DNA of 64,000 nt, taken from Pseudomonadota bacterium. GTDB lineage: Bacteria; Pseudomonadota; Gammaproteobacteria; Eutrophobiales; Eutrophobiaceae. Below the pieces are notes generated by a model. The model was given only the letters and a program-made list of their open reading frames with translations. It was not told where the DNA came from and did not search any database. Shown here piece by piece: positions 1-64,000 of this stretch. The DNA is taken from contig JABFGI010000001.1 of assembly GCA_013112535.1 (NCBI GenBank), positions 242,414-306,413 on the forward strand. Direction: 5' to 3'. The position numbers were made by a program, and so were the translations under genes. Position 1 is the stretch's first letter. Each line of letters begins with the position of its first letter.

Positions 1-2
1 AA

Positions 3-743
3 CAAGATTTATTTGAAAAAAAGATAATCCTTCATCATCCACATCTGGCAGAATATTTACAATCGCATATTGCTGATTTTCCGAATACCAAGTTGATATA
101 TATGGTTAGAGATCCAAGAGCAAACATTGTCTCAGGTTATGAAAACTTTGGTAAGTACTATCCAGATAAGTCAGGTGCTGCATTGCTTAATGCATATCTG
201 ACTTCAATTTTATATGAGGATATAAGCATAGTTACGGGAACTCAACTTGAGTATCGAATATTAAGAGTTGAAGACTTAGATCAAAAAGAGGTCTATTTGA
301 AACTTTGTGATTGGATGGGGATAAATTATTGTGAAACTATGACATCTTCAACATGGGCTGGATTACTGTGGCATGGAGATAGATTGACCAGAAATAAAGT
401 AGATGGACTTTCAAGAGATGTATTAAAGAATAATTGGCAAAATAAGCTCAGCAACAGTGATAAATATATCATTTCTCATCTAACAAAAAACATGAGGCAG
501 TATTACAAGTATGAAGAAGAGGATATAAAAACAAGTAAGTTCAAAGCTTTTTTCATTATTATTAAGCCCCTATCATATGAAATTGATAATATTTTTAGAA
601 ATATAAATAGTGCTGCTAAAAGTAATAAAACAATGAGACGATTATACAATTTTTATTTTTACTTCGTCAGAGTTCGCTTATTTTATAAATTATTATTTAG
701 TCCGGTCACTTTTGATAATAAGGATTATGTATTAAGAAAATAA
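3..743 (+). CDS. Sulfotransferase-family protein, 5' end outside the window
   Basis: The frame is open from base 3, so the start lies upstream of the window; 246 residues of the C-terminal part are visible. Sulfotransferases move sulfate from PAPS to a hydroxyl. The visible hallmark is RDPRANIVSGYENF, the 3'-phosphate-binding segment (Arg-Asp-Pro-Arg then Ser) that contacts the 3'-phosphonucleotide. The P-loop-like 5'-phosphosulfate segment should be in the missing N-terminus. The gene is followed 163 bases later by a CysC-like kinase fusion, so a 3'-phosphonucleotide donor could be made nearby. Sulfate may not be the real transferred group (see findings). The family call is fairly safe; the acceptor is unknown. 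Confidence 0.75.
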   Translation, partial: QDLFEKKIILHHPHLAEYLQSHIADFPNTKLIYMVRDPRANIVSGYENFGKYYPDKSGAALLNAYLTSILYEDISIVTGTQLEYRILRVEDLDQKEVYLKLCDWMGINYCETMTSSTWAGLLWHGDRLTRNKVDGLSRDVLKNNWQNKLSNSDKYIISHLTKNMRQYYKYEEEDIKTSKFKAFFIIIKPLSYEIDNIFRNINSAAKSNKTMRRLYNFYFYFVRVRLFYKLLFSPVTFDNKDYVLRK

Positions 744-782
744 TTAACTGGATTCAACTTACTAGTAAAATCGATGCGTTTA

Positions 783-859
783 CACCGAAAAATAATTGGT
801 TCGGTGATTTAATGCCAAAAGATTAATTCTATCGTAGCTTGTATATGCTTCCGAACCAA
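783..859 (+). other. Competing inverted repeats between the first two genes
   Basis: CACCGAA (783-789) can pair with TTCGGTG (800-806). An overlapping segment, TTGGTTCGG (796-804), can instead pair with CCGAACCAA (851-859). The two helices exclude each other. Only a weak A/T run follows the first hairpin, so it is not a convincing terminator. This may be chance in AT-rich DNA. Confidence 0.25.
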
Positions 860-906
860 TGAGTTGTACTTTCAAATTAAATTCACCTTAAGTTAATGGC
901 TATATT

Positions 907-2061
907 ATGACTAATAATAATTTAAATAATGGACTTATTTGGATAACAGGGTTTTCTGCATCAGGAAAAACGACTGTTTCTAGAAAAGTTAGAAGTGCTC
1001 TTCATGACAAAGGACTTAAAACAATATTTTTAGATGGCGATGATTTAAGAGCGATTTTTGGAAATAATTGGGGTTTTGATAAAGGTAGTCGAGTTGAATT
1101 AGCACATGTTTATTTTAGACTTTGTAGTCATCTATCTACACAAGGCTTTGTTGTTATAATATCCGCAGTAGCAATGTTTGACTCACTGGGGGATTGGATT
1201 AGTGAGAATGTCCCCAATTCGATGCAAGTTTATTTAAAGGTTCCAAAGAAAGTGAGGTTGGATAGAGATGCACAGACAAAAAAAATATTTCTCAACTCAA
1301 AGTTAAACGATGATGATTATGATGTTCCAAAATATGCTGATCTAACAATCAGCAATCATGGTCATGTCACTCCTGATGAAGCTGCTAATAAGATTGTATG
1401 CACTTTTTTAGAAAAAACCAAACATAAACTAGATCGAGGTCGTGGTCCTCACTGGAATTCTTATTATGAAAGTAATATTGCTCCTATAATTCCCTCCTCT
1501 TTTGCTAAGTCAGTTGCATCACAATTACTGAAAAATCAAGAAATATTAGAAATTGGATGTGGTAATGGTAGAGATGCAGCCTTTTTCGCTTCAAGTGGTT
1601 TTAATGTTACTGCAATAGATAGATCTGAATCAGCAATTAAATATTGTCGAGAAAAATATAGTAATCATTCAGTGTGTTTTTATGAAGGCATGATAACAGA
1701 TTCTTCTCCTCATATTACAAATGTGAAATACGACATAATTTATTCAAGATTTGTTATTCATGCTATGCCATTAGAAGAAGAAATTGAAGTCCTCTCTGCA
1801 GCAAATAATTTACTAAAAACTGGAGGGCGTTTATATATTGAATGTAGATCCATTAATGACCCTCTCGCGAGGCGAGGAGAAATCATAAGCATAACTGAAA
1901 GAATTGATGGGCATTATAGACGCTTTATAATCCTTGATGAATTTAGAGAAAGATTAATAAACACAGGGTTTAAAATAATTGAGGAAGTGGAAGCAAATGG
2001 TCTTGCAGTATATAAAGATGAAGATCCTGTCGTAATTAGAGTGACTGCTGGAAAAATGTAA
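907..2061 (+). CDS. CysC-like nucleotide kinase fused to a class I methyltransferase
   Basis: This is a two-domain protein of 384 residues. Residues about 9-175 are an adenylylsulfate-kinase-like P-loop kinase with Walker A GFSASGKTT (15-23) and the DGDDLR motif (43-48). Residues about 185-384 are a SAM-dependent methyltransferase with motif I LEIGCGNGRD near residue 215. True CysC enzymes carry an ISPFR-type segment after the central strand. Here the equivalent reads IISAVAMFDSLGDW, resembling the CysC homologues of Campylobacter capsule loci, where Cj1415 phosphorylates the ribose 3'-OH of cytidine diphosphoramidate. The likely substrate is therefore a nucleotide-activated group, either APS or a CDP-linked phosphoramidate, and the fused methyltransferase may methylate that group or the sugar. 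The exact substrate cannot be read from sequence. Confidence 0.75.
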   Translation: MTNNNLNNGLIWITGFSASGKTTVSRKVRSALHDKGLKTIFLDGDDLRAIFGNNWGFDKGSRVELAHVYFRLCSHLSTQGFVVIISAVAMFDSLGDWISENVPNSMQVYLKVPKKVRLDRDAQTKKIFLNSKLNDDDYDVPKYADLTISNHGHVTPDEAANKIVCTFLEKTKHKLDRGRGPHWNSYYESNIAPIIPSSFAKSVASQLLKNQEILEIGCGNGRDAAFFASSGFNVTAIDRSESAIKYCREKYSNHSVCFYEGMITDSSPHITNVKYDIIYSRFVIHAMPLEEEIEVLSAANNLLKTGGRLYIECRSINDPLARRGEIISITERIDGHYRRFIILDEFRERLINTGFKIIEEVEANGLAVYKDEDPVVIRVTAGKM

Positions 2062-2211
2062 ATTTTTGTTAAACTATTTAATTCATTTTAATATTATAAG
2101 TAAGTTAATTTTTAATAAAGTTTCAAATTTATCCGAAAGTACATTCTCTGAATTATGTTTAAATCATTTGTTTTTTAATATGTACTACAAATAGCTATAT
2201 GAATTAGAAGA

Positions 2212-3993
2212 ATGAAACGTTTTTTAATAACTACTGCAGATGAAAGGACCTGGAAGTTTGATAGACCGGTAATTTTTCTTGGTGAATGGTGTTGTCGACA
2301 TAATCGGAAACACATATGGCAAGCTATGGATGGGATTGTGGCTAAGCCTTATGGTATAGAATCAAAAGAAAAATTAGAATGTTTTGATGAATTGAAAGTA
2401 GTGACAGCAGATATTTTGCTTGAGCTCACTGCCGCGTTGAATAATATTCACGGTACTAATCATACTGAAAGATATTGGAATTTACTTCTTGGTCACTGGC
2501 TCCAACGTTATATTAAAATTATTATTAATCGTTATTATACTTTAGTTCAGGCTATCGAGAATTATGAAATAAGAGATACCATCTGCATAAAAGCAGAAGA
2601 ATATAGTCTGATTAGGAATGATATGTTAGATTTTAGTAAGGCTATTAGCAGTGATTTATGGAATCATATGACATATTCTTACATTCTTAATCATTTTGAT
2701 GGGTTATGCATAGAAATACATCATATAAAGTTGGAAGACGATAATTACAAAAGGTCTTTTCCCCCGGATTTATCAACTCCATCCAATTCTTTAATGAAGG
2801 GATTCATAGAGAAATTTTCAAAAGCAATATTATCAAAATTAAGAAAAGATACAGACGCACTTATAGTCAATAGCTATTTACCTAAAAAAGAAGAAATAAA
2901 ACTGCATCTTAGCTTAGGGCAGGTTCCTCAATTAACTAATAAAAATACTTTTTTACCGGCTGTTGTAGACAGAGAAATTAGAGGAAAGTTAAATTTTAAT
3001 ACTAATAGATATAGCGGACTTAATTACCACATTCGCAACCTGATACCAGAAATGTTACCTACTTGCTACCTTGAAGGTAGAAAAAAGCTGATCGAAAATG
3101 TCAATAATATTGATTGGCCAAGTGAACCAAAATTTATATTTACCTCAAATAATTTTGCAGCAGATGAAGTGTTTAAATTATGGACAGCCACTAAAGTAGA
3201 GGAAGGTACTCCTTACTTCGTTGGACAACATGGAGCTAATTATGGAACGATGTATGGATGTGAGATTTGGCCTGAGTTAACAACCTGTGATAGGTTTTTA
3301 TCTTGGGGGTGGGATAATTCTTTTTATGCTAATTTTAAAAATATTATTCCAGCATTTAATTTTAAGGTGGCTGGTTTTAAAAAAAAATGTTTTGATAAAA
3401 GTGGCAGCCTTATTTTAATAGAGAGAGGACCAGGTAGTCGAGATGGTCCACAAGATCGCCACTATGAACATATTCTTTTACAAAAAGATGTGTTTAGTTT
3501 TTTTGATGAGTTGGTTGAAATCGCTAAAGATAAAACAATTGTTAGATTGCATCATGGATCAAAATATCACGGTGCCTCAGATGAAGTTATTTGGAAGGAG
3601 CATAGCCCAAGGACTCAGCTTGATCTTGGGGATAGAGATATTTGGGATTTGATTAAAGAAAGTCGTATTGTTGTATACACTTACGATTCTGCAGGTATTC
3701 TGGAAAATATGGCCCTTAATATACCAACTATTTGTTTTTGGCGAGGAGGATTGGAGCACCTTCTTCCTGGCGCAAAACCATATTATGAATTGCTTCGTAG
3801 TGTTGATATTTTGGCAGACACACCAAAAGCTGCTGCGAAACACATATCTAATTACTGGCACGATATTGGATCCTGGTGGGATAGAGATGATGTGCAAGAA
3901 GCTCGTAAGATATTTTGCGAAAGATATTCTGTTCATTCCACCAGACCTATTAGAACGCTTAAGTCACTGTTACTTGATGCAGCATTAAATTAA
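2212..3993 (+). CDS. LIC12162-family putative transferase
   Basis: A 593-residue soluble protein that begins MKRFLITTADERTW and has GEWCC nearby, typical of the LIC12162 family of putative transferases found in O-antigen loci. The C-terminal half, with FVGQHGANYG near residue 340, LHHGSKYHG near 447 and TYDSAGILENMALNIPTICF near 485-505, looks like a nucleotide-sugar-binding GT-B fold of the CDP-glycerol or polysaccharide-transferase kind. No signal peptide or membrane segment is visible. It stands alone, with about 150 bases upstream and 104 downstream. I infer that it transfers a sugar or phospho-group to the glycan; the donor is unknown. The family assignment is from memory of its hallmark N-terminus. 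Confidence 0.65.
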   Translation: MKRFLITTADERTWKFDRPVIFLGEWCCRHNRKHIWQAMDGIVAKPYGIESKEKLECFDELKVVTADILLELTAALNNIHGTNHTERYWNLLLGHWLQRYIKIIINRYYTLVQAIENYEIRDTICIKAEEYSLIRNDMLDFSKAISSDLWNHMTYSYILNHFDGLCIEIHHIKLEDDNYKRSFPPDLSTPSNSLMKGFIEKFSKAILSKLRKDTDALIVNSYLPKKEEIKLHLSLGQVPQLTNKNTFLPAVVDREIRGKLNFNTNRYSGLNYHIRNLIPEMLPTCYLEGRKKLIENVNNIDWPSEPKFIFTSNNFAADEVFKLWTATKVEEGTPYFVGQHGANYGTMYGCEIWPELTTCDRFLSWGWDNSFYANFKNIIPAFNFKVAGFKKKCFDKSGSLILIERGPGSRDGPQDRHYEHILLQKDVFSFFDELVEIAKDKTIVRLHHGSKYHGASDEVIWKEHSPRTQLDLGDRDIWDLIKESRIVVYTYDSAGILENMALNIPTICFWRGGLEHLLPGAKPYYELLRSVDILADTPKAAAKHISNYWHDIGSWWDRDDVQEARKIFCERYSVHSTRPIRTLKSLLLDAALN

Positions 3994-4097
3994 CGGTAGA
4001 AAAATAAATTTGCTATTACTCAGCGAAATATATTCCGTGATTTATGTATACTATATCTACAAAACTATGAAAATATTTTTATGGACTATGATAATTA

Positions 4098-5513
4098 ATG
4101 ATCATTGATGGAAAAAGAGTTCTTAAAGGAGACATGTTTGATATTGTTAATCCTTACAACGGTGATATTGTTGGCAAGGCTGTAGATGCAAGCAATTCAG
4201 ATATTCAGGGAGCGCTCGAAAAATCATATGATTATCAGTGTGAATTATCTGCCACGGAACGCGCAAATATTCTTCTTAAAACTGCAAACTATTTTGAAAA
4301 ACATATACTTGAATTAGCGAAGCTCATTACCCTTGAGACTGGACTATGCTTAAAAGACACGAAATATGAAATAGGTCGTGTTGTCAATTGTGCTCGCTAT
4401 AGTGCTAAAGTTTGTCACTTAGTCGAGAGAGACACTACTGCGAACTATCTATTAGACGAAGAAAACAAACCAAAACTTAATGTTATAAATGAGCCTATGG
4501 ATTTGATTGTGGGTATTACTCCCTTTAATCATCCTATGAATCAAGTTGCACATAAGGTGTTTCCTTCCATTGCATCAGGTGCATCTATGGTTTTGAAACC
4601 ATCAGAGAAAACACCACTTTCAGCGATCAAATTAGTTGAAATATTAATTGAGCATGGTTTGCCAGACAATATGGTTAATGTCATTACAGGAAAAGATGCA
4701 AACCTGACGGTAAAAAATATATTGTTATTTTCTGATATGGACATGCTTACATTTACTGGTGGTTTATCTGCGGGACTAATAATTCAAAAGGAGATGATTA
4801 AGCATGGTCATGCATTGAAGCGTTATGTTCCCGAGTTGGGAGGGTGTTCATCATTAATTATTTGCTCAGATGCAGATCTTGATCTTGCTGTTAAAATCAT
4901 CATGAATGGTTGTTTTAAAAATTCAGGACAACGTTGCACATCAATTCGTCGCGTCATTATCGAACAAAAAGTAGCCGAAGAATTTATAGATAAATTGATG
5001 ACTCAGGTGGCATCAATTTCATATGGCAATCCAAACGATGAACAAACAGATATGGGAACAGTTATCAATGAAGAATCAGCAAAAAAAATTGAAAACCGAA
5101 TTAACTTAGCAATTACAAAAGGTGCAAAATTATTATATGGTGGTAAACGACAGGGTGCATTGTTAAGTCCTACAGTTTTAGACCATGTTGACGTATCCAT
5201 GGAGTTGGTCGCTATGGAAACGTTTGGCCCAGTGTGTCCTATTATTCGTGCAACTGATTACTCTGAGGCTCTTTTGTTTGCTAAACAAACCAATTACAGA
5301 CTTGCTGGTGCAATTATAACAGCCGATAAAAATAAGGCGATGACTGCATCTAAGGAATTAAAAGTTGGCCAATTCAGTATTAACGGTCCACCCAGTTATA
5401 GAACTGAGGCCGCACCTTTTGGAGGATTTGGTGATTCCGGAAATGGAGAAAAAGAGGGAGTAATTCTTGCTGCCCATGGTATGCGTCGTATTAGAACAAC
5501 ATACGAGCATTAA
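4098..5513 (+). CDS. Aldehyde dehydrogenase, phosphonoacetaldehyde-dehydrogenase-like
   Basis: A 471-residue NAD(P)-dependent aldehyde dehydrogenase. The general base is Glu246 in ELGG and the catalytic nucleophile is Cys280 in GQRCT, with the usual 34-residue spacing. The nucleotide-binding region TPFNHPMNQVAHKV and MVLKPSEKTPLSA is close to what I recall of PhnY-type phosphonoacetaldehyde dehydrogenases, which make phosphonoacetate. Other aldehyde dehydrogenases share parts of these motifs. An aldehyde dehydrogenase is unusual in a glycan locus. Its nearest partner, 49 bases downstream, is a LicC/PntC-like cytidylyltransferase, and together they could make and activate a small phosphorus-containing acid. 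The family is certain; the substrate is inferred. Confidence 0.8.
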   Translation: MIIDGKRVLKGDMFDIVNPYNGDIVGKAVDASNSDIQGALEKSYDYQCELSATERANILLKTANYFEKHILELAKLITLETGLCLKDTKYEIGRVVNCARYSAKVCHLVERDTTANYLLDEENKPKLNVINEPMDLIVGITPFNHPMNQVAHKVFPSIASGASMVLKPSEKTPLSAIKLVEILIEHGLPDNMVNVITGKDANLTVKNILLFSDMDMLTFTGGLSAGLIIQKEMIKHGHALKRYVPELGGCSSLIICSDADLDLAVKIIMNGCFKNSGQRCTSIRRVIIEQKVAEEFIDKLMTQVASISYGNPNDEQTDMGTVINEESAKKIENRINLAITKGAKLLYGGKRQGALLSPTVLDHVDVSMELVAMETFGPVCPIIRATDYSEALLFAKQTNYRLAGAIITADKNKAMTASKELKVGQFSINGPPSYRTEAAPFGGFGDSGNGEKEGVILAAHGMRRIRTTYEH

Positions 5514-5562
5514 TTAATGATCTTTTCGTTTAAATGATCATAACGCACACAACGTTTTATAT

Positions 5563-6252
5563 ATGAAAGCAATAATATTAGCAGCAGGAAAAGGAAGTCG
5601 TCTTTATCCTATAACACTTAATAAGCCTAAAGGGCTGTTAAAGATTGGTAATGAGAGCATCTTAGACCGTCTCGTTCGTCAATTTAAGGCCGTAGGTATT
5701 AATGATGTTTTATTGGTCGTAGGTTATCAAAAGGAATGTTTGATAAAACACTTTGGCAAATCTGTTCGATATAGTGAGTATAAGAATTTTGCCAATACAA
5801 ACAATCTGCATACGCTATGGTCTGTCAAGGAAGAGTTAAATGATGATGTCGTAATCACATTTGCAGATCTTATTGTGCATCAGTCGATTATTGATGACTT
5901 GGTTGAGTCACGAAATGATATAACTATGGTAGTGGATACATCTCAGGTTCTGGAAGGTACTATGAGAGTGGCGGTCAATGATACCGGTATAACAAGTATT
6001 ACAACCACCACAGTTGATGAAGCAAGTGGTAATTTCATCGGTATTTCAAAGTTTAGTAAAGCAGGATGCGAACTTCTTATTGATGAAATGTCATCAATGA
6101 TTGATGGACATCATAATGATTATTATACCATAGCCGTTGATCAGTTAGCGCGTAAAGGCACTCTTGTAGGTTATTGCAATGCCAGTGAACATATTTGGCG
6201 TGAGATAGATACAAAAGATGAATATGATGAAGCTAAAGATATTTATGGTTAG
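5563..6252 (+). CDS. LicC/PntC-like nucleotidyltransferase
   Basis: A 229-residue nucleotidyltransferase with the N-terminal signature LAAGKGSRLYPITLNKPKG (residues about 6-24). The downstream pattern NTNNLHTLWSVKEEL then VVITFADLIV is typical of cytidylyltransferases acting on small phosphorylated groups: phosphocholine (LicC), aminoethylphosphonate (PntC) or phosphoglutamine (Cj1416 of Campylobacter). Sugar-1-phosphate enzymes usually lack the NTNN motif. It would supply a CDP-activated substituent. It lies between the aldehyde dehydrogenase and the second sulfotransferase-like gene, within a putative tailoring module. The nucleotide and the substrate are inferred. Confidence 0.7.
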   Translation: MKAIILAAGKGSRLYPITLNKPKGLLKIGNESILDRLVRQFKAVGINDVLLVVGYQKECLIKHFGKSVRYSEYKNFANTNNLHTLWSVKEELNDDVVITFADLIVHQSIIDDLVESRNDITMVVDTSQVLEGTMRVAVNDTGITSITTTTVDEASGNFIGISKFSKAGCELLIDEMSSMIDGHHNDYYTIAVDQLARKGTLVGYCNASEHIWREIDTKDEYDEAKDIYG

Positions 6253-6287
6253 TTTGAATAAATTATTTATTAAGGTAATTAGATTAG

Positions 6288-7250
6288 ATGGTTGATGTAG
6301 CGTTATCTAAAGATAATATTGCTGTCAATCTCGTGTTTATATCAGGGTTAACCAGATCTGGAAAAGCACTATTATGTCCTATAGTCTCCAGCTTTTCTAA
6401 TGTAGAAAAAGTCAATGTAAATTTCTTCTTAGAGCAAATTCCTTTTTTAAATTATTTGAATAGCATTCCAGATGAGACGGCTATTTATTTGTTGAGGACT
6501 GGAATGAACATGATGGTTTATGATAATGCTATTGGTCGTAACGCTAATTTCAGACCCGATGATTATACAAGCATCTGGAAATATAGAAATCCAATGGAAT
6601 ATATCCAGCGATTATTTCAACCAGATGGGGATCGTGTAATAAGACAACTAGATAGCAAAAAGAAAATCATTCCAATGATGATCCATAATGGGTTATGGCA
6701 TGCAGAAATATGGTTTCAGGCTTTTCCTTTGCTAAAACTTATTCATATGCAACGCGATCCTGCTGAAATTGTTTATTCATGGATGGGTAAAGAATATGAT
6801 GAAAAATTTTTTTCTAATATTCGGTCAAGCACTCCAACCTATTTTTATGATGGGAAGTTGTATCCCTATTTTGCTTCTGGGTGGGAGGAACAATATCGTG
6901 AATGTCATGGGATTGATCGAATTATACATATGATATATAGAATAAGAAAATACCATCAAGAGAATTATGAAAAATTAGATAGCAATTATAAACAACGTGT
7001 TTTATTTGTTCGACATAAGAGTTTACTTACGGAAACAGAGAAGAATTTATCTATAATTACAGAATTTCTTGGTGTAAATCCCACAGATGATACTGCAGAC
7101 ATTCTCGCACAGGAAAACTGCCCACGTGATATTTCAGTTGAAGAGAGACGAACTAAAATTAAAGCAATAAAAGAAAAAGCTTCTATCGAGACATTTGAAT
7201 TACTGATGGATATGGTCGACCAATTTGAATCAACAGATCTGGCAATATAA
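6288..7250 (+). CDS. Sulfotransferase-like protein
   Basis: A 320-residue protein with both sulfotransferase anchor motifs. The N-terminal P-loop-like segment is FISGLTRSGKALL (about residues 17-29), and the 3'-phosphate-binding segment is MQRDPAEIVYSW (about 161-172). The 36-base gap upstream and 33-base gap downstream suggest the same transcript as its neighbours. The family uses 3'-phosphonucleotide donors such as PAPS. Because the only candidate donor-making kinase here is the CysC-like fusion at 907-2061, this enzyme may use whatever that kinase makes. It is distinct in sequence from the sulfotransferase at 3-743, so two different acceptor sites are plausible. Confidence 0.7.
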   Translation: MVDVALSKDNIAVNLVFISGLTRSGKALLCPIVSSFSNVEKVNVNFFLEQIPFLNYLNSIPDETAIYLLRTGMNMMVYDNAIGRNANFRPDDYTSIWKYRNPMEYIQRLFQPDGDRVIRQLDSKKKIIPMMIHNGLWHAEIWFQAFPLLKLIHMQRDPAEIVYSWMGKEYDEKFFSNIRSSTPTYFYDGKLYPYFASGWEEQYRECHGIDRIIHMIYRIRKYHQENYEKLDSNYKQRVLFVRHKSLLTETEKNLSIITEFLGVNPTDDTADILAQENCPRDISVEERRTKIKAIKEKASIETFELLMDMVDQFESTDLAI

Positions 7251-7283
7251 AAATCTATAGTTGTCTTTTAAGCATATATAAAA

Positions 7284-8381
7284 ATGGCTGTAAAAGTTGT
7301 GTTCCGAGTCGATGCTTCAATGCAAATTGGTACAGGGCACGTTATACGCTGTCTTACGCTTGCTGAAGGACTGCGTGATCATGGGGCAGTATGCAGCTTC
7401 ATTTGTCGTGAACATCAAGGACATTTGTTGGATCGTATTAAGGAAAAAAGTTTTGATGTTGTAACTCTATTGGATAATGAAGAGGGCTTTCTAACGGACT
7501 CAAGCGATTTAATGTCTTTACCTGCACATGCAAGTTGGTTGGGTTGTGGTTGGCAAACAGATGCGGAACAAACAATATCCGTTCTCAATAATGTTCAGCC
7601 AGATTGGCTTGTAGTTGATCATTATGCACTAGATGCTCGCTGGGAAAATGTAATAAAGCCGTATTGCAAAAGGTTAATGGTTGTTGATGATATAGCTGAT
7701 CGAATACATGAATGCGATTTACTACTTGACCAGAATTTGGTCTATGAGATGGAATCCCGTTATCAAGATAAGGTCCCTAATACATGCACCTTACTTCTGG
7801 GACTTGATTATGCCTTACTACAACCGGTCTACGCTAAGATGCATGACTGTGTTCAAATTAAAAATGAATCAGTACAACGCATCCTTATTTATTTTGGTGG
7901 TGCTGATCAGAATAAGCTGACAGAACGGACTATATCTGCTTTCATGCAGCTTAATCGTCCAGATATTGAAGTTGATGTTGTGATTTCCTCAAAAAGTCAT
8001 CAAGCAGGACTTATAGAAGAGCAGATCTTAAATAAAGATAATATACATCTGCATAGTGATCTTCCAACCTTGGCATCTTTAATGTCTAAAGCAGATCTTG
8101 CCATTGGTGCGGGTGGTTCCACAAACTGGGAGAGACTATGTCTTGGGTTACCTGCGTTAGTCGTATCGATTTCAGAAAACCAACGACAAGTAACAAAGTT
8201 CCTAAATGATCAGGGACTTATTAAATTGATGGGACATGCTGATGAAATTGATAATCAGAGAATTAAGGTCGAATTAGAACAAATTTTGGCTATGCCAAAT
8301 TTATTTGATTGGTCAAAGTGTTGTCTGGATGCGTGTAATGGCAAAGGATTATTAAAAGTTGTCGAAATACTGATGTCCTAA
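7284..8381 (+). CDS. pseG: PseG-like UDP-sugar hydrolase of pseudaminic acid synthesis
   Basis: A 365-residue GT-B-fold hydrolase. PseG removes UDP from UDP-2,4-diacetamido-2,4,6-trideoxy-L-altrose before condensation with phosphoenolpyruvate. The N-terminus FRVDASMQIGTGHVIRCLTL carries the GxGHxxR motif with the catalytic-type His19. Near residue 273, IGAGGSTNWERLCLGLPAL is the typical C-terminal nucleotide-binding segment. It is longer than the roughly 275-residue Campylobacter enzyme but within the range of annotated PseG proteins. A PseI-like synthase lies downstream at 11792. PseB, PseC, PseH and PseF are not in the window and would be expected upstream. Confidence 0.8.
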   Translation: MAVKVVFRVDASMQIGTGHVIRCLTLAEGLRDHGAVCSFICREHQGHLLDRIKEKSFDVVTLLDNEEGFLTDSSDLMSLPAHASWLGCGWQTDAEQTISVLNNVQPDWLVVDHYALDARWENVIKPYCKRLMVVDDIADRIHECDLLLDQNLVYEMESRYQDKVPNTCTLLLGLDYALLQPVYAKMHDCVQIKNESVQRILIYFGGADQNKLTERTISAFMQLNRPDIEVDVVISSKSHQAGLIEEQILNKDNIHLHSDLPTLASLMSKADLAIGAGGSTNWERLCLGLPALVVSISENQRQVTKFLNDQGLIKLMGHADEIDNQRIKVELEQILAMPNLFDWSKCCLDACNGKGLLKVVEILMS

Positions 8382-8409
8382 GTAAAAAAATAAGTATTAT
8401 TTAAGTAAA

Positions 8410-9294
8410 ATGGATCCACGGTTACAAAAACATCCTCTTGGTTATTTTGAAATAGTTAATAAGCCGACGACGGAAGAGTTACAGGAATATTACTCTGATA
8501 AATACTATCAAGAGGCGAAAAGTAGTTATGAACATGAGTACTCTGAAGATGAACTAACATATTTTCAGGTTAAACTTGAGCAGCGTTTCGCTGCACTTCA
8601 AAAAGCACAGCCTAATTTAAGGTGTGGGGGGCAGTTTCTTGATGTGGGCTGTGGAGAAGGGTATGCGTTAGCTTTTTTTCGAAATAAAGGATATGAGACT
8701 AAGGGATTAGATTTTAGCTCTGCAGGCATTGAATCAAAAAATCCAAATTGTGTGGATGTTTTGGAGACTGGGAATGTATTTGAACTATTGAAAGAAGAAA
8801 TAACCTCAGGCAATGTATATGATGTGGTTTGGTTACAAAATGTACTTGAACATGTTCTTGATCCCATTTCTCTTCTTAAGTCACTGAGGAAGCTCGTTTC
8901 ATCTAATGGAGTCGTTGTCATTACAGTACCTAATGACTGTTCAATAGTTCAGCGTGAAGCATTGGAACGTAATTACATTGATCATGCTTTTTGGATCGCA
9001 CCACCAGACCATCTATCCTACTTCGATTATAACAGTATGAAAAATATAGCTGGAGAAACTGATTGGTATTGTGCAGACATATATGGCGATTTCCCAGTTG
9101 ATTTATTCTTATTACACCCAGAATCAAATTATGTTAGAAATAAGCTATTAGGAAAGGATGCACATAGATCAGCAGTGCAGATTGAAAACCTTATTTCTAA
9201 GAAACCCATTGAACAGGTATTGGATTTCTGGCGTTCTGTGGCTCAGGTGGGTATTGGGCGTAACCTGACGTCATTTTTTATACCTAAAGTTTAA
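8410..9294 (+). CDS. Class I SAM-dependent methyltransferase
   Basis: A 294-residue methyltransferase. The SAM-binding motif LDVGCGEGYAL lies near residue 77, and the post-II motif LQNVLEHVLDP near residue 142 is typical of the Methyltransf_23 group. The gene sits 28 bases after pseG and 6 bases before a short-chain dehydrogenase, in a block that makes a nonulosonic acid. It probably methylates a hydroxyl or amino-linked group of that sugar or its N-acyl substituent. The acceptor cannot be told from sequence. Confidence 0.75.
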   Translation: MDPRLQKHPLGYFEIVNKPTTEELQEYYSDKYYQEAKSSYEHEYSEDELTYFQVKLEQRFAALQKAQPNLRCGGQFLDVGCGEGYALAFFRNKGYETKGLDFSSAGIESKNPNCVDVLETGNVFELLKEEITSGNVYDVVWLQNVLEHVLDPISLLKSLRKLVSSNGVVVITVPNDCSIVQREALERNYIDHAFWIAPPDHLSYFDYNSMKNIAGETDWYCADIYGDFPVDLFLLHPESNYVRNKLLGKDAHRSAVQIENLISKKPIEQVLDFWRSVAQVGIGRNLTSFFIPKV

Positions 9295-9300
9295 TAAAGA

Positions 9301-10158
9301 ATGGATTTAAAAAAGAAAGTTCTAGTTACAGGAAGTTCTGGTTTTATTGGTTCGGCTGTTGTTGAAACCTTGACAGATAATGGTTGGATTGTAACTACAA
9401 CGACAAGGCATAGCAAAAGGCTTAAGTCTGGTTCTTGCGTTTTCCTTGATCTTTCTGATATAAATTCAATTGTTAATCTAGATAAAAATCAACATTTCGA
9501 TGCGATTGTTCATCTTGGTGCCCATATTGGTTGGTCTGGACAAAGTAGTAAAGAACTCTTTATCCCGAATGTAGTGGCCACAGGAATACTTGCAGAGTTT
9601 TCAGCTAAAATTGATGCCAAATTTGTGTTTGCATCTGCTTCGATTGTGCATGGAATAAAAACTGAAGAGATTACCCAAGATACAGTTTTAAATCCTGATA
9701 CACCATATGGAAAGAGTAAGTGGCTTGCTGAAGAACTAATTGCTGTATCTGGCACAAGAAATTGCAGACTTCGTATTGGAGGTGTATTTGGCCAAAATGG
9801 GCCTGCTCACTTGGGATTGAATCGTGCTATAGCAAATGCGATTAATAAAATTCCTCCACAGCTTATTGGTGCTGGTGACGCTCTACGTAACTACATATAT
9901 GTTAATGATGTTGCAACAGCAATTTCATATATCTTGGATAATGACATTGATGGCGTACATTTATTGGCTGGAACTGAAGTTAATTCTATTGCTGCCATGT
10001 TACAGCAGATATGTGATGTATTCATTCCAGGACAAAGTCCCATTGTAATCGAAGAGGCTGAAGCTAATAATCAAGTTGTATCCCCCTCTGACATCCTCCC
10101 CGATACGCGAAATATCAAAGATGCATTGATGGATATTCATAAAAATTTATCGCTATGA
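9301..10158 (+). CDS. NAD-dependent epimerase/dehydratase (extended SDR)
   Basis: A 285-residue extended short-chain dehydrogenase acting on an NDP-sugar. The NAD-binding motif TGSSGFIGS is at about residues 10-18. A Ser-rich strand (FASASIVHG) precedes the catalytic Tyr136 and Lys140 in YGKSK. The C-terminus is shorter than in most epimerases. The start is 6 bases after the preceding stop, and the stop overlaps the next start by 4 bases (ATGA), so translation is probably coupled. The role is likely reduction or epimerisation of a sugar intermediate of the nonulosonate block. The specific sugar is unknown. Confidence 0.7.
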   Translation: MDLKKKVLVTGSSGFIGSAVVETLTDNGWIVTTTTRHSKRLKSGSCVFLDLSDINSIVNLDKNQHFDAIVHLGAHIGWSGQSSKELFIPNVVATGILAEFSAKIDAKFVFASASIVHGIKTEEITQDTVLNPDTPYGKSKWLAEELIAVSGTRNCRLRIGGVFGQNGPAHLGLNRAIANAINKIPPQLIGAGDALRNYIYVNDVATAISYILDNDIDGVHLLAGTEVNSIAAMLQQICDVFIPGQSPIVIEEAEANNQVVSPSDILPDTRNIKDALMDIHKNLSL

Positions 10159-10853
10159 GATTGGCATTATTGGCAGATATACACGGTAATCATTTTGCAT
10201 TACAAGCTGTTCTGGATTCTATAAAAAGACATGAAGTAGGTAAGTTGCTTATAGCGGGTGATTTCTTGGGCTACTATTTTTGGCCCCGAGAAGTCCTTGA
10301 ATTACTCAGTGCATGGGATGTTAATGCTATTCGTGGCAATCACGAAGATATGTTTGTAAAAGCAGGAAAAAGCCCAGAATTTCTTGAGCATGTAAATGCC
10401 AATTATGGTGAAGGTCTACAAGTAGCACTAGATACATTGACTAGTGATCAAATTAATTGGCTAGAAAATCTACCGCATTCACTAGAATTCGACACAGGCG
10501 GTAGCAAAATATTGCTGTGTCATGGTTCTCCATGGGATCCAGATGAGTACATCTATCCAGATGCTGATAATGAAATATTTGAAAAATGTGCACAAACTGG
10601 ATATGACTGGATTATTTTGGGGCATACACACTACCCTATGATAAACAGATCACTTAACGCAACAATTGTTAATCCTGGTTCCGTTGGGCAACCTAGAAAT
10701 AGGCAACCAGGCGCACAGTGGGCTCTCTTAGATACAGAATCTTGCGAGATCAATTTATTTTGCGAGAAGTATAATGCTACTCATTTGATTAAAGAGTCAA
10801 GAGGTAGACATCCTGAACTTCCATACCTGGCTGATGTGTTAGTGCGGAAATGA
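10155..10853 (+). CDS. YfcE-like metallophosphoesterase
   Basis: A 232-residue calcineurin-like phosphoesterase with all metal ligands in order: DIHGNH (Asp8, His10), GDFLGYY, RGNHED, LCHGS and LGHTHYP. The family hydrolyses phosphodiesters or monoesters of small molecules. It overlaps the upstream dehydrogenase and the downstream ATP-grasp gene by 4 bases each, so the three are probably co-translated. A phosphatase in such a block could remove phosphate from a sugar-9-phosphate-type or ligase intermediate, which is an inference. The protein is cytoplasmic; no signal peptide is seen. Confidence 0.75.
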   Translation: MRLALLADIHGNHFALQAVLDSIKRHEVGKLLIAGDFLGYYFWPREVLELLSAWDVNAIRGNHEDMFVKAGKSPEFLEHVNANYGEGLQVALDTLTSDQINWLENLPHSLEFDTGGSKILLCHGSPWDPDEYIYPDADNEIFEKCAQTGYDWIILGHTHYPMINRSLNATIVNPGSVGQPRNRQPGAQWALLDTESCEINLFCEKYNATHLIKESRGRHPELPYLADVLVRK

Positions 10854-11776
10854 AAACAATCGTGATTACAGGAATTGGTGGTGATATTGCACAGGGCGTT
10901 GCAACTATTATCAGGGAGCAAAGACCTGAAATACGCCTGATTGGTGTTGATATGAATTTGCAGCATGGGGGATATTTATTTGTTGATGATTTCATTCAGG
11001 TACCTTCATCAAATTCTTCTAAATATATTCAAAAAATAAAGGACATTTTATTATCAGAATCAGTCGATACTATAATTCCTATGTCGGAACCTGAATTAGA
11101 AGTAATGTATCCATATATAAGTAAACTTGGAGAGACTCACTGTATTTGTGCTGGTGAAAGGGTCATATCAGTGGGGATAGATAAACTTCTCACTATCAAT
11201 GTATTAAAAGAAATTGGTATACCAGTGCCGTGGACATTGTCGGTGTCAGATGGTTTGCCGTCTGACTTTCCATGCATATTAAAAAATCGTTATGGATCGG
11301 GGTCTAGAAACATATATGTGGTAGAGGATGTTATAGAGGCAGAATATCTTTCTCTGAAATACCCAGATACGATATTTCAAGAAATGCTTGAGCCAGCTGA
11401 TCAAGAAATTACTTGTGCAGTTTATCGACGAAGAGATGGTAATGTTGCCAGTCTTCTGATGCTTCGCCGCCTTATAGGTGGGTATACGGGATGGGCCAAA
11501 GTTATTGAAGATGAGGCGACATTTCTTATGTGTGAAAGTATTGCGAAGGGTCTTGATTTATACGGTAGCATGAATATTCAGTTGCGTATTACAGAACAAG
11601 GGCCGCGTGTTTTTGAGATCAATCCGCGGTTTTCCTCGACAGTTCTCATGAGACATATTTTAGGATTTAGTGATGTTTTATGGTCACTCGATGAGTCAGA
11701 AGGGAAACTCGTGAGTTTCCCCAAAATAATAACTAACCAAATCATTGTACGTACTCAAAGCGCAAAAATTTGTTGA
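10850..11776 (+). CDS. ATP-grasp ligase domain protein
   Basis: A 308-residue ATP-grasp protein of the CarB/PylC type. An N-terminal Rossmann-like pre-ATP-grasp segment (TGIGGDIAQGVATI) is followed by a central ATP-binding region and the metal-binding Glu-Asn pair in FEINPRFSS near residue 262. ATP-grasp enzymes join a carboxylate to an amine or thiol via acyl-phosphate. The start overlaps the phosphoesterase stop by 4 bases. The 3' end lies a few bases before the PseI-like gene, whose ribosome site overlaps this stop region. It may attach an amino acid or other carboxylate to an amino sugar of this block. The substrate is unknown. Confidence 0.75.
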   Translation: MKTIVITGIGGDIAQGVATIIREQRPEIRLIGVDMNLQHGGYLFVDDFIQVPSSNSSKYIQKIKDILLSESVDTIIPMSEPELEVMYPYISKLGETHCICAGERVISVGIDKLLTINVLKEIGIPVPWTLSVSDGLPSDFPCILKNRYGSGSRNIYVVEDVIEAEYLSLKYPDTIFQEMLEPADQEITCAVYRRRDGNVASLLMLRRLIGGYTGWAKVIEDEATFLMCESIAKGLDLYGSMNIQLRITEQGPRVFEINPRFSSTVLMRHILGFSDVLWSLDESEGKLVSFPKIITNQIIVRTQSAKIC

Positions 11777-11791
11777 TTGGAGACACTATTG

Positions 11792-12844
11792 ATGAAATCT
11801 ATACATATTGCCAATCGAACTATAGGTAATAAACAAACGCCGTTTGTTATAGCAGAAATGTCTGGTAATCATAATCAATCTTTAGATAGAGCGCTAGAGA
11901 TTGTTGAGGCGGCAGCACAAGCTGGTGCGCATGCTATAAAACTCCAAACGTACACAGCAGATACCATGACGCTTGCAGTTAACGAGGGTGAATTTTTTAT
12001 CAATGATGAACAAAGCCTTTGGAAAGGAAATAGTCTGTATGATCTATATAACTTAGCCCATACTCCGTGGGAATGGCATGCTCCGATCATGCAACGAGCA
12101 GATGAATTGGGAATATTTTGCTTTAGCTCACCATTCGATGAAACTGCAGTGGATTTCCTGGAAGGACTGGATGTCCCTGCTTACAAAATTGCATCTTTTG
12201 AAATTAACCACTTACCGCTCATTCGCAAGGTTGCTGCGACAGGAAAACCGATGATTATTTCTACAGGAATGGCTACAGTTGCAGAGATCGATGACGCCGT
12301 TCGCACAGCACGTGAGGCAGGCTGTAAGGATCTTGTTTTATTAAAATGTACAAGCACATACCCGGCAACGCCTGAAAATAGTAACGTACTTACTATACCT
12401 CACCTTCGTGAGTTATATGACTGTGAAGTAGGTTTGTCTGATCATACCATGGGAATCGGTGCAGCTATTGCAGCTGTTGCACATGGTGCGACGGTCATTG
12501 AAAAGCATTTTACACTTAGCCGTGCTGCTGGTGGAGTCGATAGTGCCTTTTCTATGGAACCACATGAGCTTAGTTCTCTTGTGATGGAGACAACACGTGC
12601 ATGGCAATCACTTGGTAAAATAGTTTATGGCCCATGTGAGGCTGAGAATAAATCGCTGATTTATCGTCGTTCTCTCTATATCTCCGTAGATATGGTGGCT
12701 GGTGACGTGCTGACATCTGAAAATTTGCGTTGCATTCGGCCTGGACTAGGCTTGGCTCCAAAGTTCTATGACAGCATGTTAGGTAAACGCATTAATCGAG
12801 ATGTAAAGCGTGGAACTCCTTTGACCTTAGAAATCGTTTGTTAA
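11792..12844 (+). CDS. pseI: Pseudaminic acid synthase-like, NeuB family
   Basis: A 350-residue NeuB/PseI enzyme that condenses a 6-deoxy hexosamine with phosphoenolpyruvate. The N-terminal TIM barrel shows FVIAEMSGNHNQS and AIKLQTYTADTMTL. The latter is typical of PseI rather than NeuB. The C-terminal SAF (antifreeze-like) domain is marked by RRSLYISVDMVAGD. I place the start at the ATG at 11792, because GGAG lies at 11779-11782 at ideal spacing; an in-frame TTG at 11777 would leave no ribosome site. With pseG at 7284 this supports pseudaminic acid or a close relative. Confidence 0.85.
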   Translation: MKSIHIANRTIGNKQTPFVIAEMSGNHNQSLDRALEIVEAAAQAGAHAIKLQTYTADTMTLAVNEGEFFINDEQSLWKGNSLYDLYNLAHTPWEWHAPIMQRADELGIFCFSSPFDETAVDFLEGLDVPAYKIASFEINHLPLIRKVAATGKPMIISTGMATVAEIDDAVRTAREAGCKDLVLLKCTSTYPATPENSNVLTIPHLRELYDCEVGLSDHTMGIGAAIAAVAHGATVIEKHFTLSRAAGGVDSAFSMEPHELSSLVMETTRAWQSLGKIVYGPCEAENKSLIYRRSLYISVDMVAGDVLTSENLRCIRPGLGLAPKFYDSMLGKRINRDVKRGTPLTLEIVC

Positions 12845-12936
12845 GCATTTAGAGCAAGAGCAGAAGGGTAATGATGCATGCTACTGATGATACAAAATTT
12901 AAGGCATAATTAATTTTAAAAAACATAGGTATTTTA

Positions 12937-13482
12937 ATGAAAATTAATTTAGGGGCGGGTAGTGATATACGTGATGAATATGTAAATCATGATATAACGA
13001 AGCTGCCTGGTATTGATGTTGTGCATGATTTGAATGTCTTTCCATGGCCGTGGGAAGATAACAGTACCGATGAAATTGTTGCAAAAGATATAATTGAGCA
13101 TTTGGATGACTTTATGGCGGCGATGGAAGAGATACATCGTATTCTCGTGTCTGGTGGAGTTGTCAGGATTAAAGTCCCTTATTGGAATTCGGTTTCACGA
13201 TATGCTGACCCTACTCATCAACGCGGTTTTCACGAAATCACATTTAAATTTTTTGACCCGACTTCTATATATTGCCAGGAACGACATTACTACACTCGTG
13301 CACGTTTTCTGATTGCTGAAGAGTCATTCGTTGTGGCACCGTTTACACCGTATTTCGCTATCCCCGGTGTTGGAGAAAGACGTATCACGGGGCGTTGGGC
13401 CAAACGTTTTTTTGGGCTTATCGGTAATATACTGTCTAATATCATTCTTGATCTTGAAGTGGTGTTAGAGAAAGCTAATTAG
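12937..13482 (+). CDS. Small class I SAM-dependent methyltransferase
   Basis: A 181-residue methyltransferase beginning MKINLGAGSDIRDEYVNHDI, with glycine-rich SAM motif I right at the N-terminus, and DIIEHLDD near residue 50 as the post-II motif. This compact form is common in surface-polysaccharide loci. The stop is 12 bases before the next glycosyltransferase gene. It probably methylates a sugar of the glycan or an activated sugar, but the target is not visible in the sequence. Confidence 0.7.
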   Translation: MKINLGAGSDIRDEYVNHDITKLPGIDVVHDLNVFPWPWEDNSTDEIVAKDIIEHLDDFMAAMEEIHRILVSGGVVRIKVPYWNSVSRYADPTHQRGFHEITFKFFDPTSIYCQERHYYTRARFLIAEESFVVAPFTPYFAIPGVGERRITGRWAKRFFGLIGNILSNIILDLEVVLEKAN

Positions 13483-13494
13483 CCCCTCAAGTAA

Positions 13495-14715
13495 ATGAGA
13501 ATAGCGATTTATTGGGAACAGGATGAATGGGGAGGTGTTGACACGCATTTATTAACTTTGTTGCAGACATGGCCAAACCCAAATGATGAGTTCGTGCTGT
13601 TTTATAACAAGGGCAATAGTGGTTTAGTGCGTATTCAGGAGAGTTTACATCAGTTTGAAAATGTAGAATTGTTTGAAGTTATCTCATACTCCTATAATGA
13701 AGTTATCTCCCGGGTATCGAGTATTTTGAAAAGTCGCTGGCAACGAGCTCCTCTCTATTTTTTTCAGCCGTTACTGTATTTATTTATGATATCGCGATTA
13801 TCAAAAGCATTCAGAAAAGCTGAGCAGTTTGATTTGTTATTTTCCAATAATGGTGCCTATCCGGCAGCATGGGGTTGCCAGAGTGCAATCAGGGCTGGAG
13901 CAAAGGTTGGTATTAAGAAACGGGTTTTGATGGTACATCACGAGGCAACGAAGAGTAGAAAATTCATGGGCTGGTTTGAACGATTAGTGGATAATATGAT
14001 TATTCGAGATGCTTCAGCAATTATATGTCCGTCACGTGCAACAAAAAAAACATTGTTACAACGACGAGCCTTTACTGAGGAAAATATTCCGATTCATGTG
14101 ATTCATAATGGTGTAGGACAAAGTGAAGATTTTGACAAGGGAATTATAATTAGGGAACGACTTAAGTCGAATACAGGATTGTTAGTGGGTATTGTGGGAC
14201 GCATACAATCCTATAAAGGACATGAAGATCTTATTCTCGCCTTATCCAGACTAAGTGAAGAACATCGTAAGATTATTCACTTGGTGGTGATTGGAAAGGG
14301 AGAGGAGTCTGAAATTGATAGACTTAAAGCTCTTTCTGATAGCCTTGATATTTCTGAACAGATATCCTTTCTCGGTTATATTCCTGGTGATTCAAAGGCT
14401 TTGATTAAACAACTTGACCTGCTGGTTGTAGCAACACGTAGTTTTGAGGGTTTTGGTTTAACATTAGCAGAGGCCATGATAGTTAAGACACCAGTATTGG
14501 CGACACGTGTTGGCGCAATTCCTGAATTTGTTGATGATTCAGTTGGTACTCTGGTGAATCCGTCTTCACCTAAAGATTTAGCTTTAGCCCTGACTGACTT
14601 TGTCGAGAATCGAGAAAAGTGGTTTGAGCGATGTGAGTTGGCTCAAAAACGAATCGATACGATTAGCAGCAACATGGCCAAGAATTATCAGGAATTGTTC
14701 AAGGCAATGCATTAA
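13495..14715 (+). CDS. Glycosyltransferase family 4
   Basis: A 406-residue GT-B glycosyltransferase. The C-terminal half shows VGIVGRIQSYKGHEDLI near residue 232 and the conserved Glu-x7-Glu segment SFEGFGLTLAEAMIVKTPVL near residue 320, which binds the NDP-sugar. No membrane helix is evident, so it should act at the cytoplasmic membrane face on the lipid-linked oligosaccharide. It follows the small methyltransferase by 12 bases. A gap of 431 bases follows, so it may be the last gene of its transcript segment. The sugar donor is unknown. Confidence 0.8.
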   Translation: MRIAIYWEQDEWGGVDTHLLTLLQTWPNPNDEFVLFYNKGNSGLVRIQESLHQFENVELFEVISYSYNEVISRVSSILKSRWQRAPLYFFQPLLYLFMISRLSKAFRKAEQFDLLFSNNGAYPAAWGCQSAIRAGAKVGIKKRVLMVHHEATKSRKFMGWFERLVDNMIIRDASAIICPSRATKKTLLQRRAFTEENIPIHVIHNGVGQSEDFDKGIIIRERLKSNTGLLVGIVGRIQSYKGHEDLILALSRLSEEHRKIIHLVVIGKGEESEIDRLKALSDSLDISEQISFLGYIPGDSKALIKQLDLLVVATRSFEGFGLTLAEAMIVKTPVLATRVGAIPEFVDDSVGTLVNPSSPKDLALALTDFVENREKWFERCELAQKRIDTISSNMAKNYQELFKAMH

Positions 14716-14829
14716 CGATTAAAGCTACCATTAACTTAAATCTAATAAGTTATTTATTTTATCTAGATAGTCTATATCCATGGAGGGTTTATTGTAATCA
14801 GAAGTTGTAGAAGGTATTGGTGAGCTTAA

Positions 14830-15100
14830 TTTAATGTTCCGGGGAAACATTACGAATATAACAACATAATTGTTAGGCTGGAGGCGAATTGTACACTAGT
14901 GACAATCAAATATAGTTTTGATGAAGTAGCGACTTCGCTGTATGCGGACTCCGAAGCCGATATATGTCATATGCTTCAAGTAATTAAGGAAAATGTTACA
15001 ATTGTGGCGATAACACTAGTCGGCACTGTGTGAGCTCGCTGATCGCGTATTGAGAACAGAATTTGGTAACAAACTGATAGAGGTATTTGGGAATTGTTAA
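14830..15100 (+). pseudogene. Possible decayed coding remnant in a 431-base gap
   Basis: The gap 14716-15146 has no intact gene. A frame from 14830 to the stop at 15031-15033 encodes about 67 residues including VTIKYSFDEVATSLYADSEA. A shift of one frame near 15029 continues with CELADRVLRTEFGNKL to a stop at 15098-15100. The residue composition looks like real protein, unlike random AT-rich frames, and the two pieces join naturally. I do not recognise the family. It could also be a small unannotated gene or chance. Confidence 0.3.
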
Positions 15101-15146
15101 TTGAATTGAGAATGATGTTGGGCATATCACTAAAGGGGACTAGATT

Positions 15147-15926
15147 GTGAAAGTAGTGATTTTATGTGGTGGCTACGGGACACGTATTCGTGATGTAACA
15201 GATGATGTACCTAAACCTATGATCCCCATAGGACCCTATCCAATTTTATGGCACATCATGAAATATTATTCGTGTTTTTCTTACAATGATTTTGTGCTTT
15301 GTCTGGGATATAAGAAAGATGTTATTAAAGACTTTTTTCTTAATTATGCAGCACATACTCGTGACTTTACGATCACTTTGGGAAAGCAGGATTCTATTGA
15401 GTTTCATACTAATCACGATGAATCAGACTGGAATATTACTCTTGCTGACACAGGTTTAAATTCAATGACTGGTGCAAGAGTTAAAATGATAGAAAAATAT
15501 ACTGGTAAAGAAGATTTTATGCTTACTTATGGTGATGGTGTTGGTGATATAAATATTGATGAGTTAATAGCTTTTCATAACTCGCACGATAAAGCATTGA
15601 CAATCAGTGGTGTACGACCCGCGGGCAGGTTTGGAGAATTAGTAAGTGATGATAATGGTTTAATTACAGAATTTAATGAAAAACCCCAGGCAACTGGCGG
15701 ACGTATATCAGGTGGGTATTTTGTAGCAAGACCACATCTATTTGACTATTTGAATAAGGATGAAAAACTGGTCTTTGAAAAAGAGCCAATGAATAAATTG
15801 GTAGAAAATAGTGAAATTATGGTCTACGAACATGACGGTTTTTGGCAGCCGATGGATACGAGTCGCGAATATTATCTGCTCAATGAATTATATGAGAAAG
15901 GTAAGGCACCATGGGTGAAGTGGTGA
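15147..15926 (+). CDS. rfbF: Glucose-1-phosphate cytidylyltransferase
   Basis: A 259-residue enzyme that makes CDP-glucose from CTP and glucose-1-phosphate; the Salmonella enzyme is about 257 residues. The hallmark N-terminus LCGGYGTRIRDVTDDVPKPM and the central YGDGVGDINIDELI are both present. It starts with GTG behind AAGGGG at 15132-15137. The stop lies 16 bases inside the following rfbG gene, so the two are translationally coupled. This begins a four-gene CDP-sugar module running to 18419. Confidence 0.92.
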   Translation: MKVVILCGGYGTRIRDVTDDVPKPMIPIGPYPILWHIMKYYSCFSYNDFVLCLGYKKDVIKDFFLNYAAHTRDFTITLGKQDSIEFHTNHDESDWNITLADTGLNSMTGARVKMIEKYTGKEDFMLTYGDGVGDINIDELIAFHNSHDKALTISGVRPAGRFGELVSDDNGLITEFNEKPQATGGRISGGYFVARPHLFDYLNKDEKLVFEKEPMNKLVENSEIMVYEHDGFWQPMDTSREYYLLNELYEKGKAPWVKW

Positions 15927-16987
15927 AAAATAAATTACTGACAGCGTTTGCTGGTCGTCGCGTTCTTATTACAGGCCACACAGGATTTAAAGGTTCCTGG
16001 CTATCATTCATGCTTCATGAAGCAGGCGCAGATGTATTAGGTTACGCGTTACCTCCAGATAAAGATAGAAACCATTTTTCTTTACTAGGTTTATCAGACA
16101 GAATTCACCATTTGGAAGCAGATATACGTAATGCTGAAAAATTAAAATCATGTATGAAAGAATTTCAACCGGAATTTGTGTTTCATCTGGCAGCACAGGC
16201 TTTGGTCAGGCCTTCTTATCAGGATCCTAAAACAACATTTGATACAAACATAATGGGTGCTGTTAATTTACTGGAAGCCGTCCGTTTTTGTGAATCCGTG
16301 CGTTCACTTGTTTTTATTACGTCTGATAAATGTTATGAAAATAATAACTGGGTATGGGGCTACCGTGAAAATGATCGCTTGGGTGGTCATGATCCCTATA
16401 GTGCTTCTAAAGCAGCAGCAGAAATTGTGTTTTCAGCATATGCACGTTCTTTTTTTTCTGACAGGAAAGAAGAATTGGGAGTAGCAAGTGCTCGTGCGGG
16501 CAATGTGATTGGGGGTGGCGACTGGTCGGAAGATCGCATTATCCCGGATTGTATCCGTGCTATTGAGAAGGGAATTCCAATTCAAATACGTAGTCCTAAT
16601 GCAACTAGACCATGGCAGCATGTATTGGAACCTCTCTCTGGATATTTACAATTAGCTCTTGGCTTGCGAGATGAACCACTAAGCTATTTGGGTGCCTGGA
16701 ATTTTGGCCCTTCCAGCAGTGAAGTATGTACCGTATTTGAAGTAGCCAAACATATTGTTGCAAATATGGGCTGTGGAACGATTCATATTAATGAGTCTGA
16801 TAACAATCAACATGAGGCGAAGTTATTACAATTAAACTGTGATAAAGCACGACAGATATTGGGTTGGTCGCCGCGATGGGATATAGAAAAAACATTAACT
16901 TTTACAGCTGAGTGGTATAAAGAAGTGAATTCAGGAAGCGATGCAAGTGATGTTACACGTAAACAAATTGCAGATTACTTTGGATAA
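15911..16987 (+). CDS. rfbG: CDP-glucose 4,6-dehydratase
   Basis: A 358-residue extended SDR that converts CDP-glucose to CDP-4-keto-6-deoxyglucose. The NAD-binding motif is TGHTGFKGSWL (about residues 21-31), with the FKGSWL signature specific to RfbG. The catalytic region shows ITSDKCYEN and a YSASKAAAE Tyr-x3-Lys pair. The length equals the usual 357-360. The start lies 16 bases inside rfbF. No RfbH-type 3-dehydratase follows, so the product keeps its 3-hydroxyl. Confidence 0.92.
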   Translation: MGEVVKNKLLTAFAGRRVLITGHTGFKGSWLSFMLHEAGADVLGYALPPDKDRNHFSLLGLSDRIHHLEADIRNAEKLKSCMKEFQPEFVFHLAAQALVRPSYQDPKTTFDTNIMGAVNLLEAVRFCESVRSLVFITSDKCYENNNWVWGYRENDRLGGHDPYSASKAAAEIVFSAYARSFFSDRKEELGVASARAGNVIGGGDWSEDRIIPDCIRAIEKGIPIQIRSPNATRPWQHVLEPLSGYLQLALGLRDEPLSYLGAWNFGPSSSEVCTVFEVAKHIVANMGCGTIHINESDNNQHEAKLLQLNCDKARQILGWSPRWDIEKTLTFTAEWYKEVNSGSDASDVTRKQIADYFG

Positions 16988-16992
16988 ATAAT

Positions 16993-17451
16993 ATGATCGA
17001 TGGTGTCATGATAACTGCATTGAAACAGATGCATGATGAACGAGGCAAGGTGATGCATATGCTCCGTAATGATGATGAGCATTTTATTAATTTTGGCGAG
17101 ATATATTTTTCGTGCGTTTATCCTCAAGCGATAAAAGGTTGGCACATTCATAAAAAAATGATATTAAATTATGCAGTCGTCAGTGGAACAATAAAGTTTG
17201 TGCTATACGATGATCGTGAAAATAGCCCAACTCGTGGAGAAATTCATGAAATATATATGGGGCCTGATAATTACTGCCTGGTTACAGTGCCACCTATGAT
17301 ATGGAATGGATTTAAAGGACTTGGTAATAAAATGTCAATCGTCGCCAATTGTGCCTCAATACCTCATGACGCAAACAATCCAGATGAAATCGATAGGCTG
17401 GATCCAATGAGCGATACAATCCCTTATGATTGGGCAATTAAAAATAAGTGA
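16993..17451 (+). CDS. RmlC-like NDP-4-keto-6-deoxysugar epimerase
   Basis: A 152-residue cupin of the dTDP-4-dehydrorhamnose 3,5-epimerase type. The pattern WHIHKKMILNYAVVSGTIKFVLYDD corresponds to the RmlC core that holds the catalytic His. It is shorter than RmlC (about 180). Placed 5 bases after rfbG, it should act on CDP-4-keto-6-deoxyglucose and invert C3, C5 or both. It overlaps the next gene by 4 bases (GTGA). The position of epimerisation cannot be told by eye. Confidence 0.75.
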   Translation: MIDGVMITALKQMHDERGKVMHMLRNDDEHFINFGEIYFSCVYPQAIKGWHIHKKMILNYAVVSGTIKFVLYDDRENSPTRGEIHEIYMGPDNYCLVTVPPMIWNGFKGLGNKMSIVANCASIPHDANNPDEIDRLDPMSDTIPYDWAIKNK

Positions 17452-18419
17452 GTAAAAATGTACTGGTAACAGGAGGGCTTGGATATATAGGTGGACGTGT
17501 TTGCCAACATATATCAAGAGAATCATCAATACAACTTCGTGTAGGTACTCGTGATTACCAACAACTAAAACCAGACTGGTTAAATAATGGATGTATGGTA
17601 AATTTTGATCTTATTGATCAGAATAGTCTGGATAAAGCATGTGATGGCGTTCATAGTATTGTTCATCTAGCTGCAATTAATGAACATGATTGTGCTGCAA
17701 ATCCAGAGCAGGCACTTATCATCAATAGTCTCGGATCTGTAAAACTCCTTAACTCAGCGATCAAGGCGGGCGTTCAAAGATTTATCTATGTCTCGACAGC
17801 CCATATTTATGGTTCACCACTATCAGGAACATTGACAGAAGAAAGTTTACCGCGTCCTCAGCACCCCTATGCGATCACACATAAGACGGCAGAAGATTAT
17901 ATTTTGGCCGCTCATGACAAAGGTCAAATTAATGCTGTTGTGCTACGTTTATCTAACGGCTTTGGTTATCCGGAACGTGCAAGTGTTAGTCGCTGGACAC
18001 TATTGGTGAATGATTTGTGCAAACAAGCGATGACATCAAAAAAAATAGCACTTCATTCATCTGGAAATCAGGTGAGAGATTTTATTACTCTTGCAGATGT
18101 AGCTAGAGCTGTAGAGCATGTGCTAAATATGACAAAGGGAGAAACGTCTGATGGGCTATTTAATTTGGGTGGTGAATACTCTATGAGAATAATTGACATG
18201 GCAGAAATTATTGTCGAACGTTGCAAGAAAGTGTTTGGTTTAAAATTAAATATCGAACGCATGAATCCAGACGCAAATGAAATATCAACTCGACTTGAAT
18301 ACTCAATGGAAAAAATAAAGTCGACAGGGTTTACATTGAGATCAAATTTTAATGAAGAAATTGATGGCACATTAAAGCTTTGTCATGATTCTTTTGGGTT
18401 AGACAATATAAAATATTAA
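17448..18419 (+). CDS. NAD(P)-dependent sugar epimerase/4-ketoreductase (SDR)
   Basis: A 323-residue extended SDR with N-terminal VTGGLGYIGGRV (residues about 7-18) and a catalytic YAITHKTAE near residue 141, Tyr-x3-Lys spaced. It begins with GTG overlapping the epimerase stop by 4 bases. As the last gene of the rfbF-rfbG-epimerase set, it most likely reduces the 4-keto group to give a CDP-6-deoxyhexose. A 742-base gap with a broken gene follows. Confidence 0.75.
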   Translation: MSKNVLVTGGLGYIGGRVCQHISRESSIQLRVGTRDYQQLKPDWLNNGCMVNFDLIDQNSLDKACDGVHSIVHLAAINEHDCAANPEQALIINSLGSVKLLNSAIKAGVQRFIYVSTAHIYGSPLSGTLTEESLPRPQHPYAITHKTAEDYILAAHDKGQINAVVLRLSNGFGYPERASVSRWTLLVNDLCKQAMTSKKIALHSSGNQVRDFITLADVARAVEHVLNMTKGETSDGLFNLGGEYSMRIIDMAEIIVERCKKVFGLKLNIERMNPDANEISTRLEYSMEKIKSTGFTLRSNFNEEIDGTLKLCHDSFGLDNIKY

Positions 18420-18439
18420 CTGACGTAAAAAAATAAAAA

Positions 18440-19092
18440 ATATAAATTACTTTTTGAAAATTTTAAATTTGGGAAAAATGAAGTTTGGTTAAGTCTCTTC
18501 CTGTCAGTGAAGAGGAAGAAGAGTAGATACTTTGAGATAGTTTAATTGCAGTAAAAATTGAAAATTATTTTAATAGAAATTCCAAATATCATTCTATTCC
18601 TGTAATGGGTTACGTTGTTAAAAAACATTTCGATTCTATACCTTTTTCCTCAATTATTTTTGATATCGGAGGATGTTGCGGTTGGTATCGGAGAAATCTT
18701 AAAAAATTACGTTCTGATATTTGCATCATAATTGTTAATTTTATGAGGCAAAATTTAATTATGCAAAAATGTATTGGGTTTATTTATTATTCGCTCAATA
18801 TTAATCATGTTATCCATAATATCACCCTGTATAAGGAAAGAAATATCATAAAGAAGAAAATAATAATACGTTCTATTTAGACGTACTTGTAATAACAAAA
18901 AAACGATTTGGAAAGTATCTTTTCTCTAGAAGTTTATGATAGTTATAGTGAATATCTGTTTCATCCTGAATTGAAATTAACGATCGCAGATAAGGAAAAT
19001 ATTTTTTCGGCAGATTAGATTATTATGTAAGTGATTTACCGTTAATTTTAAGCTTGATTGCAAGACAAGCCGGTTTCGAAATGATGAAATAA
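18440..19092 (+). pseudogene. Decayed SAM-dependent methyltransferase
   Basis: This fills most of the gap 18420-19161. One piece, about 18575-18880, reads FDIGGCCGWYRRNL, a methyltransferase motif I, then IIIVNFMRQNL and a FIYYSLNINHV segment before a stop. A second piece (about 18905-19016) reads LEVYDSYSEYLFHPELKLTIADKENIFSAD and hits a stop. A frameshift then gives DYYVSDLPLILSLIARQAGFEMMK, ending at 19092. This order matches one methyltransferase broken by several frameshifts. An upstream fragment near 18440-18540 may be its N-terminus. It is very AT-rich. Confidence 0.5.
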
Positions 19093-19161
19093 TGAGAAAG
19101 CCATTAACAAAGTGTGACAATTATTAAATTACAAGAATATTTAATAAGTCAGTTATATTAA

Positions 19162-20064
19162 ATGAGATCTGAGCCACTAATATCCGTTGTAATACCAACA
19201 TATAATCATGCTCGTTTTTTGGAGTCTGCATTACAGTCTGTAGTTGATCAAAGTTATGCAGAATGGGAAGTTATTGTTGTTAATAATTATTCAGAAGATA
19301 ATACAATTGATGTAGTAAATAGTTTTAATGATTCAAGAATAAAATTAATAAATTATAAGAATCACGGAATTATTGCTGCGGGCAGGAACAAAGGAATTTC
19401 ATTATCAAAGGGAGAATATATTGCTTTTCTTGATTCTGATGATATTTGGTATCGCGATAAACTAAAGGAATGTATTTATTTATTAAATAAGGATTACGAC
19501 CTGGTCTGTCATGGAGAATACTGGGTAACTAATAGCAAGAATAGACGTAGAATTATCTATGGACCTGAGAAAAGAGCAGCTTATCGTTCGTTATTATTTG
19601 ATGGAAATTGTATCTCTACATCTGCAGCAGTTGTTCGTAAAAAAGCGTTAGATAAGGTAGAAAACTTTAATGAATCTCCTGACATGGTTACGGTCGAAGA
19701 TTATGATTTATGGCTGAGACTATCCAAAAGCGGTGCAAAGATAGGGTTTGTTGAGCGGATACTAGGTGAATTTCGAATACATGACATGAATAACAGTAAA
19801 GCAGTCATAACCAATATGTTGGCAGAACAGGCAGTAATAAATCAACATATACAGTTATTAGGAGAACTGAATACTATAGATACCTTGCGAGCGCGAAGAA
19901 GAAAAGCGTTGGTATACTATACTGCAGGACGTGGGTTTTATGCGAAACATGACTATATAAGTGCACTATCATATTTTCAGAAATCATGGTTGGTATACCC
20001 TTTTATATCAAGGCTATATGTTGCTGTAGTGCTAAGTATATTTAAAGCTCTATTAAAACAATAA
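19162..20064 (+). CDS. Glycosyltransferase family 2
   Basis: A 300-residue GT-A glycosyltransferase. It starts with ISVVIPTYNHARFLESAL and has EVIVVNNYSEDNTI, the nucleotide-binding region. The metal-binding FLDSDDIW is near residue 93 and the catalytic region VEDYDLWLRLSKSG near residue 178. The protein is cytoplasmic or peripheral, with no clear transmembrane span. It is preceded by the broken methyltransferase and followed after 36 bases by the PLP enzyme. The sugar is unknown. Confidence 0.8.
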   Translation: MRSEPLISVVIPTYNHARFLESALQSVVDQSYAEWEVIVVNNYSEDNTIDVVNSFNDSRIKLINYKNHGIIAAGRNKGISLSKGEYIAFLDSDDIWYRDKLKECIYLLNKDYDLVCHGEYWVTNSKNRRRIIYGPEKRAAYRSLLFDGNCISTSAAVVRKKALDKVENFNESPDMVTVEDYDLWLRLSKSGAKIGFVERILGEFRIHDMNNSKAVITNMLAEQAVINQHIQLLGELNTIDTLRARRRKALVYYTAGRGFYAKHDYISALSYFQKSWLVYPFISRLYVAVVLSIFKALLKQ

Positions 20065-20100
20065 TATTGCGTATCAAAAATTATATTTGTTTAATAAATT

Positions 20101-21165
20101 TTGGCTGAACAAACAAGTAATATAAAAGAACTTGTTAGGCAAATATATTTTCCGCCTATCAGTAAAGACACTAACTGGTCATTTTCCAACTTTATTGGGC
20201 ATGATAATATCAGGTATTATAGTTACGCAAGGCATGCATTATATGATGCCTTAAAACTGTGTGAGTTGAAAAAAGGTGATAAGGTTTTAATACCAAATTT
20301 TATTTGTCGCGAAGTATTGTCATCAATTAATAAAGTTGGCGCAGTGGCGGTTTATTATGATGTTACTCCAGCATTGCAGGTTAAATCACTAAATAACCTG
20401 CCTGCTGCCAAGGCTATAGTTATAGTTAATTACTTTGGTTTTCCGGCTAATCTGGATAGTATACGTGAATATTGTTTATATCATGCCCCTATTGTTATTG
20501 AAGATAATTCACATGGTTTTTTAAGTAAAGATAATGACAATAAACCACTGGGTACAAGAACAGATATTGGGATATTCAGTCTCAGAAAAAGTATGCCAGT
20601 TATAAATGGTGCTGCTCTAGTCATTAATGATTCAGTGTTAAAGTCACGATTGAATAAGCAGTTGAATTATGTTTCTGATACTACGGAATTTAAATATGAA
20701 TGCTTTAAAAAAAAGATAAAAATGCTTGTTCCGAGCAAAAGGTATAGTTTGATAATCAAGCTTGTGAAAATAAAACAAAGAATCAGGCGCCTGCTAAAAG
20801 GTACACCTGTTATAATATCTTCATTAGAATCCGAATATAATCTTCCGTATAAACCAAACCCGCATATTGATTTAAAGAAATACATCAAAACTATTTTGGT
20901 AGATGAAGAAATTGAACGAAGGAGGTCATTATATAAGTACCTCACCGATTATTTAGGGCAGGAAGTAGAACTGATTGTAACAAAACTTGACGGTAATGTT
21001 GTTCCATATGTGTTTCCATTCCATTGTAATGAGATTGATAAGATTAAAATAAAATTAAAAAAGATAAATCTCAGTTGTTACAAATGGCCGGAATTGCCGG
21101 AACAAATTCAATCGTCTTGTCCTGATTATTACAAGAATGTATGGATGGTTCCTTTTTTATGGTGA
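20101..21165 (+). CDS. DegT/DnrJ-type PLP-dependent aminotransferase-like protein
   Basis: A 354-residue protein of the DegT/DnrJ/EryC1 fold. YYSYARHALYDALKLCELKKGD matches the family's N-terminal region, and DKVLIPNFICREV the next strand. VIEDNSHGF and GTRTDIGIFSLRKS correspond to the PLP-contact segment and the Schiff-base lysine region. It is slightly short, and the glycine-rich stretch after the lysine (PVINGAALV) differs from the usual TGEGG, so activity may differ. A TTG start is used, since no ATG is near. The end overlaps the FemAB-like gene. Confidence 0.6.
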   Translation: MAEQTSNIKELVRQIYFPPISKDTNWSFSNFIGHDNIRYYSYARHALYDALKLCELKKGDKVLIPNFICREVLSSINKVGAVAVYYDVTPALQVKSLNNLPAAKAIVIVNYFGFPANLDSIREYCLYHAPIVIEDNSHGFLSKDNDNKPLGTRTDIGIFSLRKSMPVINGAALVINDSVLKSRLNKQLNYVSDTTEFKYECFKKKIKMLVPSKRYSLIIKLVKIKQRIRRLLKGTPVIISSLESEYNLPYKPNPHIDLKKYIKTILVDEEIERRRSLYKYLTDYLGQEVELIVTKLDGNVVPYVFPFHCNEIDKIKIKLKKINLSCYKWPELPEQIQSSCPDYYKNVWMVPFLW

Positions 21166-22136
21166 CATGGAGGTTGTTTGATAAAGCTGATGAAAATGGT
21201 GAGACGTGGGATGAATTGCTTTCTGTATTCGCTCATCGTTCTTATGCTCAATTATACAGTTGGGGCGAATACAAAAAAAAACTCGGTTGGCATGTATTAA
21301 GAGTAGTGGCTGAGAATAATAACGGTGACAGTATTGCCTTTGCGCAGGGCTTATATAAAACATACCCAATTGGTTTGGCTATTATGTGGATTCCAGGTGG
21401 CCCTGTTGGAGATATGTCATCGATAAATACGGAATTGTTCGACGTACTGTATAAATATAGCAGTTGCAAGTTTCTGTATTGTCGTGTTTCTCCCCTTGTT
21501 GATAATGCTAGCTTGCAAAATAGTACTTCATGGAGTCAGGTACAGTACTCATTAAATTCTAGTAAAAACATGATGCTAGAATTGAATGATTTCGATAATA
21601 AAAACAAACTAACAAAAAATTGGAGAAAAAATCTAAGAAGGTCAGGGAATCATGATCTGATTTCAGAAAAGATTGAAGCTCCGAATTATCAAATCATTGA
21701 GTCCATTTACAGGGATATGGAGAAATACAAAGGAATAGATGCCCAGTACTCATCTTTAGAACTCAAAAATATATTCAAGTTTTTATCCAGTTATATCACA
21801 TTATACATTTGCAAGAATGCTGATGGCAAACCGATTGCAGTTAGAGGTTGTATAATCCATAAAGACAAAGCATGGGATTTTATTGCTGCCAGTAATCAGG
21901 AAGGTAGAAAAAAATATGCGTCATATAAGTTGCTCTGGGATATCATTAATAATTGCGCCTCACGAAATGTATGTACTTATGACATGGGTGGAATAGATCC
22001 TGTTAATAATTCTGGCGTATGGAATTTTAAAAAAGGTACAGGTGCGACAGAAATAATATACGAAGGTGAGTATGAAAAAGCTTCTATCCCATTGCTTGCG
22101 TTGTTCATAAATTTGTATATTAAATATTTAAAATGA
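21141..22136 (+). CDS. FemAB/GNAT-fold aminoacyl- or acyltransferase
   Basis: A 331-residue double-GNAT-fold protein of the FemAB/BioF2-like group. SYAQLYSWGEYKKKLGW near residue 34 and KNWRKNLRRS near residue 154 are the typical fold markers, and the C-terminus ends with YDMGGIDP and NFKKGTGA. FemAB enzymes transfer amino acids from aminoacyl-tRNA, or acyl groups, to amino groups. It overlaps the PLP-enzyme gene by 25 bases and the deacetylase gene by 4. A second ATG at 21159 is possible; neither has a clear ribosome site. It probably acylates an amino sugar freed by its partners. Confidence 0.7.
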   Translation: MDGSFFMVTWRLFDKADENGETWDELLSVFAHRSYAQLYSWGEYKKKLGWHVLRVVAENNNGDSIAFAQGLYKTYPIGLAIMWIPGGPVGDMSSINTELFDVLYKYSSCKFLYCRVSPLVDNASLQNSTSWSQVQYSLNSSKNMMLELNDFDNKNKLTKNWRKNLRRSGNHDLISEKIEAPNYQIIESIYRDMEKYKGIDAQYSSLELKNIFKFLSSYITLYICKNADGKPIAVRGCIIHKDKAWDFIAASNQEGRKKYASYKLLWDIINNCASRNVCTYDMGGIDPVNNSGVWNFKKGTGATEIIYEGEYEKASIPLLALFINLYIKYLK

Positions 22137-22912
22137 ACTGGAAACATAAACTTGCTTATGGTTTATTTAGCCAGGCAACGGATTTTTACAAACATAAAAG
22201 GAATGGATTAAGAATTTTGGCCTATCATTCTGTAGGCACACCGGCATACCACGATGAGATGGACTTGTATAATGTCTGTCCATTAATGTTCGAAGAACAT
22301 ATTGCATCATTAAAAAAATATCAGAATATAAATGTAAGTTCGTTAAATAATCTAGAGATAGGCGATGACAATTTGGCTATCGCATTTACATTTGATGATG
22401 GGTATGTAGATAACCTAAAGTATGTAGCGCCGTTGATGGAGGAATATCAGTATCCATGGCATATATATGTCGTAACTGATTTTATCAAAAACAAAAAAAA
22501 AGGGTTTATGAATTCAGCAGATTTGCAGGAATTGTCTGAATACAAATATGTAACAATAGGATCGCATGGGAAATCACACGTCCATTTGTCTGAATGTAAT
22601 AACGAACAATTAATAAAAGAATTGCACGACAGTAAAAAATATTTGGAAGATCTGTTAAGTAAAAATATTAATTCAATATCTTACCCATATGGTTCTGTAA
22701 GCAAAAGAGTCGTGGATGAAGCCAGGAATGCGGGTTATGACATTGGTTGTAGTAGTTATATTAATATTAATCGCTCGAATAAAGATGCAATGAGTTTATG
22801 CAGAACACCAATTTTTTCTTACGATAATTCCAAAATGGTTGCGCAGAAAATGTTCGGCATGTGGGATTGGATGAAATACTTTATGATAGATTCTTATAAA
22901 ACAATTGATTAG
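22133..22912 (+). CDS. Polysaccharide deacetylase (NodB family)
   Basis: A 259-residue carbohydrate esterase family 4 protein. The metal-binding aspartates are in FTFDDGYVDN (about residue 83), the His pair in SHGKSHVHL (about 143), and a catalytic segment is ISYPYGS near 185. No signal peptide or membrane anchor is evident, so it may work on a cytoplasmic intermediate. It overlaps the FemAB-like gene by 4 bases. Together with it, the likely job is N-deacetylation then N-acylation of an amino sugar. Confidence 0.8.
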   Translation: MNWKHKLAYGLFSQATDFYKHKRNGLRILAYHSVGTPAYHDEMDLYNVCPLMFEEHIASLKKYQNINVSSLNNLEIGDDNLAIAFTFDDGYVDNLKYVAPLMEEYQYPWHIYVVTDFIKNKKKGFMNSADLQELSEYKYVTIGSHGKSHVHLSECNNEQLIKELHDSKKYLEDLLSKNINSISYPYGSVSKRVVDEARNAGYDIGCSSYININRSNKDAMSLCRTPIFSYDNSKMVAQKMFGMWDWMKYFMIDSYKTID

Positions 22913-23006
22913 AAAAATAGAAATGATGGGTGTTTCTTTATGACTATTAATTATTTATGAAATATATTAAATTATTTTTTGAGAACGTAACTGTAGGAGT
23001 GTTGCT

Positions 23007-23708
23007 TTGACGTCTTCCTTGAATGCAATATTGCTTTGTGGTGGTAAGGGAGAACGTCTAAGGCCGTTAACAGAGTCTTTACCAAAGCCACTGGTTTCGA
23101 TAAAGGGTAAACCAATACTCAGACATATTCTTGATTATTTATCTAACAGTCCTATCAATCATTATTTTATTGCTGCTGGGTACGAGGCAAAGAAAATACA
23201 TGAGTATTTCTTAAACCACCCACCAGAAAACAAGGAAGTGACAATTGTCGATTCAGGGGATGCGGATATTATCGAGCGTATTCGGTCATGTGCAAAATCA
23301 ATCAAAGGTGACGGGTTTCTGGTGCTTTATGGTGATACCTTGTCGGATATAAATATAAATGAATTACTGGAGTTTCATTCTGGACACAACGGCCGCGCAA
23401 CGGTCACACTGTGGCCACTGCGGAGTCCATTTGGTGTTATGGATGTGGATGCACAAGGAAGGGTTGAATCGTATGCAGAAAAACCAATACTTGATAAATG
23501 GATCAATATTGGTTTCTTTTATTTCTCCACTGAACTAATAACAATATTGGAACGATTCGAAAAATTTGAGGCTTTTCTAGAGTATTTAATAAGCAAACAG
23601 GAATTGTACGCGTTCAAACATAATGGCATGCATATTACTGTGAATACGCAGAAAGAACTCAGTGACGCAGAAGATAACATTGAATTATTAAGGATAAATC
23701 ATGCTTGA
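23007..23708 (+). CDS. Sugar-1-phosphate nucleotidyltransferase
   Basis: A 233-residue nucleotidyltransferase with LLCGGKGERLRPLTESLPKP at the N-terminus and VLYGDTLSDININELL near residue 110, which resembles RfbF. It is shorter than RfbF (259 at 15147) and only partly similar. It starts with TTG behind TAGGAG at 22995-23000. It ends inside the start of a 4,6-dehydratase gene (8-base overlap), so the two act as a pair. The nucleotide (CTP or GTP) and sugar are unclear. Confidence 0.75.
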   Translation: MTSSLNAILLCGGKGERLRPLTESLPKPLVSIKGKPILRHILDYLSNSPINHYFIAAGYEAKKIHEYFLNHPPENKEVTIVDSGDADIIERIRSCAKSIKGDGFLVLYGDTLSDININELLEFHSGHNGRATVTLWPLRSPFGVMDVDAQGRVESYAEKPILDKWINIGFFYFSTELITILERFEKFEAFLEYLISKQELYAFKHNGMHITVNTQKELSDAEDNIELLRINHA

Positions 23709-24720
23709 TTATTGGAAAGGTAAAAATGTTTTCATAACTGGAATAAACGGCTTTATCGGAGGCAATCTGGCTAAGACGTTACTCGATAGAGGAGCGAATA
23801 TAGCGGGTCTTATCCGCAACAGAGATCGGAAAACATTACTCTTTTACGAGGGACTTGCTGACAGGGTGACCCTGATCCAGGGCGAGTTGGTAGACAGACA
23901 ACTACTCGAAAGCATTATCGCTGAGCAACAGATTGACGCAGTATTTCATTTTGCCGCGCAGGTAGAAGTTGGTGTTGGTATAAAGAATCCGTATCTGACT
24001 TTTGAAACGAATATCCGAGGCACGTATTGTTTAATGGAAGCGATTCGTACCAGTGGTCAGAAGGTACAATCCATCGTTGTTGCATCGACAGATAAATCGT
24101 ATGGTTCATACCCAAAGGAACTCATGCCCTATAAAGAAGATTACCCTCTGAAACCCGAGTATCCATATGATATTTCCAAGGCCTGTGCAGATATGATTGC
24201 TCAAAGCTATGCGAGTGATATTTTTAAATTGCCGGTTGTGGTGACTCGATTTTGTAATATTTATGGGCCTGGACAATTAAATTTTTCAGCAGTTATCCCC
24301 GATGGTATACGGTCAGCACTTGGGTATACAAAATTTATACCCCGGGGTGATGGATCTCAGATAAGAGATTTCATCTATGTTGAAGATGTGTCAGATCTTT
24401 ATATGTCTATAGGAAAGCTATTAGGCAGCAAACCAGAAAAAATATCTGGTGAGATTTTTAATGCAGGAACTAATACGCCTCATTCAGTAAGAGAAGTACT
24501 TGAAATGATATTTTCAAAAATTGGAAATACTAAGGAATTAGAAGAAGTCATTGCACTCATGCAAGGCAAACAGACATCTGGAGAAATTGAAGCTCAATAC
24601 ATGGATTATGAGAAAGTAAATAAATATACAGGCTGGAAGCCGAGACATTCTTTGGAACAGGGAATGGAAAAGACAATTGAGTGGTATGAAAAATATTTAA
24701 AGGTAAAAAATGAGCTTTGA
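23701..24720 (+). CDS. NDP-sugar 4,6-dehydratase-like SDR
   Basis: A 339-residue extended SDR related to GDP-mannose and CDP-glucose 4,6-dehydratases. The NAD motif is ITGINGFIGGNL (about residues 12-23). VASTDKSYGSYP gives the catalytic Thr-Asp pair, and YPYDISKACADM the Tyr-x3-Lys. It starts inside the nucleotidyltransferase gene and ends overlapping the next glycosyltransferase start by 11 bases. This is the second nucleotidyltransferase/dehydratase pair of the locus, so another 6-deoxy sugar is likely. Confidence 0.78.
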   Translation: MLDYWKGKNVFITGINGFIGGNLAKTLLDRGANIAGLIRNRDRKTLLFYEGLADRVTLIQGELVDRQLLESIIAEQQIDAVFHFAAQVEVGVGIKNPYLTFETNIRGTYCLMEAIRTSGQKVQSIVVASTDKSYGSYPKELMPYKEDYPLKPEYPYDISKACADMIAQSYASDIFKLPVVVTRFCNIYGPGQLNFSAVIPDGIRSALGYTKFIPRGDGSQIRDFIYVEDVSDLYMSIGKLLGSKPEKISGEIFNAGTNTPHSVREVLEMIFSKIGNTKELEEVIALMQGKQTSGEIEAQYMDYEKVNKYTGWKPRHSLEQGMEKTIEWYEKYLKVKNEL

Positions 24721-25669
24721 TATTACAGTTGTAATTCCTTATCACAATGAAGAAAAAACACTCGGCACAACTCTTGAGCTAATAAGCCAACAGACATATC
24801 AACCAAAAGAAGTGTTGTTTGTTAATTCATCTTCCACGGATGGTAGCAGTGAATTGATTGACCAATGGATAAAAGAAAATCAAGGAGGGAATGGTTGTTG
24901 CTATCGAAATATATTTGAAAATACCGATACGCCTTCATCATCAAAAAATGTTGGTATTCGGTTGTCACAAACTGAGTGGGTTGCATTCATGGATTGTGGA
25001 TTGCTTTTTTCAAAAGATTGGCTTGAATTACAAGTAAATTATGTAGATATAAATGGGGGTGACATTGTTTCGGGTGTTTGTGAATTAAGTGGAGTTAATT
25101 TAGTTGATGTTTGTTGCGTAGTACAAACCTATGGTTATAAAACAAAAAGAACTGTAGTGCCTTCGACATTGGTCAGGAAATCCGTGTTTGATATAACTGG
25201 GTTATTTCTCGAGAACCGACGCGCAGGTTATGATGAAGCGTGGCGCACGTCTCTAATGAAAGCAGAGATAAATCGTGGATTAAATGAAGATGTTATTGTT
25301 CGTTATAACGGGGTGAATTATGCGGTTTCTATTTGTTCATTATTTAGGAAAATGATCGAGTATTCAAAACCTGCAGTAGGGATAAAAAATTACTATATGC
25401 CTTATATATATACTGGTATAACGTTATTACTTAGTGTGTCGATATTTATTAACCTAAATATTGTTATTTGGTTTATAGGTGCTTACATATTTGGACGAGG
25501 TTTTATAATACCAGTAATTAGATCAAAAGGATTTAAGGTGTTCGTCGAACAGCCATTTTTAATTTTTTTTACTGTGCCCGTTGGTTTCGTTATGGATTCA
25601 GGTAAATTATTTGGTTTTTTACAGGGTATCTATTTTTATCACCTGGGTGGTAACCGAAAGTTTAAATAA
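24710..25669 (+). CDS. Glycosyltransferase family 2 with C-terminal membrane part
   Basis: A 319-residue protein with a GT-A N-terminus (VVIPYHNEEKTLGTTLEL) and hydrophobic segments from about residue 230 onward that would anchor it in the inner membrane. The expected metal-binding Asp-x-Asp reads FMDCGLLF near residue 94, so only the first Asp is present. It overlaps the dehydratase stop by 11 bases. The reduced motif may mean a metal-independent or inactive enzyme. Confidence 0.7.
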   Translation: MSFDITVVIPYHNEEKTLGTTLELISQQTYQPKEVLFVNSSSTDGSSELIDQWIKENQGGNGCCYRNIFENTDTPSSSKNVGIRLSQTEWVAFMDCGLLFSKDWLELQVNYVDINGGDIVSGVCELSGVNLVDVCCVVQTYGYKTKRTVVPSTLVRKSVFDITGLFLENRRAGYDEAWRTSLMKAEINRGLNEDVIVRYNGVNYAVSICSLFRKMIEYSKPAVGIKNYYMPYIYTGITLLLSVSIFINLNIVIWFIGAYIFGRGFIIPVIRSKGFKVFVEQPFLIFFTVPVGFVMDSGKLFGFLQGIYFYHLGGNRKFK

Positions 25670-25773
25670 GAAGTATATAAATTATTAGTAAACGTCATTG
25701 AGTAAAGGTGACGTGTTATCAAGATCAAAACATAAATATAAGCTATTAACGAAATAACGAAGGCTAATTACAA

Positions 25774-26505
25774 ATGGTGATAAAAGAGTTTATAGCTAAA
25801 CATAATTCTAATGCATGGGTATTATTTTATTTTGGTGTCATTACATTTGTATACATGTTATGTGCGAGTTCATTCATACAAATTTATGTAATACAGGTAT
25901 TGTTTCCTCAGTTTAATTTAGGCGATGGTCTTGCCGTATTTGACTCTGCAGGTTTTGATCAAATTGCAAAAAGTAAAGCCATTGAGATAAACGAAAAAGG
26001 TTGGGGAGCATGGGAATTGCGCCCAAGAGGTAATACGGGTAATGCAGGACAATCGCCGTCGGGTATTGCTTCGTTCTTTTACACTCTTTGGGCACCAAAG
26101 CCCTATGTCATGTTACCGTTTAATGCCTTTGTGCATGCACTTAGTGGATGTTTGGTCGTATGGTTGTTAAGAATTTTTTATTCATGGGTTCCTTCCCTTT
26201 TGGGTGGAGCACTATTTGTATTGAATCCAGCGGCAATGGAATGGGCTGCACAAATTCACCGTGATGGTATATTTATCCTTGGCAATTTAATGGTCTTAGC
26301 TAGTCTATTTCATTTATTCAAGATTTTAGAAACTGGCAAAATAAGTAATATGATATGGAGTATGTTTTTAGGTATGTTTGGTACATCATTAGTTTGGGTG
26401 GCACGCCCTTATTGGATTCAAGTGCTAATCACATCAATAATATTATGCATGATCTCTGTAAGATTTTTATATGCAGTCAAAGGTAAGGATAGAAATGAAA
26501 AGTAA
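25774..26505 (+). CDS. Polytopic membrane protein, part 1 of a possible two-part transferase/polymerase
   Basis: A 243-residue inner membrane protein with about five hydrophobic segments. The stretch LNPAAMEWAAQIHRDGIFIL near residue 152 resembles membrane glycosyltransferases of the GT39-like class. The stop overlaps the next gene by 11 bases, and the downstream ORF continues with more membrane helices, suggesting a two-subunit protein or a gene split by a frameshift. Because the flippase follows at once, a polymerase (Wzy) role is possible. I do not recognise a named family. Confidence 0.5.
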   Translation: MVIKEFIAKHNSNAWVLFYFGVITFVYMLCASSFIQIYVIQVLFPQFNLGDGLAVFDSAGFDQIAKSKAIEINEKGWGAWELRPRGNTGNAGQSPSGIASFFYTLWAPKPYVMLPFNAFVHALSGCLVVWLLRIFYSWVPSLLGGALFVLNPAAMEWAAQIHRDGIFILGNLMVLASLFHLFKILETGKISNMIWSMFLGMFGTSLVWVARPYWIQVLITSIILCMISVRFLYAVKGKDRNEK

Positions 26506-27178
26506 TAAGAATAAATTTTTATTCTTTCTATTCATGTTATTAATGTTTCAAGCTTGGATGACAACGGTTCAAAAAGAACCATTTCTAATGTCTGATTTTC
26601 CAAAAGCTGGTAGTGATGGTTTGATAATTGATAATGGTAAGATTGTGAATAGTAGAACAGAAACTATTTTGTGGAACTATTCTAGTTGGATACCTGATAG
26701 TGTTGAAAGAAAGTTTTTCACTATTTCAGCAATAAGAGCAGGCTCAATACGTACTGCAGGAAATACACTTATTGATAAAAATAACTTGATATCAGTTAAT
26801 GAGTTTATATTATATCTGCCACGCGCACTTCACGTGGGATTATTTAGTCCTTTTCCTCAATTTTGGAGTGGAAAAGGGAGTTCTCCTGCAATGACTATGG
26901 CTAGAAAAATTGTGGGTATTGTTACGCTTGTATTTTATTTTTGCCTCATTGGTTTATTGTTTGCGATTGTTAATTACAGAAATAACAAACTTCTTTGGAC
27001 AATGGTATTGTTTTGTCTTTTTGGAATTTTACTTTATAGTTATACATCTGTTAATACAGGTACAATCATACGTACTCGATATGGTTTCTACATGCTACTT
27101 GTTTCTTTTGGTTTGGCTCATATTGTGCAGTTTTTTTTAATGTACAAGAAGAATAGAGATAACTTAAAAAATATCTAA
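26495..27178 (+). CDS. Polytopic membrane protein, part 2
   Basis: A 227-residue protein from the ATG at 26495; the longer frame from 26471 is unlikely because AAGGAT at 26480-26490 fits the later ATG. It has one N-terminal hydrophobic segment, a soluble loop of about 110 residues (largely periplasmic-looking), then three or so helices. It begins inside the preceding gene. If the pair is one broken gene, the membrane protein would be about 460 residues, a normal size for Wzy or a GT39-like enzyme. Function is unproven. Confidence 0.5.
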   Translation: MKSNKNKFLFFLFMLLMFQAWMTTVQKEPFLMSDFPKAGSDGLIIDNGKIVNSRTETILWNYSSWIPDSVERKFFTISAIRAGSIRTAGNTLIDKNNLISVNEFILYLPRALHVGLFSPFPQFWSGKGSSPAMTMARKIVGIVTLVFYFCLIGLLFAIVNYRNNKLLWTMVLFCLFGILLYSYTSVNTGTIIRTRYGFYMLLVSFGLAHIVQFFLMYKKNRDNLKNI

Positions 27179-27203
27179 TTTTTATTATTAAATATCAATA
27201 TCG

Positions 27204-28694
27204 TTGAGTCGTTTAACTAAAAATATTTCGGCAAATTTTTTGTCGAATGTCTGGTCTACATTCCTTCTGCTTCTATTAACACCTCTGTATATAGATTTTC
27301 TAGGTATAGAGAGCTATGGATTAATTGGTTTTTATATTTCATGGATTGCCTTGCTTGGTATTCTCGATAATGGAATTTCTGCAACTGCTTCACGAGAGAT
27401 AGCATGGTTAAGTGCTCGAACAAACGAACGAAAAAATATACCCAATCTGATACGAACATTAGAAGTAACATATTGGGGAATAGTACTAATTATTGGGGTA
27501 ATAATTCTTATTGGAATAAAGTTATATGGTTCAAGCTGGTTTCAGTCTGATAATTTAGACTCAGTATTAATTCAAGATGCATTGATACTCATGGCGATAT
27601 CATTGGTTTTACAGGTTCCTTCTGGTCTCTATATTGGTGGGTTAATGGGTATGCAAAGGCAGGTTGAATGCTCCATGTTTGTCGCATTATTTGGAACTGT
27701 TCGAGGAGTTGGAGCTATTTTAGTGCTTTGGTTGGTGAGTCCAGATATCAAGACATATTTTTTATGGAATATTGTAGCAAGCGGAATACAAACCGGAATA
27801 ATGAGAAGTGTACTTTGGAGAAAAATAAATCTTACAAAATGTGTCGCTAGTTTTTCTATTGAAGCACTGCATTCTGTTAAGATGTTTGCTGGAGGGATGA
27901 TGTTAATTACTGCTCTGGCACTAATTATGGGTCATGCAGATAAAATAATTTTGAGCAGACTAATTTCGTTAGAAATGTTTGGCTATTATATGTTGGCATG
28001 GACTGTAGCATCAGCATTATCACGTATTTCAACACCGCTGATTCAAGCTATTGGTCCTTATTTTACTGAGCTTGCTTCTATGAAGAACGAAGAAGTGATT
28101 TCAAAACAACTGCGTCTGGCTTCTCAGTTCATGAACGCATTAATTTTGCCGCCAACGGCACTAATAATATTTTTCGCAGAGCCAATCATAAATGTCTGGG
28201 TCGGAAATCAAGCTGTTGCTGAAGGCGTTTCGCCAATTTTAATGGTATTGATAGTAGGAACAATGTTTACAAGTTGCTCTTATCCTTTATTAAGTGTTCT
28301 GTATAGTTATAAAAAAATAAGGATGCTTGTCATGTTAAATGTCACGTTGGTTGTCATTTTATTACCTTTACTCGTAATTGTCGTGAAAAATATTGGTACT
28401 ATTGGAGCAGCATATATATGGGTCTTGTATGGATTGGCACACTATTTTGTGACGCTTAATTTAGGGCTGCGATTATTAATGAAGCATAAGTTGATCGCAC
28501 TAATGATGAAAGATTTTATGACGCTATTTTTTGTTTCCTTCTCTATTACAGGTGGAGCATGGCTGTTCTTGGAGAATTTGGATGAAAAACTAATTACAGT
28601 TTTATTGCTTGGATGTGTGTTAGTGATTTGCTGGTTTATTACTATGCTTTCAAGTCAAGTACTCCGAAAAAATATATTGGAAAGATTGTCATGA
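27204..28694 (+). CDS. wzx: Wzx-like polysaccharide flippase (MOP superfamily)
   Basis: A 496-residue membrane protein with about 12-14 hydrophobic helices and the N-terminal pattern LTKNISANFLSNVWSTFLLL typical of O-antigen and PST flippases. These move undecaprenyl-linked repeat units to the periplasm. It starts with TTG. The ATGA overlap couples it to the next glycosyltransferase. Its presence shows that a Wzx/Wzy-dependent route is used and that a polymerase should exist in or near the locus. Confidence 0.8.
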   Translation: MSRLTKNISANFLSNVWSTFLLLLLTPLYIDFLGIESYGLIGFYISWIALLGILDNGISATASREIAWLSARTNERKNIPNLIRTLEVTYWGIVLIIGVIILIGIKLYGSSWFQSDNLDSVLIQDALILMAISLVLQVPSGLYIGGLMGMQRQVECSMFVALFGTVRGVGAILVLWLVSPDIKTYFLWNIVASGIQTGIMRSVLWRKINLTKCVASFSIEALHSVKMFAGGMMLITALALIMGHADKIILSRLISLEMFGYYMLAWTVASALSRISTPLIQAIGPYFTELASMKNEEVISKQLRLASQFMNALILPPTALIIFFAEPIINVWVGNQAVAEGVSPILMVLIVGTMFTSCSYPLLSVLYSYKKIRMLVMLNVTLVVILLPLLVIVVKNIGTIGAAYIWVLYGLAHYFVTLNLGLRLLMKHKLIALMMKDFMTLFFVSFSITGGAWLFLENLDEKLITVLLLGCVLVICWFITMLSSQVLRKNILERLS

Positions 28695-29680
28695 GCGTAG
28701 TATCGTTGCCATTAGTTAGCATTGGATTACCTGTGTACAATGGAGATACCAGCCTTGAAGCTGCATTGGACTGTCTTTTGGCACAGGATTATCCAAATAT
28801 CGAAGTTATTATTTCAGATAATGCATCAACAGATGCTACGTCTAAAATTTGTGAAGAATATTCCCAGGATGAACCACGAATTAAATATTTCCGTTCAGAA
28901 GAAAACCATGGTGCTATCTGGAACTTTAATCGCGTCTTTGAATTATCCACTGGAAAATATTTTATGTGGGCCGCTCATGATGATTTGAGAGAAGCATCAT
29001 TTATAGGAGCGTGTGTAGAAAAAATGGAGGCTCAAGGTGATGCTGTACTATGTCAAACATTTACAGCAATGTATATTGAGGATAATGATGAAATACTAGG
29101 TATTATTAACTTGAATAGTTTTGATAATGCACTAAATTTGTGCGATAGATATGAAGAAACTCTAAAACATTTTCCTGCTACTGCGATCTATGGATTATAT
29201 CGTTCATCTGCAGTGCGTAAGACACACATTTATCAAAAAAGCATCTCAACTGACTTGGCGTTTATTCAAGAGTTGTCAATATATGGGCGTTTTATTCAAG
29301 TTCCTAAAGTCTTGTTTAGGTACTATGGAAGAAAAAAATGGAATACTGTTGAGCAGGATTATAGTTTTTTCTTTGGTAAGAATAAACCATGGTGGTATTT
29401 ACCTTTCATAGCGCTGTTCTTCAATCATTGTAAACGTATTGCTTTCTCGAAAATATCGCTAAGTTCAAAGGTAAATCTTTGGTTTATTTTAATAAAACAT
29501 GAAATTGGGCAGATAATATTTAAAATAAATATTAAGTTGGCAGGCTTGATGCTTCCTGAAAAACTTAAGGAAAGATGGGGGCGTGCAATTTATTTTCGAT
29601 GGATACATAATCCTAATGTAGACATGTTAAATGCAAAATTGTATATGGAACGAGTAATTAAACCTATGATGAGATGGTGA
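28691..29680 (+). CDS. Glycosyltransferase family 2
   Basis: A 329-residue GT-A glycosyltransferase starting at the ATG overlapping the wzx stop (ATGA). An upstream in-frame GTG at 28613 would lie inside wzx and is rejected. VSIGLPVYNGDTSLEAALDC opens the nucleotide-binding domain, EVIISDNASTDAT continues it, and AHDDLRE is the metal site. The C-terminus has a hydrophobic patch (YLPFIALFFNHC). The sugar is unknown. Confidence 0.8.
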   Translation: MSVVSLPLVSIGLPVYNGDTSLEAALDCLLAQDYPNIEVIISDNASTDATSKICEEYSQDEPRIKYFRSEENHGAIWNFNRVFELSTGKYFMWAAHDDLREASFIGACVEKMEAQGDAVLCQTFTAMYIEDNDEILGIINLNSFDNALNLCDRYEETLKHFPATAIYGLYRSSAVRKTHIYQKSISTDLAFIQELSIYGRFIQVPKVLFRYYGRKKWNTVEQDYSFFFGKNKPWWYLPFIALFFNHCKRIAFSKISLSSKVNLWFILIKHEIGQIIFKINIKLAGLMLPEKLKERWGRAIYFRWIHNPNVDMLNAKLYMERVIKPMMRW

Positions 29681-29780
29681 CATTAAAAGTCAATGCTTTA
29701 ATACAAGTTTTTAAATAGAACTTTTTTGATATAAAAAAAATAATGGATTTATAATGAGTTGTTACAAATGACGAGACATA

Positions 29781-30551
29781 ATGAAGTTTAAAATTATAAG
29801 AAAAATTATAAATACGTATATACGACCTATCTTTAATAGTCTTGGTGTAGATGTTACTAGATACAATAAGTATCTAGATGACTTTACAGAAAGCGAAATT
29901 AGAACATGGAATAACGTTAGTTCATATACTATGACTAGTCCAGAAAGAATTTGGACGTTGATTGAGGCTGTAAAATATATTGTTAAAAATGATATCGAGG
30001 GCGCTTTGGTCGAGTGTGGAGTGTGGAAAGGCGGCTCTGCCATGACTATGGCGCTTACGTTAAGTGAAATGGATGAAGATAGTAGAGAAATTTTTCTTTA
30101 TGATACATACACAGGAATGAGTGCTCCATCAGATGAGGATGTTTCTAATTTATGGGGTAAAGCCAGTGATACTTTTTGTGCCACAAGTACCTCAGAAGAT
30201 ACTTCAGATTGGTGTTTGTCACCACTTGAAGAAGTAAAAAATAATTTAAAAAAAACATCATATCCACAGGAAAAAATTCGCTACATTAAAGGGAAGGTGG
30301 AAGATACAATTCCTGAATTAATTCCTGATAAAATTGCATTGCTTAGGCTCGATACAGACTGGTATAAATCAACAAAACATGAGCTAATTTATTTGTTTCC
30401 AAAATTATCCAAAAATGGAATATTAATAATTGATGATTATGGTTGTTGGGAAGGTGCGAAAAAGGCAGTAGATGAATACATAACTGAAAACAATCTATGC
30501 TTGTTTTTAGGGAGAATTGATTCAAGTGCACGAATTGCCGTGAAGGTTTAA
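29781..30551 (+). CDS. TylF/MycF-type O-methyltransferase
   Basis: A 256-residue member of the macrocin-O-methyltransferase (TylF) family, which methylates sugar hydroxyls in a Mg-dependent way. Motif I is ALVECGVWKGGSAMTM (about residues 75-90). The metal-binding segment LLRLDTDWYKST (about 185) is followed by ILIIDDYGCW (about 214). Length and motif order are standard. The gene follows a 100-base gap. The target is likely an OH of a sugar in the repeat unit. Confidence 0.8.
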   Translation: MKFKIIRKIINTYIRPIFNSLGVDVTRYNKYLDDFTESEIRTWNNVSSYTMTSPERIWTLIEAVKYIVKNDIEGALVECGVWKGGSAMTMALTLSEMDEDSREIFLYDTYTGMSAPSDEDVSNLWGKASDTFCATSTSEDTSDWCLSPLEEVKNNLKKTSYPQEKIRYIKGKVEDTIPELIPDKIALLRLDTDWYKSTKHELIYLFPKLSKNGILIIDDYGCWEGAKKAVDEYITENNLCLFLGRIDSSARIAVKV

Positions 30552-30633
30552 GTCTCGAAATATACACATAAATGCAGTAAAAATCAGTTAAGTTACATCG
30601 AAAAATTAATTAAAAGTACAACTTTTCATAATT

Positions 30634-31326
30634 ATGCTTAATCAAACACAGCAAGATATGATTTGGGAACATATGCAAAATCATGCAAGAGATGTTTTTG
30701 ATTTAAGTTACTCGCGTCTGCGCTATTTAGTTGATAAATGTAAACTAGGAGATCGAGTTCTTAATATTGGTGTCGGCTCTGGAGAATTAGAGAGAATGCT
30801 AAAGGAGCGTGGTGTTGAAGTTTGGTCACTAGATCCAAATGAAGAGAGCATCGCACGGTTGCAGAATGAACTAGAAATGGGTAATAGAGCTGCACAAGGT
30901 TATAGCCAGTCAATACCATTTCTGGATGAGTATTTCGATAAAGTAATAATGACAGAAGTTCTGGAGCATCTACCTGATGATATTCTTAACGCTACACTTG
31001 ATGAAATATTTCGAGTCTTGAAGACTGGCGGGATATTTACGGGCACCGTTCCATACCGTGAAAACTTACGTGACAATAATGTAATTTGTCCTCATTGTCA
31101 GGAGCAATTTCATCGTTGGGGACATCAGCAAAGCTTTGATAAGATCAGTTTAAGAAATTTATTAGTATTTAATGGATTTATTATCGATAAACTGTATCCC
31201 CGTAGCTTTCCTGATTTTAGACGGCGCGGTATTAAATTATTTATCAAATCAGTATTCAGATATGTGCTTGGACGTATGGGTGAACCTCTGGTTGGTCCGA
31301 ATCTGTATTTTGTTTCGCACAAGTAA
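30634..31326 (+). CDS. Class I SAM-dependent methyltransferase
   Basis: A 230-residue methyltransferase with motif I RVLNIGVGSGELERML near residue 46 and the post-II motif MTEVLEHLPDD near residue 110. FTGTVPYREN is typical of the Methyltransf_11 group. VICPHCQEQFHRWGHQQSF carries a Cys-x2-Cys and Trp-Gly-His arrangement common to surface-glycan methyltransferases. The target is unknown. Confidence 0.72.
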   Translation: MLNQTQQDMIWEHMQNHARDVFDLSYSRLRYLVDKCKLGDRVLNIGVGSGELERMLKERGVEVWSLDPNEESIARLQNELEMGNRAAQGYSQSIPFLDEYFDKVIMTEVLEHLPDDILNATLDEIFRVLKTGGIFTGTVPYRENLRDNNVICPHCQEQFHRWGHQQSFDKISLRNLLVFNGFIIDKLYPRSFPDFRRRGIKLFIKSVFRYVLGRMGEPLVGPNLYFVSHK

Positions 31327-31365
31327 TTGCAAGATGATATTTTTCTGTGCAGGGTATGCTAAGTC

Positions 31366-32595
31366 ATGAAGACATTACTTATTCTTGATATGTCTTTTAC
31401 TTTGAAGATGTTTAAGCAAAGACAGCTTGAGCAAGCGCTTGAAAGCAGAAAGCTAGATGGCTATTTCAGTCAAGTTATTTCTGTTCACCCTTTGGCAGGA
31501 CTATTTGAGACTGGGGACGATCGCTACGGCAAGCCTGTTATTACATGGCTTGATGATGCGCATGTGTTTATTGAAGGAAAAGTTGGGGTATGTCGTTTAT
31601 TACGTTTTATGTCTCCAGTTAACCTTTTATGCGCACAGATTGGCTTAATTAAATTATTGGTCAAGATGAATAAGGACATACAGGTAGATGTTGTACGCAT
31701 AGGAGATCCTTATTACCTTGGCCTCATGGGTTGGTTTCTTTCAAAATTGTTACATGTGCCATTGGTAATACGTGTTTGTTTTAACTATGATCAATTACAT
31801 AGTACAACTGGCAAGGCGGTTTTTCCTAGACTGTTAGGTTTTAGGTTTGTCGAAAAAGTTATCGAGCGATTTGTTTTTCCCCGTTGTTCTCTAGTTGCTG
31901 GAGCCAATCAAAATAACTTGGATTATGCAATTTCTAATGGTGCCAGTCCTGATTTAGGTGTTGTTTTTAGGTACGGTAATTTAATTTATCCTCTCCATTT
32001 CACTGAACCTGAAAGCAGAGGAGACTATACACACTTACTCAATGAAATTGGCGTGCAGGGAGAGTTTTTGACAACAGTTAGCCGTTTAGAAAAGATGAAA
32101 CAACCAGAGCAAAACCTGTTAGTTATGAAAAGTTTAGTTGATGCTGGTTATGATATCAGTTTTGTCTTTATTGGCGATGGTAGTATGAAAACCGAGTTAG
32201 AGGAAATGGTTAATGAACTAGGCTTAAAGGGTCGAGTTTATTTTGCCGGAAACCGTCCACAGGAATGGATTGCAAAAGTATTACCTGGTGCTCGTTTGGT
32301 TTTATCTCCACATATGGGAAGAGGCTTGACTGAGGCATGTCTTGCTGGTGCGCCAATTGTTGCGTATGACTTTGACTGGCAAGGAGAGATAATTCGTACT
32401 GGCGAGACAGGTGAACTTGTAATGGAGGGAGATTGGAATGAAATGGCAATTCGTGCAAAAAAAATATTAGATAATCCTTGCTTGTCAAAACAATATGGTG
32501 AAAATGCGAGATCTGTTGCAGTGAAAATGATGTCACCCAAAAAACTAATCGACCTAGAAGTTGCTTCCTACGAAGAATTATTTAATAGAGTCTAG
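31366..32595 (+). CDS. Glycosyltransferase family 4
   Basis: A 409-residue GT-B enzyme with TTVSRLEKMKQPEQNLLVM near residue 234 and the sugar-nucleotide segment SPHMGRGLTEACLAGAPIVA near residue 310. A short hydrophobic stretch in the middle may help membrane contact. It sits 5 bases before the next methyltransferase, so the two are probably co-translated. The donor sugar is unknown. Confidence 0.72.
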   Translation: MKTLLILDMSFTLKMFKQRQLEQALESRKLDGYFSQVISVHPLAGLFETGDDRYGKPVITWLDDAHVFIEGKVGVCRLLRFMSPVNLLCAQIGLIKLLVKMNKDIQVDVVRIGDPYYLGLMGWFLSKLLHVPLVIRVCFNYDQLHSTTGKAVFPRLLGFRFVEKVIERFVFPRCSLVAGANQNNLDYAISNGASPDLGVVFRYGNLIYPLHFTEPESRGDYTHLLNEIGVQGEFLTTVSRLEKMKQPEQNLLVMKSLVDAGYDISFVFIGDGSMKTELEEMVNELGLKGRVYFAGNRPQEWIAKVLPGARLVLSPHMGRGLTEACLAGAPIVAYDFDWQGEIIRTGETGELVMEGDWNEMAIRAKKILDNPCLSKQYGENARSVAVKMMSPKKLIDLEVASYEELFNRV

Positions 32596-32600
32596 ACATT

Positions 32601-33407
32601 ATGAAGAATAAAAAAGAAAGTATTAGTAATAACAGTTCATCATTTGAAGGTTCCGAGATATCAGAATTTTTTGATGAAATGTCTCATGGAAGGAATGAAA
32701 AAATAAATGCAAATCCAATAGTAGACTATGAACAAAATGTAAGATCTGAAATTGTGCTTAATTATTTATCTCCTAAAAGTGGAGATAAAATATTAGATAT
32801 AGGTTGTGGAAACGCACGTGATATTGCTTATATTCTAGAACAAGGTGCTGAAATTATTGGTATAGATATTTCTGAAGGAATGATTTTAGAAGCAAAAAAG
32901 GACTTGGAAAAACTTGGCTATAAAAATGTTACTTTGGAAGTCGGGGATGCTACAAATCTAGCATATGCTGATAATCAATTTGATAAGGTTTTATGTAGTG
33001 AGGTAATTGAGCATATACCTAACGCTGATAAGGCATTAAACGAAATGTGGCGAATATTAAAACCTGGTGGTCATTTGATTTTATCTACTCCAAATCCAAA
33101 TAGTTGGTATGGATTTGACCGCTATATTATATGGGAGAAAATATTTAGAAAAGAATGGCCTCATCCGTATGATAATTGGCGAAGTTTACGTGAATTGTTA
33201 TTTATGACTAAAACTAAAGGTTTTATTACTAAAAAAACAGCGGGAGTCTGTTATATACCTGGTTTTATTATTACGTATTTTGTTCTACCAAAATTTATAC
33301 AACATCCATTGATTAGTATTATTCGTATATTTGAACCATTTTTATCAAGGAGATTACCTCAATTTGGATATATGGTTTGTGCGGTAGTTGAAAAAAATAA
33401 ATCTTGA
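32601..33407 (+). CDS. Class I SAM-dependent methyltransferase
   Basis: A 268-residue methyltransferase. The low-complexity first 25 residues are followed by motif I KILDIGCGNARDIAYIL near residue 63 and the post-II motif CSEVIEHIPNADKAL near residue 132. ILKPGGHLILSTPNP is typical of the Methyltransf_11 family. It sits 5 bases after the glycosyltransferase. The acceptor is unknown. Confidence 0.75.
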   Translation: MKNKKESISNNSSSFEGSEISEFFDEMSHGRNEKINANPIVDYEQNVRSEIVLNYLSPKSGDKILDIGCGNARDIAYILEQGAEIIGIDISEGMILEAKKDLEKLGYKNVTLEVGDATNLAYADNQFDKVLCSEVIEHIPNADKALNEMWRILKPGGHLILSTPNPNSWYGFDRYIIWEKIFRKEWPHPYDNWRSLRELLFMTKTKGFITKKTAGVCYIPGFIITYFVLPKFIQHPLISIIRIFEPFLSRRLPQFGYMVCAVVEKNKS

Positions 33408-33506
33408 ATGCATTTTGTATTAAAGTGTCCAGTTCAAATGTTGATAGTTAAGATCGTTGTTTGTTACAAGATTATTTTTAATGCTGTTAAAATAGTCTAG
33501 AAAATC

Positions 33507-34064
33507 ATGTCTTTAATAATTAATGAAACATCCATCCCTGGATTATTTCTTATTGATAACGATCAGCTTAAAGACCATAGAGGAAGTTTTTCTCGTTTTT
33601 TTTGCAAGCAAGAATTGTCTCCAGTTATAGGAAAAAGAGATGTCGTACAAATTAATCATTCCTATACAGCAGCAGTAGGTGCAATGAGAGGTTTCCATTA
33701 TCAATTACCACCGTATGCTGAAATGAAATTTGTACGTTGTTTAAAAGGAAAAGTGTGGGATGTGATTGTAGATTTACGTGCTGAATCTCCAACATTTCTT
33801 AAATATCATGTTGAAGAACTTGAAGCTTCGGAGAATCAAATGCTTGTCATCCCTGAAGGCTGTGCGCATGGATACCAGGTTTTACATGCCGACTCTGAGT
33901 TGCTCTATCTGCATACTGAATATTATAGTTCAGAGTATGAAAGAGGAGTTCGATTCAATGATCCTGCATTAGATATATCTTGGCCTCTATCGCCGGTTGA
34001 TATATCTGAAAGAGATTTAAACCATCCTTTAATTACGCCTGATTTTACTGGTATTGCAATATGA
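33507..34064 (+). CDS. dTDP-4-dehydrorhamnose 3,5-epimerase-like protein
   Basis: A 185-residue RmlC-type cupin. MRGFHYQLPPYAEMKFVRCL contains the catalytic His, and KGKVWDVIVDLR the strand with Asp. LLYLHTEYY supplies the Tyr, and the C-terminus has the family's WPL segment. Full length for RmlC. It overlaps the next gene (a C-methyltransferase) by 4 bases, a pairing seen in pathways to C-methylated deoxysugars. The donor nucleotide is not known; RmlA, RmlB and RmlD are not seen in the window. Confidence 0.82.
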   Translation: MSLIINETSIPGLFLIDNDQLKDHRGSFSRFFCKQELSPVIGKRDVVQINHSYTAAVGAMRGFHYQLPPYAEMKFVRCLKGKVWDVIVDLRAESPTFLKYHVEELEASENQMLVIPEGCAHGYQVLHADSELLYLHTEYYSSEYERGVRFNDPALDISWPLSPVDISERDLNHPLITPDFTGIAI

Positions 34065-35284
34065 AATGTCGCCATTGTAAATCAGAACTTGAGTATAAAT
34101 TTCTGGATTTAGGATTTATGCCACCTTCAAACGCATATTTAACTAATAAAGAATTAAATAAGCCTGAATTAACATTTCCTTTAAGATTATTTGTTTGTTC
34201 CAATTGTTGGCTAGTTCAGACAGATGATTACACTTGCGCAGAGGATCTTTTTACTGACAAGTATGCTTATTTTTCTTCAATTTCAAAACAATGGTTATTA
34301 CATGCCAAAAATTATGTTGATTCAATTTCCAATAAAATAGGAATCACAAAAAATAGTTATGTCGTGGAAATTGCAGCTAACGATGGTTATTTACTGAAAA
34401 ATTTTGTTGCAGCAAGAGTTCCTTGCTTGGGTATTGAACCAACTGCCAGTACTGCTGATAATGCTGAAGAGCAAGGCATTCCCATTTGCCGAGAATTTTT
34501 TACTAAAGCATTAGCTTTGAAATTAAAGAATGAGAATAAACAGGCAGATTTAATTATTGGAAATAATGTTTTTGCTCATGTTCCAGATATAAATGATTTT
34601 AGTGAAGGTATGAAAATTTTGCTAAAAGAATCTGGAACGATTACTCTCGAGTTCCCACATTTAATGGAATTACTCAAGCATAAGCAGTTTGACACCGTCT
34701 ATCACGAGCATTTTTCATATTTATCCTTGTTCACAGTAAATAATATTTTTAAAAATGTAGGATTGAAAATATGGGATATAGATAAACTGGAAACTCATGG
34801 TGGCAGTTTAAGAGTATATGGTTGTCATTTAGATGACCCGAGGGAAGTTTCGGAAATTGTCAATAAAATTATATTAGAAGAAGAACAGCTTGGCTTGTAT
34901 GATTTAGACATTTATAACTCTTTTCAAAAGCATGTGGATAATATTAAAAATAATTTTTTATCTTTTATAATTAAACAAAAAAAGAAGGGAAAAAAAATTG
35001 TAGCATATGGAGCTGCGGCTAAAGGGAATACATTACTTAATTATGCGGGTGTAAAATCAGATCTTATTTCTTGTGTTTATGACGCAGCTCCAGCTAAACA
35101 AGGTAATTATCTACCTGGCAGTCATATTCCAATATTGCATCCGGATGAAATTGATAATGATCGGCCTGACTTTATGATTATATTGCCGTGGAATATATCA
35201 AATGAAATTATTCAACAACTTCAGCATATTAATGACTGGGGTTGCAAGTTTGTTACGGCAATACCTGAGATTAAGATTAATTGA
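34061..35284 (+). CDS. NDP-hexose C-methyltransferase (NovU/TylCIII type)
   Basis: A 407-residue sugar C-methyltransferase. The N-terminal zinc-binding segment has CRHC (residues 3-6) and CSNC further on. The SAM domain follows with VVEIAANDGYLL near residue 105, then EFPHLMELL and FDTVYHEHFSYLSL. The C-terminal GKKIVAYGAAAKGNTLLNY is the family's extra Rossmann-like domain. It overlaps the epimerase by 4 bases. It should add a methyl to a keto-sugar carbon, giving a branched-chain sugar. Confidence 0.87.
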   Translation: MKCRHCKSELEYKFLDLGFMPPSNAYLTNKELNKPELTFPLRLFVCSNCWLVQTDDYTCAEDLFTDKYAYFSSISKQWLLHAKNYVDSISNKIGITKNSYVVEIAANDGYLLKNFVAARVPCLGIEPTASTADNAEEQGIPICREFFTKALALKLKNENKQADLIIGNNVFAHVPDINDFSEGMKILLKESGTITLEFPHLMELLKHKQFDTVYHEHFSYLSLFTVNNIFKNVGLKIWDIDKLETHGGSLRVYGCHLDDPREVSEIVNKIILEEEQLGLYDLDIYNSFQKHVDNIKNNFLSFIIKQKKKGKKIVAYGAAAKGNTLLNYAGVKSDLISCVYDAAPAKQGNYLPGSHIPILHPDEIDNDRPDFMIILPWNISNEIIQQLQHINDWGCKFVTAIPEIKIN

Positions 35285-35290
35285 AATAAC

Positions 35291-36169
35291 ATGACTAAGC
35301 GTATTCTTTTGACAGGCGCAAATGGGTTTGTCGGTCGACATATAATAAAACGACTGAAAAAAGAAGGTGCTGAAGTATTTGCATTAGTTCGTAGTAAAAA
35401 TAAGTTACACGATCTACATAATTGTGTTGATAAGTTATTTGAAATGGATATTGATAATATTTCAGATAATATATTTGACGAATTAGGGAAACCGGATGTG
35501 ATGATACATCTTGCCTGGGGAGGGTTGCCAAACTACCAGTCTTTGCATCATTATGAAGAAGAATTGCCACGACAATATTCATTCCTAAAAGCAATGATAC
35601 TAGGGGGGGTAAAATCGGTGGTTATCAGCGGAACCTGTTTTGAATATGGTATGCAAGACGGATGCTTGTCTGAAGAGAATATTACTAACCCTACAAACTC
35701 TTATGGATTCGCTAAAGATAGCCTTCATCGTCAACTTCTTTTTTTAAGTAAAGAAATGCCATTTAATCTTGCGTGGTGTCGATTGTTTTATATATGGGGA
35801 GAAGGGCAGTCAGAACAATCACTCTATATGCAATTGAGAGCAGCAGTTGAAAGGGGTGACGTTGAATTTAATATGTCTTTGGGTGAACAATTACGGGACT
35901 ATCTTTATATTGAGGATGTCGCAGATATCTTGGTGCGAATTTCAATGAGAAATAAATCAACCACAACTTTAAACATAGCTTCAGGAAAACCAATATCAGT
36001 GAAGAAGTTAGTAGAAAAATGGATAGAAACTAATGACTGGAAAATAAAATTAAATCTTGGTTATTATCCATATTCTTCATTTGAACCCATGAAATTTTGG
36101 GGAAGTAGAAAACAATTGGACATGATGCTTGAAAGTGATTTTAAATATGGTGAAAAGAATGACATATGA
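35291..36169 (+). CDS. NAD-dependent epimerase/dehydratase (SDR)
   Basis: A 292-residue extended SDR with LTGANGFVGRHII (residues about 6-18), a Ser-rich strand (VISGTCFEYG) and the catalytic Tyr and Lys in YGFAKDSLHRQ. It begins 6 bases after the C-methyltransferase and overlaps the next gene by 11 bases. It probably reduces the 4-keto group after C-methylation. The product is a branched 6-deoxysugar if the three genes act together (inference). Confidence 0.75.
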   Translation: MTKRILLTGANGFVGRHIIKRLKKEGAEVFALVRSKNKLHDLHNCVDKLFEMDIDNISDNIFDELGKPDVMIHLAWGGLPNYQSLHHYEEELPRQYSFLKAMILGGVKSVVISGTCFEYGMQDGCLSEENITNPTNSYGFAKDSLHRQLLFLSKEMPFNLAWCRLFYIWGEGQSEQSLYMQLRAAVERGDVEFNMSLGEQLRDYLYIEDVADILVRISMRNKSTTTLNIASGKPISVKKLVEKWIETNDWKIKLNLGYYPYSSFEPMKFWGSRKQLDMMLESDFKYGEKNDI

Positions 36170-36926
36170 AGATGAAATAAACGAAAGAATTATAATGAAT
36201 GGCCAAGATGAGATTTTAAAATCGTCGGCGTCAGCATTTTTAGTAGCTTCGGTATTACCAAAATACTCATATAACTTTACCTGGTTGGGACGTCCTATAA
36301 TTCAGTATCCACAGGATATGGTGGCTATGCAGGAATTAATTTGGACTATTAAACCAGATCTGATTATAGAAACAGGAATTGCTCATGGTGGTTCTTTGAT
36401 AATGAATGCTTCAATGTTAGCGTTATTAGATTATTGTGATGCCATCGATCTCGGTGAGGTGCTTGATCCAAATAAACCTCGGCGCCGTGTCTTGGGTATT
36501 GATATTGAAATTCGCGAACATAATCGTATCGCTATTAATGAACACCCTATGTCAAATAGAATTGATATGATTGAAGGGTCTTCTATTGATTTTGAAATTA
36601 TTGAGAAAGTTAAAGAAATCTCATCGAATTTTAATAAAATTTTAGTTTGTTTAGATTCTAATCATACACATGAACATGTATTAGCGGAACTTGAAGCGTA
36701 CGCACCATTAACTTCTACTGGAAGCTATTGTGTTGTTTTTGATACACTTATTGATGATATGCCCGAAGATGCTTATCCTGATAGACCATGGGGTGTTGGG
36801 AATAATCCTAAGACAGCCGTGAAGGAATATCTTAAAGAGCACCATGAATTTAAGATCGATAAAAACATTGATAATAAATTACTCGTTAGTGTTGCTTCAG
36901 ATGGATATTTAATAAAAATCAGTTAA
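36159..36926 (+). CDS. CmcI-like protein (cephalosporin-hydroxylase family, SAM fold)
   Basis: A 255-residue protein matching the CmcI family, named for cephalosporin hydroxylase but with a Rossmann methyltransferase fold. The pattern FTWLGRPIIQYPQDMVAMQELI then DLIIETGIAHGGSLIM is the family signature. IDIEIREHNR and CLDSNHTHEHVLAEL contain the metal-binding Asp and His. The start is taken as the ATG at 36159, 11 bases inside the previous gene; upstream TTG and GTG codons are less likely. Such proteins are common in surface-glycan loci; methylation or acylation of sugars has been suggested. Confidence 0.78.
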   Translation: MTYEDEINERIIMNGQDEILKSSASAFLVASVLPKYSYNFTWLGRPIIQYPQDMVAMQELIWTIKPDLIIETGIAHGGSLIMNASMLALLDYCDAIDLGEVLDPNKPRRRVLGIDIEIREHNRIAINEHPMSNRIDMIEGSSIDFEIIEKVKEISSNFNKILVCLDSNHTHEHVLAELEAYAPLTSTGSYCVVFDTLIDDMPEDAYPDRPWGVGNNPKTAVKEYLKEHHEFKIDKNIDNKLLVSVASDGYLIKIS

Positions 36927-37050
36927 ATATAATTAATAAAAATAAAATCTTTTATAATTTGCGTTTTATTACTTTGGTAAAAAAAAAGATATCTATTTTA
37001 TCGCTTATCTCTGCATAATTTCACGTTTATATCATATGTTTAATCCTTAA

Positions 37051-38157
37051 ATGAAACTGGTTTATATTATCAATACTGCTGGTTTTGGTGGGGCAGAAAT
37101 TCACGTGTTAAATCTTGCTCGTGATATGGTGCAGCGTGGTTATCAAATTACAGTTGTATTTCTTTTGCAGGAAATACGAGGTGGTGCGGATTCATTAGAG
37201 ACCAAGTTTATTGAAACAGGGGCTGATGTAGTTTACCTGAAATCATACTGCTTACGTGATGTTGGCCGCTGGCTTTCACTGACTAAATTATTATGTCAAA
37301 TACGTCCGGACATAATTCACTCTCATTTACCAAGGTCTGATCTTGCTGCATCAATTGCAAAAGTGATATTTCCTGATGTGAAGTGGATTTGTACTCTTCA
37401 CGATACCTATACTAGAGATAAGTTTGCAGGACATAAGATACTTTCTTTGATACGGTGGAACTGGCAACGTGCGGATTATATTATTGCAGTATCAAAACAT
37501 GTCCAAGAGTGGGGTGCGCAATTCTTTACGTTTCCTAAACATAGAACTAGAGCGATATATCATGGAGTTCAATTTAATAAAACTCCTCAATCAATAAAAA
37601 AATCGTCTAGGGAATCATTTAAAATTGGTTGCCTTGCTCGCTTTGAGAAACGAAAAGGTATAGAAACTCTTGTCAGATCAATGGTGAAAGTAATAAAAAA
37701 CTATCCTGACGCACAACTTTTATTGGCTGGAAGTGACCCGACGGGCTACTCAAATACCATTAAGATGCTTGCAGAATCACTTAACGTGAAAAATAACGTA
37801 AAAATTCAGGGTTTCTGTAAGAAACCCCTTGAATTTTTAAATGATCTTGATGTCTTTGCGTTCGCATCATCTTCAGAAGGGTTTGGTATTGTATTAATTG
37901 AAGCGATGTCTGTTAGGAAGCCTATCGTAGCGAGTGATATTTATCCTATCAATCATATTGTCCAACAAGGAATATCTGGACTATTAGTTGAAGCAGATAA
38001 TGATGATTTATTTGCAGATGCACTTATTGAGCTTCTTAGCGACCCTGAAAAATGTCAAAGTATGGGGGAGAATGGGTATCAGCGACTAATCAATGAATTC
38101 TCCCTCGAAAAATCCATGAATAAGACGCATGATTTATATATGGAATTGATGTCTTGA
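37051..38157 (+). CDS. Glycosyltransferase family 4
   Basis: A 368-residue GT-B enzyme. The N-terminus INTAGFGGAEIHVLNLARDM has the glycine-rich acceptor-side motif. IGCLARFEKRKGIETLVRSM (about 193) and FAFASSSEGFGIVLIEAMSV (about 272) are the donor-binding parts. No close overlaps; 124 bases upstream lack a gene. The sugar is unknown. Confidence 0.82.
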   Translation: MKLVYIINTAGFGGAEIHVLNLARDMVQRGYQITVVFLLQEIRGGADSLETKFIETGADVVYLKSYCLRDVGRWLSLTKLLCQIRPDIIHSHLPRSDLAASIAKVIFPDVKWICTLHDTYTRDKFAGHKILSLIRWNWQRADYIIAVSKHVQEWGAQFFTFPKHRTRAIYHGVQFNKTPQSIKKSSRESFKIGCLARFEKRKGIETLVRSMVKVIKNYPDAQLLLAGSDPTGYSNTIKMLAESLNVKNNVKIQGFCKKPLEFLNDLDVFAFASSSEGFGIVLIEAMSVRKPIVASDIYPINHIVQQGISGLLVEADNDDLFADALIELLSDPEKCQSMGENGYQRLINEFSLEKSMNKTHDLYMELMS

Positions 38158-38248
38158 ATGTTATTGACTCTGTAATGTATTTATCACCCATTCTTTTTTA
38201 TGTATTTAAAATCAATAGATTTTATTTGTTCATGGATATTTACATCTA

Positions 38249-40219
38249 ATGTGTGGAATTTCCGGACTTTTAACAAAAACACCAGGCGTTATAGATATTA
38301 GTAAAAGTTCAGAAGCTATGATCTCGACTCTAGCTCATCGTGGTCCAGATGATGAAGGTATTTGGAATGATAATACTGTTGGGGTTTCTCTTGCACATAG
38401 ACGACTCTCAATTCTAGATCTTTCACCTGAAGGACATCAACCTATGTCATCAGTTAATGGTCGATATATTATGGTGTTTAATGGAGAAATTTATAATTAT
38501 GAGAAATTACGTAAAGAATTAGAAAGCACTAGCTCGCTTCAAGAAAATATTTGCCCCGACTTAAAATGGAGAGGACATTCGGACACTGAAGTGATGCTTG
38601 CCGCAATAGTGAAGTGGGGAGTTGAAGGTGCTGTAAAACGGTTTATCGGTATGTTTGCATTTGCTTTATGGGATCGTGAAGAAAAGAAATTATATTTAGT
38701 TCGAGATCGAATAGGTGAGAAACCTTTGTATTATGGCTGGGTCGGTGATGTTTTTTTATTTGGCTCTGAACTGAAAGCGCTACGCGCATATCCGAAATGG
38801 CATAGCGATATAGATAGAAGTGTATTAGCACGTTATCTGCAATTTAATTATGTCCCCTCACCGTATTCTATATATAAGGGTATTAAAAAACTTGAGCCTG
38901 GTTGTATTGCGGAAATATCATCAGATGCTGTCAATAATGAAATTAATATTCGGCGTTATTGGTCAATGGATGTAGGTCTTGGTCAATCCTTGCAATCAAT
39001 AGATGATAAAACTGCTATAGATAATCTAGAGGTGCTATTAAGTGAAAGTGTTAAACGTCAAATGGCGGCGGATGTTCCGTTAGGGGCATTTTTGTCTGGA
39101 GGTATAGATTCATCTTTAATTGTTGCGTTAATGCAAAAACAAAGTTTGCAACCAATTAAAACATTTACTATAGGTTTTAATGAAGCTTCGTTTAATGAAG
39201 CAGAACACGCTTTATCTGTTGCAAAACATCTTGGAACGGAACATACAGAACTCTATGTGTCTCCTCAAGATGCAATGGATGTTATTCCATTATTACCTGC
39301 TTTATATGATGAACCTTTTGCTGATTCTTCTCAGATTCCTACTTATCTTGTCTCCAGGATGACTCGTAAACATGTCACTGTCAGTCTTTCAGGTGATGGC
39401 GGTGATGAATTTTTTGGTGGTTATAATCGTTATACATGGGGGCAGAATATATGGGACCGTATTAAACTATTACCATTGCCTTTAAGAAGGGCTTTTGCCA
39501 GTACATTGCGCGCTCCGTCACCGCATACATGGGATAAATTGTTTTCTATATTCAAGTACATGTTGCCTGCTAGATATCGTTATAGCTCCGCGGGGGATAA
39601 ATTACATAAACTAGCAAAGTTGCTTGGTGCAGTTTCACCTAACGATATCTTTATTGAACTGATTTCATTATGGGAAGAGAAAAGTATTGTGCTTGGTAGT
39701 GAGATGAAAGCATCTACAGTCACGGATCAATCACAATGGTCTGAAAATTTAGGATTCACTGAATTCATGATGTATATGGATGCAAAAACCTACCTACCTG
39801 ACGATATCATGGTGAAGGTCGATCGTGCAGCAATGGGTGTAAGTCTTGAGTCGCGAGCCCCGTTTCTTGATCATAAGGTAATTGAATATGCCTGCTCTTT
39901 ACCGCTCAATCTGAAAATAAGAAATGGACAAGGGAAGTGGTTATTAAGGCAGATATTATATAAATATGTTCCTCAAAATCTTATTGAACGACCTAAAATG
40001 GGTTTTGGAGTTCCTATTGATAGTTGGTTGCGAGGCCCATTACGTAACTGGGCTGAAGAATTGCTTGATGAAAATCGTATGCGATCTGCGAGTTATTTAA
40101 ATACGACGATGGTTAGAAATAAATGGGAAGAACATTTATCAGGTAAGCGAAATTGGCAATATCATCTTTGGGGTGTATTGATGTTTCAATCATGGTTAAA
40201 TGTTCAAAATGAAATATAG
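38249..40219 (+). CDS. asnB: Glutamine-hydrolysing asparagine synthetase-like amidotransferase
   Basis: A 656-residue AsnB-family enzyme with Met-Cys2-Gly at the N-terminus (glutaminase nucleophile), LAHRGPDDEG near residue 29 and the ATP pyrophosphatase loop SGGIDSS (residues 283-289). Domains: class II glutaminase about 1-240, synthetase about 250-640. It is longer than housekeeping AsnB (554) but normal for surface-glycan versions. WbpS-like enzymes in O-antigen loci amidate a uronic acid carboxylate, so that is the likely role here. Confidence 0.85.
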   Translation: MCGISGLLTKTPGVIDISKSSEAMISTLAHRGPDDEGIWNDNTVGVSLAHRRLSILDLSPEGHQPMSSVNGRYIMVFNGEIYNYEKLRKELESTSSLQENICPDLKWRGHSDTEVMLAAIVKWGVEGAVKRFIGMFAFALWDREEKKLYLVRDRIGEKPLYYGWVGDVFLFGSELKALRAYPKWHSDIDRSVLARYLQFNYVPSPYSIYKGIKKLEPGCIAEISSDAVNNEINIRRYWSMDVGLGQSLQSIDDKTAIDNLEVLLSESVKRQMAADVPLGAFLSGGIDSSLIVALMQKQSLQPIKTFTIGFNEASFNEAEHALSVAKHLGTEHTELYVSPQDAMDVIPLLPALYDEPFADSSQIPTYLVSRMTRKHVTVSLSGDGGDEFFGGYNRYTWGQNIWDRIKLLPLPLRRAFASTLRAPSPHTWDKLFSIFKYMLPARYRYSSAGDKLHKLAKLLGAVSPNDIFIELISLWEEKSIVLGSEMKASTVTDQSQWSENLGFTEFMMYMDAKTYLPDDIMVKVDRAAMGVSLESRAPFLDHKVIEYACSLPLNLKIRNGQGKWLLRQILYKYVPQNLIERPKMGFGVPIDSWLRGPLRNWAEELLDENRMRSASYLNTTMVRNKWEEHLSGKRNWQYHLWGVLMFQSWLNVQNEI

Positions 40220-40253
40220 TTTTAATAGATATATTTCAAATGAATAAAATAAA

Positions 40254-42383
40254 ATGATCACTGTTTTAATTACAGGCGCAAATGGGTTTGTTGCAAACTC
40301 ATTAATACCAATGCTATATAAAAATCATTATAGCCTTCGCGTTACTTCACGTTCCAACTATAAACCTAAGTGTATACAGGATGATGATGAAATAAGATTT
40401 ATTTCATTTGATTTTAATTCGAATGCGAGTGACTTTGATGAATTAGTAGATGGTATTGATATTGTTATTCATCTTGGAGGGAATGCGCATAGTATGTCAA
40501 ACACAAAGCAGGACGACCTGGAGCACCGAAATGTTAATTATTTAGGCACAAAGAAACTCGTAGAGGCTGCGGCAAGAAAAAAAGTTAAACGATTCATCTT
40601 TTTGAGTACAATGAAAGTTTATGGTGATGGTATAAGTTATTATGAAAATGAAGCGCAGCTTTTTACAGAAGAAACAATGCCGGCTCCATTGGGAAGTTAT
40701 GCGCAAAGTAAATTAGATGCAGAAAATATTGTTTCTGACTTTTGTGATCAATCTGATATGGAATACGTAATAATCCGTTCGCCTTTGGTATATGGCCCTC
40801 AAGTAAAAGCAAATTTTAAAACCTTATTAAAGGTGGTCAAGAGTGGCATGCCTCTACCACTTGGTAAGATAAATAATTATCGTAGTTATATTTTTGTTGA
40901 AAATTTATCTGATGCAATTAAAAATTGCATGATTAAGAATGAAGCAGCCAATAATGTTTTTTTAGTTAGTGATATGAATGTATCTGTATCAGAGCTTGCT
41001 AAAAAAATTTCCAGATATTTTAATCAAAAACCAACCGTATTCAACTTTTCTATTCGAGCGCTAGATTTACTCTCCACATTAATAGGACGAAAAGATCAAT
41101 TTTGTAAGTTAACAAACTCCATGTGTATTGATTCTACCAAAATACAAACCAGACTTGGCTGGGAGCCAAAAATAAATATGGAAGAAGCATTGTCAATTAC
41201 GACAACATGGTATTTGAATAGGGACATAAAAGAAAATGCACAAAATTTAAAATTAATTATTGTTGTATCAGAAGCATGGGTGTTTATGTCGCATCGCTTA
41301 CCTCTGGCAAAGGCTGCTATTGCTGCAGGATATGATGTGACAGTTATTACACGTGTAGGCGAGCTAAAAGAAACCTTAGCTAATGAGGGTATAAATGTCA
41401 TTAATCTAGATTTTGTTCGTTCCTCAAGATGGCCAATTAAAGATCTGATTAATTTAATTAAATTAGTCAATATATTGAATCGGCAAAAAGTTGATATTAT
41501 TCATAACGTTTCAATGAAGATTATTCTTTTAGGTACAATCGCAGGATTATTATCAAAAACAAAAGTGATCGTTAATGCATTCACTGGCCTTGGATATGTT
41601 TTTAGTTCACAGGAATTTCATGCTCGAGTAATACGATTATTTCTTGTGCCTGTTTTGAAAATATTACTGAAAAATAATCATTGTCATGCGATATTTCAAA
41701 ATCCAGATGACATGGCTTTGTTTGCATCCTTGGGTATTATTGAAAAAGAAAGAACGGTACTTATTCGAGGTTCTGGAGTTGATATTAATCAGTTTTCCCA
41801 ATCACATGATGATAACTTGGTACCTGTTGTTATGTTAGCAAGCAGGATGTTATGGGATAAAGGTATTGGTGAGTTCGTTGAAGCAGCAAAGTTGGCGGCA
41901 GAGGATAATCTTAATGCACGATTTGTTCTTGTAGGTGATGTCGATCCGCAAAACCCAATGTCGATACCAAAAAGTAAACTTAATAGTTGGTCAGGTGAAG
42001 GCTATGTAAATTGGTTGGGTCATAGTAATGAGATGCCATCTGTTTTAAAGTCTTCTACTGTAGTTTGTTTGCCTTCGTATCGAGAAGGACTCCCAAAAGT
42101 TTTGCTTGAAGCTGCTGCTATAGGACGCCCTTTGGTAGCAACGGACGTGCCTGGTTGTCGTGAAATAGTGATAGATGGTGAAAATGGAATACTGGTTAAA
42201 TTAAAAGATGTCGATTCTTTATATGAGGCTATAAAGAAATTGGTCTTAGACGAAGAAATGAGACGATCAATGGGTAAAAATAGCCGTAAATTAGTCGAAG
42301 AAAAATTATCTACAGATATTATTAATGCGCAAACGATACAGTTATATAAAACTGCAAGTTCTGAATTTAGCGATAATAATTAG
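40254..42383 (+). CDS. Fusion of NAD-dependent epimerase and glycosyltransferase family 4
   Basis: A 709-residue protein with two complete enzyme domains. Residues about 1-322 are an extended SDR with LITGANGFVANSL at the N-terminus and YAQSKLDAE as the catalytic Tyr-x3-Lys. Residues about 335-705 are a GT4 glycosyltransferase with ASRMLWDKGIGEFVEAA and SYREGLPKVLLEAAAIGRPL. The linker (near residue 325) is short. Neighbours are a WecA/WbpL-type transferase and a WbpM-type dehydratase, so the SDR is probably a WbpV-like reductase making FucNAc or QuiNAc, and the fused GT4 may use it next. The reading frame is continuous with no internal stop. Confidence 0.85.
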   Translation: MITVLITGANGFVANSLIPMLYKNHYSLRVTSRSNYKPKCIQDDDEIRFISFDFNSNASDFDELVDGIDIVIHLGGNAHSMSNTKQDDLEHRNVNYLGTKKLVEAAARKKVKRFIFLSTMKVYGDGISYYENEAQLFTEETMPAPLGSYAQSKLDAENIVSDFCDQSDMEYVIIRSPLVYGPQVKANFKTLLKVVKSGMPLPLGKINNYRSYIFVENLSDAIKNCMIKNEAANNVFLVSDMNVSVSELAKKISRYFNQKPTVFNFSIRALDLLSTLIGRKDQFCKLTNSMCIDSTKIQTRLGWEPKINMEEALSITTTWYLNRDIKENAQNLKLIIVVSEAWVFMSHRLPLAKAAIAAGYDVTVITRVGELKETLANEGINVINLDFVRSSRWPIKDLINLIKLVNILNRQKVDIIHNVSMKIILLGTIAGLLSKTKVIVNAFTGLGYVFSSQEFHARVIRLFLVPVLKILLKNNHCHAIFQNPDDMALFASLGIIEKERTVLIRGSGVDINQFSQSHDDNLVPVVMLASRMLWDKGIGEFVEAAKLAAEDNLNARFVLVGDVDPQNPMSIPKSKLNSWSGEGYVNWLGHSNEMPSVLKSSTVVCLPSYREGLPKVLLEAAAIGRPLVATDVPGCREIVIDGENGILVKLKDVDSLYEAIKKLVLDEEMRRSMGKNSRKLVEEKLSTDIINAQTIQLYKTASSEFSDNN

Positions 42384-42420
42384 ACTTTATAAATTTTAAA
42401 GACAATAAAAATTGTAAGTG

Positions 42421-43452
42421 ATGTTTAAACTTCTTTTTCTGTGTTTATTGGTAACTATAATTACTGGTGTCGTAACTAATATTATCCGAAAAATATCGAT
42501 AAAATATAAATTATACGATGTTCCTAATAATCGAAGTTCGCATTCTGTGCCAAAACCTAAAGGGGGTGGTGCATCTATTATACTAATTGTATTTTGTTTA
42601 ATCGTTGTATTGTCAGTTTATCAATTAATTGATAAGGAACTTTCACAAAGTTTAATGGCAGGGTTATTTATTGTTTCTGTAATTGGGTTAATTGATGATT
42701 TAAAGAACTTGTCTGTTGTAATTAGAGCGGCTATGTATTTGTTTGCGGCCTTGCTTTCTATATATTTTATAGGAGGCTTACCTGCTTTGGAGATAAATAA
42801 TTATACTTTTGATTTAAGTTATCTAGGTTATGTTTTTAGTGTGTTTTTTGTAGTATGGTTAATTAACCTTTATAACTTTATGGATGGCACTGATGGTTTT
42901 GCTGCAATACAGACCATAAGTGTGAGTTTATTTTGCGGACTCATCCTATACTTTTCAGGTCATATCTCATTTTCAATTATATTTTTTTGTATTGTTTCAT
43001 CGACTATTGGTTTCTTATACTGGAATTGGGCGCCAGCAAAGATATTTATGGGTGATGTAGGTAGTTGTAGCCTCGGTTTTTTATTTGGGATTCTTGCTAT
43101 TTATACAGAAAAAAAAGGAATTTTATCCATTAGTGTCTGGCTTGTTTTGTTGACCCCATTTGTCGGAGATGCAACGTTTACTTTATTAAAACGAATAATT
43201 AATAGAGAAAAATGGTACAAAGCCCATAATTCCCATGCATATCAGAGGTTATACCAACTGGGTGTCTCTCATGACAAACTTGCAGTAAGTTTATTATTTC
43301 TTAATGTTTTAGTATTTTGGCCATTGGCATATTTTGCAAATTCATATGATAATCTGGAACTTACTATTATTATATTATCGTATTTTATCATTGGATTTAT
43401 TTGGATGATTATTCAATTCAAATATGAAAAAATTATAAATGGCTCCCGTTAA
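42421..43452 (+). CDS. WecA/WbpL-type undecaprenyl-phosphate HexNAc-1-phosphate transferase
   Basis: A 343-residue polytopic membrane protein of the MraY/WecA family, about ten helices. VPNNRSSHSVPKPKGGG and IGLIDDLKNLS contain the Asp pair, and NLYNFMDGTDG and FMGDVGS match the Mg-binding loops, while KAHNSHAYQRL is the sugar-recognition loop. It starts the repeat unit on undecaprenyl phosphate, likely with FucNAc or QuiNAc made by neighbours. A GTG directly upstream (42418) is an alternative start; the ATG at 42421 is preferred. Confidence 0.88.
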   Translation: MFKLLFLCLLVTIITGVVTNIIRKISIKYKLYDVPNNRSSHSVPKPKGGGASIILIVFCLIVVLSVYQLIDKELSQSLMAGLFIVSVIGLIDDLKNLSVVIRAAMYLFAALLSIYFIGGLPALEINNYTFDLSYLGYVFSVFFVVWLINLYNFMDGTDGFAAIQTISVSLFCGLILYFSGHISFSIIFFCIVSSTIGFLYWNWAPAKIFMGDVGSCSLGFLFGILAIYTEKKGILSISVWLVLLTPFVGDATFTLLKRIINREKWYKAHNSHAYQRLYQLGVSHDKLAVSLLFLNVLVFWPLAYFANSYDNLELTIIILSYFIIGFIWMIIQFKYEKIINGSR

Positions 43453-45283
43453 GATAGATAAAAAAACACAAGTAATACTTCATGATCTTCTTATGTCAGT
43501 ACTAGCCTGGCAATTTTCATGGTGGGCAAGATTTAATTTTACTTTTCCATTTGAAAATTGGGAAATTAGTTTGTTTATAATTCCTCTAGTAATAATTGTG
43601 CAAGTACTAGTGTTTATCAGGTTTCGTTTGTATAGAGGTATATGGCGATTTGCTAGCATCCCTGACCTTTGGAACATATTCCGTGCATCAATAATAGGAG
43701 CCTTATCAATTACATTGATCTGCTTCATCTTCTTCCGGCTTGAGGGTATTCCGCGATCAATTTTAATACTCTATCCTTTTTTCTTAATGTTTTTTCTTGG
43801 CGCACCAAGGTTGGGGTATCGAGTATGGAAGGATCACTCCTTTAGTATTAATACCATGCCTCATAGTAAAAGAGTACTTGTAATTGGTGCAGGCAGAGCG
43901 GCTGAAATGCTTGTAAGAGAAATTATCAGAGAAGGTAGTTATATACCTGTGGGACTATTGGATGATAATCCTCAAATAAAAAGTTCAGAAATACATGGTA
44001 TTCGTGTTCTCGGTAATATAGGTAGGGTTAAAGATGTATGTGAGAAGAATGATATTGATATAATTCTAATTGCTATTCCATCTGCCAATGGAACTGAAAT
44101 GAGGGAAATTGTAGAACAGTGCGAGTCTACCAATTTACCAATAAAAACCTTGCCTGGTATTCAAGATATGGTTTCTGTAACCGAAGCTTTGCCAAAATTA
44201 AGAGAAGTCTCTATTGAAGACTTGCTTGGTAGAGAGAAAATTGAATTAGACTGGAAAGAAGTTCAAAAGGATCTTGCAAACAAAACTATTCTTGTTACTG
44301 GAGGCGGTGGTTCAATAGGATCGGAGTTATGTTACCAAATTACAAAGCTAGGTCCTTCAAAATTAATAATTTTTGAAAGAAGTGAGTTTAATTTATATAA
44401 AATAGAGCAACTATTATGTGATTCATCGATATCAATTGAGTTCGTACTTGGAGATCTTTGCGATATAGAAAAAGTTGATTATGTATTGAAAAACTATTCT
44501 CCGGAAATAATATTTCATGCCGCAGCTTATAAACATGTTCCGATATTAGAAAGAGAGGCAAGGGAAGCGGTTCGAAATAATATTCTTGGAACAAAAAATA
44601 TTGCAGATATAGCTAATAAGCATGGATGCGAGAGATTTATCCTGATATCAACCGACAAAGCAGTTAATCCAACTAATGTTCTAGGAGCAACTAAGCGAAT
44701 TGCTGAACAGTATATTGAAATTTTAAGTAAAAATAGTAAAACGAAATTCCTGACAGTAAGGTTCGGTAATGTATTAGGTTCTGATGGCAGTGTGGTTCCG
44801 CTTTTTAAGGAACAAATAAATAAGGGTGGTCCTATTACTGTAACTCACCCAGAAGTTACGAGATATTTCATGACTATTCGAGAAGCATGTCAGTTAATTG
44901 TGCAAGCAAGCAAGATGGGGAAAGGCGGAGAAATCTTTGTATTAGATATGGGAGAACCAGTCAAAATCAATTACCTTGCGGAACAAATGATCAGATTATC
45001 AGGATTGATACCAAATAAAGATATTAATATAGAGTACTCTGGTTTACGTCCGGGAGAAAAAATGTATGAAGAATTATTTTATGAGAATGAGATTAGAGAA
45101 AAAACATCTCATGATAAAATCTTATTGGCAAAACATTCTGTAACTGAATTGAAAGAATTGAACGATAGAATAGATGAAATATTTGAAGAACTTAAGACGT
45201 TTGATAATGATAATCTGAGAGCGTTGTTAAAAAAAATAACTCCATCTATAGAAGATAATGTTATTTCATTTAATCAATTATAA
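43439..45283 (+). CDS. wbpM: WbpM/CapD-like UDP-GlcNAc 4,6-dehydratase
   Basis: A 614-residue protein. Four N-terminal helices (to about residue 125) are followed by a first Rossmann domain ([15 protein letters not shown], about 142), then the SDR domain ([14 protein letters not shown], about 283) with [16 protein letters not shown] as catalytic segment. In the WbpM family this position usually has Met (SMK triad); here it is Leu (LGATK). It makes UDP-4-keto-6-deoxy-GlcNAc for FucNAc or QuiNAc. It overlaps the upstream transferase by 14 bases, and galU follows after 2 bases. Confidence 0.88.
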
Positions 45284-45285
45284 AT

Positions 45286-46158
45286 ATGAAAAAAGTTACT
45301 AAAGCAGTATTCCCCGTAGCAGGGATGGGCACACGTTTTTTGCCGGCAACAAAAGCAAATCCTAAAGAGATGTTGCCCATCGTCGATAAGCCTTTAATTC
45401 AATATGCTGTTGAAGAAGCGATTGCTGCAGGAATAACTGAACTTGTTTTTATTACAGGCAGAACCAAGCGCTCTATAACTGATCATTTTGATAAAGCTTA
45501 TGAGTTAGAAACAGAACTTGAGAAGAATGGGAAATTAGAAAGATTAGAAATTGTTAGAAATATAATTCCAGAAGGTGTGACTTGTATTTATATTCGTCAG
45601 GCTGAGCCATTAGGTTTGGGACATGCAGTTTTATGCGCTAAACCTGTTGTCGGCGATCAACCTTTTGTTGTTATTCTTCCTGATGACTTGATTGATGATG
45701 GAAAACGTGGCGTAACTAAACAGCTGGTTGAAAAGTATCAACAACAAAGAAAAAGTGTTATTGCAGTAGAGAATGTACCAAAAGAAGATACTTATAAATA
45801 TGGAATTGTCGAGACATTTTTATCGGATGATGATTCGTTATTTAAAATCAACAGTATTGTTGAAAAACCTTCGCCGGAAGATGCACCATCAACATTAGGT
45901 GTGGTTGGCCGATATATTCTGAGTCCGAACGTTTTTTCTTGTCTTGAAGAAACAACGAGAGGTGCAGGCAACGAAATTCAGCTTACAGATGCAATAAGTA
46001 TGCTTTTAAGCAAAGAGTCTGTATACGCCTACGAATTTGAGGGTACGAGATATGATTGCGGTTCAAAAGTGGGATATATGCAAGCGTCAGTACAATATGC
46101 ATTGAAAGATGCCGAGATAAAAGAAGAGTTTAAATCTTATTTAGATTCATTAAATTAA
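45286..46158 (+). CDS. galU: UTP-glucose-1-phosphate uridylyltransferase
   Basis: A 290-residue GalU that makes UDP-glucose, the precursor for many sugars of the locus. The N-terminus [20 protein letters not shown] is diagnostic, as is the C-terminal [12 protein letters not shown]. The E. coli enzyme is 302 residues. It starts 2 bases after wbpM, and a strong terminator follows, so it is the last gene of the glycan locus. Confidence 0.93.
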
Positions 46159-46180
46159 TATTAAAGTATAAGAAATAAAA

Positions 46181-46208
46181 AAAGGGTTTCGTAATGAAAC
46201 CCTTTTTT
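46181..46208. terminator. Bidirectional intrinsic terminator
   Basis: AAAGGGTTTC (46181-46190), a 5-base loop GTAAT, and GAAACCCTTT (46196-46205) followed by T residues. On the other strand the hairpin is also followed by a T run (TTTTTTTATTTC). It ends the glycan operon from the left and tRNA-Asn transcription from the right. Confidence 0.9.
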
Positions 46209-46212
46209 GATT

Positions 46213-46288
46213 TGGCTCCCCGGGACAGGCTCGAACTGCCGACCTAGTGATTAACAGTCACCCGCTCTACCGACTGAGCTACCGGGGA
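46213..46288 (-). tRNA. tRNA-Asn (GTT)
   Basis: On the minus strand the gene reads TCCCCGGTAGCTCAGTCGGT at the 5' end (46288) and ends GTCCCGGGGAGCCA (46213), with an encoded CCA. The anticodon loop CTGTTAATC gives GUU, for asparagine. The 7-base acceptor stem pairs perfectly. It lies between the glycan locus and aspC and is transcribed in the same direction as aspC. Confidence 0.96.
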
Positions 46289-46304
46289 ATATTCGAGAAC
46301 GCGT

Positions 46305-46333
46305 AGTCTACTGATGGTGATTGGTATGGTCAA
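46305..46333 (-). promoter_or_regulatory. Sigma-70 promoter of tRNA-Asn
   Basis: On the minus strand TTGACC (46333-46328) and TAGACT (46310-46305) are separated by 17 bases, followed by the G/C-rich discriminator ACGCG, about 17 bases before the tRNA 5' end. This matches a strong stable-RNA promoter. Confidence 0.7.
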
Positions 46334-46347
46334 CCATCATTATCGAT

Positions 46348-47535
46348 CTAGTTTTCTACTGCGTTTTTAATCCTTTCCATGCTTTTTTCAAGATTTTCCA
46401 TGCTGGTGGCAAATGAGATTCGCATGCAACCGGGTGCACCAAAAGCAGAACCTGGCACCATCGCGACCTCTGCTTTTTCCAGAAAGAATTCTGCTAACTC
46501 GATATCGTTGTTAATGCCATCGAGTTTTTCTATCAAGCCATTCATATCAGGAAAGCTATAAAATGTTCCTTCTGAAGCAATACAAGTAATGCCATCAATG
46601 GCTTGTAATGATTTCAACACAAAGTCGTGTCTTTCTTTAAAGATGACTGTGCTTTCTTCAATATAGGTTTGAGGACCAGTAAGAGCAGCAACTGCACCGG
46701 CTTGAGCCATGGAAGTAGGATTGGATGTGCTTTGAGACTGAATCTTTTTCATGCCTTTAATGACTGATTCTGGGCCGCCAACATATCCAATACGCCAGCC
46801 GGTCATCGAATAAGCCTTTGAAACCCCATTTACGACTATCGTGCGGTCATACAAATCAGGACAGGCATTGACAATATTTACGAATTTATCCTGGCCCCAG
46901 AGAATATGCTCATAAATGTCGTCAGTTACGATAAGTATATCGGGGTGTTCAATTAGAACTTCTCCAAGAGCAGCTAATTCTTCTTCAGTGTAGCTAACAC
47001 CAGTAGGGTTTGAAGGACTATTAAATACAACCATACGGGTTTTTTCAGAAATCGCGCCACGTAACTTATTCGGCGTAATTTTGAAATGGTCATCAATCGT
47101 GGTTTTTATAATAACCGGTTCAGCACCAGCAAGTTTTGCCATATCTGGATAAGATACCCAATAAGGTGCTGGGATAATGATTTCGTCACCTGAATTAAGG
47201 ACTGCTTGAAACAGGTTATAAAGACTGTGTTTTGCTCCACAAGAAACCAAAACTTGGTTGCTGTTATATTCGAGGTTATTTTCTCGCTTAAACTTGTCAA
47301 TAATGGCATTTTTTAAATCAACGGTACCGTCAACAGCCGTGTATTTCGTTTGCCCCTTATTTAGAGACTCAATTGCTGCTGTTTTAATGTGTTCCGGGGT
47401 GTCAAAGTCAGGTTCGCCTGCACCAAGACCAATTATGTCTTTACCTTCAGCTCGCAATTCAGCAGCACGTTGCGTTACAGCAAGCGTAGGTGAGGGTTTA
47501 ATGCTTTGTGCACGATGTGATAATGAGATGTCCAA
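46348..47535 (-). CDS. aspC: Aspartate aminotransferase (class I, bacterial type)
   Basis: A 395-residue PLP aminotransferase that interconverts aspartate and oxaloacetate. Motifs are GAGEPDFDTPEHIK, SPSNPTG, and SKAYSMTGWRIGY with the PLP lysine. The C-terminal CMRISFATS carries the substrate-binding arginine. It starts with TTG after an AGGAG site (about 47541-47545 on the minus strand). It is divergent from uvrB with a 78-base intergenic region. In Pseudomonas the corresponding gene (often called tyrB) borders the O-antigen locus. Confidence 0.9.
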   Translation of the reverse strand: MDISLSHRAQSIKPSPTLAVTQRAAELRAEGKDIIGLGAGEPDFDTPEHIKTAAIESLNKGQTKYTAVDGTVDLKNAIIDKFKRENNLEYNSNQVLVSCGAKHSLYNLFQAVLNSGDEIIIPAPYWVSYPDMAKLAGAEPVIIKTTIDDHFKITPNKLRGAISEKTRMVVFNSPSNPTGVSYTEEELAALGEVLIEHPDILIVTDDIYEHILWGQDKFVNIVNACPDLYDRTIVVNGVSKAYSMTGWRIGYVGGPESVIKGMKKIQSQSTSNPTSMAQAGAVAALTGPQTYIEESTVIFKERHDFVLKSLQAIDGITCIASEGTFYSFPDMNGLIEKLDGINNDIELAEFFLEKAEVAMVPGSAFGAPGCMRISFATSMENLEKSMERIKNAVEN

Positions 47536-47613
47536 CGTTGTCTCCTGATTAAAATAGCCTGATTCAAAAGGCGTGTAATATACTCGAAAGACCCTATAGA
47601 CTAAATAGAGAAA

Positions 47614-49635
47614 ATGAAAGAATTTGAATTAATTTCAGACTATGTCCCGGCCGGAGATCAGCCTGTCGCAATAAAAAGCCTGGGCGAGGGCTTAAGTGAT
47701 GGTTTGGCGTATCAAACACTGCTCGGTGTTACCGGTTCGGGTAAGACCTTTACGATTGCTAATGTCATACAGCAACAACAAAGACCAACGATGATTTTGG
47801 CGCCAAATAAGACACTGGCTGCCCAGTTATATGGCGAAATGCGTGAGTTTTTCCCTAACAATGCTGTTGAGTACTTCGTTTCATATTATGATTATTTTCA
47901 GCCTGAAGCTTATGTCCCAACGACAGATACTTACATAGAGAAAGATGCGTCAATAAACGAGCATATCGAGCAAATGCGCCTGTCGGCAACAAAGGCGATT
48001 CTTGAACGACGCGATACCGTGGTCGTTGCTACTGTGTCAGCGATATATGGTTTAGGTGACCCAGATCGCTATCTTAAGATGGTTTTGCATCTTACTCGTG
48101 GTGATTTAATCGATCAAAGAACACTGCTGCGGCGCTTAACTGAACTTCAGTACAATCGAAATGATGTTGAACTTCATCGAGGCACATTTCGAGTGCGAGG
48201 AGAGGTGGTCGATATCTTTCCGGCAGAATCTGAGCGAGAGGCAATACGCGTCGAATTATTTGATGAAGAAATTGAATCAATCAGCCAGTTTGATCCATTA
48301 ACAGGTGAGGTTTTACGAAAACTACCGCGCGTTACCATACATCCAAAATCTCATTATGTAACCGGCAGGCAAGTACTGCTGGATGCAGTTGAGCTAATCA
48401 AAGTCGAATTAAAAGAGCGTCTTGAACAACTCGAATCATTAAATAAACTGGTGGAAGCGCAACGGCTGGAACAAAGAACACGTTTTGATATCGAAATGAT
48501 TAATGAGATTGGCTATTGCTCAGGAATCGAAAACTACTCACGTTATCTTTCCGGACGTGCCGCCGGTGAACCGCCACCAACCTTGCTCGATTACCTGCCT
48601 GGTGATGCATTAGTCATTGTTGATGAAAGTCATGTCACCATTCCTCAATTAGGTGCCATGTATCGTGGTGATCGGGCACGTAAAGAAAACCTGGTTGAAT
48701 ATGGGTTTAGATTACCGTCGGCATTAGACAATCGCCCACTTCGATTTGAAGAATTTGAAAAATTAGCGCCGCAAATTATTTTTACATCCGCGACACCCGG
48801 TAAATATGAGGGTGAACATTCGGATCAGGTTGTCGAACAAGTAGTGCGACCTACAGGATTACTTGATCCTGAAATTGAAGTTCGTCCTGTTGCGACACAA
48901 GTTGATGATGTCTTGTCAGAAATAAATAAACGTGTTGTTGTAGATGAGAGAGTACTCATTACAACATTAACTAAACGCATGTCAGAAGACTTAACAGAAT
49001 ATTTATCAGAACACGGAGTTCGTGTTCGTTATCTTCATTCTGATATTGATACAGTTGAACGTGTCGAAATCATTCGTGACTTACGTAAAGGTGAGTTTGA
49101 TGTTTTAGTCGGCATTAACTTGCTACGGGAGGGATTGGATATGCCAGAAGTCTCGTTGGTAGCGATACTGGACGCAGATAAAGAGGGATTTTTAAGATCA
49201 GGCACAACGTTAATCCAGACTATTGGACGTGGAGCCAGAAACTTGAACGGTAAGGCGATTTTATATGGCGATAAAATGACGAATTCCATGAAATATGCGA
49301 TTGATGAGACAGTACGACGACGCCAAAAACAATTAGCGTTCAATAAAGAACATGGCATCACCCCGAAGGGAATAATCAAGGCAATTACCGATATTATGGA
49401 AGGTGCTTATACTGACAAGCAAACAATTAGCAAAGCCTATAAGAAAGTCGCTGAAGACAGAGCCAGTTATGAATCATTAACCCCTGAGTTAGCGATGAAA
49501 AAAATAAAAAAACTGGAAGAACAAATGTATCAACATGCACGTGATCTGGATTTTGAAGCGGCAGCCAGACTCCGGGATGAAATTCGCGATATTCAAAATA
49601 ATGGCCTGGGTTTAACTGACTCAAAAACAGGTTAA
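47614..49635 (+). CDS. uvrB: Excinuclease ABC subunit B
   Basis: 673 residues, the same length as E. coli UvrB. The Walker A motif [10 protein letters not shown] lies near residue 39. The beta-hairpin region begins [15 protein letters not shown]-box-like VIVDESHVT and the helicase motif IGRGARN follow, and the C-terminal UVR domain [21 protein letters not shown] interacts with UvrC. It repairs bulky DNA lesions with UvrA and UvrC. Confidence 0.97.
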
Positions 49636-49644
49636 TCTTGGGAC

Positions 49645-49672
49645 TTGTAACACTTATAAGTTTGTGTATCCT
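49645..49672 (+). promoter_or_regulatory. Candidate promoter of tRNA-Val
   Basis: TTGTAA (49645-49650), a 16-base spacer and TATCCT (49667-49672), followed by the GC-rich discriminator ATGCCGCC. The tRNA begins 15 bases on. Fit is moderate. Confidence 0.5.
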
Positions 49673-49687
49673 ATGCCGCCTTTATAT

Positions 49688-49764
49688 AGGCGCGTAGCTC
49701 AGCTGGTTAGAGCACTACCTTGACATGGTAGGGGTCGTTGGTTCGAGTCCAATCGTGCCTACCA
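49688..49764 (+). tRNA. tRNA-Val (GAC)
   Basis: A 77-base cloverleaf: acceptor AGGCGCG pairs with CGTGCCT (one G-T pair), D arm GCTCAGCTGGTTAGAGC, anticodon arm CTACC-TTGACAT-GGTAG with anticodon GAC, and T arm with TTCGAGT. CCA is encoded. Confidence 0.96.
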
Positions 49765-49773
49765 AACGACATA

Positions 49774-49814
49774 AGGCACTGCTTATTGAGATAATAACCA
49801 GTGCCTGTTTTTTT
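49774..49814 (+). terminator. Intrinsic terminator after tRNA-Val
   Basis: AGGCACTG (49774-49781) pairs with CAGTGCCT (49799-49806). The middle (TTATT and AATAA) can extend the stem. G and seven T follow. It separates the tRNA from thrS. Confidence 0.88.
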
Positions 49815-49828
49815 AATATCCTTTACAT

Positions 49829-49849
49829 GTGACCTTTTGTGGGGGTCAC
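49829..49849 (+). promoter_or_regulatory. Leader hairpin upstream of thrS
   Basis: GTGACC (49829-49834) pairs with GGTCAC (49844-49849) just before the ribosome site AAGGAG. In enterobacteria thrS is repressed by its own product binding leader hairpins. This single stem might play that role or just be chance; it does not show a threonine-anticodon-like loop. Confidence 0.3.
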
Positions 49850-49872
49850 CACTGATAAAATAAGGAGCAAAT

Positions 49873-51786
49873 ATGCCCACGATTACATTACCCGATAACA
49901 GTCAGCGTGAATTTGATAATGCGGTGACGGTCATGCAAGTTTCTGAATCCATTGGCCCTGGTTTAGCTAAGGCAACATTGGGTGGAATGGTTAATGATAA
50001 GCTTGTTGATGCCTCATATCTTATTGAAAATGATAGTCAATTAAGAATTGTTACTGAACGTGATGAGGAAGGCCTTGAAATCATTCGGCATTCTTGTGCA
50101 CATCTTATGGCGCAGGCAGTTAAAGAACTGTACCCGGAAGCACAAGTCACCATCGGCCCGGTAATCGAAGATGGGTTTTATTACGACTATGCCTATGAAC
50201 CCGGGTTTACACCTGAAGACTTAGTCAAAATTGAAAAGAAGATGGGTGAGCTGGCCAAAGCCGATTTTGAAGTGACGCGCACGGTTAAAAGCCGAGATGA
50301 AGCGACGAAATTCTTCCGTAATATGGGCGAAGAGTATAAAGCGCAAATTATAGAATCAATTCCAACGAATGAAGAGCTTTCGTTGTATTCGCAAGGTGAC
50401 TTTACCGATTTATGCCGTGGTCCTCATGTACCCAGTACGGGAAAAATTAAAGCGTTTAAATTAATGAAGCTCGCCGGCGCCTATTGGCGTGGTGATTCGG
50501 ATAATGAAATGCTACAACGTATTTACGGCACCGCCTGGGAAAATAAAAAGTCATTAAAGGCGTATTTGCATCGATTAGAAGAAGCAGAAAAGCGTGATCA
50601 TCGTAAATTGGCCAAAAAACAGGGTTTATTTCATTTTCAGGAAGAAGCGCCAGGTATGGTGTTTTGGCATCCGAAAGGTTGGACCATTTATAAAGTGATT
50701 GAAGACTATATCAGTTCAAAGATGCGTCAGAATGGCTATCAGGAAATTAATACGCCGCAAGTGGTTGATAAAAGTTTATGGGAACGCTCAGGTCATTGGG
50801 ATAAGTTCAGAGAAGATATGTTTACCACCGGTTCTGAGAACCGTGAGTATGCTATTAAACCTATGAATTGCCCGTGTCATATTCAGGTATTTAATCAAGG
50901 CTTAAAAAGTTATCGTGATTTGCCGCTAAGATTGGCTGAATTTGGTTCCTGTCATCGAAATGAGGCTTCAGGTACGTTACATGGCCTGATGCGTGCACGT
51001 AATTTTACCCAAGATGATGCCCATATTTTCTGTACTGAAGATCAGATTCAGGATGAAGTATCAAAGTTTATCGACTTACTATTTGCGGTTTATCGGGATT
51101 TTGGTTTCGAAGATGTCATTATTAAGCTTTCAACGCGTCCGGAAAAGCGGGTGGGCAGTGATGAAGTTTGGGATAAAGCCGAAAAATCACTGGAATTAGC
51201 CTTGGAAAACAAAGAGATAGAGTGGGATCTTCAGCCCGGAGAAGGTGCGTTTTATGGCCCGAAAATTGAATTCTCTTTAAAAGATTGCATAGGTCGAGTC
51301 TGGCAATGTGGCACGATTCAGGTCGACTTTTCCATGCCAGAGCGGCTTGATGCGAGTTATGTGAGCGAAGATAGCTCAAAACAGGTTCCGGTGATGCTTC
51401 ATCGAGCGATTGTAGGCTCAATGGAGCGTTTTATAGGTATATTAATTGAGAATTATGCCGGTGCTTTTCCGGTCTGGTTGTCACCAGTTCAGGCCGTAGT
51501 TATCTCAATTACGGAAAAACAAAGTGAGTATGCAAAAATAATTGCAGAAAACTTAAAAAATCAGGGCTTTAGAGCCGAAGTTGACTTGAGAAATGAAACG
51601 GTAGGGCTTAAAATCCGCGACCACGCAATGCAACGCGTTCCATACCAGATTATTTTGGGTGAACGTGAACAAAGCGAAAATACTGTGGCCGTACGTACGC
51701 GAGATGGAGAGGACTTGGGAGCAATGTCTCTGGAAAGTCTGACTCAACGTCTTAATGAAGATATCGCGTGCCTCGGCCGTAACTAA
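49873..51786 (+). CDS. thrS: Threonyl-tRNA synthetase
   Basis: 637 residues (E. coli 642). The N-terminal TGS domain starts [14 protein letters not shown]; the editing domain has [11 protein letters not shown] with the paired His and later TDLCRGPH. The class II catalytic domain has [13 protein letters not shown] and [10 protein letters not shown] with the zinc-ligand cysteine. The C-terminal anticodon domain includes [18 protein letters not shown]. It has a clear AAGGAG ribosome site and begins the thrS-infC-rpmI-rplT-pheST-ihfA operon. Confidence 0.97.
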
Positions 51787-51803
51787 TTTGGAGGATTAAA
51801 TTT

Positions 51804-52319
51804 ATCAGCGCAGATAAGCAGACACGCCTTAATGAAGCCATAACTTCACCAGAGGTGAGGTTAATAGATGCAGAAGGTGAACAAGTCGGTGTCGTATCAA
51901 TTAGTGATGCTCAACAACGTGCTGAAGATTCTGAATTAGATTTGGTCGAAATCGTTCCTAACGCCGAGCCACCTGTTTGCCGGATTATGGATTACGGTAA
52001 ATTTGTTTTCGAACAAAACAAGAAAAAACATGCTGCCAAGAAAAAGCAAAAGCAGATACATGTTAAAGAAGTAAAGTTTAGACCAGGCACAGAAGACGGT
52101 GATTATCAGGTTAAGTTAAAAATGCTGATAAAATTTTTAACTAACGGCGATAAAGTTAAAATTACACTTCGCTTTCGTGGTCGAGAAATGGCGCATCAGG
52201 AACTTGGAACAAAGATGCTGAAACGGATAGAAGCGGATTTGGAAGAATATGGCGTAGTGGAGCAGTTTCCGAAGATGGAAGGTCGACAAATGGTGATGGT
52301 ACTGGCGTCTAAAAAATAG
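51804..52319 (+). CDS. infC: Translation initiation factor IF-3, with a likely AUC start codon
   Basis: IF-3 of 171 residues when read from ATC at 51804. The first ATG/GTG/TTG-type start in frame is the GTG at 51855, which would delete about 17 N-terminal residues and leave no ribosome site. GGAGG at 51790-51794 lies 9 bases before ATC. The decoded N-terminus, [19 protein letters not shown] after the start, matches the family where the E. coli sequence has QEVRL. Further motifs are [20 protein letters not shown] and the C-terminal [14 protein letters not shown]. coli infC starts with AUU, and IF-3 represses it; a rare start fits the same autoregulation. Confidence 0.9.
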
Positions 52320-52347
52320 ACAGAATTGAAAGAGTGGAGTTATAGAA

Positions 52348-52545
52348 ATGCCTAAAATGAAATCAAACAGTGGTGCTGCAAAGCGTTTTTCGCGTACTGC
52401 TTCAGGAAAATTTAAACGCGGCCAGTCGCACCGTAGTCATATATTGACTAAAAAAAGCACCAAGCGTAAACGTCAGTTACGTTCCATGATGACGGTTCAT
52501 GATAGTGACCAGAAGGCAATTGCCCGAATGGTTCCGTATATATAA
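52348..52545 (+). CDS. rpmI: 50S ribosomal protein L35
   Basis: 65 residues, standard for L35 and very basic. [20 protein letters not shown] is the family N-terminus. It lies 28 bases after infC with a GGAG site and 15 bases before rplT. Confidence 0.97.
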
Positions 52546-52560
52546 AGAGGATTTGAAGCA

Positions 52561-52920
52561 ATGCCAAGAGTAAAACGTGGTGTAACTGCACACGCTAAAC
52601 ACAAAAAGATTATAGATCAGGCAAAAGGCTATAGTGGTCGACGCAAGAATGTATTTCGTGTTGCCAAACAAGCCGTAACCAAAGCGGGACAGTATGCCTA
52701 TCGTGATAGACGTCAACGTAAAAGACAGTTTCGTTCTTTATGGATTGCTCGAATCAATGCAGAAGCACGTAACAATGGTTTGTCTTATAGCCGTTTCATT
52801 AATGGTTTAAGTAAAGCCTCTATTGAAGTTGATCGTAAAGTATTGGCAGAACTTGCTGTCTTTGATAAAGCTGCTTTTGGTGCTTTAGCTGAACAGGCAA
52901 AATCCAGCCTCGCTAGTTAA
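52561..52920 (+). CDS. rplT: 50S ribosomal protein L20
   Basis: 119 residues (E. coli 118). [18 protein letters not shown] is the L20 N-terminus; [18 protein letters not shown] is the 23S RNA-binding part. In E. coli L20 represses rpmI and rplT by binding the mRNA. A terminator follows the stop. Confidence 0.97.
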
Positions 52921-52942
52921 TCTACATACAATGATTAAGAAC

Positions 52943-52973
52943 GGGGAAAGGCGGTAAACCTTTCCCTTTTTTT
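52943..52973 (+). terminator. Intrinsic terminator after rplT
   Basis: GGGAAAGG (52944-52951) pairs with CCTTTCCC (52959-52966), followed by seven or more T. It would end or attenuate the transcript before pheS. Confidence 0.88.
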
Positions 52974-52994
52974 ATTTACACGGACGTAAAGTAT

Positions 52995-53140
52995 GTCGTG
53001 TGTGCATGGATGCACACAAACGACGATGGCCAGGATGGCCTGTACGCCGCGAGAGGACACGACTGCATGGATGCAGGAGGTAGGGTGAAGCAGGAAGCCC
53101 GAACCGAGGAGTCCGAAGCGGCGCAGTGGACTCTGCCGCT
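52995..53140 (+). repeat. Chain of GGA-loop hairpins between rplT and pheS
   Basis: Consecutive palindromes: GTGTGCAT-GG-ATGCACAC inside GTCGT/ACGAC (52995-53024), GGCCA-GGA-TGGCC (53028-53040), CTGCAT-GG-ATGCAG (53063-53076) and AGCGGCGCAG-TGGA-CTCTGCCGCT (53117-53140). Each loop centres on GG or GGA. The 51 bases 53058-53108 recur inverted at 54272-54322 with 46 identical positions. No protein-coding gene is visible. It may be a decayed copy of the element between pheS and pheT. The base composition is more GC-rich than the surroundings. Confidence 0.7.
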
Positions 53141-53177
53141 ATGTTTATAAGTATTCATATTATGTAGAGTCGTATAG

Positions 53178-54184
<1,007 letters not shown>

Positions 54185-54185
<1 letters not shown>

Positions 54186-54375
54186 GGATGCCTCTAAAAA
54201 TGCACTTTTTCCACGATAACTGCGTCAGCTCCGTGCTCGAATCCTCATGTATTAATACATACACTGCGGTTCTCGGCTTTGGCTTCCTGCGTCACTCTAC
54301 CTCCTGCATCCATGCAGTCGTGCGCGCGGTGCTTCCTTGTTCTCGCGGAAAAATCACTATTTTTAGAGACATCCT
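54185..54375. mobile_element. MITE-like element with terminal inverted repeats between pheS and pheT
   Basis: The left end AGGATGCCTCTAAAAAT and right end (reverse complement) AGGATGTCTCTAAAAAT are near-perfect inverted repeats, continuing to TTTTTCC on both sides over about 28 bases. The interior has the palindrome ATGTATTAATACAT and TGCATCCATGCA, and a 51-base segment also found inverted at 53058-53108. The length of 191 bases, lack of a transposase and lack of coding sense fit a miniature inverted-repeat element. No clear target duplication is seen. A short frame across it (54188-54400) is not a gene. Confidence 0.7.
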
Positions 54376-54396
54376 TACGTATTTAGTGGGTGAATT

Positions 54397-56769
54397 ATGA
54401 AATTCAGTGAAAATTGGTTAAGAGAACTTGTAAATCCGCCGGTTGATTCAGAAAAATTGATGCATCAATTAACTATGGCGGGTCTTGAAGTTGATGGAAA
54501 TGAACCTGCATGTGCAGCATTTGATGGTTTAGTTGTTGCCGAGGTGAAATCAGTCGAAAAACATCCTGACGCAGATAAATTACATATTTGCCAAGTGGAT
54601 TGTGGTGAAAAAGACTTATTAACCATTGTATGTGGTGCGTCAAATGTCAGAGAGGGCTTGCGCACGGTGTTAGCTAAAGTCGGTGCCACATTAGCAGGTA
54701 AGCCAAAACTGGAAGCAGTGGCATTGAAAGGCGTCACCTCCTACGGAATGTTGTGTTCTGTTGCTGAAATAGGTCTTGGAGAAGCTAATGAGGGTATTAT
54801 AGAACTATCGAATACTGAGATAACCGGTAAGCCATTGAATGAAATTATTAATACGGATGACAATGTTATTGATGTTTCATTAACGCCTAATAGGGGAGAT
54901 TGCCTCAGTCTTTTGGGGGTCGCTCGAGAAGTTGCAGTATTTAATAATATTGAGTTTACAGAACCCAAGATCGAGCCAGTTAAGGTTAGTTCTAAGGCTG
55001 AACGTAAAATTAAGTTAACTGCCAAGGCAGAATGTCCCCATTATGTTGGCAGAGTTATTGAGAATATTGATGCCAATGTAAACACGCCTCTATGGTTATC
55101 TGAAAAATTACGTCGTTCAGGAATTCGTAGCATCAATGTCATCGTCGATATCACTAATTTCGTCATGCTTGAACTAGGTCAGCCTATGCATGCATTTGAT
55201 AATGATTTGTTAAAGGGAGATATTGATGTTCGTTTTCCTGGAAAAAATGAACAAATCAAATTACTTGATGAGTCTGAGCACCAGCTGAAATCTAATACGT
55301 TATTAATATCAGACGAATCTGGCCCACTGGCTATGGCGGGTGTTATGGGCGGGTTTGAAAGTGCGGTAACAACCGAATCAAAAAATATATTCCTCGAAAG
55401 CGCTTTTTTTGCACCAGAAGCCATAATCGGTCAATCGCGACAATACGGGCTACATACAGAGTCGTCACATCGTTTTGAGCGTGGAGTCGATTCACAACTT
55501 CAGCAAAAAGCGATAGAAAGAGCGAGTGAACTTATTTTTCAATTATGTGGAGGCCAAGCTGGCCCAGTCGTAGAAATGACGAGTCAGGAAGGTATTCCCG
55601 AAAACCCACAAGTAATATTAAGAAAGAACCAAATAAACCGTGTATTAGGCGTCGAATTAGAAGAGCAGTTTGTTACAGAAACGTTTTCTAAATTAGAAAT
55701 GCAATGTAAATTTAAAGATAATCAATGGTTTATTGTTGCTCCTTCACATCGTTTCGATATAAATATTGAAGTAGATTTAATAGAAGAGTTGGCGCGTATC
55801 TATAGTTATGATGCAATTCAAGTCGCGTCTCCTGCAAATCATTTAAAAATGAAAAGCCCTAATTCGGCTCATTTAGCTGTTAAACAGATACGTGAAATTC
55901 TAATAAATCGTGATTATCAGGAAGTCATTACCTATAGTTTTGTCGAGCCAGAGTTTAATAAGTTATTGAATAGTAATAATAATGCTCTAGTGCTTGCAAA
56001 TCCTATCGCACCTGAACTATCAGAAATGCGTAGTAGTTTAATTGTCGGGTTACTTAATTCTCTGCAATACAATATAAAACGTCAGCAAGAAAGAATTCGC
56101 TTATTTGAGACAGGTTTGGTTTTCAAGGGAAATGAAGATCTTAAACAAGATTATCATGTTGCTGCCGTAATGTATGGTAATATATATGAAAAACAATGGG
56201 ATATGGCTAATGTCTCATCTGGATTCTATGATTTAAAGAAGGATGTAGAAGTTATTTTGTTTTCCTTGATTGATAAAGCATCAATCGAATTTAAGCAAAG
56301 TGATTCAGAAATATTACATCCAGGTCAAGCGGTAGATGTGATTATTGATGGGAATGAAATAGGTTGTTTCGGTCAGTTACATCCAAAAATTGCCGCCAAG
56401 CTTGATTTGAAAAATGACGTCTATCTTTTTGATTTAGAAGTAAAATATTTAAGCAAAAAAGACGTAATCAAGTTTAAACCGATTTCCAGGTTTCCTTCTG
56501 TGAAACGGGATATTGCTGTGGTGCTTGATGAAAATATTCCTCTGGCAGATGTTTTATCTTGCGTTAGAAATGATGCTACCGAAGCCTTGTCTAACCTAGA
56601 GTTGTTTGACGTATATCAAGGCGAAGGTATTGAAAAAGAGAAAAAAAGTCTTGCTTTAGGCTTGACCTTTCAAGTAACTTCTAGCACTCTTACGGATGAA
56701 GAGGTTGAAACCATCATGGGGAATGTTTTAGATGGCTTACATAATAAATTCGGTGCAACACTGAGATAA
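54397..56769 (+). CDS. pheT: Phenylalanyl-tRNA synthetase beta subunit
   Basis: 790 residues (E. coli 795). [19 protein letters not shown] is the family N-terminus. The tRNA-binding (EMAP-like) domain has [17 protein letters not shown], the B3/B4 editing region follows, and [15 protein letters not shown] marks the C-terminal anticodon-binding ferredoxin-fold domain. It sits directly after the MITE-like element and is 4 bases before ihfA. Confidence 0.97.
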
Positions 56770-56773
56770 TAAT

Positions 56774-57079
56774 ATGGCGGCACTGACAAAGGCTGAAATG
56801 GCGGAAAAGTTATACGAAGAACTTGGCTTGAATAAAAGAGAGGCCAAGGAAATCGTAGAAATGTTTTTTGAAGAGATTCGTTCCGCACTGGAATCAGGGA
56901 ATCAGGTCAAGCTTTCCGGGTTTGGAAACTTTGATCTTAGAGATAAAAATCAACGTCCGGGACGAAACCCTAAAACGGGTGAGGAAATTCCTATTAGCGC
57001 ACGGCGCGTAGTGACTTTTCGTCCAGGTCAAAAATTAAAGGCACGGGTAGAGGCATATGCTGGAAGCGTCCAACAATAG
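56774..57079 (+). CDS. ihfA: Integration host factor alpha subunit
   Basis: 101 residues. [20 protein letters not shown] and the DNA-bending beta-arm [20 protein letters not shown] are characteristic of IhfA. With IhfB it bends DNA at promoters, including sigma-54 promoters. Location right after pheT is conserved in gammaproteobacteria. Confidence 0.97.
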
Positions 57080-57413
57080 TGAATTACCGGCAATACCGGG
57101 AAAACGATATTTTACAATAGGTGAGGTCAGCGATCTCTGTGCTGTAAAACCGCACGTATTGCGTTACTGGGAACAGGAATTTCCACAACTTAAACCACTT
57201 AAGCGTCGTGGTAACCGTCGTTATTACCAACGTCATGATGTTATCCTAATCAGACAAATTAGAAGTTTATTGTATGAGCAAGGTTTTACTATCGGTGGTG
57301 CTCGGTTACGTCTTTCCGGTGACGAAGCTAAAGATGATTCAAATCAGAGCCAACAAATTATTAAACAATTAAGAAATGAACTTGAAGAAGTTCTTGATCT
57401 TTTAAGACGTTAG
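57057..57413 (+). CDS. MerR-family transcriptional regulator
   Basis: 118 residues with an N-terminal winged helix: [20 protein letters not shown], followed by [14 protein letters not shown] short C-terminal coiled coil (EELRNE-like) should dimerise it, and no effector-binding domain is present. It overlaps ihfA by 23 bases. The gene is conserved after ihfA in many gammaproteobacteria; its regulon is not known. Confidence 0.88.
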
Positions 57414-57528
57414 TTTTCTTTTTTGATTTATCTATATATTCTGTTTCAATTTTCAAAATAATAGTTTTTCATTAATTTTGATGAATAGCTTAATCGTCAT
57501 TCTTTAGTTATATTTCAATTGAACACAA

Positions 57529-57606
<78 letters not shown>

Positions 57607-57629
57607 TTAATATGCAAGGTCATTGGTTT

Positions 57630-57655
57630 TTAATAGCATTGCTTATTAATTTTTT
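57630..57655 (+). terminator. Weak terminator candidate after tRNA-Pro
   Basis: TTAATAGC (57630-57637) can pair with GCTTATTAA (57641-57649) with one bulge, followed by T residues. The stem is AT-rich and weak. Confidence 0.3.
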
Positions 57656-57688
57656 AGAATGAAAATTTCAATCGGAGCAGGAGATTCA

Positions 57689-57774
57689 CAATTTCGTCAG
57701 GGGCGAAATTGAACATCGCGTAGCGATGGCCCGAAGGGCGGAGTACAGGACGTACGGAGTCAATCCTCTCGCCC
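57689..57774 (+). repeat. Chain of four hairpins after tRNA-Pro, ending in a tRNA 3' copy
   Basis: CAATTTCG/CGAAATTG (57689-57711), CATCGC-GTA-GCGATG (57714-57728), GCCC-GAA-GGGC (57729-57739) and GTAC-AGGAC-GTAC (57743-57755) follow each other with almost no spacing. The last bases, AATCCTCTCGCCC (57762-57774), repeat 13 bases of the tRNA-Pro T arm and acceptor (57587-57599). No gene is seen here. The style resembles the chain at 52995-53140. Confidence 0.55.
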
Positions 57775-57855
57775 TGGTAATTTGTTAAAACTATTTAGTT
57801 AGTCGTTATGAAATATTTGGTAAAATATTAATAAATAATCAAAACATACACATTA

Positions 57856-58371
57856 ATGACAAAAACTTTCTTATATTCGCTTCTGGTATTTCTCTTTTTT
57901 CAGCTTTCAGCATGTACGAAAGAAACTGATCCAAAAAAAGCATTTGATAATGGGGATTATGAGACTGCATTTAGTTTGTGGTTACCGTTAGCCGAGAGTG
58001 GTGATTCAGATGCACAAAATTATCTGGGTATTATTTATTACTTAGGTTTGGGAACAAATAAAGATATAAATAAAGCGCTTGAATGGTATGAACGTGCTGC
58101 AAAAGCAGGCCATGCTGATGCTCAAAGAAATTATGGTGACATGATAAATTTTGGTAGAGGTGTTCAAAAGGATAATTATCAAGCCTATAAGTGGTATTTT
58201 GCAGCATCTCAACAAGGAAATAAAAAAGCCGAGACCCAGATTGCTGTTATAGCTGCTTCGGGTAACTTATCTCCCAATCAGCAAATGCATGCAAAAATTG
58301 AAGCAAATGAGTTTATCATGGACGAATCAAAACGTTTTATGAGTCATGATACTTATGTCGATAAAAAATAA
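57856..58371 (+). CDS. Sel1-repeat lipoprotein
   Basis: 171 residues. The first 20 form a lipoprotein signal peptide (LLVFLFFQ then the lipobox LSAC at residues 17-20). It is followed by at least three Sel1-like repeats: DAQNYLGIIYYLGLGTNKD, then ALEWYERAAKAGHADAQRNY, then QAYKWYFAASQQGN. It is probably anchored to the outer or inner membrane and acts in protein-protein contacts. Its partner is unknown. Confidence 0.8.
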   Translation: MTKTFLYSLLVFLFFQLSACTKETDPKKAFDNGDYETAFSLWLPLAESGDSDAQNYLGIIYYLGLGTNKDINKALEWYERAAKAGHADAQRNYGDMINFGRGVQKDNYQAYKWYFAASQQGNKKAETQIAVIAASGNLSPNQQMHAKIEANEFIMDESKRFMSHDTYVDKK

Positions 58372-58384
58372 TAATTATTATTAT

Positions 58385-58621
58385 CCTAAAAACTTCAGTT
58401 GACCGGCTCCCTATCACAATGAAACGTAATAAATTAAAAATATTTTATAGTTTAGGTCTTCGTCCATCGGATAATTCAGCCTACTCATCTAATTGCACAT
58501 TTTTCAAGCTCATTTGCTTGATGGCAAAAGCCTTACGTAGAGTGACTATGCTCGGCTTTTTAATCGGCACAACTGAGCTTGAAAAAAACACACTTAGACG
58601 AGTCCAACTGAGGTTTTCAGG
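58385..58621. mobile_element. MITE-like inverted-repeat element ending at the glmS start codon
   Basis: The outer ends CCTAAAAACTTCAGTTG (58385-58401) and reverse-complement CCTGAAAACCTCAGTTG (58605-58621) match at 15 of 17 bases. Inner arms 58483-58516 and 58570-58603 pair at 27 of 34 bases. The left arm is split by about 78 extra bases (58405-58482). Both flanks read ATTAT (58380-58384 and 58622-58626), a likely 5-base target duplication, and the right copy overlaps the A and T of the glmS ATG. No transposase is encoded. Confidence 0.7.
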
Positions 58622-58624
58622 ATT

Positions 58625-60457
58625 ATGTGTGGAATAGTCGGCGCTATTGCTCAACGAGATGTTTCTCCTGTTCTTTTAGAGGGGTTAAAACGCCTTGAAT
58701 ATCGAGGTTATGACTCTGCCGGATTGGCAGTTGTTGACCATAATAAACAGTTACAACGAATTCGCGTATTAGGAAAAGTTAACGAACTCCAGGAACAACA
58801 TCAATCTTCTCCATTACAAGGTGGGACGGGTATTGCACATACGCGTTGGGCGACACACGGTAAACCGAGTCTTGATAATGCGCATCCTCATATCTGTCGT
58901 AATCAAGTAGCACTTGTGCATAATGGCATTATTGAAAATCATGAACAGCTCCGTGCTCAACAAGTTGATGCTGGTTATGACTTTAGCTCTGAGACGGATA
59001 CAGAAGTAGTTGTTAATGCCGTATATGAAGCATTGCAAACAACAAAGGAACTATTACAAGCTGTTTTTAGAACGATAGAACAACTGGAAGGTGCCTATGC
59101 ATTAGGCGTGATTAATAAAGATGAACCTGAAAGATTAATTGCAGCAAGAAAAGGCAGTCCATTGGTTATCGGCGTCGGTATTGGTGAATATTTTATTGCT
59201 TCTGATGTTTTTGCTCTATTGCCTGTCACACAGCAGTTTATATTTTTGGAAGAAGGTGACGTTGCTGATATCAAACGTGACAAGTTGACTATTTATGATT
59301 CAAATCAACAAATCGTTGAACGTCCTATCAATGTTTCTGAATTAAGTTCTGATGTGGCTGATAAAGCAGGTTATCGGCACTATATGTTGAAGGAAATTTT
59401 TTCTCAACCAAATGCAATTGCCGAGTCACTGGAAAATCGTATAGAAGATGGTCGAGTGGTGACCAGTGAGTTTGGTCAAAATGCGGAATCAATATTTCAG
59501 CAGGTTAAATCTGTCAAAATTGTCGCATGTGGTACCAGTTATCATGCAGGATTGATTGCCGCTCATTGGCTTGAAGAAATTGCTCAAATACCCTGTCAGG
59601 TTGAAATAGCGAGTGAGTACCGGTATAGAAAGTCGGTTGTTGTCGATAACACTTTATTTGTTTCGATATCACAGTCAGGTGAAACAGCTGATACACTGGC
59701 AGCATTACAGTTAGCAAAGAAATCCGGTTTTTTAAATACGCTCGCAATTTGCAATGTTGCTGAGAGTTCATTAACAAGAGAAGCGGAACTGGTTTTCCTG
59801 ACACATGCCGGACCTGAAATTGGTGTTGCCTCGACCAAAGCGTTTACCACACAGCTCGTAGGCTTGTTCTTACTGGTTATTGCTATAGCTAAGCAAAATG
59901 GACTTGATAGTAAACAGGAAGCAATGTTTGTTAAACAACTGGAAAGTTTGCCTGGTCGAGTCAATCAATTGCTTCAATATAAAGATGATATTGAAAATAT
60001 AGCTAAAGATTTTTCTGACAAGCACCATGCTTTATTTCTGGGCCGAGGCAGTTTTTTGCCCGTAGCAATGGAAGGGGCATTAAAGCTAAAAGAAATATCC
60101 TATATTCATGCTGAAGCTTACGCGGCAGGCGAATTAAAACACGGGCCACTTGCGTTAGTCGACGATGATATGCCGGTGGTTGCTGTTGCACCAAATAACA
60201 ATTTATTAGAAAAACTGAAGTCTAATTTACAGGAAGTTCAGGCACGAGGTGGGAAATTGTATTTGTTTGCTGATAAAACAAGTGAAGTTGAGTCAACGGA
60301 CGGTGTATATGTATTGAAAATCAATGCGTTATATGATTTTATGGCGCCAATATTGTATACAATACCTTTGCAGCTTTTGGCGTATTATGTCGCCGTTATT
60401 AAAGGGGCGGATATAGATCAGCCCCGTAATCTTGCTAAATCTGTCACAGTTGAGTGA
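58625..60457 (+). CDS. glmS: Glutamine-fructose-6-phosphate aminotransferase (isomerising)
   Basis: 610 residues (E. coli 609). MCGIVGAIAQRDVSPVLLEG has Cys2, the glutaminase nucleophile. THGKPSLDNAHPH belongs to the glutaminase domain. Two SIS domains follow: KIVACGTSYHAGLIAAH, and LGRGSFLPVAMEGALKLKEI. The C-terminal segment DQPRNLAKSVTVE is diagnostic. It makes glucosamine-6-phosphate for the wall and the glycans. The ribosome site lies at or inside the end of the upstream element (AGG at 58619-58621 or GAGG at 58610-58613). Confidence 0.97.
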   Translation: MCGIVGAIAQRDVSPVLLEGLKRLEYRGYDSAGLAVVDHNKQLQRIRVLGKVNELQEQHQSSPLQGGTGIAHTRWATHGKPSLDNAHPHICRNQVALVHNGIIENHEQLRAQQVDAGYDFSSETDTEVVVNAVYEALQTTKELLQAVFRTIEQLEGAYALGVINKDEPERLIAARKGSPLVIGVGIGEYFIASDVFALLPVTQQFIFLEEGDVADIKRDKLTIYDSNQQIVERPINVSELSSDVADKAGYRHYMLKEIFSQPNAIAESLENRIEDGRVVTSEFGQNAESIFQQVKSVKIVACGTSYHAGLIAAHWLEEIAQIPCQVEIASEYRYRKSVVVDNTLFVSISQSGETADTLAALQLAKKSGFLNTLAICNVAESSLTREAELVFLTHAGPEIGVASTKAFTTQLVGLFLLVIAIAKQNGLDSKQEAMFVKQLESLPGRVNQLLQYKDDIENIAKDFSDKHHALFLGRGSFLPVAMEGALKLKEISYIHAEAYAAGELKHGPLALVDDDMPVVAVAPNNNLLEKLKSNLQEVQARGGKLYLFADKTSEVESTDGVYVLKINALYDFMAPILYTIPLQLLAYYVAVIKGADIDQPRNLAKSVTVE

Positions 60458-60475
60458 CAAGATTTCATAAACTAT

Positions 60476-60498
60476 TTATATTTAGACTATAAATATAA
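60476..60498 (+). other. AT-rich hairpin between glmS and the response regulator
   Basis: TTATATTTA (60476-60484) pairs with TAAATATAA (60490-60498) around a 5-base loop. No T run follows, so a terminator role is doubtful. It could stabilise the glmS mRNA 3' end or be chance. Confidence 0.3.
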
Positions 60499-60530
60499 GG
60501 AATTGAAAAATACCGGAAAAATCAGAATTT

Positions 60531-61904
60531 ATGACAACTAATAAATCAGAATCAAAAGTGAAAGTTTTAATTGTTGATGATGACAATGATGTCCTTAATT
60601 TACTCGAAAACTGGCTAACAAAAGAAAATTACAGTGTAAAAAGAGCTGAATCCGGCACGGAAGCGTTAAATCTGGTTGGTATATATGCGCCCGATTTAGT
60701 GATTACTGATCTTTATATGGAAGGCATGGATGGTATGACATTATTAACGGAATTACATAACGATAATCCTTTGTTGCCCGTTATTATGTTGAGTGGACAG
60801 GCACAAATTCCTGATGCAATCAAAGCAATGCATCTCGGAACTTCTGCTTTTTTGACCAAGCCTATTAATCAGAATGAATTTCTGGAAACGGTTAAAAAAG
60901 TGAGCCCTAATATCGACAAATCGATATTAAATGAGTTCTCCAAGAGCATTATTTATAAAAGTAAAGCAATGTCGGACATTATTGAGATGGCAAGTCTGGT
61001 TGCTGATAATGATGTTTCTGTTTTCATATCAGGCTCGACAGGTACAGGTAAAGAGGTCATAGCCAAAGCAATACATGAAGCCAGTTCAAGACGTGATAAA
61101 CGTTTTATTGCTATAAACTGTGGTGCAATACCCGAACAATTACTTGAATCTGAATTATTTGGGCATGAGAAAGGCGCTTTTACAGGGGCAAACCTGAAAC
61201 ACGAGGGATTGTTTCAAGCAGCTAACGGCGGCACTATTTTTCTTGATGAAGTGGGTGATATGCCGCTAGCTTTGCAGGTGAAACTGTTACGCGTTTTACA
61301 GGATTTTGAAGTTCGCCCTGTTGGTTCAACCAAAACCTATCCAATTGATGTTAGATTAATTTCGGCTACGCATAAAAATCTGGAAAATGCAGTAGAAAAA
61401 GGTGAATTTAGAGAAGATTTGTACTATCGATTAAAAGTTGTGCCTCTTGATATTCCTAACTTAACTGATAGACAAGATGACATTCCTGCTTTAGTTGAAC
61501 ATTTTCTCAATGCTTTTTCTAAAAGCAATGCTCAAGATAAAAAGAAATTTTCACCAGATGCAATGAAATATTTATGTTCCATGCCATGGCCTGGAAATGT
61601 TCGTCAATTGATTAATGTTGTTGATTTATGTGCAACATTATCAAAAACGAAAAACATTCCATTAAGCCTTGTTAAAAAAGCGGTGCATGATGATCCTGTT
61701 CACATGCAAACACTAAAAGAAGCCAAGCAGGCATTTGAAAAAGGTTACTTATTGAGTGTGTTACGAATTACACACGGACATGTTGCAAATGCAGCTAAAA
61801 TAGCTGGTCGGAATAGAACAGAATTCTATAAGTTGTTAAATCAATATGACATCGAACCAGCAAGGTTCAGAGATAAAAAAAACACAGAGAAGGAAACAAG
61901 TTAA
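60531..61904 (+). CDS. GlrR/QseF-like sigma-54-dependent response regulator
   Basis: 457 residues with three domains. A receiver domain (about 10-130) has phosphoacceptor Asp60 in ITDLYMEGMDG. The AAA+ domain has GSTGTGKEV, then GHEKGAFTGANLKHEGLF (the sigma-54 loop GAFTGA) and LDEVGDMP. A Fis-type helix-turn-helix ends with ANAAKIAGRNRTEFYKLL. From memory, this C-terminus and the central AINCGAIPEQLLESELFGH region match GlrR of enterobacteria closely. There it activates glmY, which raises GlmS. It lies 73 bases after glmS, followed by an Hpt protein and a histidine kinase. Confidence 0.88.
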   Translation: MTTNKSESKVKVLIVDDDNDVLNLLENWLTKENYSVKRAESGTEALNLVGIYAPDLVITDLYMEGMDGMTLLTELHNDNPLLPVIMLSGQAQIPDAIKAMHLGTSAFLTKPINQNEFLETVKKVSPNIDKSILNEFSKSIIYKSKAMSDIIEMASLVADNDVSVFISGSTGTGKEVIAKAIHEASSRRDKRFIAINCGAIPEQLLESELFGHEKGAFTGANLKHEGLFQAANGGTIFLDEVGDMPLALQVKLLRVLQDFEVRPVGSTKTYPIDVRLISATHKNLENAVEKGEFREDLYYRLKVVPLDIPNLTDRQDDIPALVEHFLNAFSKSNAQDKKKFSPDAMKYLCSMPWPGNVRQLINVVDLCATLSKTKNIPLSLVKKAVHDDPVHMQTLKEAKQAFEKGYLLSVLRITHGHVANAAKIAGRNRTEFYKLLNQYDIEPARFRDKKNTEKETS

Positions 61905-61920
61905 AGGATTACAAATAATT

Positions 61921-62226
61921 ATGTCAGATGAAAAAATTATCGTACAAGTTGATCCTGATCTGGAAGATTTGATCCCCGGATTTCTTGAAAATAGAAGTTC
62001 CGATGTTGAACAATTACGTGTTGAATTAGATAAGAGTGATTTCGAAAGTGTTCGTTCTATAGGTCATAGTATAAAAGGTGTTGGTGGCGGTTATGGGTTT
62101 ACCCTTATGTCAGAGCTTGGTGCGAACATTGAAATAGCAGCAAAAGAAAGCAATGCTGAGCTTATTCTGGAAAATATTAATCGCCTGGATGAATATCTTA
62201 AAAATGTCGAAGTTGAATATGCCTGA
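61921..62226 (+). CDS. Hpt-domain phosphotransfer protein
   Basis: 101 residues from the ATG at 61921; an upstream in-frame ATG at 61846 lies inside the previous gene and is rejected. The Hpt motif SIGHSIKGVGGGYGF has phosphoacceptor His49 followed by Lys and Gly. It would relay phosphate between the hybrid kinase and the response regulator. It has an AAGGA site at 61906-61910. Confidence 0.82.
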   Translation: MSDEKIIVQVDPDLEDLIPGFLENRSSDVEQLRVELDKSDFESVRSIGHSIKGVGGGYGFTLMSELGANIEIAAKESNAELILENINRLDEYLKNVEVEYA

Positions 62227-62241
62227 ATAAAAGGTGATATT

Positions 62242-64000
62242 TTGAAAAAGGATGATAACCGGGGTATTTCTACACAATCGACGTACCTGATAACATTTAT
62301 GCTTGGTTTAGCATTTAGTATTACTCTGATGCAAAGCACATGGAAGACTGCAATTGAAAGAAAACAAAAAGATTTCCATTTTGAAATTCTGTCAATTCAA
62401 CAATCTGTAGCAAGTAATGTTCTGTCAGGTAACGATGTTACCAATAACATCTCTTCATTTGTTTCTTCTAATAAAGACGTTAACTCCGAACAATTTCATA
62501 CCTTTGCAAATGATATCCTTGAGCGTTATGAACATATTGAAGCAGTCAATTATTATTCTTTTGCCGGAGATGATTGGGTAAATGAATTTAGGCTTGTATA
62601 TGATTCAACACGAATCAAAAACAGAATGAAGATTGGTGAAGACGTCTATTCTGATCCAAAGTATGTTGATGCGATTGATACTGCTATTGCAAGCAGTTCT
62701 GTCGTTCCTGCGCCTCCTGATTTAGAAAGCGACCCAGACAGAAAGTACTGGTTGTTCAAAGCCATTTATAGTCACGATGATGTTAACTCAATTAAGAAAA
62801 AAAAGTACGCAGGTACTGTTAAAGGTTTGGTCTCTGTACTGGTGTCACCAACAAAGCTTCTGGGAAACAAGGGGACAAACAGTAGTTTAACCATTACGAT
62901 GTTCAGTGATACGTCCAATTTATACGGTCGTCAACTACTGTATTTTAATGATCCAAATTATGTCAACAAAGATAAACCATGGAAGGTTGAGACACTTAAA
63001 GAAGAAAAGCGTATCGAATTACCTCCTTATTCCATCAAAATCATCATCGAAAAGGAACTTTATTTTTCTGATCTTGAATACCACTTGTTATTTGTCGCGC
63101 TTTTAATCTGCGTCGGAATATTAATGATGTTGTATGGTCTGGTTCGAGCCAAAGCACAACAGGAAGAAGCATTGAGACAAAGGAATGCCGTAATTGAGAA
63201 ACAGGTTGAAGAACAAACTCGGGAACTTGCTATTGCCAGAGATGAAGCTGTAGAAGCTGTACGTATGAAATCAGAGTTTCTTGCAAGTATGAGTCATGAA
63301 ATAAGGACTCCATTAAATGCCATTGTTGGTATGAGTGACTTGATGTCTGAAACTAAATTAACTACTGAGCAGGAGCAGTATGTTAGCGTTTTTAGGAAAG
63401 CCGGTAATGCACTGTTAAGTCTGGTGAATGACATTCTCGATTTATCAAAAATTGAAGCAAATCAACTTGTCCTTGAAGAGATAACTTTCAATGTAGTAGA
63501 GTTAATCGAAGAAGTTGCTGAAATATATGCGCTAAAAGCCTCAGATAAAAATATTGAAATCATTACGCGAGTAGGCACGGATATTAATCCAAGTCGTGCC
63601 GGCGATCCGGGCAGATTAAAACAAATCATTCTTAACTTAATCAGTAATGCATTAAAGTTTACCGAAGAAGGTGAAATTGTAATTTCACTTTCAAGTGCAA
63701 ATGATGATGAAGATGGTGAATTAATGTTAATCAGCGTTAGTGATACCGGTATTGGTATTCCAAAAGAAAAACTGGAGGCGATATTTGCCAGCTTTACCCA
63801 GGCAGACACTTCGACTACCCGTAAGTATGGTGGTACTGGTTTAGGTCTGACAATTTCTAAACGTTTAACAGAAATGATGGATGGCAGCATTTGGGTAGAG
63901 AGTGAAGAAAATAAAGGGAGTCAATTTTTTGTTCAGGTTTCTTTGCCAGAACAAACCCGACTTTCATCAGTGAAAAAAGACTTCAGTAATAAAAATATTT
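62242..64000 (+). CDS. Sensor histidine kinase, 3' end outside the window
   Basis: The frame is open from TTG at 62242 to the window end, 586 codons, with AAGGTGAT just upstream at 62231-62238. A membrane segment TYLITFMLGLAFSITL lies near residues 14-29. A periplasmic sensor of about 240 residues follows, then a second helix near 281-300 (LLFVALLICVGI), a coiled coil and the HisKA site MSHEIRTPLN with His352. The ATPase domain has LNLISNALKF (N box, Asn469), DTGIGIP and GGTGLGL. The Hpt neighbour suggests that one or more receiver domains follow. It is divergent from GlrK, which has a different periplasmic part. Confidence 0.92.
   Translation, partial: MKKDDNRGISTQSTYLITFMLGLAFSITLMQSTWKTAIERKQKDFHFEILSIQQSVASNVLSGNDVTNNISSFVSSNKDVNSEQFHTFANDILERYEHIEAVNYYSFAGDDWVNEFRLVYDSTRIKNRMKIGEDVYSDPKYVDAIDTAIASSSVVPAPPDLESDPDRKYWLFKAIYSHDDVNSIKKKKYAGTVKGLVSVLVSPTKLLGNKGTNSSLTITMFSDTSNLYGRQLLYFNDPNYVNKDKPWKVETLKEEKRIELPPYSIKIIIEKELYFSDLEYHLLFVALLICVGILMMLYGLVRAKAQQEEALRQRNAVIEKQVEEQTRELAIARDEAVEAVRMKSEFLASMSHEIRTPLNAIVGMSDLMSETKLTTEQEQYVSVFRKAGNALLSLVNDILDLSKIEANQLVLEEITFNVVELIEEVAEIYALKASDKNIEIITRVGTDINPSRAGDPGRLKQIILNLISNALKFTEEGEIVISLSSANDDEDGELMLISVSDTGIGIPKEKLEAIFASFTQADTSTTRKYGGTGLGLTISKRLTEMMDGSIWVESEENKGSQFFVQVSLPEQTRLSSVKKDFSNKNI

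Follow-up and report, generated by a model that had tools for sequence, protein, structure and literature searches.

The window, by which we mean the whole 64,000-nucleotide stretch of DNA that was analysed, contains near its start a six-gene run that opens with a sulfotransferase-like gene. All of these genes are present on one strand, exactly where a sequence-only reading of this DNA had placed them.

3..743, + strand: 3' part of ST1, a sulfotransferase-fold protein (Sulfotransfer_1; 3'-phosphate motif)
907..1416, + strand: CysC-like kinase domain of the fusion, ~residues 1–170 (APS_kinase, 68 bits)
1504..2061, + strand: SAM methyltransferase domain of the fusion, ~residues 200–384 (Methyltransf_23/25)
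2212..3993, + strand: LIC12162-family protein, predicted GT-B glycosyltransferase (TIGR04331)
4098..5513, + strand: aldehyde dehydrogenase, nearest to phosphonoacetaldehyde dehydrogenase (TIGR03250, PDB 4i3t)
5563..6252, + strand: nucleotidyltransferase, predicted to be CTP-dependent (LicC/PntC-like; 1jyk, 6pd1)
6288..7250, + strand: ST2, a sulfotransferase-fold protein with the motifs GLTRSGK and RDPAEIVYS (Sulfotransfer_1, AlphaFold2 fold)
7284..8381, + strand: PseG, the next gene after the run (TIGR03590, 305 bits versus a cut-off of 153.55)

The full ST1 gene encodes 394 aa (L009:18573-19757) and starts ~440 bp before the window. Within the fusion gene (907-2061), the APS_kinase match covers residues 10-124 and the class I methyltransferase approximately residues 200-370. 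The intergenic gaps from ST1 through PseG are 163, 150, 104, 49, 35 and 33 bp, and no forward terminator-like site was found in 600-7400. Because PseG lies next door, the module sits inside a nonulosonic-acid glycan locus.

Is the kinase half of the fusion an APS kinase, or is it closer to the kinase of the Campylobacter jejuni O-methyl phosphoramidate pathway (Cj1415-Cj1418, Cj1421, Cj1422)? On the apsK model (TIGR00455), it scored 76.1 bits, below the cut-off of 138.7; CysC1 of the same genome scored 256.3 bits. On PRK05541 (NF004041), which we ourselves chose as a proxy for the Cj1415-type kinase (cytidine diphosphoramidate kinase), it reached 109.4 bits against a cut-off of 127, and four kinases from glutamine-kinase cassettes reached 137-184 bits. 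Kinases of such cassettes, and not Cj1415 itself, also represented the Cj1415 type in the kinase tree, where 17 fusions, 3 split kinases and 5 cassette kinases lay together on one side of a branch supported at 100/100, with 21 APS kinases and CysC2 on the other. The support remained 100/100 once eight long rows were removed. In the AU test, nesting of the fusions among cellular APS kinases was rejected, both for a set of 16 (p = 0.0043) and for 5 members of that set (p = 0.00013). A single clade of the fusions and all the APS kinases was not rejected (p = 0.088; 0.286), and nesting within the cassette kinases is therefore not established. At the diagnostic columns of the alignment, the fusion kinases lack the APS-kinase lid motifs ENIRR, FISPF and FTGID, and a DGDxLR motif is invariant across all 24 aligned fusions. 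These results, from the tree placement that the sequence-only reading had proposed, indicate that the fusion kinase groups, as judged by its sequence, with the kinases of glutamine-kinase (Cj1415-1418-like) cassettes and outside the APS kinases.

The sequence-only reading had taken the combination of fusion, cytidylyltransferase and sulfotransferase fold to look new. The fusion itself is not peculiar to this genome: its family is widespread, with 979 proteins at E ≤ 1e-10; at 1e-40, none was found in 57 relatives. In L021, L034 and L039, the methyltransferase is separate but adjoins the kinase, with both gene orders occurring, and this adjacency, together with the fusion in the rest of the family, links the two. 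In 6 of 10 further genomes that carry the fused form, a sulfotransferase-like gene adjoins it, and in four of those six the two overlap by 4 bp. Neither an aldehyde dehydrogenase nor a nucleotidyltransferase was seen beside the fusion elsewhere. Among the 14 genomes searched, PepM passed its cut-off only in the present one (G000) and in none of the 13 others, of which 10 have the fusion and 3 the two genes split but adjacent; a glutamine kinase was found in one of these 13 (G403). Consequently, neither enzyme is a general requirement of the kinase–methyltransferase pair. The methyltransferase of the fusion also differs in family from those of the glutamine-kinase cassettes.

Against Sulfotransfer_1 (PF00685, cut-off 22), ST1 scored 25.2 bits on its in-window part and ST2 scored 32.5 bits. 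They belong to different subfamilies, and both keep the 3'-phosphate motif, which in ST1 reads RDPRANIVS. The AlphaFold2 model of ST2 (pLDDT 93.4) gave 47 PDB matches in Foldseek at E ≤ 0.001. Every one is a sulfotransferase or retinol dehydratase, a relative that binds PAP, although the TM-scores are low at 0.31-0.50 on the query. As far as sequence and modelling can tell, both proteins belong to the sulfotransferase superfamily by their family match and 3'-phosphonucleotide motif, and ST2 also by its predicted fold. With the PAPS-dependent carbohydrate sulfotransferases that are served by CysD/CysN/CysC, they share the fold, the 3'-phosphate and 5'-loop motifs and a PAPS route in the genome; they differ in that the adjacent kinase falls outside the APS-kinase group and that their relatives occur in glutamine-kinase cassettes.

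These cassettes were examined for sulfotransferase-fold genes, and 4 of the 8 distinct cassettes with a CysC kinase were found to carry one. The ST2 subfamily is represented in G142 (118 bits) and the ST1 subfamily in G371 (97.8 bits) and G355 (62 bits); the fusion of L023 likewise has an ST1-subfamily sulfotransferase as its neighbour (104 bits). In Azospirillum lipoferum and A. ramasamyi, whose cassettes were counted as one among the eight, a sulfotransferase-like region is fused to the cassette kinase itself. The G142 cassette was first located through its ST2 homologue and is consequently not an unbiased case, although the kinase search later recovered it. The other four CysC-bearing cassettes had no established sulfotransferase gene. 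Of five glutamine-kinase-like loci whose fetched stretch had no CysC kinase, none carried such a gene; two of the five (L187 and L188) also gave no BLAST match to a hydrolase or cytidylyltransferase and may not belong to this kind of cassette. The idea that the sulfotransferase fold is present here to recognise a 3'-phosphonucleotide thus gains ground, as both subfamilies of the window occur inside cassettes with a glutamine kinase, hydrolase, cytidylyltransferase and CysC kinase. This occurrence supports, at the level of gene content, the view that sulfotransferase-fold enzymes may use a 3'-phosphonucleotide phosphorus donor.

The remaining genes of the run suggest what the phosphorus group might be. 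The LIC12162 protein exceeded the TIGR04331 cut-off (353.5 versus 225 bits), and the structural matches of its predicted model (pLDDT 84.6) were GT-B-type, so that it is predicted to be a GT-B glycosyltransferase. The aldehyde dehydrogenase scored highest, of 45 NCBIfam models, on phosphonoacetaldehyde dehydrogenase (TIGR03250), with 452 bits that remain below the cut-off of 635.65. Its best PDB match was 4i3t (306 bits; next 250), and it keeps three Arg and one His of the anion/substrate site of that structure, residues that we take to form the anion site of phosphonoacetaldehyde dehydrogenase; each of the next three PDB matches lacks at least the His. With phosphonoacetaldehyde dehydrogenase as the nearest relative, a phosphonate is the best guess for the phosphorus group. 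The nucleotidyltransferase matched the CTP:phosphocholine cytidylyltransferase 1jyk (63.5 bits) best in the PDB, followed by 6pd1 (54.6 bits), presumably PntC. Its best local match was a domain fused to PepM on contig C9 (91.7 bits). It lacks the W..W..RFxDPLxDAE-like motif common to the cassette enzymes, and a search of the phylum sample, 397 genomes besides this one, gave no close relative at 1e-30.

Of the genes that the sequence-only reading would have sought upstream, PepM, Ppd, CysD and CysN were found in the genome, on other contigs and not at this locus. PepM lies on contig C9 (397.9 bits versus a cut-off of 319.55) beside ORFs that we named by eye as Ppd and PhnW-like, and with PepM and Ppd the genome would encode a PepM-dependent phosphonate pathway. 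The window resembles PhnY and PepM/Ppd/PntC pathways in the best family and PDB match of its aldehyde dehydrogenase, in the PepM and Ppd of its genome and in the relationship of its nucleotidyltransferase to the PepM-fused domain; it differs in an aldehyde dehydrogenase score below the family cut-off and in having its PepM locus on a separate contig. PhnY itself is known from catabolism. CysD and CysN lie on contig C7, and the glycan locus of the module begins with a bona fide CysC1, a true APS kinase; with these three, the route to PAPS is complete in this genome. On the other hand, the Cj1418 homologue that had also been sought did not appear: the cassette-profile search found no glutamine kinase in this 99% complete genome. 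Its only PPDK_N protein reads by eye as pyruvate phosphate dikinase. As for the gamma-glutamyl-CDP-amidate hydrolase (Peptidase_C26), the only class I amidotransferase recognised by eye among the inspected ORFs is HisH-like (L009:5577-6218).

Could the run, then, decorate surface sugars with phosphorus? We tentatively favour a glycan-tailoring module that moves a methylated phosphorus group, probably a phosphonate, and not sulfate, onto surface sugars. From the gene order, families, motifs, place of the kinase, sulfotransferase subfamilies in cassettes and genome inventory described above, we infer all of its substrates and reactions as follows. PepM and Ppd would supply phosphonoacetaldehyde, which the aldehyde dehydrogenase would oxidise and the nucleotidyltransferase would then activate with CTP. 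Both halves of the fusion would act on the cytidine-linked phosphorus compound, the kinase by adding a phosphate to its ribose 3'-OH and the methyltransferase by adding a methyl group. From this donor, ST1 or ST2 would pass the phosphorus group to a hydroxyl of a sugar. The by-product would be 3'-phospho-CMP, in the same way that ordinary sulfotransferases leave 3'-phospho-AMP behind, and the LIC12162 protein would act as a glycosyltransferase for the same glycan. To our knowledge, the reason why the CDP donor is phosphorylated at its 3'-OH in the Campylobacter capsule pathway has so far been unexplained; if sulfotransferase-fold enzymes accept such donors, this step would gain a reason and the transferase family a function. 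Many glycan-locus genes named ‘adenylyl-sulfate kinase’ or ‘sulfotransferase’ would then be misnamed, and they may mark phosphorus-bearing surface sugars. A more specific version strikes us as doubtful: the donor would be 3'-phospho-CMP-phosphonoacetate, methylated by the fused kinase–methyltransferase, and the fold would have been repurposed in many bacteria from sulfuryl to phosphoryl-type transfer, moving a phosphonyl onto nonulosonic-acid glycans as a C–P counterpart of the Campylobacter phosphoramidate capsule tag.

The chief rival is ordinary sulfation, which we consider rather unlikely but serious: with CysD, CysN and CysC1 providing PAPS, ST1 and ST2 could be ordinary sulfotransferases, the fusion a diverged APS kinase or an accessory, and the other genes unrelated glycan enzymes. 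The PAPS-type motifs, the PAP-bound structures among the fold matches, the frequent sulfotransferase-like neighbours of the fusion and the single clade with all APS kinases that the AU test allows are consistent with it, but the scores and motifs of the kinase diverge from APS kinase, both sulfotransferase subfamilies occur in glutamine-kinase cassettes, and the fused methyltransferase is left without a reason. Canonical O-methyl phosphoramidate synthesis, which the sequence-only reading had offered as an option, is highly improbable and already largely refuted. The window does resemble the Campylobacter pathway in combining a CysC-type kinase that falls outside the APS kinases with a cytidylyltransferase fold and a methyltransferase in a surface-glycan setting, a likeness to the Cj proteins by description and not by sequence; it differs in its kinase–methyltransferase fusion, its aldehyde dehydrogenase and its two sulfotransferase-fold proteins, and the product is unsupported, given that the search for a glutamine kinase came up empty and that the cassette motif is missing from the nucleotidyltransferase.

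WbdD of E. coli O9a likewise joins a kinase and a methyltransferase in one polypeptide for glycan synthesis, with the methyltransferase first. We rejected the fusion as a WbdD, since its kinase belongs to the APS_kinase family and is not eukaryotic-type. A WbdD-like cap is improbable. In this reading, a glycan sugar would itself be the substrate of the kinase half, the methyltransferase half would turn the new phosphate into an O-methyl phosphate, and the sulfotransferases would act separately. Such a cap would require neither a glutamine kinase nor PepM, and the methyltransferase family of the fusion also occurs beside LicD genes (L024, L027 and L039). A precedent exists in WbdD itself, reported in PMC3482155 to be a bifunctional methyltransferase and eukaryotic-type kinase that phosphorylates the glycan directly and methylates that phosphate, but here the kinase is APS-kinase-type and placed first, DGDxLR is invariant in the aligned fusions, and a sulfotransferase-like gene so often adjoins them. 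We give little credence to two separate devices, with the fusion and ST1 making one decoration (e.g., methyl phosphate from a 3'-phospho-NDP-methyl donor) and the aldehyde dehydrogenase, nucleotidyltransferase and ST2 another. The different subfamilies of ST1 and ST2, the isolation of the nucleotidyltransferase in the phylum sample and the six other genomes in which the fetched flanks show the fusion and a sulfotransferase-like gene but none of the others agree with such a division. Against it, the run is unbroken on one strand with no terminator-like site, and the contigs listed for LIC12162 match in size those of the fusion (4633) and ST2 (76911, 38199) in other organisms.

The window begins within a surface-glycan locus of a 3.05 Mb genome (20 contigs, 99% complete). 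The run of genes studied here is preceded by genes for two UDP-sugar dehydrogenases and a bona fide APS kinase (CysC1), genes of the pseudaminic- and legionaminic-acid types, another CysC-like gene (CysC2) and one resembling asparagine synthetase; these names were assigned by eye, except for the genes scored with family models. All the genes of the run were found where the sequence-only reading had placed them, on one strand, with gaps of 33–163 bp and no forward terminator-like site in 600–7400:

3–743, same strand, ST1, a sulfotransferase-fold protein whose start lies upstream of the window
907–2061, same strand, CysC-like kinase fused to a methyltransferase (the fusion)
2212–3993, same strand, LIC12162 protein
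4098–5513, same strand, aldehyde dehydrogenase
5563–6252, same strand, nucleotidyltransferase
6288–7250, same strand, ST2, a second sulfotransferase-fold protein, with PseG as the next gene

Could the sulfotransferase-fold proteins of this run transfer a phosphorus-containing group? Sulfotransferases require a 3'-phosphorylated nucleotide, and the kinases of cassettes resembling Campylobacter Cj1415–Cj1418 presumably 3'-phosphorylate CDP-phosphoramidate, by analogy with Cj1415. An economical reading, built on this analogy, is that enzymes of the ST1/ST2 type would take the phosphorus group from a 3'-phosphorylated donor and release 3'-phospho-CMP on transfer. Our literature search found no title or abstract joining sulfotransferases to phosphoramidate glycan transfer or to phosphonates; it covered few subscription papers, so the novelty of the idea is unproven.

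The kinase half of the fusion scored 76.1 bits against the curated APS-kinase model (cut-off 138.7), and its best-fitting model was the kinase family PRK05541, at 109.4 bits (cut-off 127). When the PRK05541 profile was run against 369 Gammaproteobacteria, seven proteins exceeded the cut-off, and the four strongest (genomes G355, G371, G348 and G142) all lie in neighborhoods with PPDK-like, Peptidase_C26-like and cytidylyltransferase genes. The three weaker ones (G104, G234 and G379) match CysC1 best, at 228–250 bits, and were set aside as ordinary APS kinases. In a 47-row tree, a branch with 100/100 support separated 17 fusions, three split kinases and five cassette kinases from 21 APS kinases and the long-branched CysC2, and the support was unchanged after the removal of eight long rows. 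AU tests, with groups picked after the tree had been seen, rejected two nestings of the fusions, one with 16 cellular APS kinases (p = 0.0043) and one with five of these (p = 0.00013), while a clade of the fusions and all APS kinases was not rejected (p = 0.088 and 0.286 in two runs). The sequence-only reading had left open whether this kinase groups with true APS kinases; the rejection of nesting and the 100/100 branch together indicate, at the level of sequence, that the fusion kinases are not inside them. Furthermore, the APS-kinase signatures ENIRR, FISPF and FTGID are gone in both the fusions and the cassette kinases, and about eight lid residues are missing in the fusions in addition. 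A deletion ahead of the APS-kinase 'FIEV' strand was dropped as a shared mark; CysC2 carries it too. CysC2 (L009:15740–16288) is very divergent (branch of 4.65 in the 47-row tree; DGE instead of DGD), and the gene before it (L009:13928–15712) encodes a NeuB-like synthase joined to a cytidylyltransferase-like domain.

The PPDK-like protein adjoins the kinase in G355, G371 and G142 and is fused to it in G348, and in all four genomes a Peptidase_C26-like protein and a cytidylyltransferase are adjacent as well. Pfam was applied to the G142 set, where it identified PPDK_N with the PEP-utilisers mobile domain, Peptidase_C26, NTP_transf_3 and APS_kinase; the members in the other three were recognized by BLAST to this set. 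The composition is the same as that of Campylobacter Cj1416–Cj1418 plus Cj1415, whose products have in Campylobacter the activities assigned in this comparison (glutamine kinase, hydrolase, cytidylyltransferase and CysC-like kinase). One paper gives cj1415–1418 as the biosynthesis genes (PMC3907429). The glutamine kinase is called C. jejuni-specific in a 2022 review (PMC9561416), which contrasts with the cassettes that we observed far outside Campylobacter. They occur in Gammaproteobacteria and a Burkholderiales MAG (L109, L170, L171, L172 and L179) and on plasmids of Azospirillum, Vibrio, Agrobacterium and a roseobacter (L182–L186, L189 and L190); of 14 plasmid records matching the glutamine kinase, nine were opened, and the others (H14, H16, H17, H23 and H25) are near-duplicates, judging by their names and positions. 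The glutamine kinase is fused to a CysC kinase at L172:7564–10500 and carries an N-terminal nucleotidyltransferase-like domain at L183:7266–10364. A formyltransferase-like gene follows the kinase at L109:10537–11874 (below the Pfam cut-off) and L179:7152–8341, which suggests a formylated variant of the decoration in these two cassettes. On the Vibrio alfacsensis plasmid pYa108, cysN and cysD directly adjoin the cassette (L184:4535–6940).

Plain sulfation by ST1 and ST2 is a serious rival to phosphorus transfer. The ST2 model (pLDDT 93.4) had 47 PDB matches at E ≤ 0.001, all to sulfotransferases (many PAP-bound) or the related retinol dehydratase, with low TM-scores (0.31–0.50 of the query). 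The matches listed for ST2 comprise 86 relatives, including a single short partial match; no relative was found on viral contigs, and at 1e-20 just two other genomes of 369 had one. One of these is G142, where the ST2 homologue closes the glutamine-kinase cassette. In BLAST comparisons among 13 sulfotransferase-like proteins, ST1 scored 104 bits with the L023 protein encoded next to the fusion, 97.8 bits with that of the G371 cassette and 62 bits with that of the G355 cassette, compared with at most 26 bits for the rest. The cassette kinase of A. lipoferum and A. ramasamyi forms the C-terminal part of a ~840-residue protein (L186:4632–7172 and L190:4633–7149) whose N-terminus resembles Sulfotransfer_2-like proteins (pairwise hhalign, 85% probability, E 6e-6); in Pfam this region is sub-threshold in one protein and gives nothing in the other, and the first had no PDB match. 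A TPR protein of Azospirillum TSA2s was rejected as a sulfotransferase, having a motif-like string only, without Pfam support.

Four of the eight CysC-bearing cassettes hold a sulfotransferase-fold gene: G355, G371, the Azospirillum pair (counted as one) and G142, which is not an unbiased case because it was first reached through ST2, although the kinase search recovered it as well. In the other four (G348, G403, Smac51 and TSA2s), such a gene is absent or not established. Five further loci are glutamine-kinase-like, with no CysC kinase in the stretch covered, and BLAST or annotation revealed no sulfotransferase in any of them; L187 is unannotated, and L187 and L188 have no hydrolase or cytidylyltransferase by BLAST. 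The central hunch of the sequence-only reading, that sulfotransferase-fold enzymes here use a 3'-phosphonucleotide, thereby gains comparative support. A sulfotransferase-like gene also adjoins the fusion in 6 of 10 other genomes, a count in which the L018 neighbors stand outside the classification and the contig limits what L022 can show. Of these six neighbors, those in L015 and L023 exceed the Pfam cut-off and the one in L013 falls slightly short of it, whereas the three in L012, L017 and L020, which form one family, give sub-threshold matches only; a CDP-alcohol transferase (L016) or a sulfatase-fold gene (L019) takes the place elsewhere.

What would the transferred group be? A profile found no glutamine kinase in the window genome, and its sole PPDK_N protein is, by eye, pyruvate phosphate dikinase; therefore, glutamine is unlikely as the phosphorus source, and the canonical phosphoramidate option loses its basis here. 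PepM and Ppd, also raised by the sequence-only reading, are present: contig C9 encodes a PepM–nucleotidyltransferase fusion (PepM 397.9 bits, over its cut-off), and the genes alongside read by eye as Ppd and PhnW-like. This compact 2-aminoethylphosphonate-type locus (L092:4944–9610) also holds a second LicC-like nucleotidyltransferase, and a radical SAM gene, HpnH-like by eye, lies nearby. The best family for the aldehyde dehydrogenase of the run is phosphonoacetaldehyde dehydrogenase, and the best PDB match is 4i3t, PhnY of Sinorhizobium. It keeps the FNHP histidine and three arginines of the substrate site of that enzyme; the histidine, at the very least, is missing from each of the three structures ranked next. 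For the nucleotidyltransferase, the closest matches were the PepM-fused domain (91.7 bits) and a single cassette enzyme (88 bits), and it does not have the motif common to cassette enzymes. None of 397 other genomes of the phylum sample had it at 1e-30, and 11 plasmid records matched, all below 60% identity, of which the pYa108 stretch alone was opened, via its glutamine kinase. Together, PepM–Ppd and the matches of these two enzymes make a phosphonate the best guess.

Counting against a phosphonate, only the window genome among the 14 searched had PepM over the cut-off (nearest, G402, 280.7 vs 319.55), and a glutamine kinase was found only in G403, which has two copies of the fusion; the gene reads in two frames, and its cassette includes a kinase of its own and lies ~17 kb from one of the copies. 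Because each occurs in just one of 14 genomes, the donor served by the fusion may be a simpler one, for example a methylated nucleotide diphosphate.

The fusion matched 979 proteins at E ≤ 1e-10. Among the best 120, the 119 besides its own span 370–428 aa, with 50–65% identity over 97–100% of the query, and several bear the source names adenylyl-sulfate kinase or CysN/CysC. None of 57 related genomes has the fusion at 1e-40; therefore, it was probably gained by horizontal transfer. In the species-genome scan (80 loci kept out of 95 relatives), both domains lie in one protein in L012–L020, L022 and L023 (adjoining frames in L020), representing 10 genomes, as L013 and L014 share one. In L021, L034 and L039 they are separate neighboring genes, in both orders. 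Their occurrence as a fusion in one family and as neighbors in either order elsewhere makes it very probable that the two activities belong together. Every ORF in the 80 loci was compared with reference proteins (E 1e-6, three best matches listed per ORF), and no second complete run was found. Among those best matches, ST2, LIC12162, glutamine kinase and hydrolase appeared in none of the loci and the window-type nucleotidyltransferase once (42 bits); aldehyde dehydrogenase matches were weak (84–165 bits, 23–29% identity) and occurred where the methyltransferase match was weak as well (46–55 bits). Gene order was dropped as proof of a single pathway, as the fusion occurs elsewhere without the other genes of the run.

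On plasmids, the fusion, ST2 and the G142 sulfotransferase had no match at the limits set, and 29 loci on viral contigs matched the kinase part of the fusion only. The fusion's methyltransferase was rejected as an ortholog of cassette methyltransferases; those of L171 and L172 had no match at 1e-5. In L024, L027 and L039, its relatives adjoin LicD-family genes, which again hints that phosphorus is part of the methylated group.
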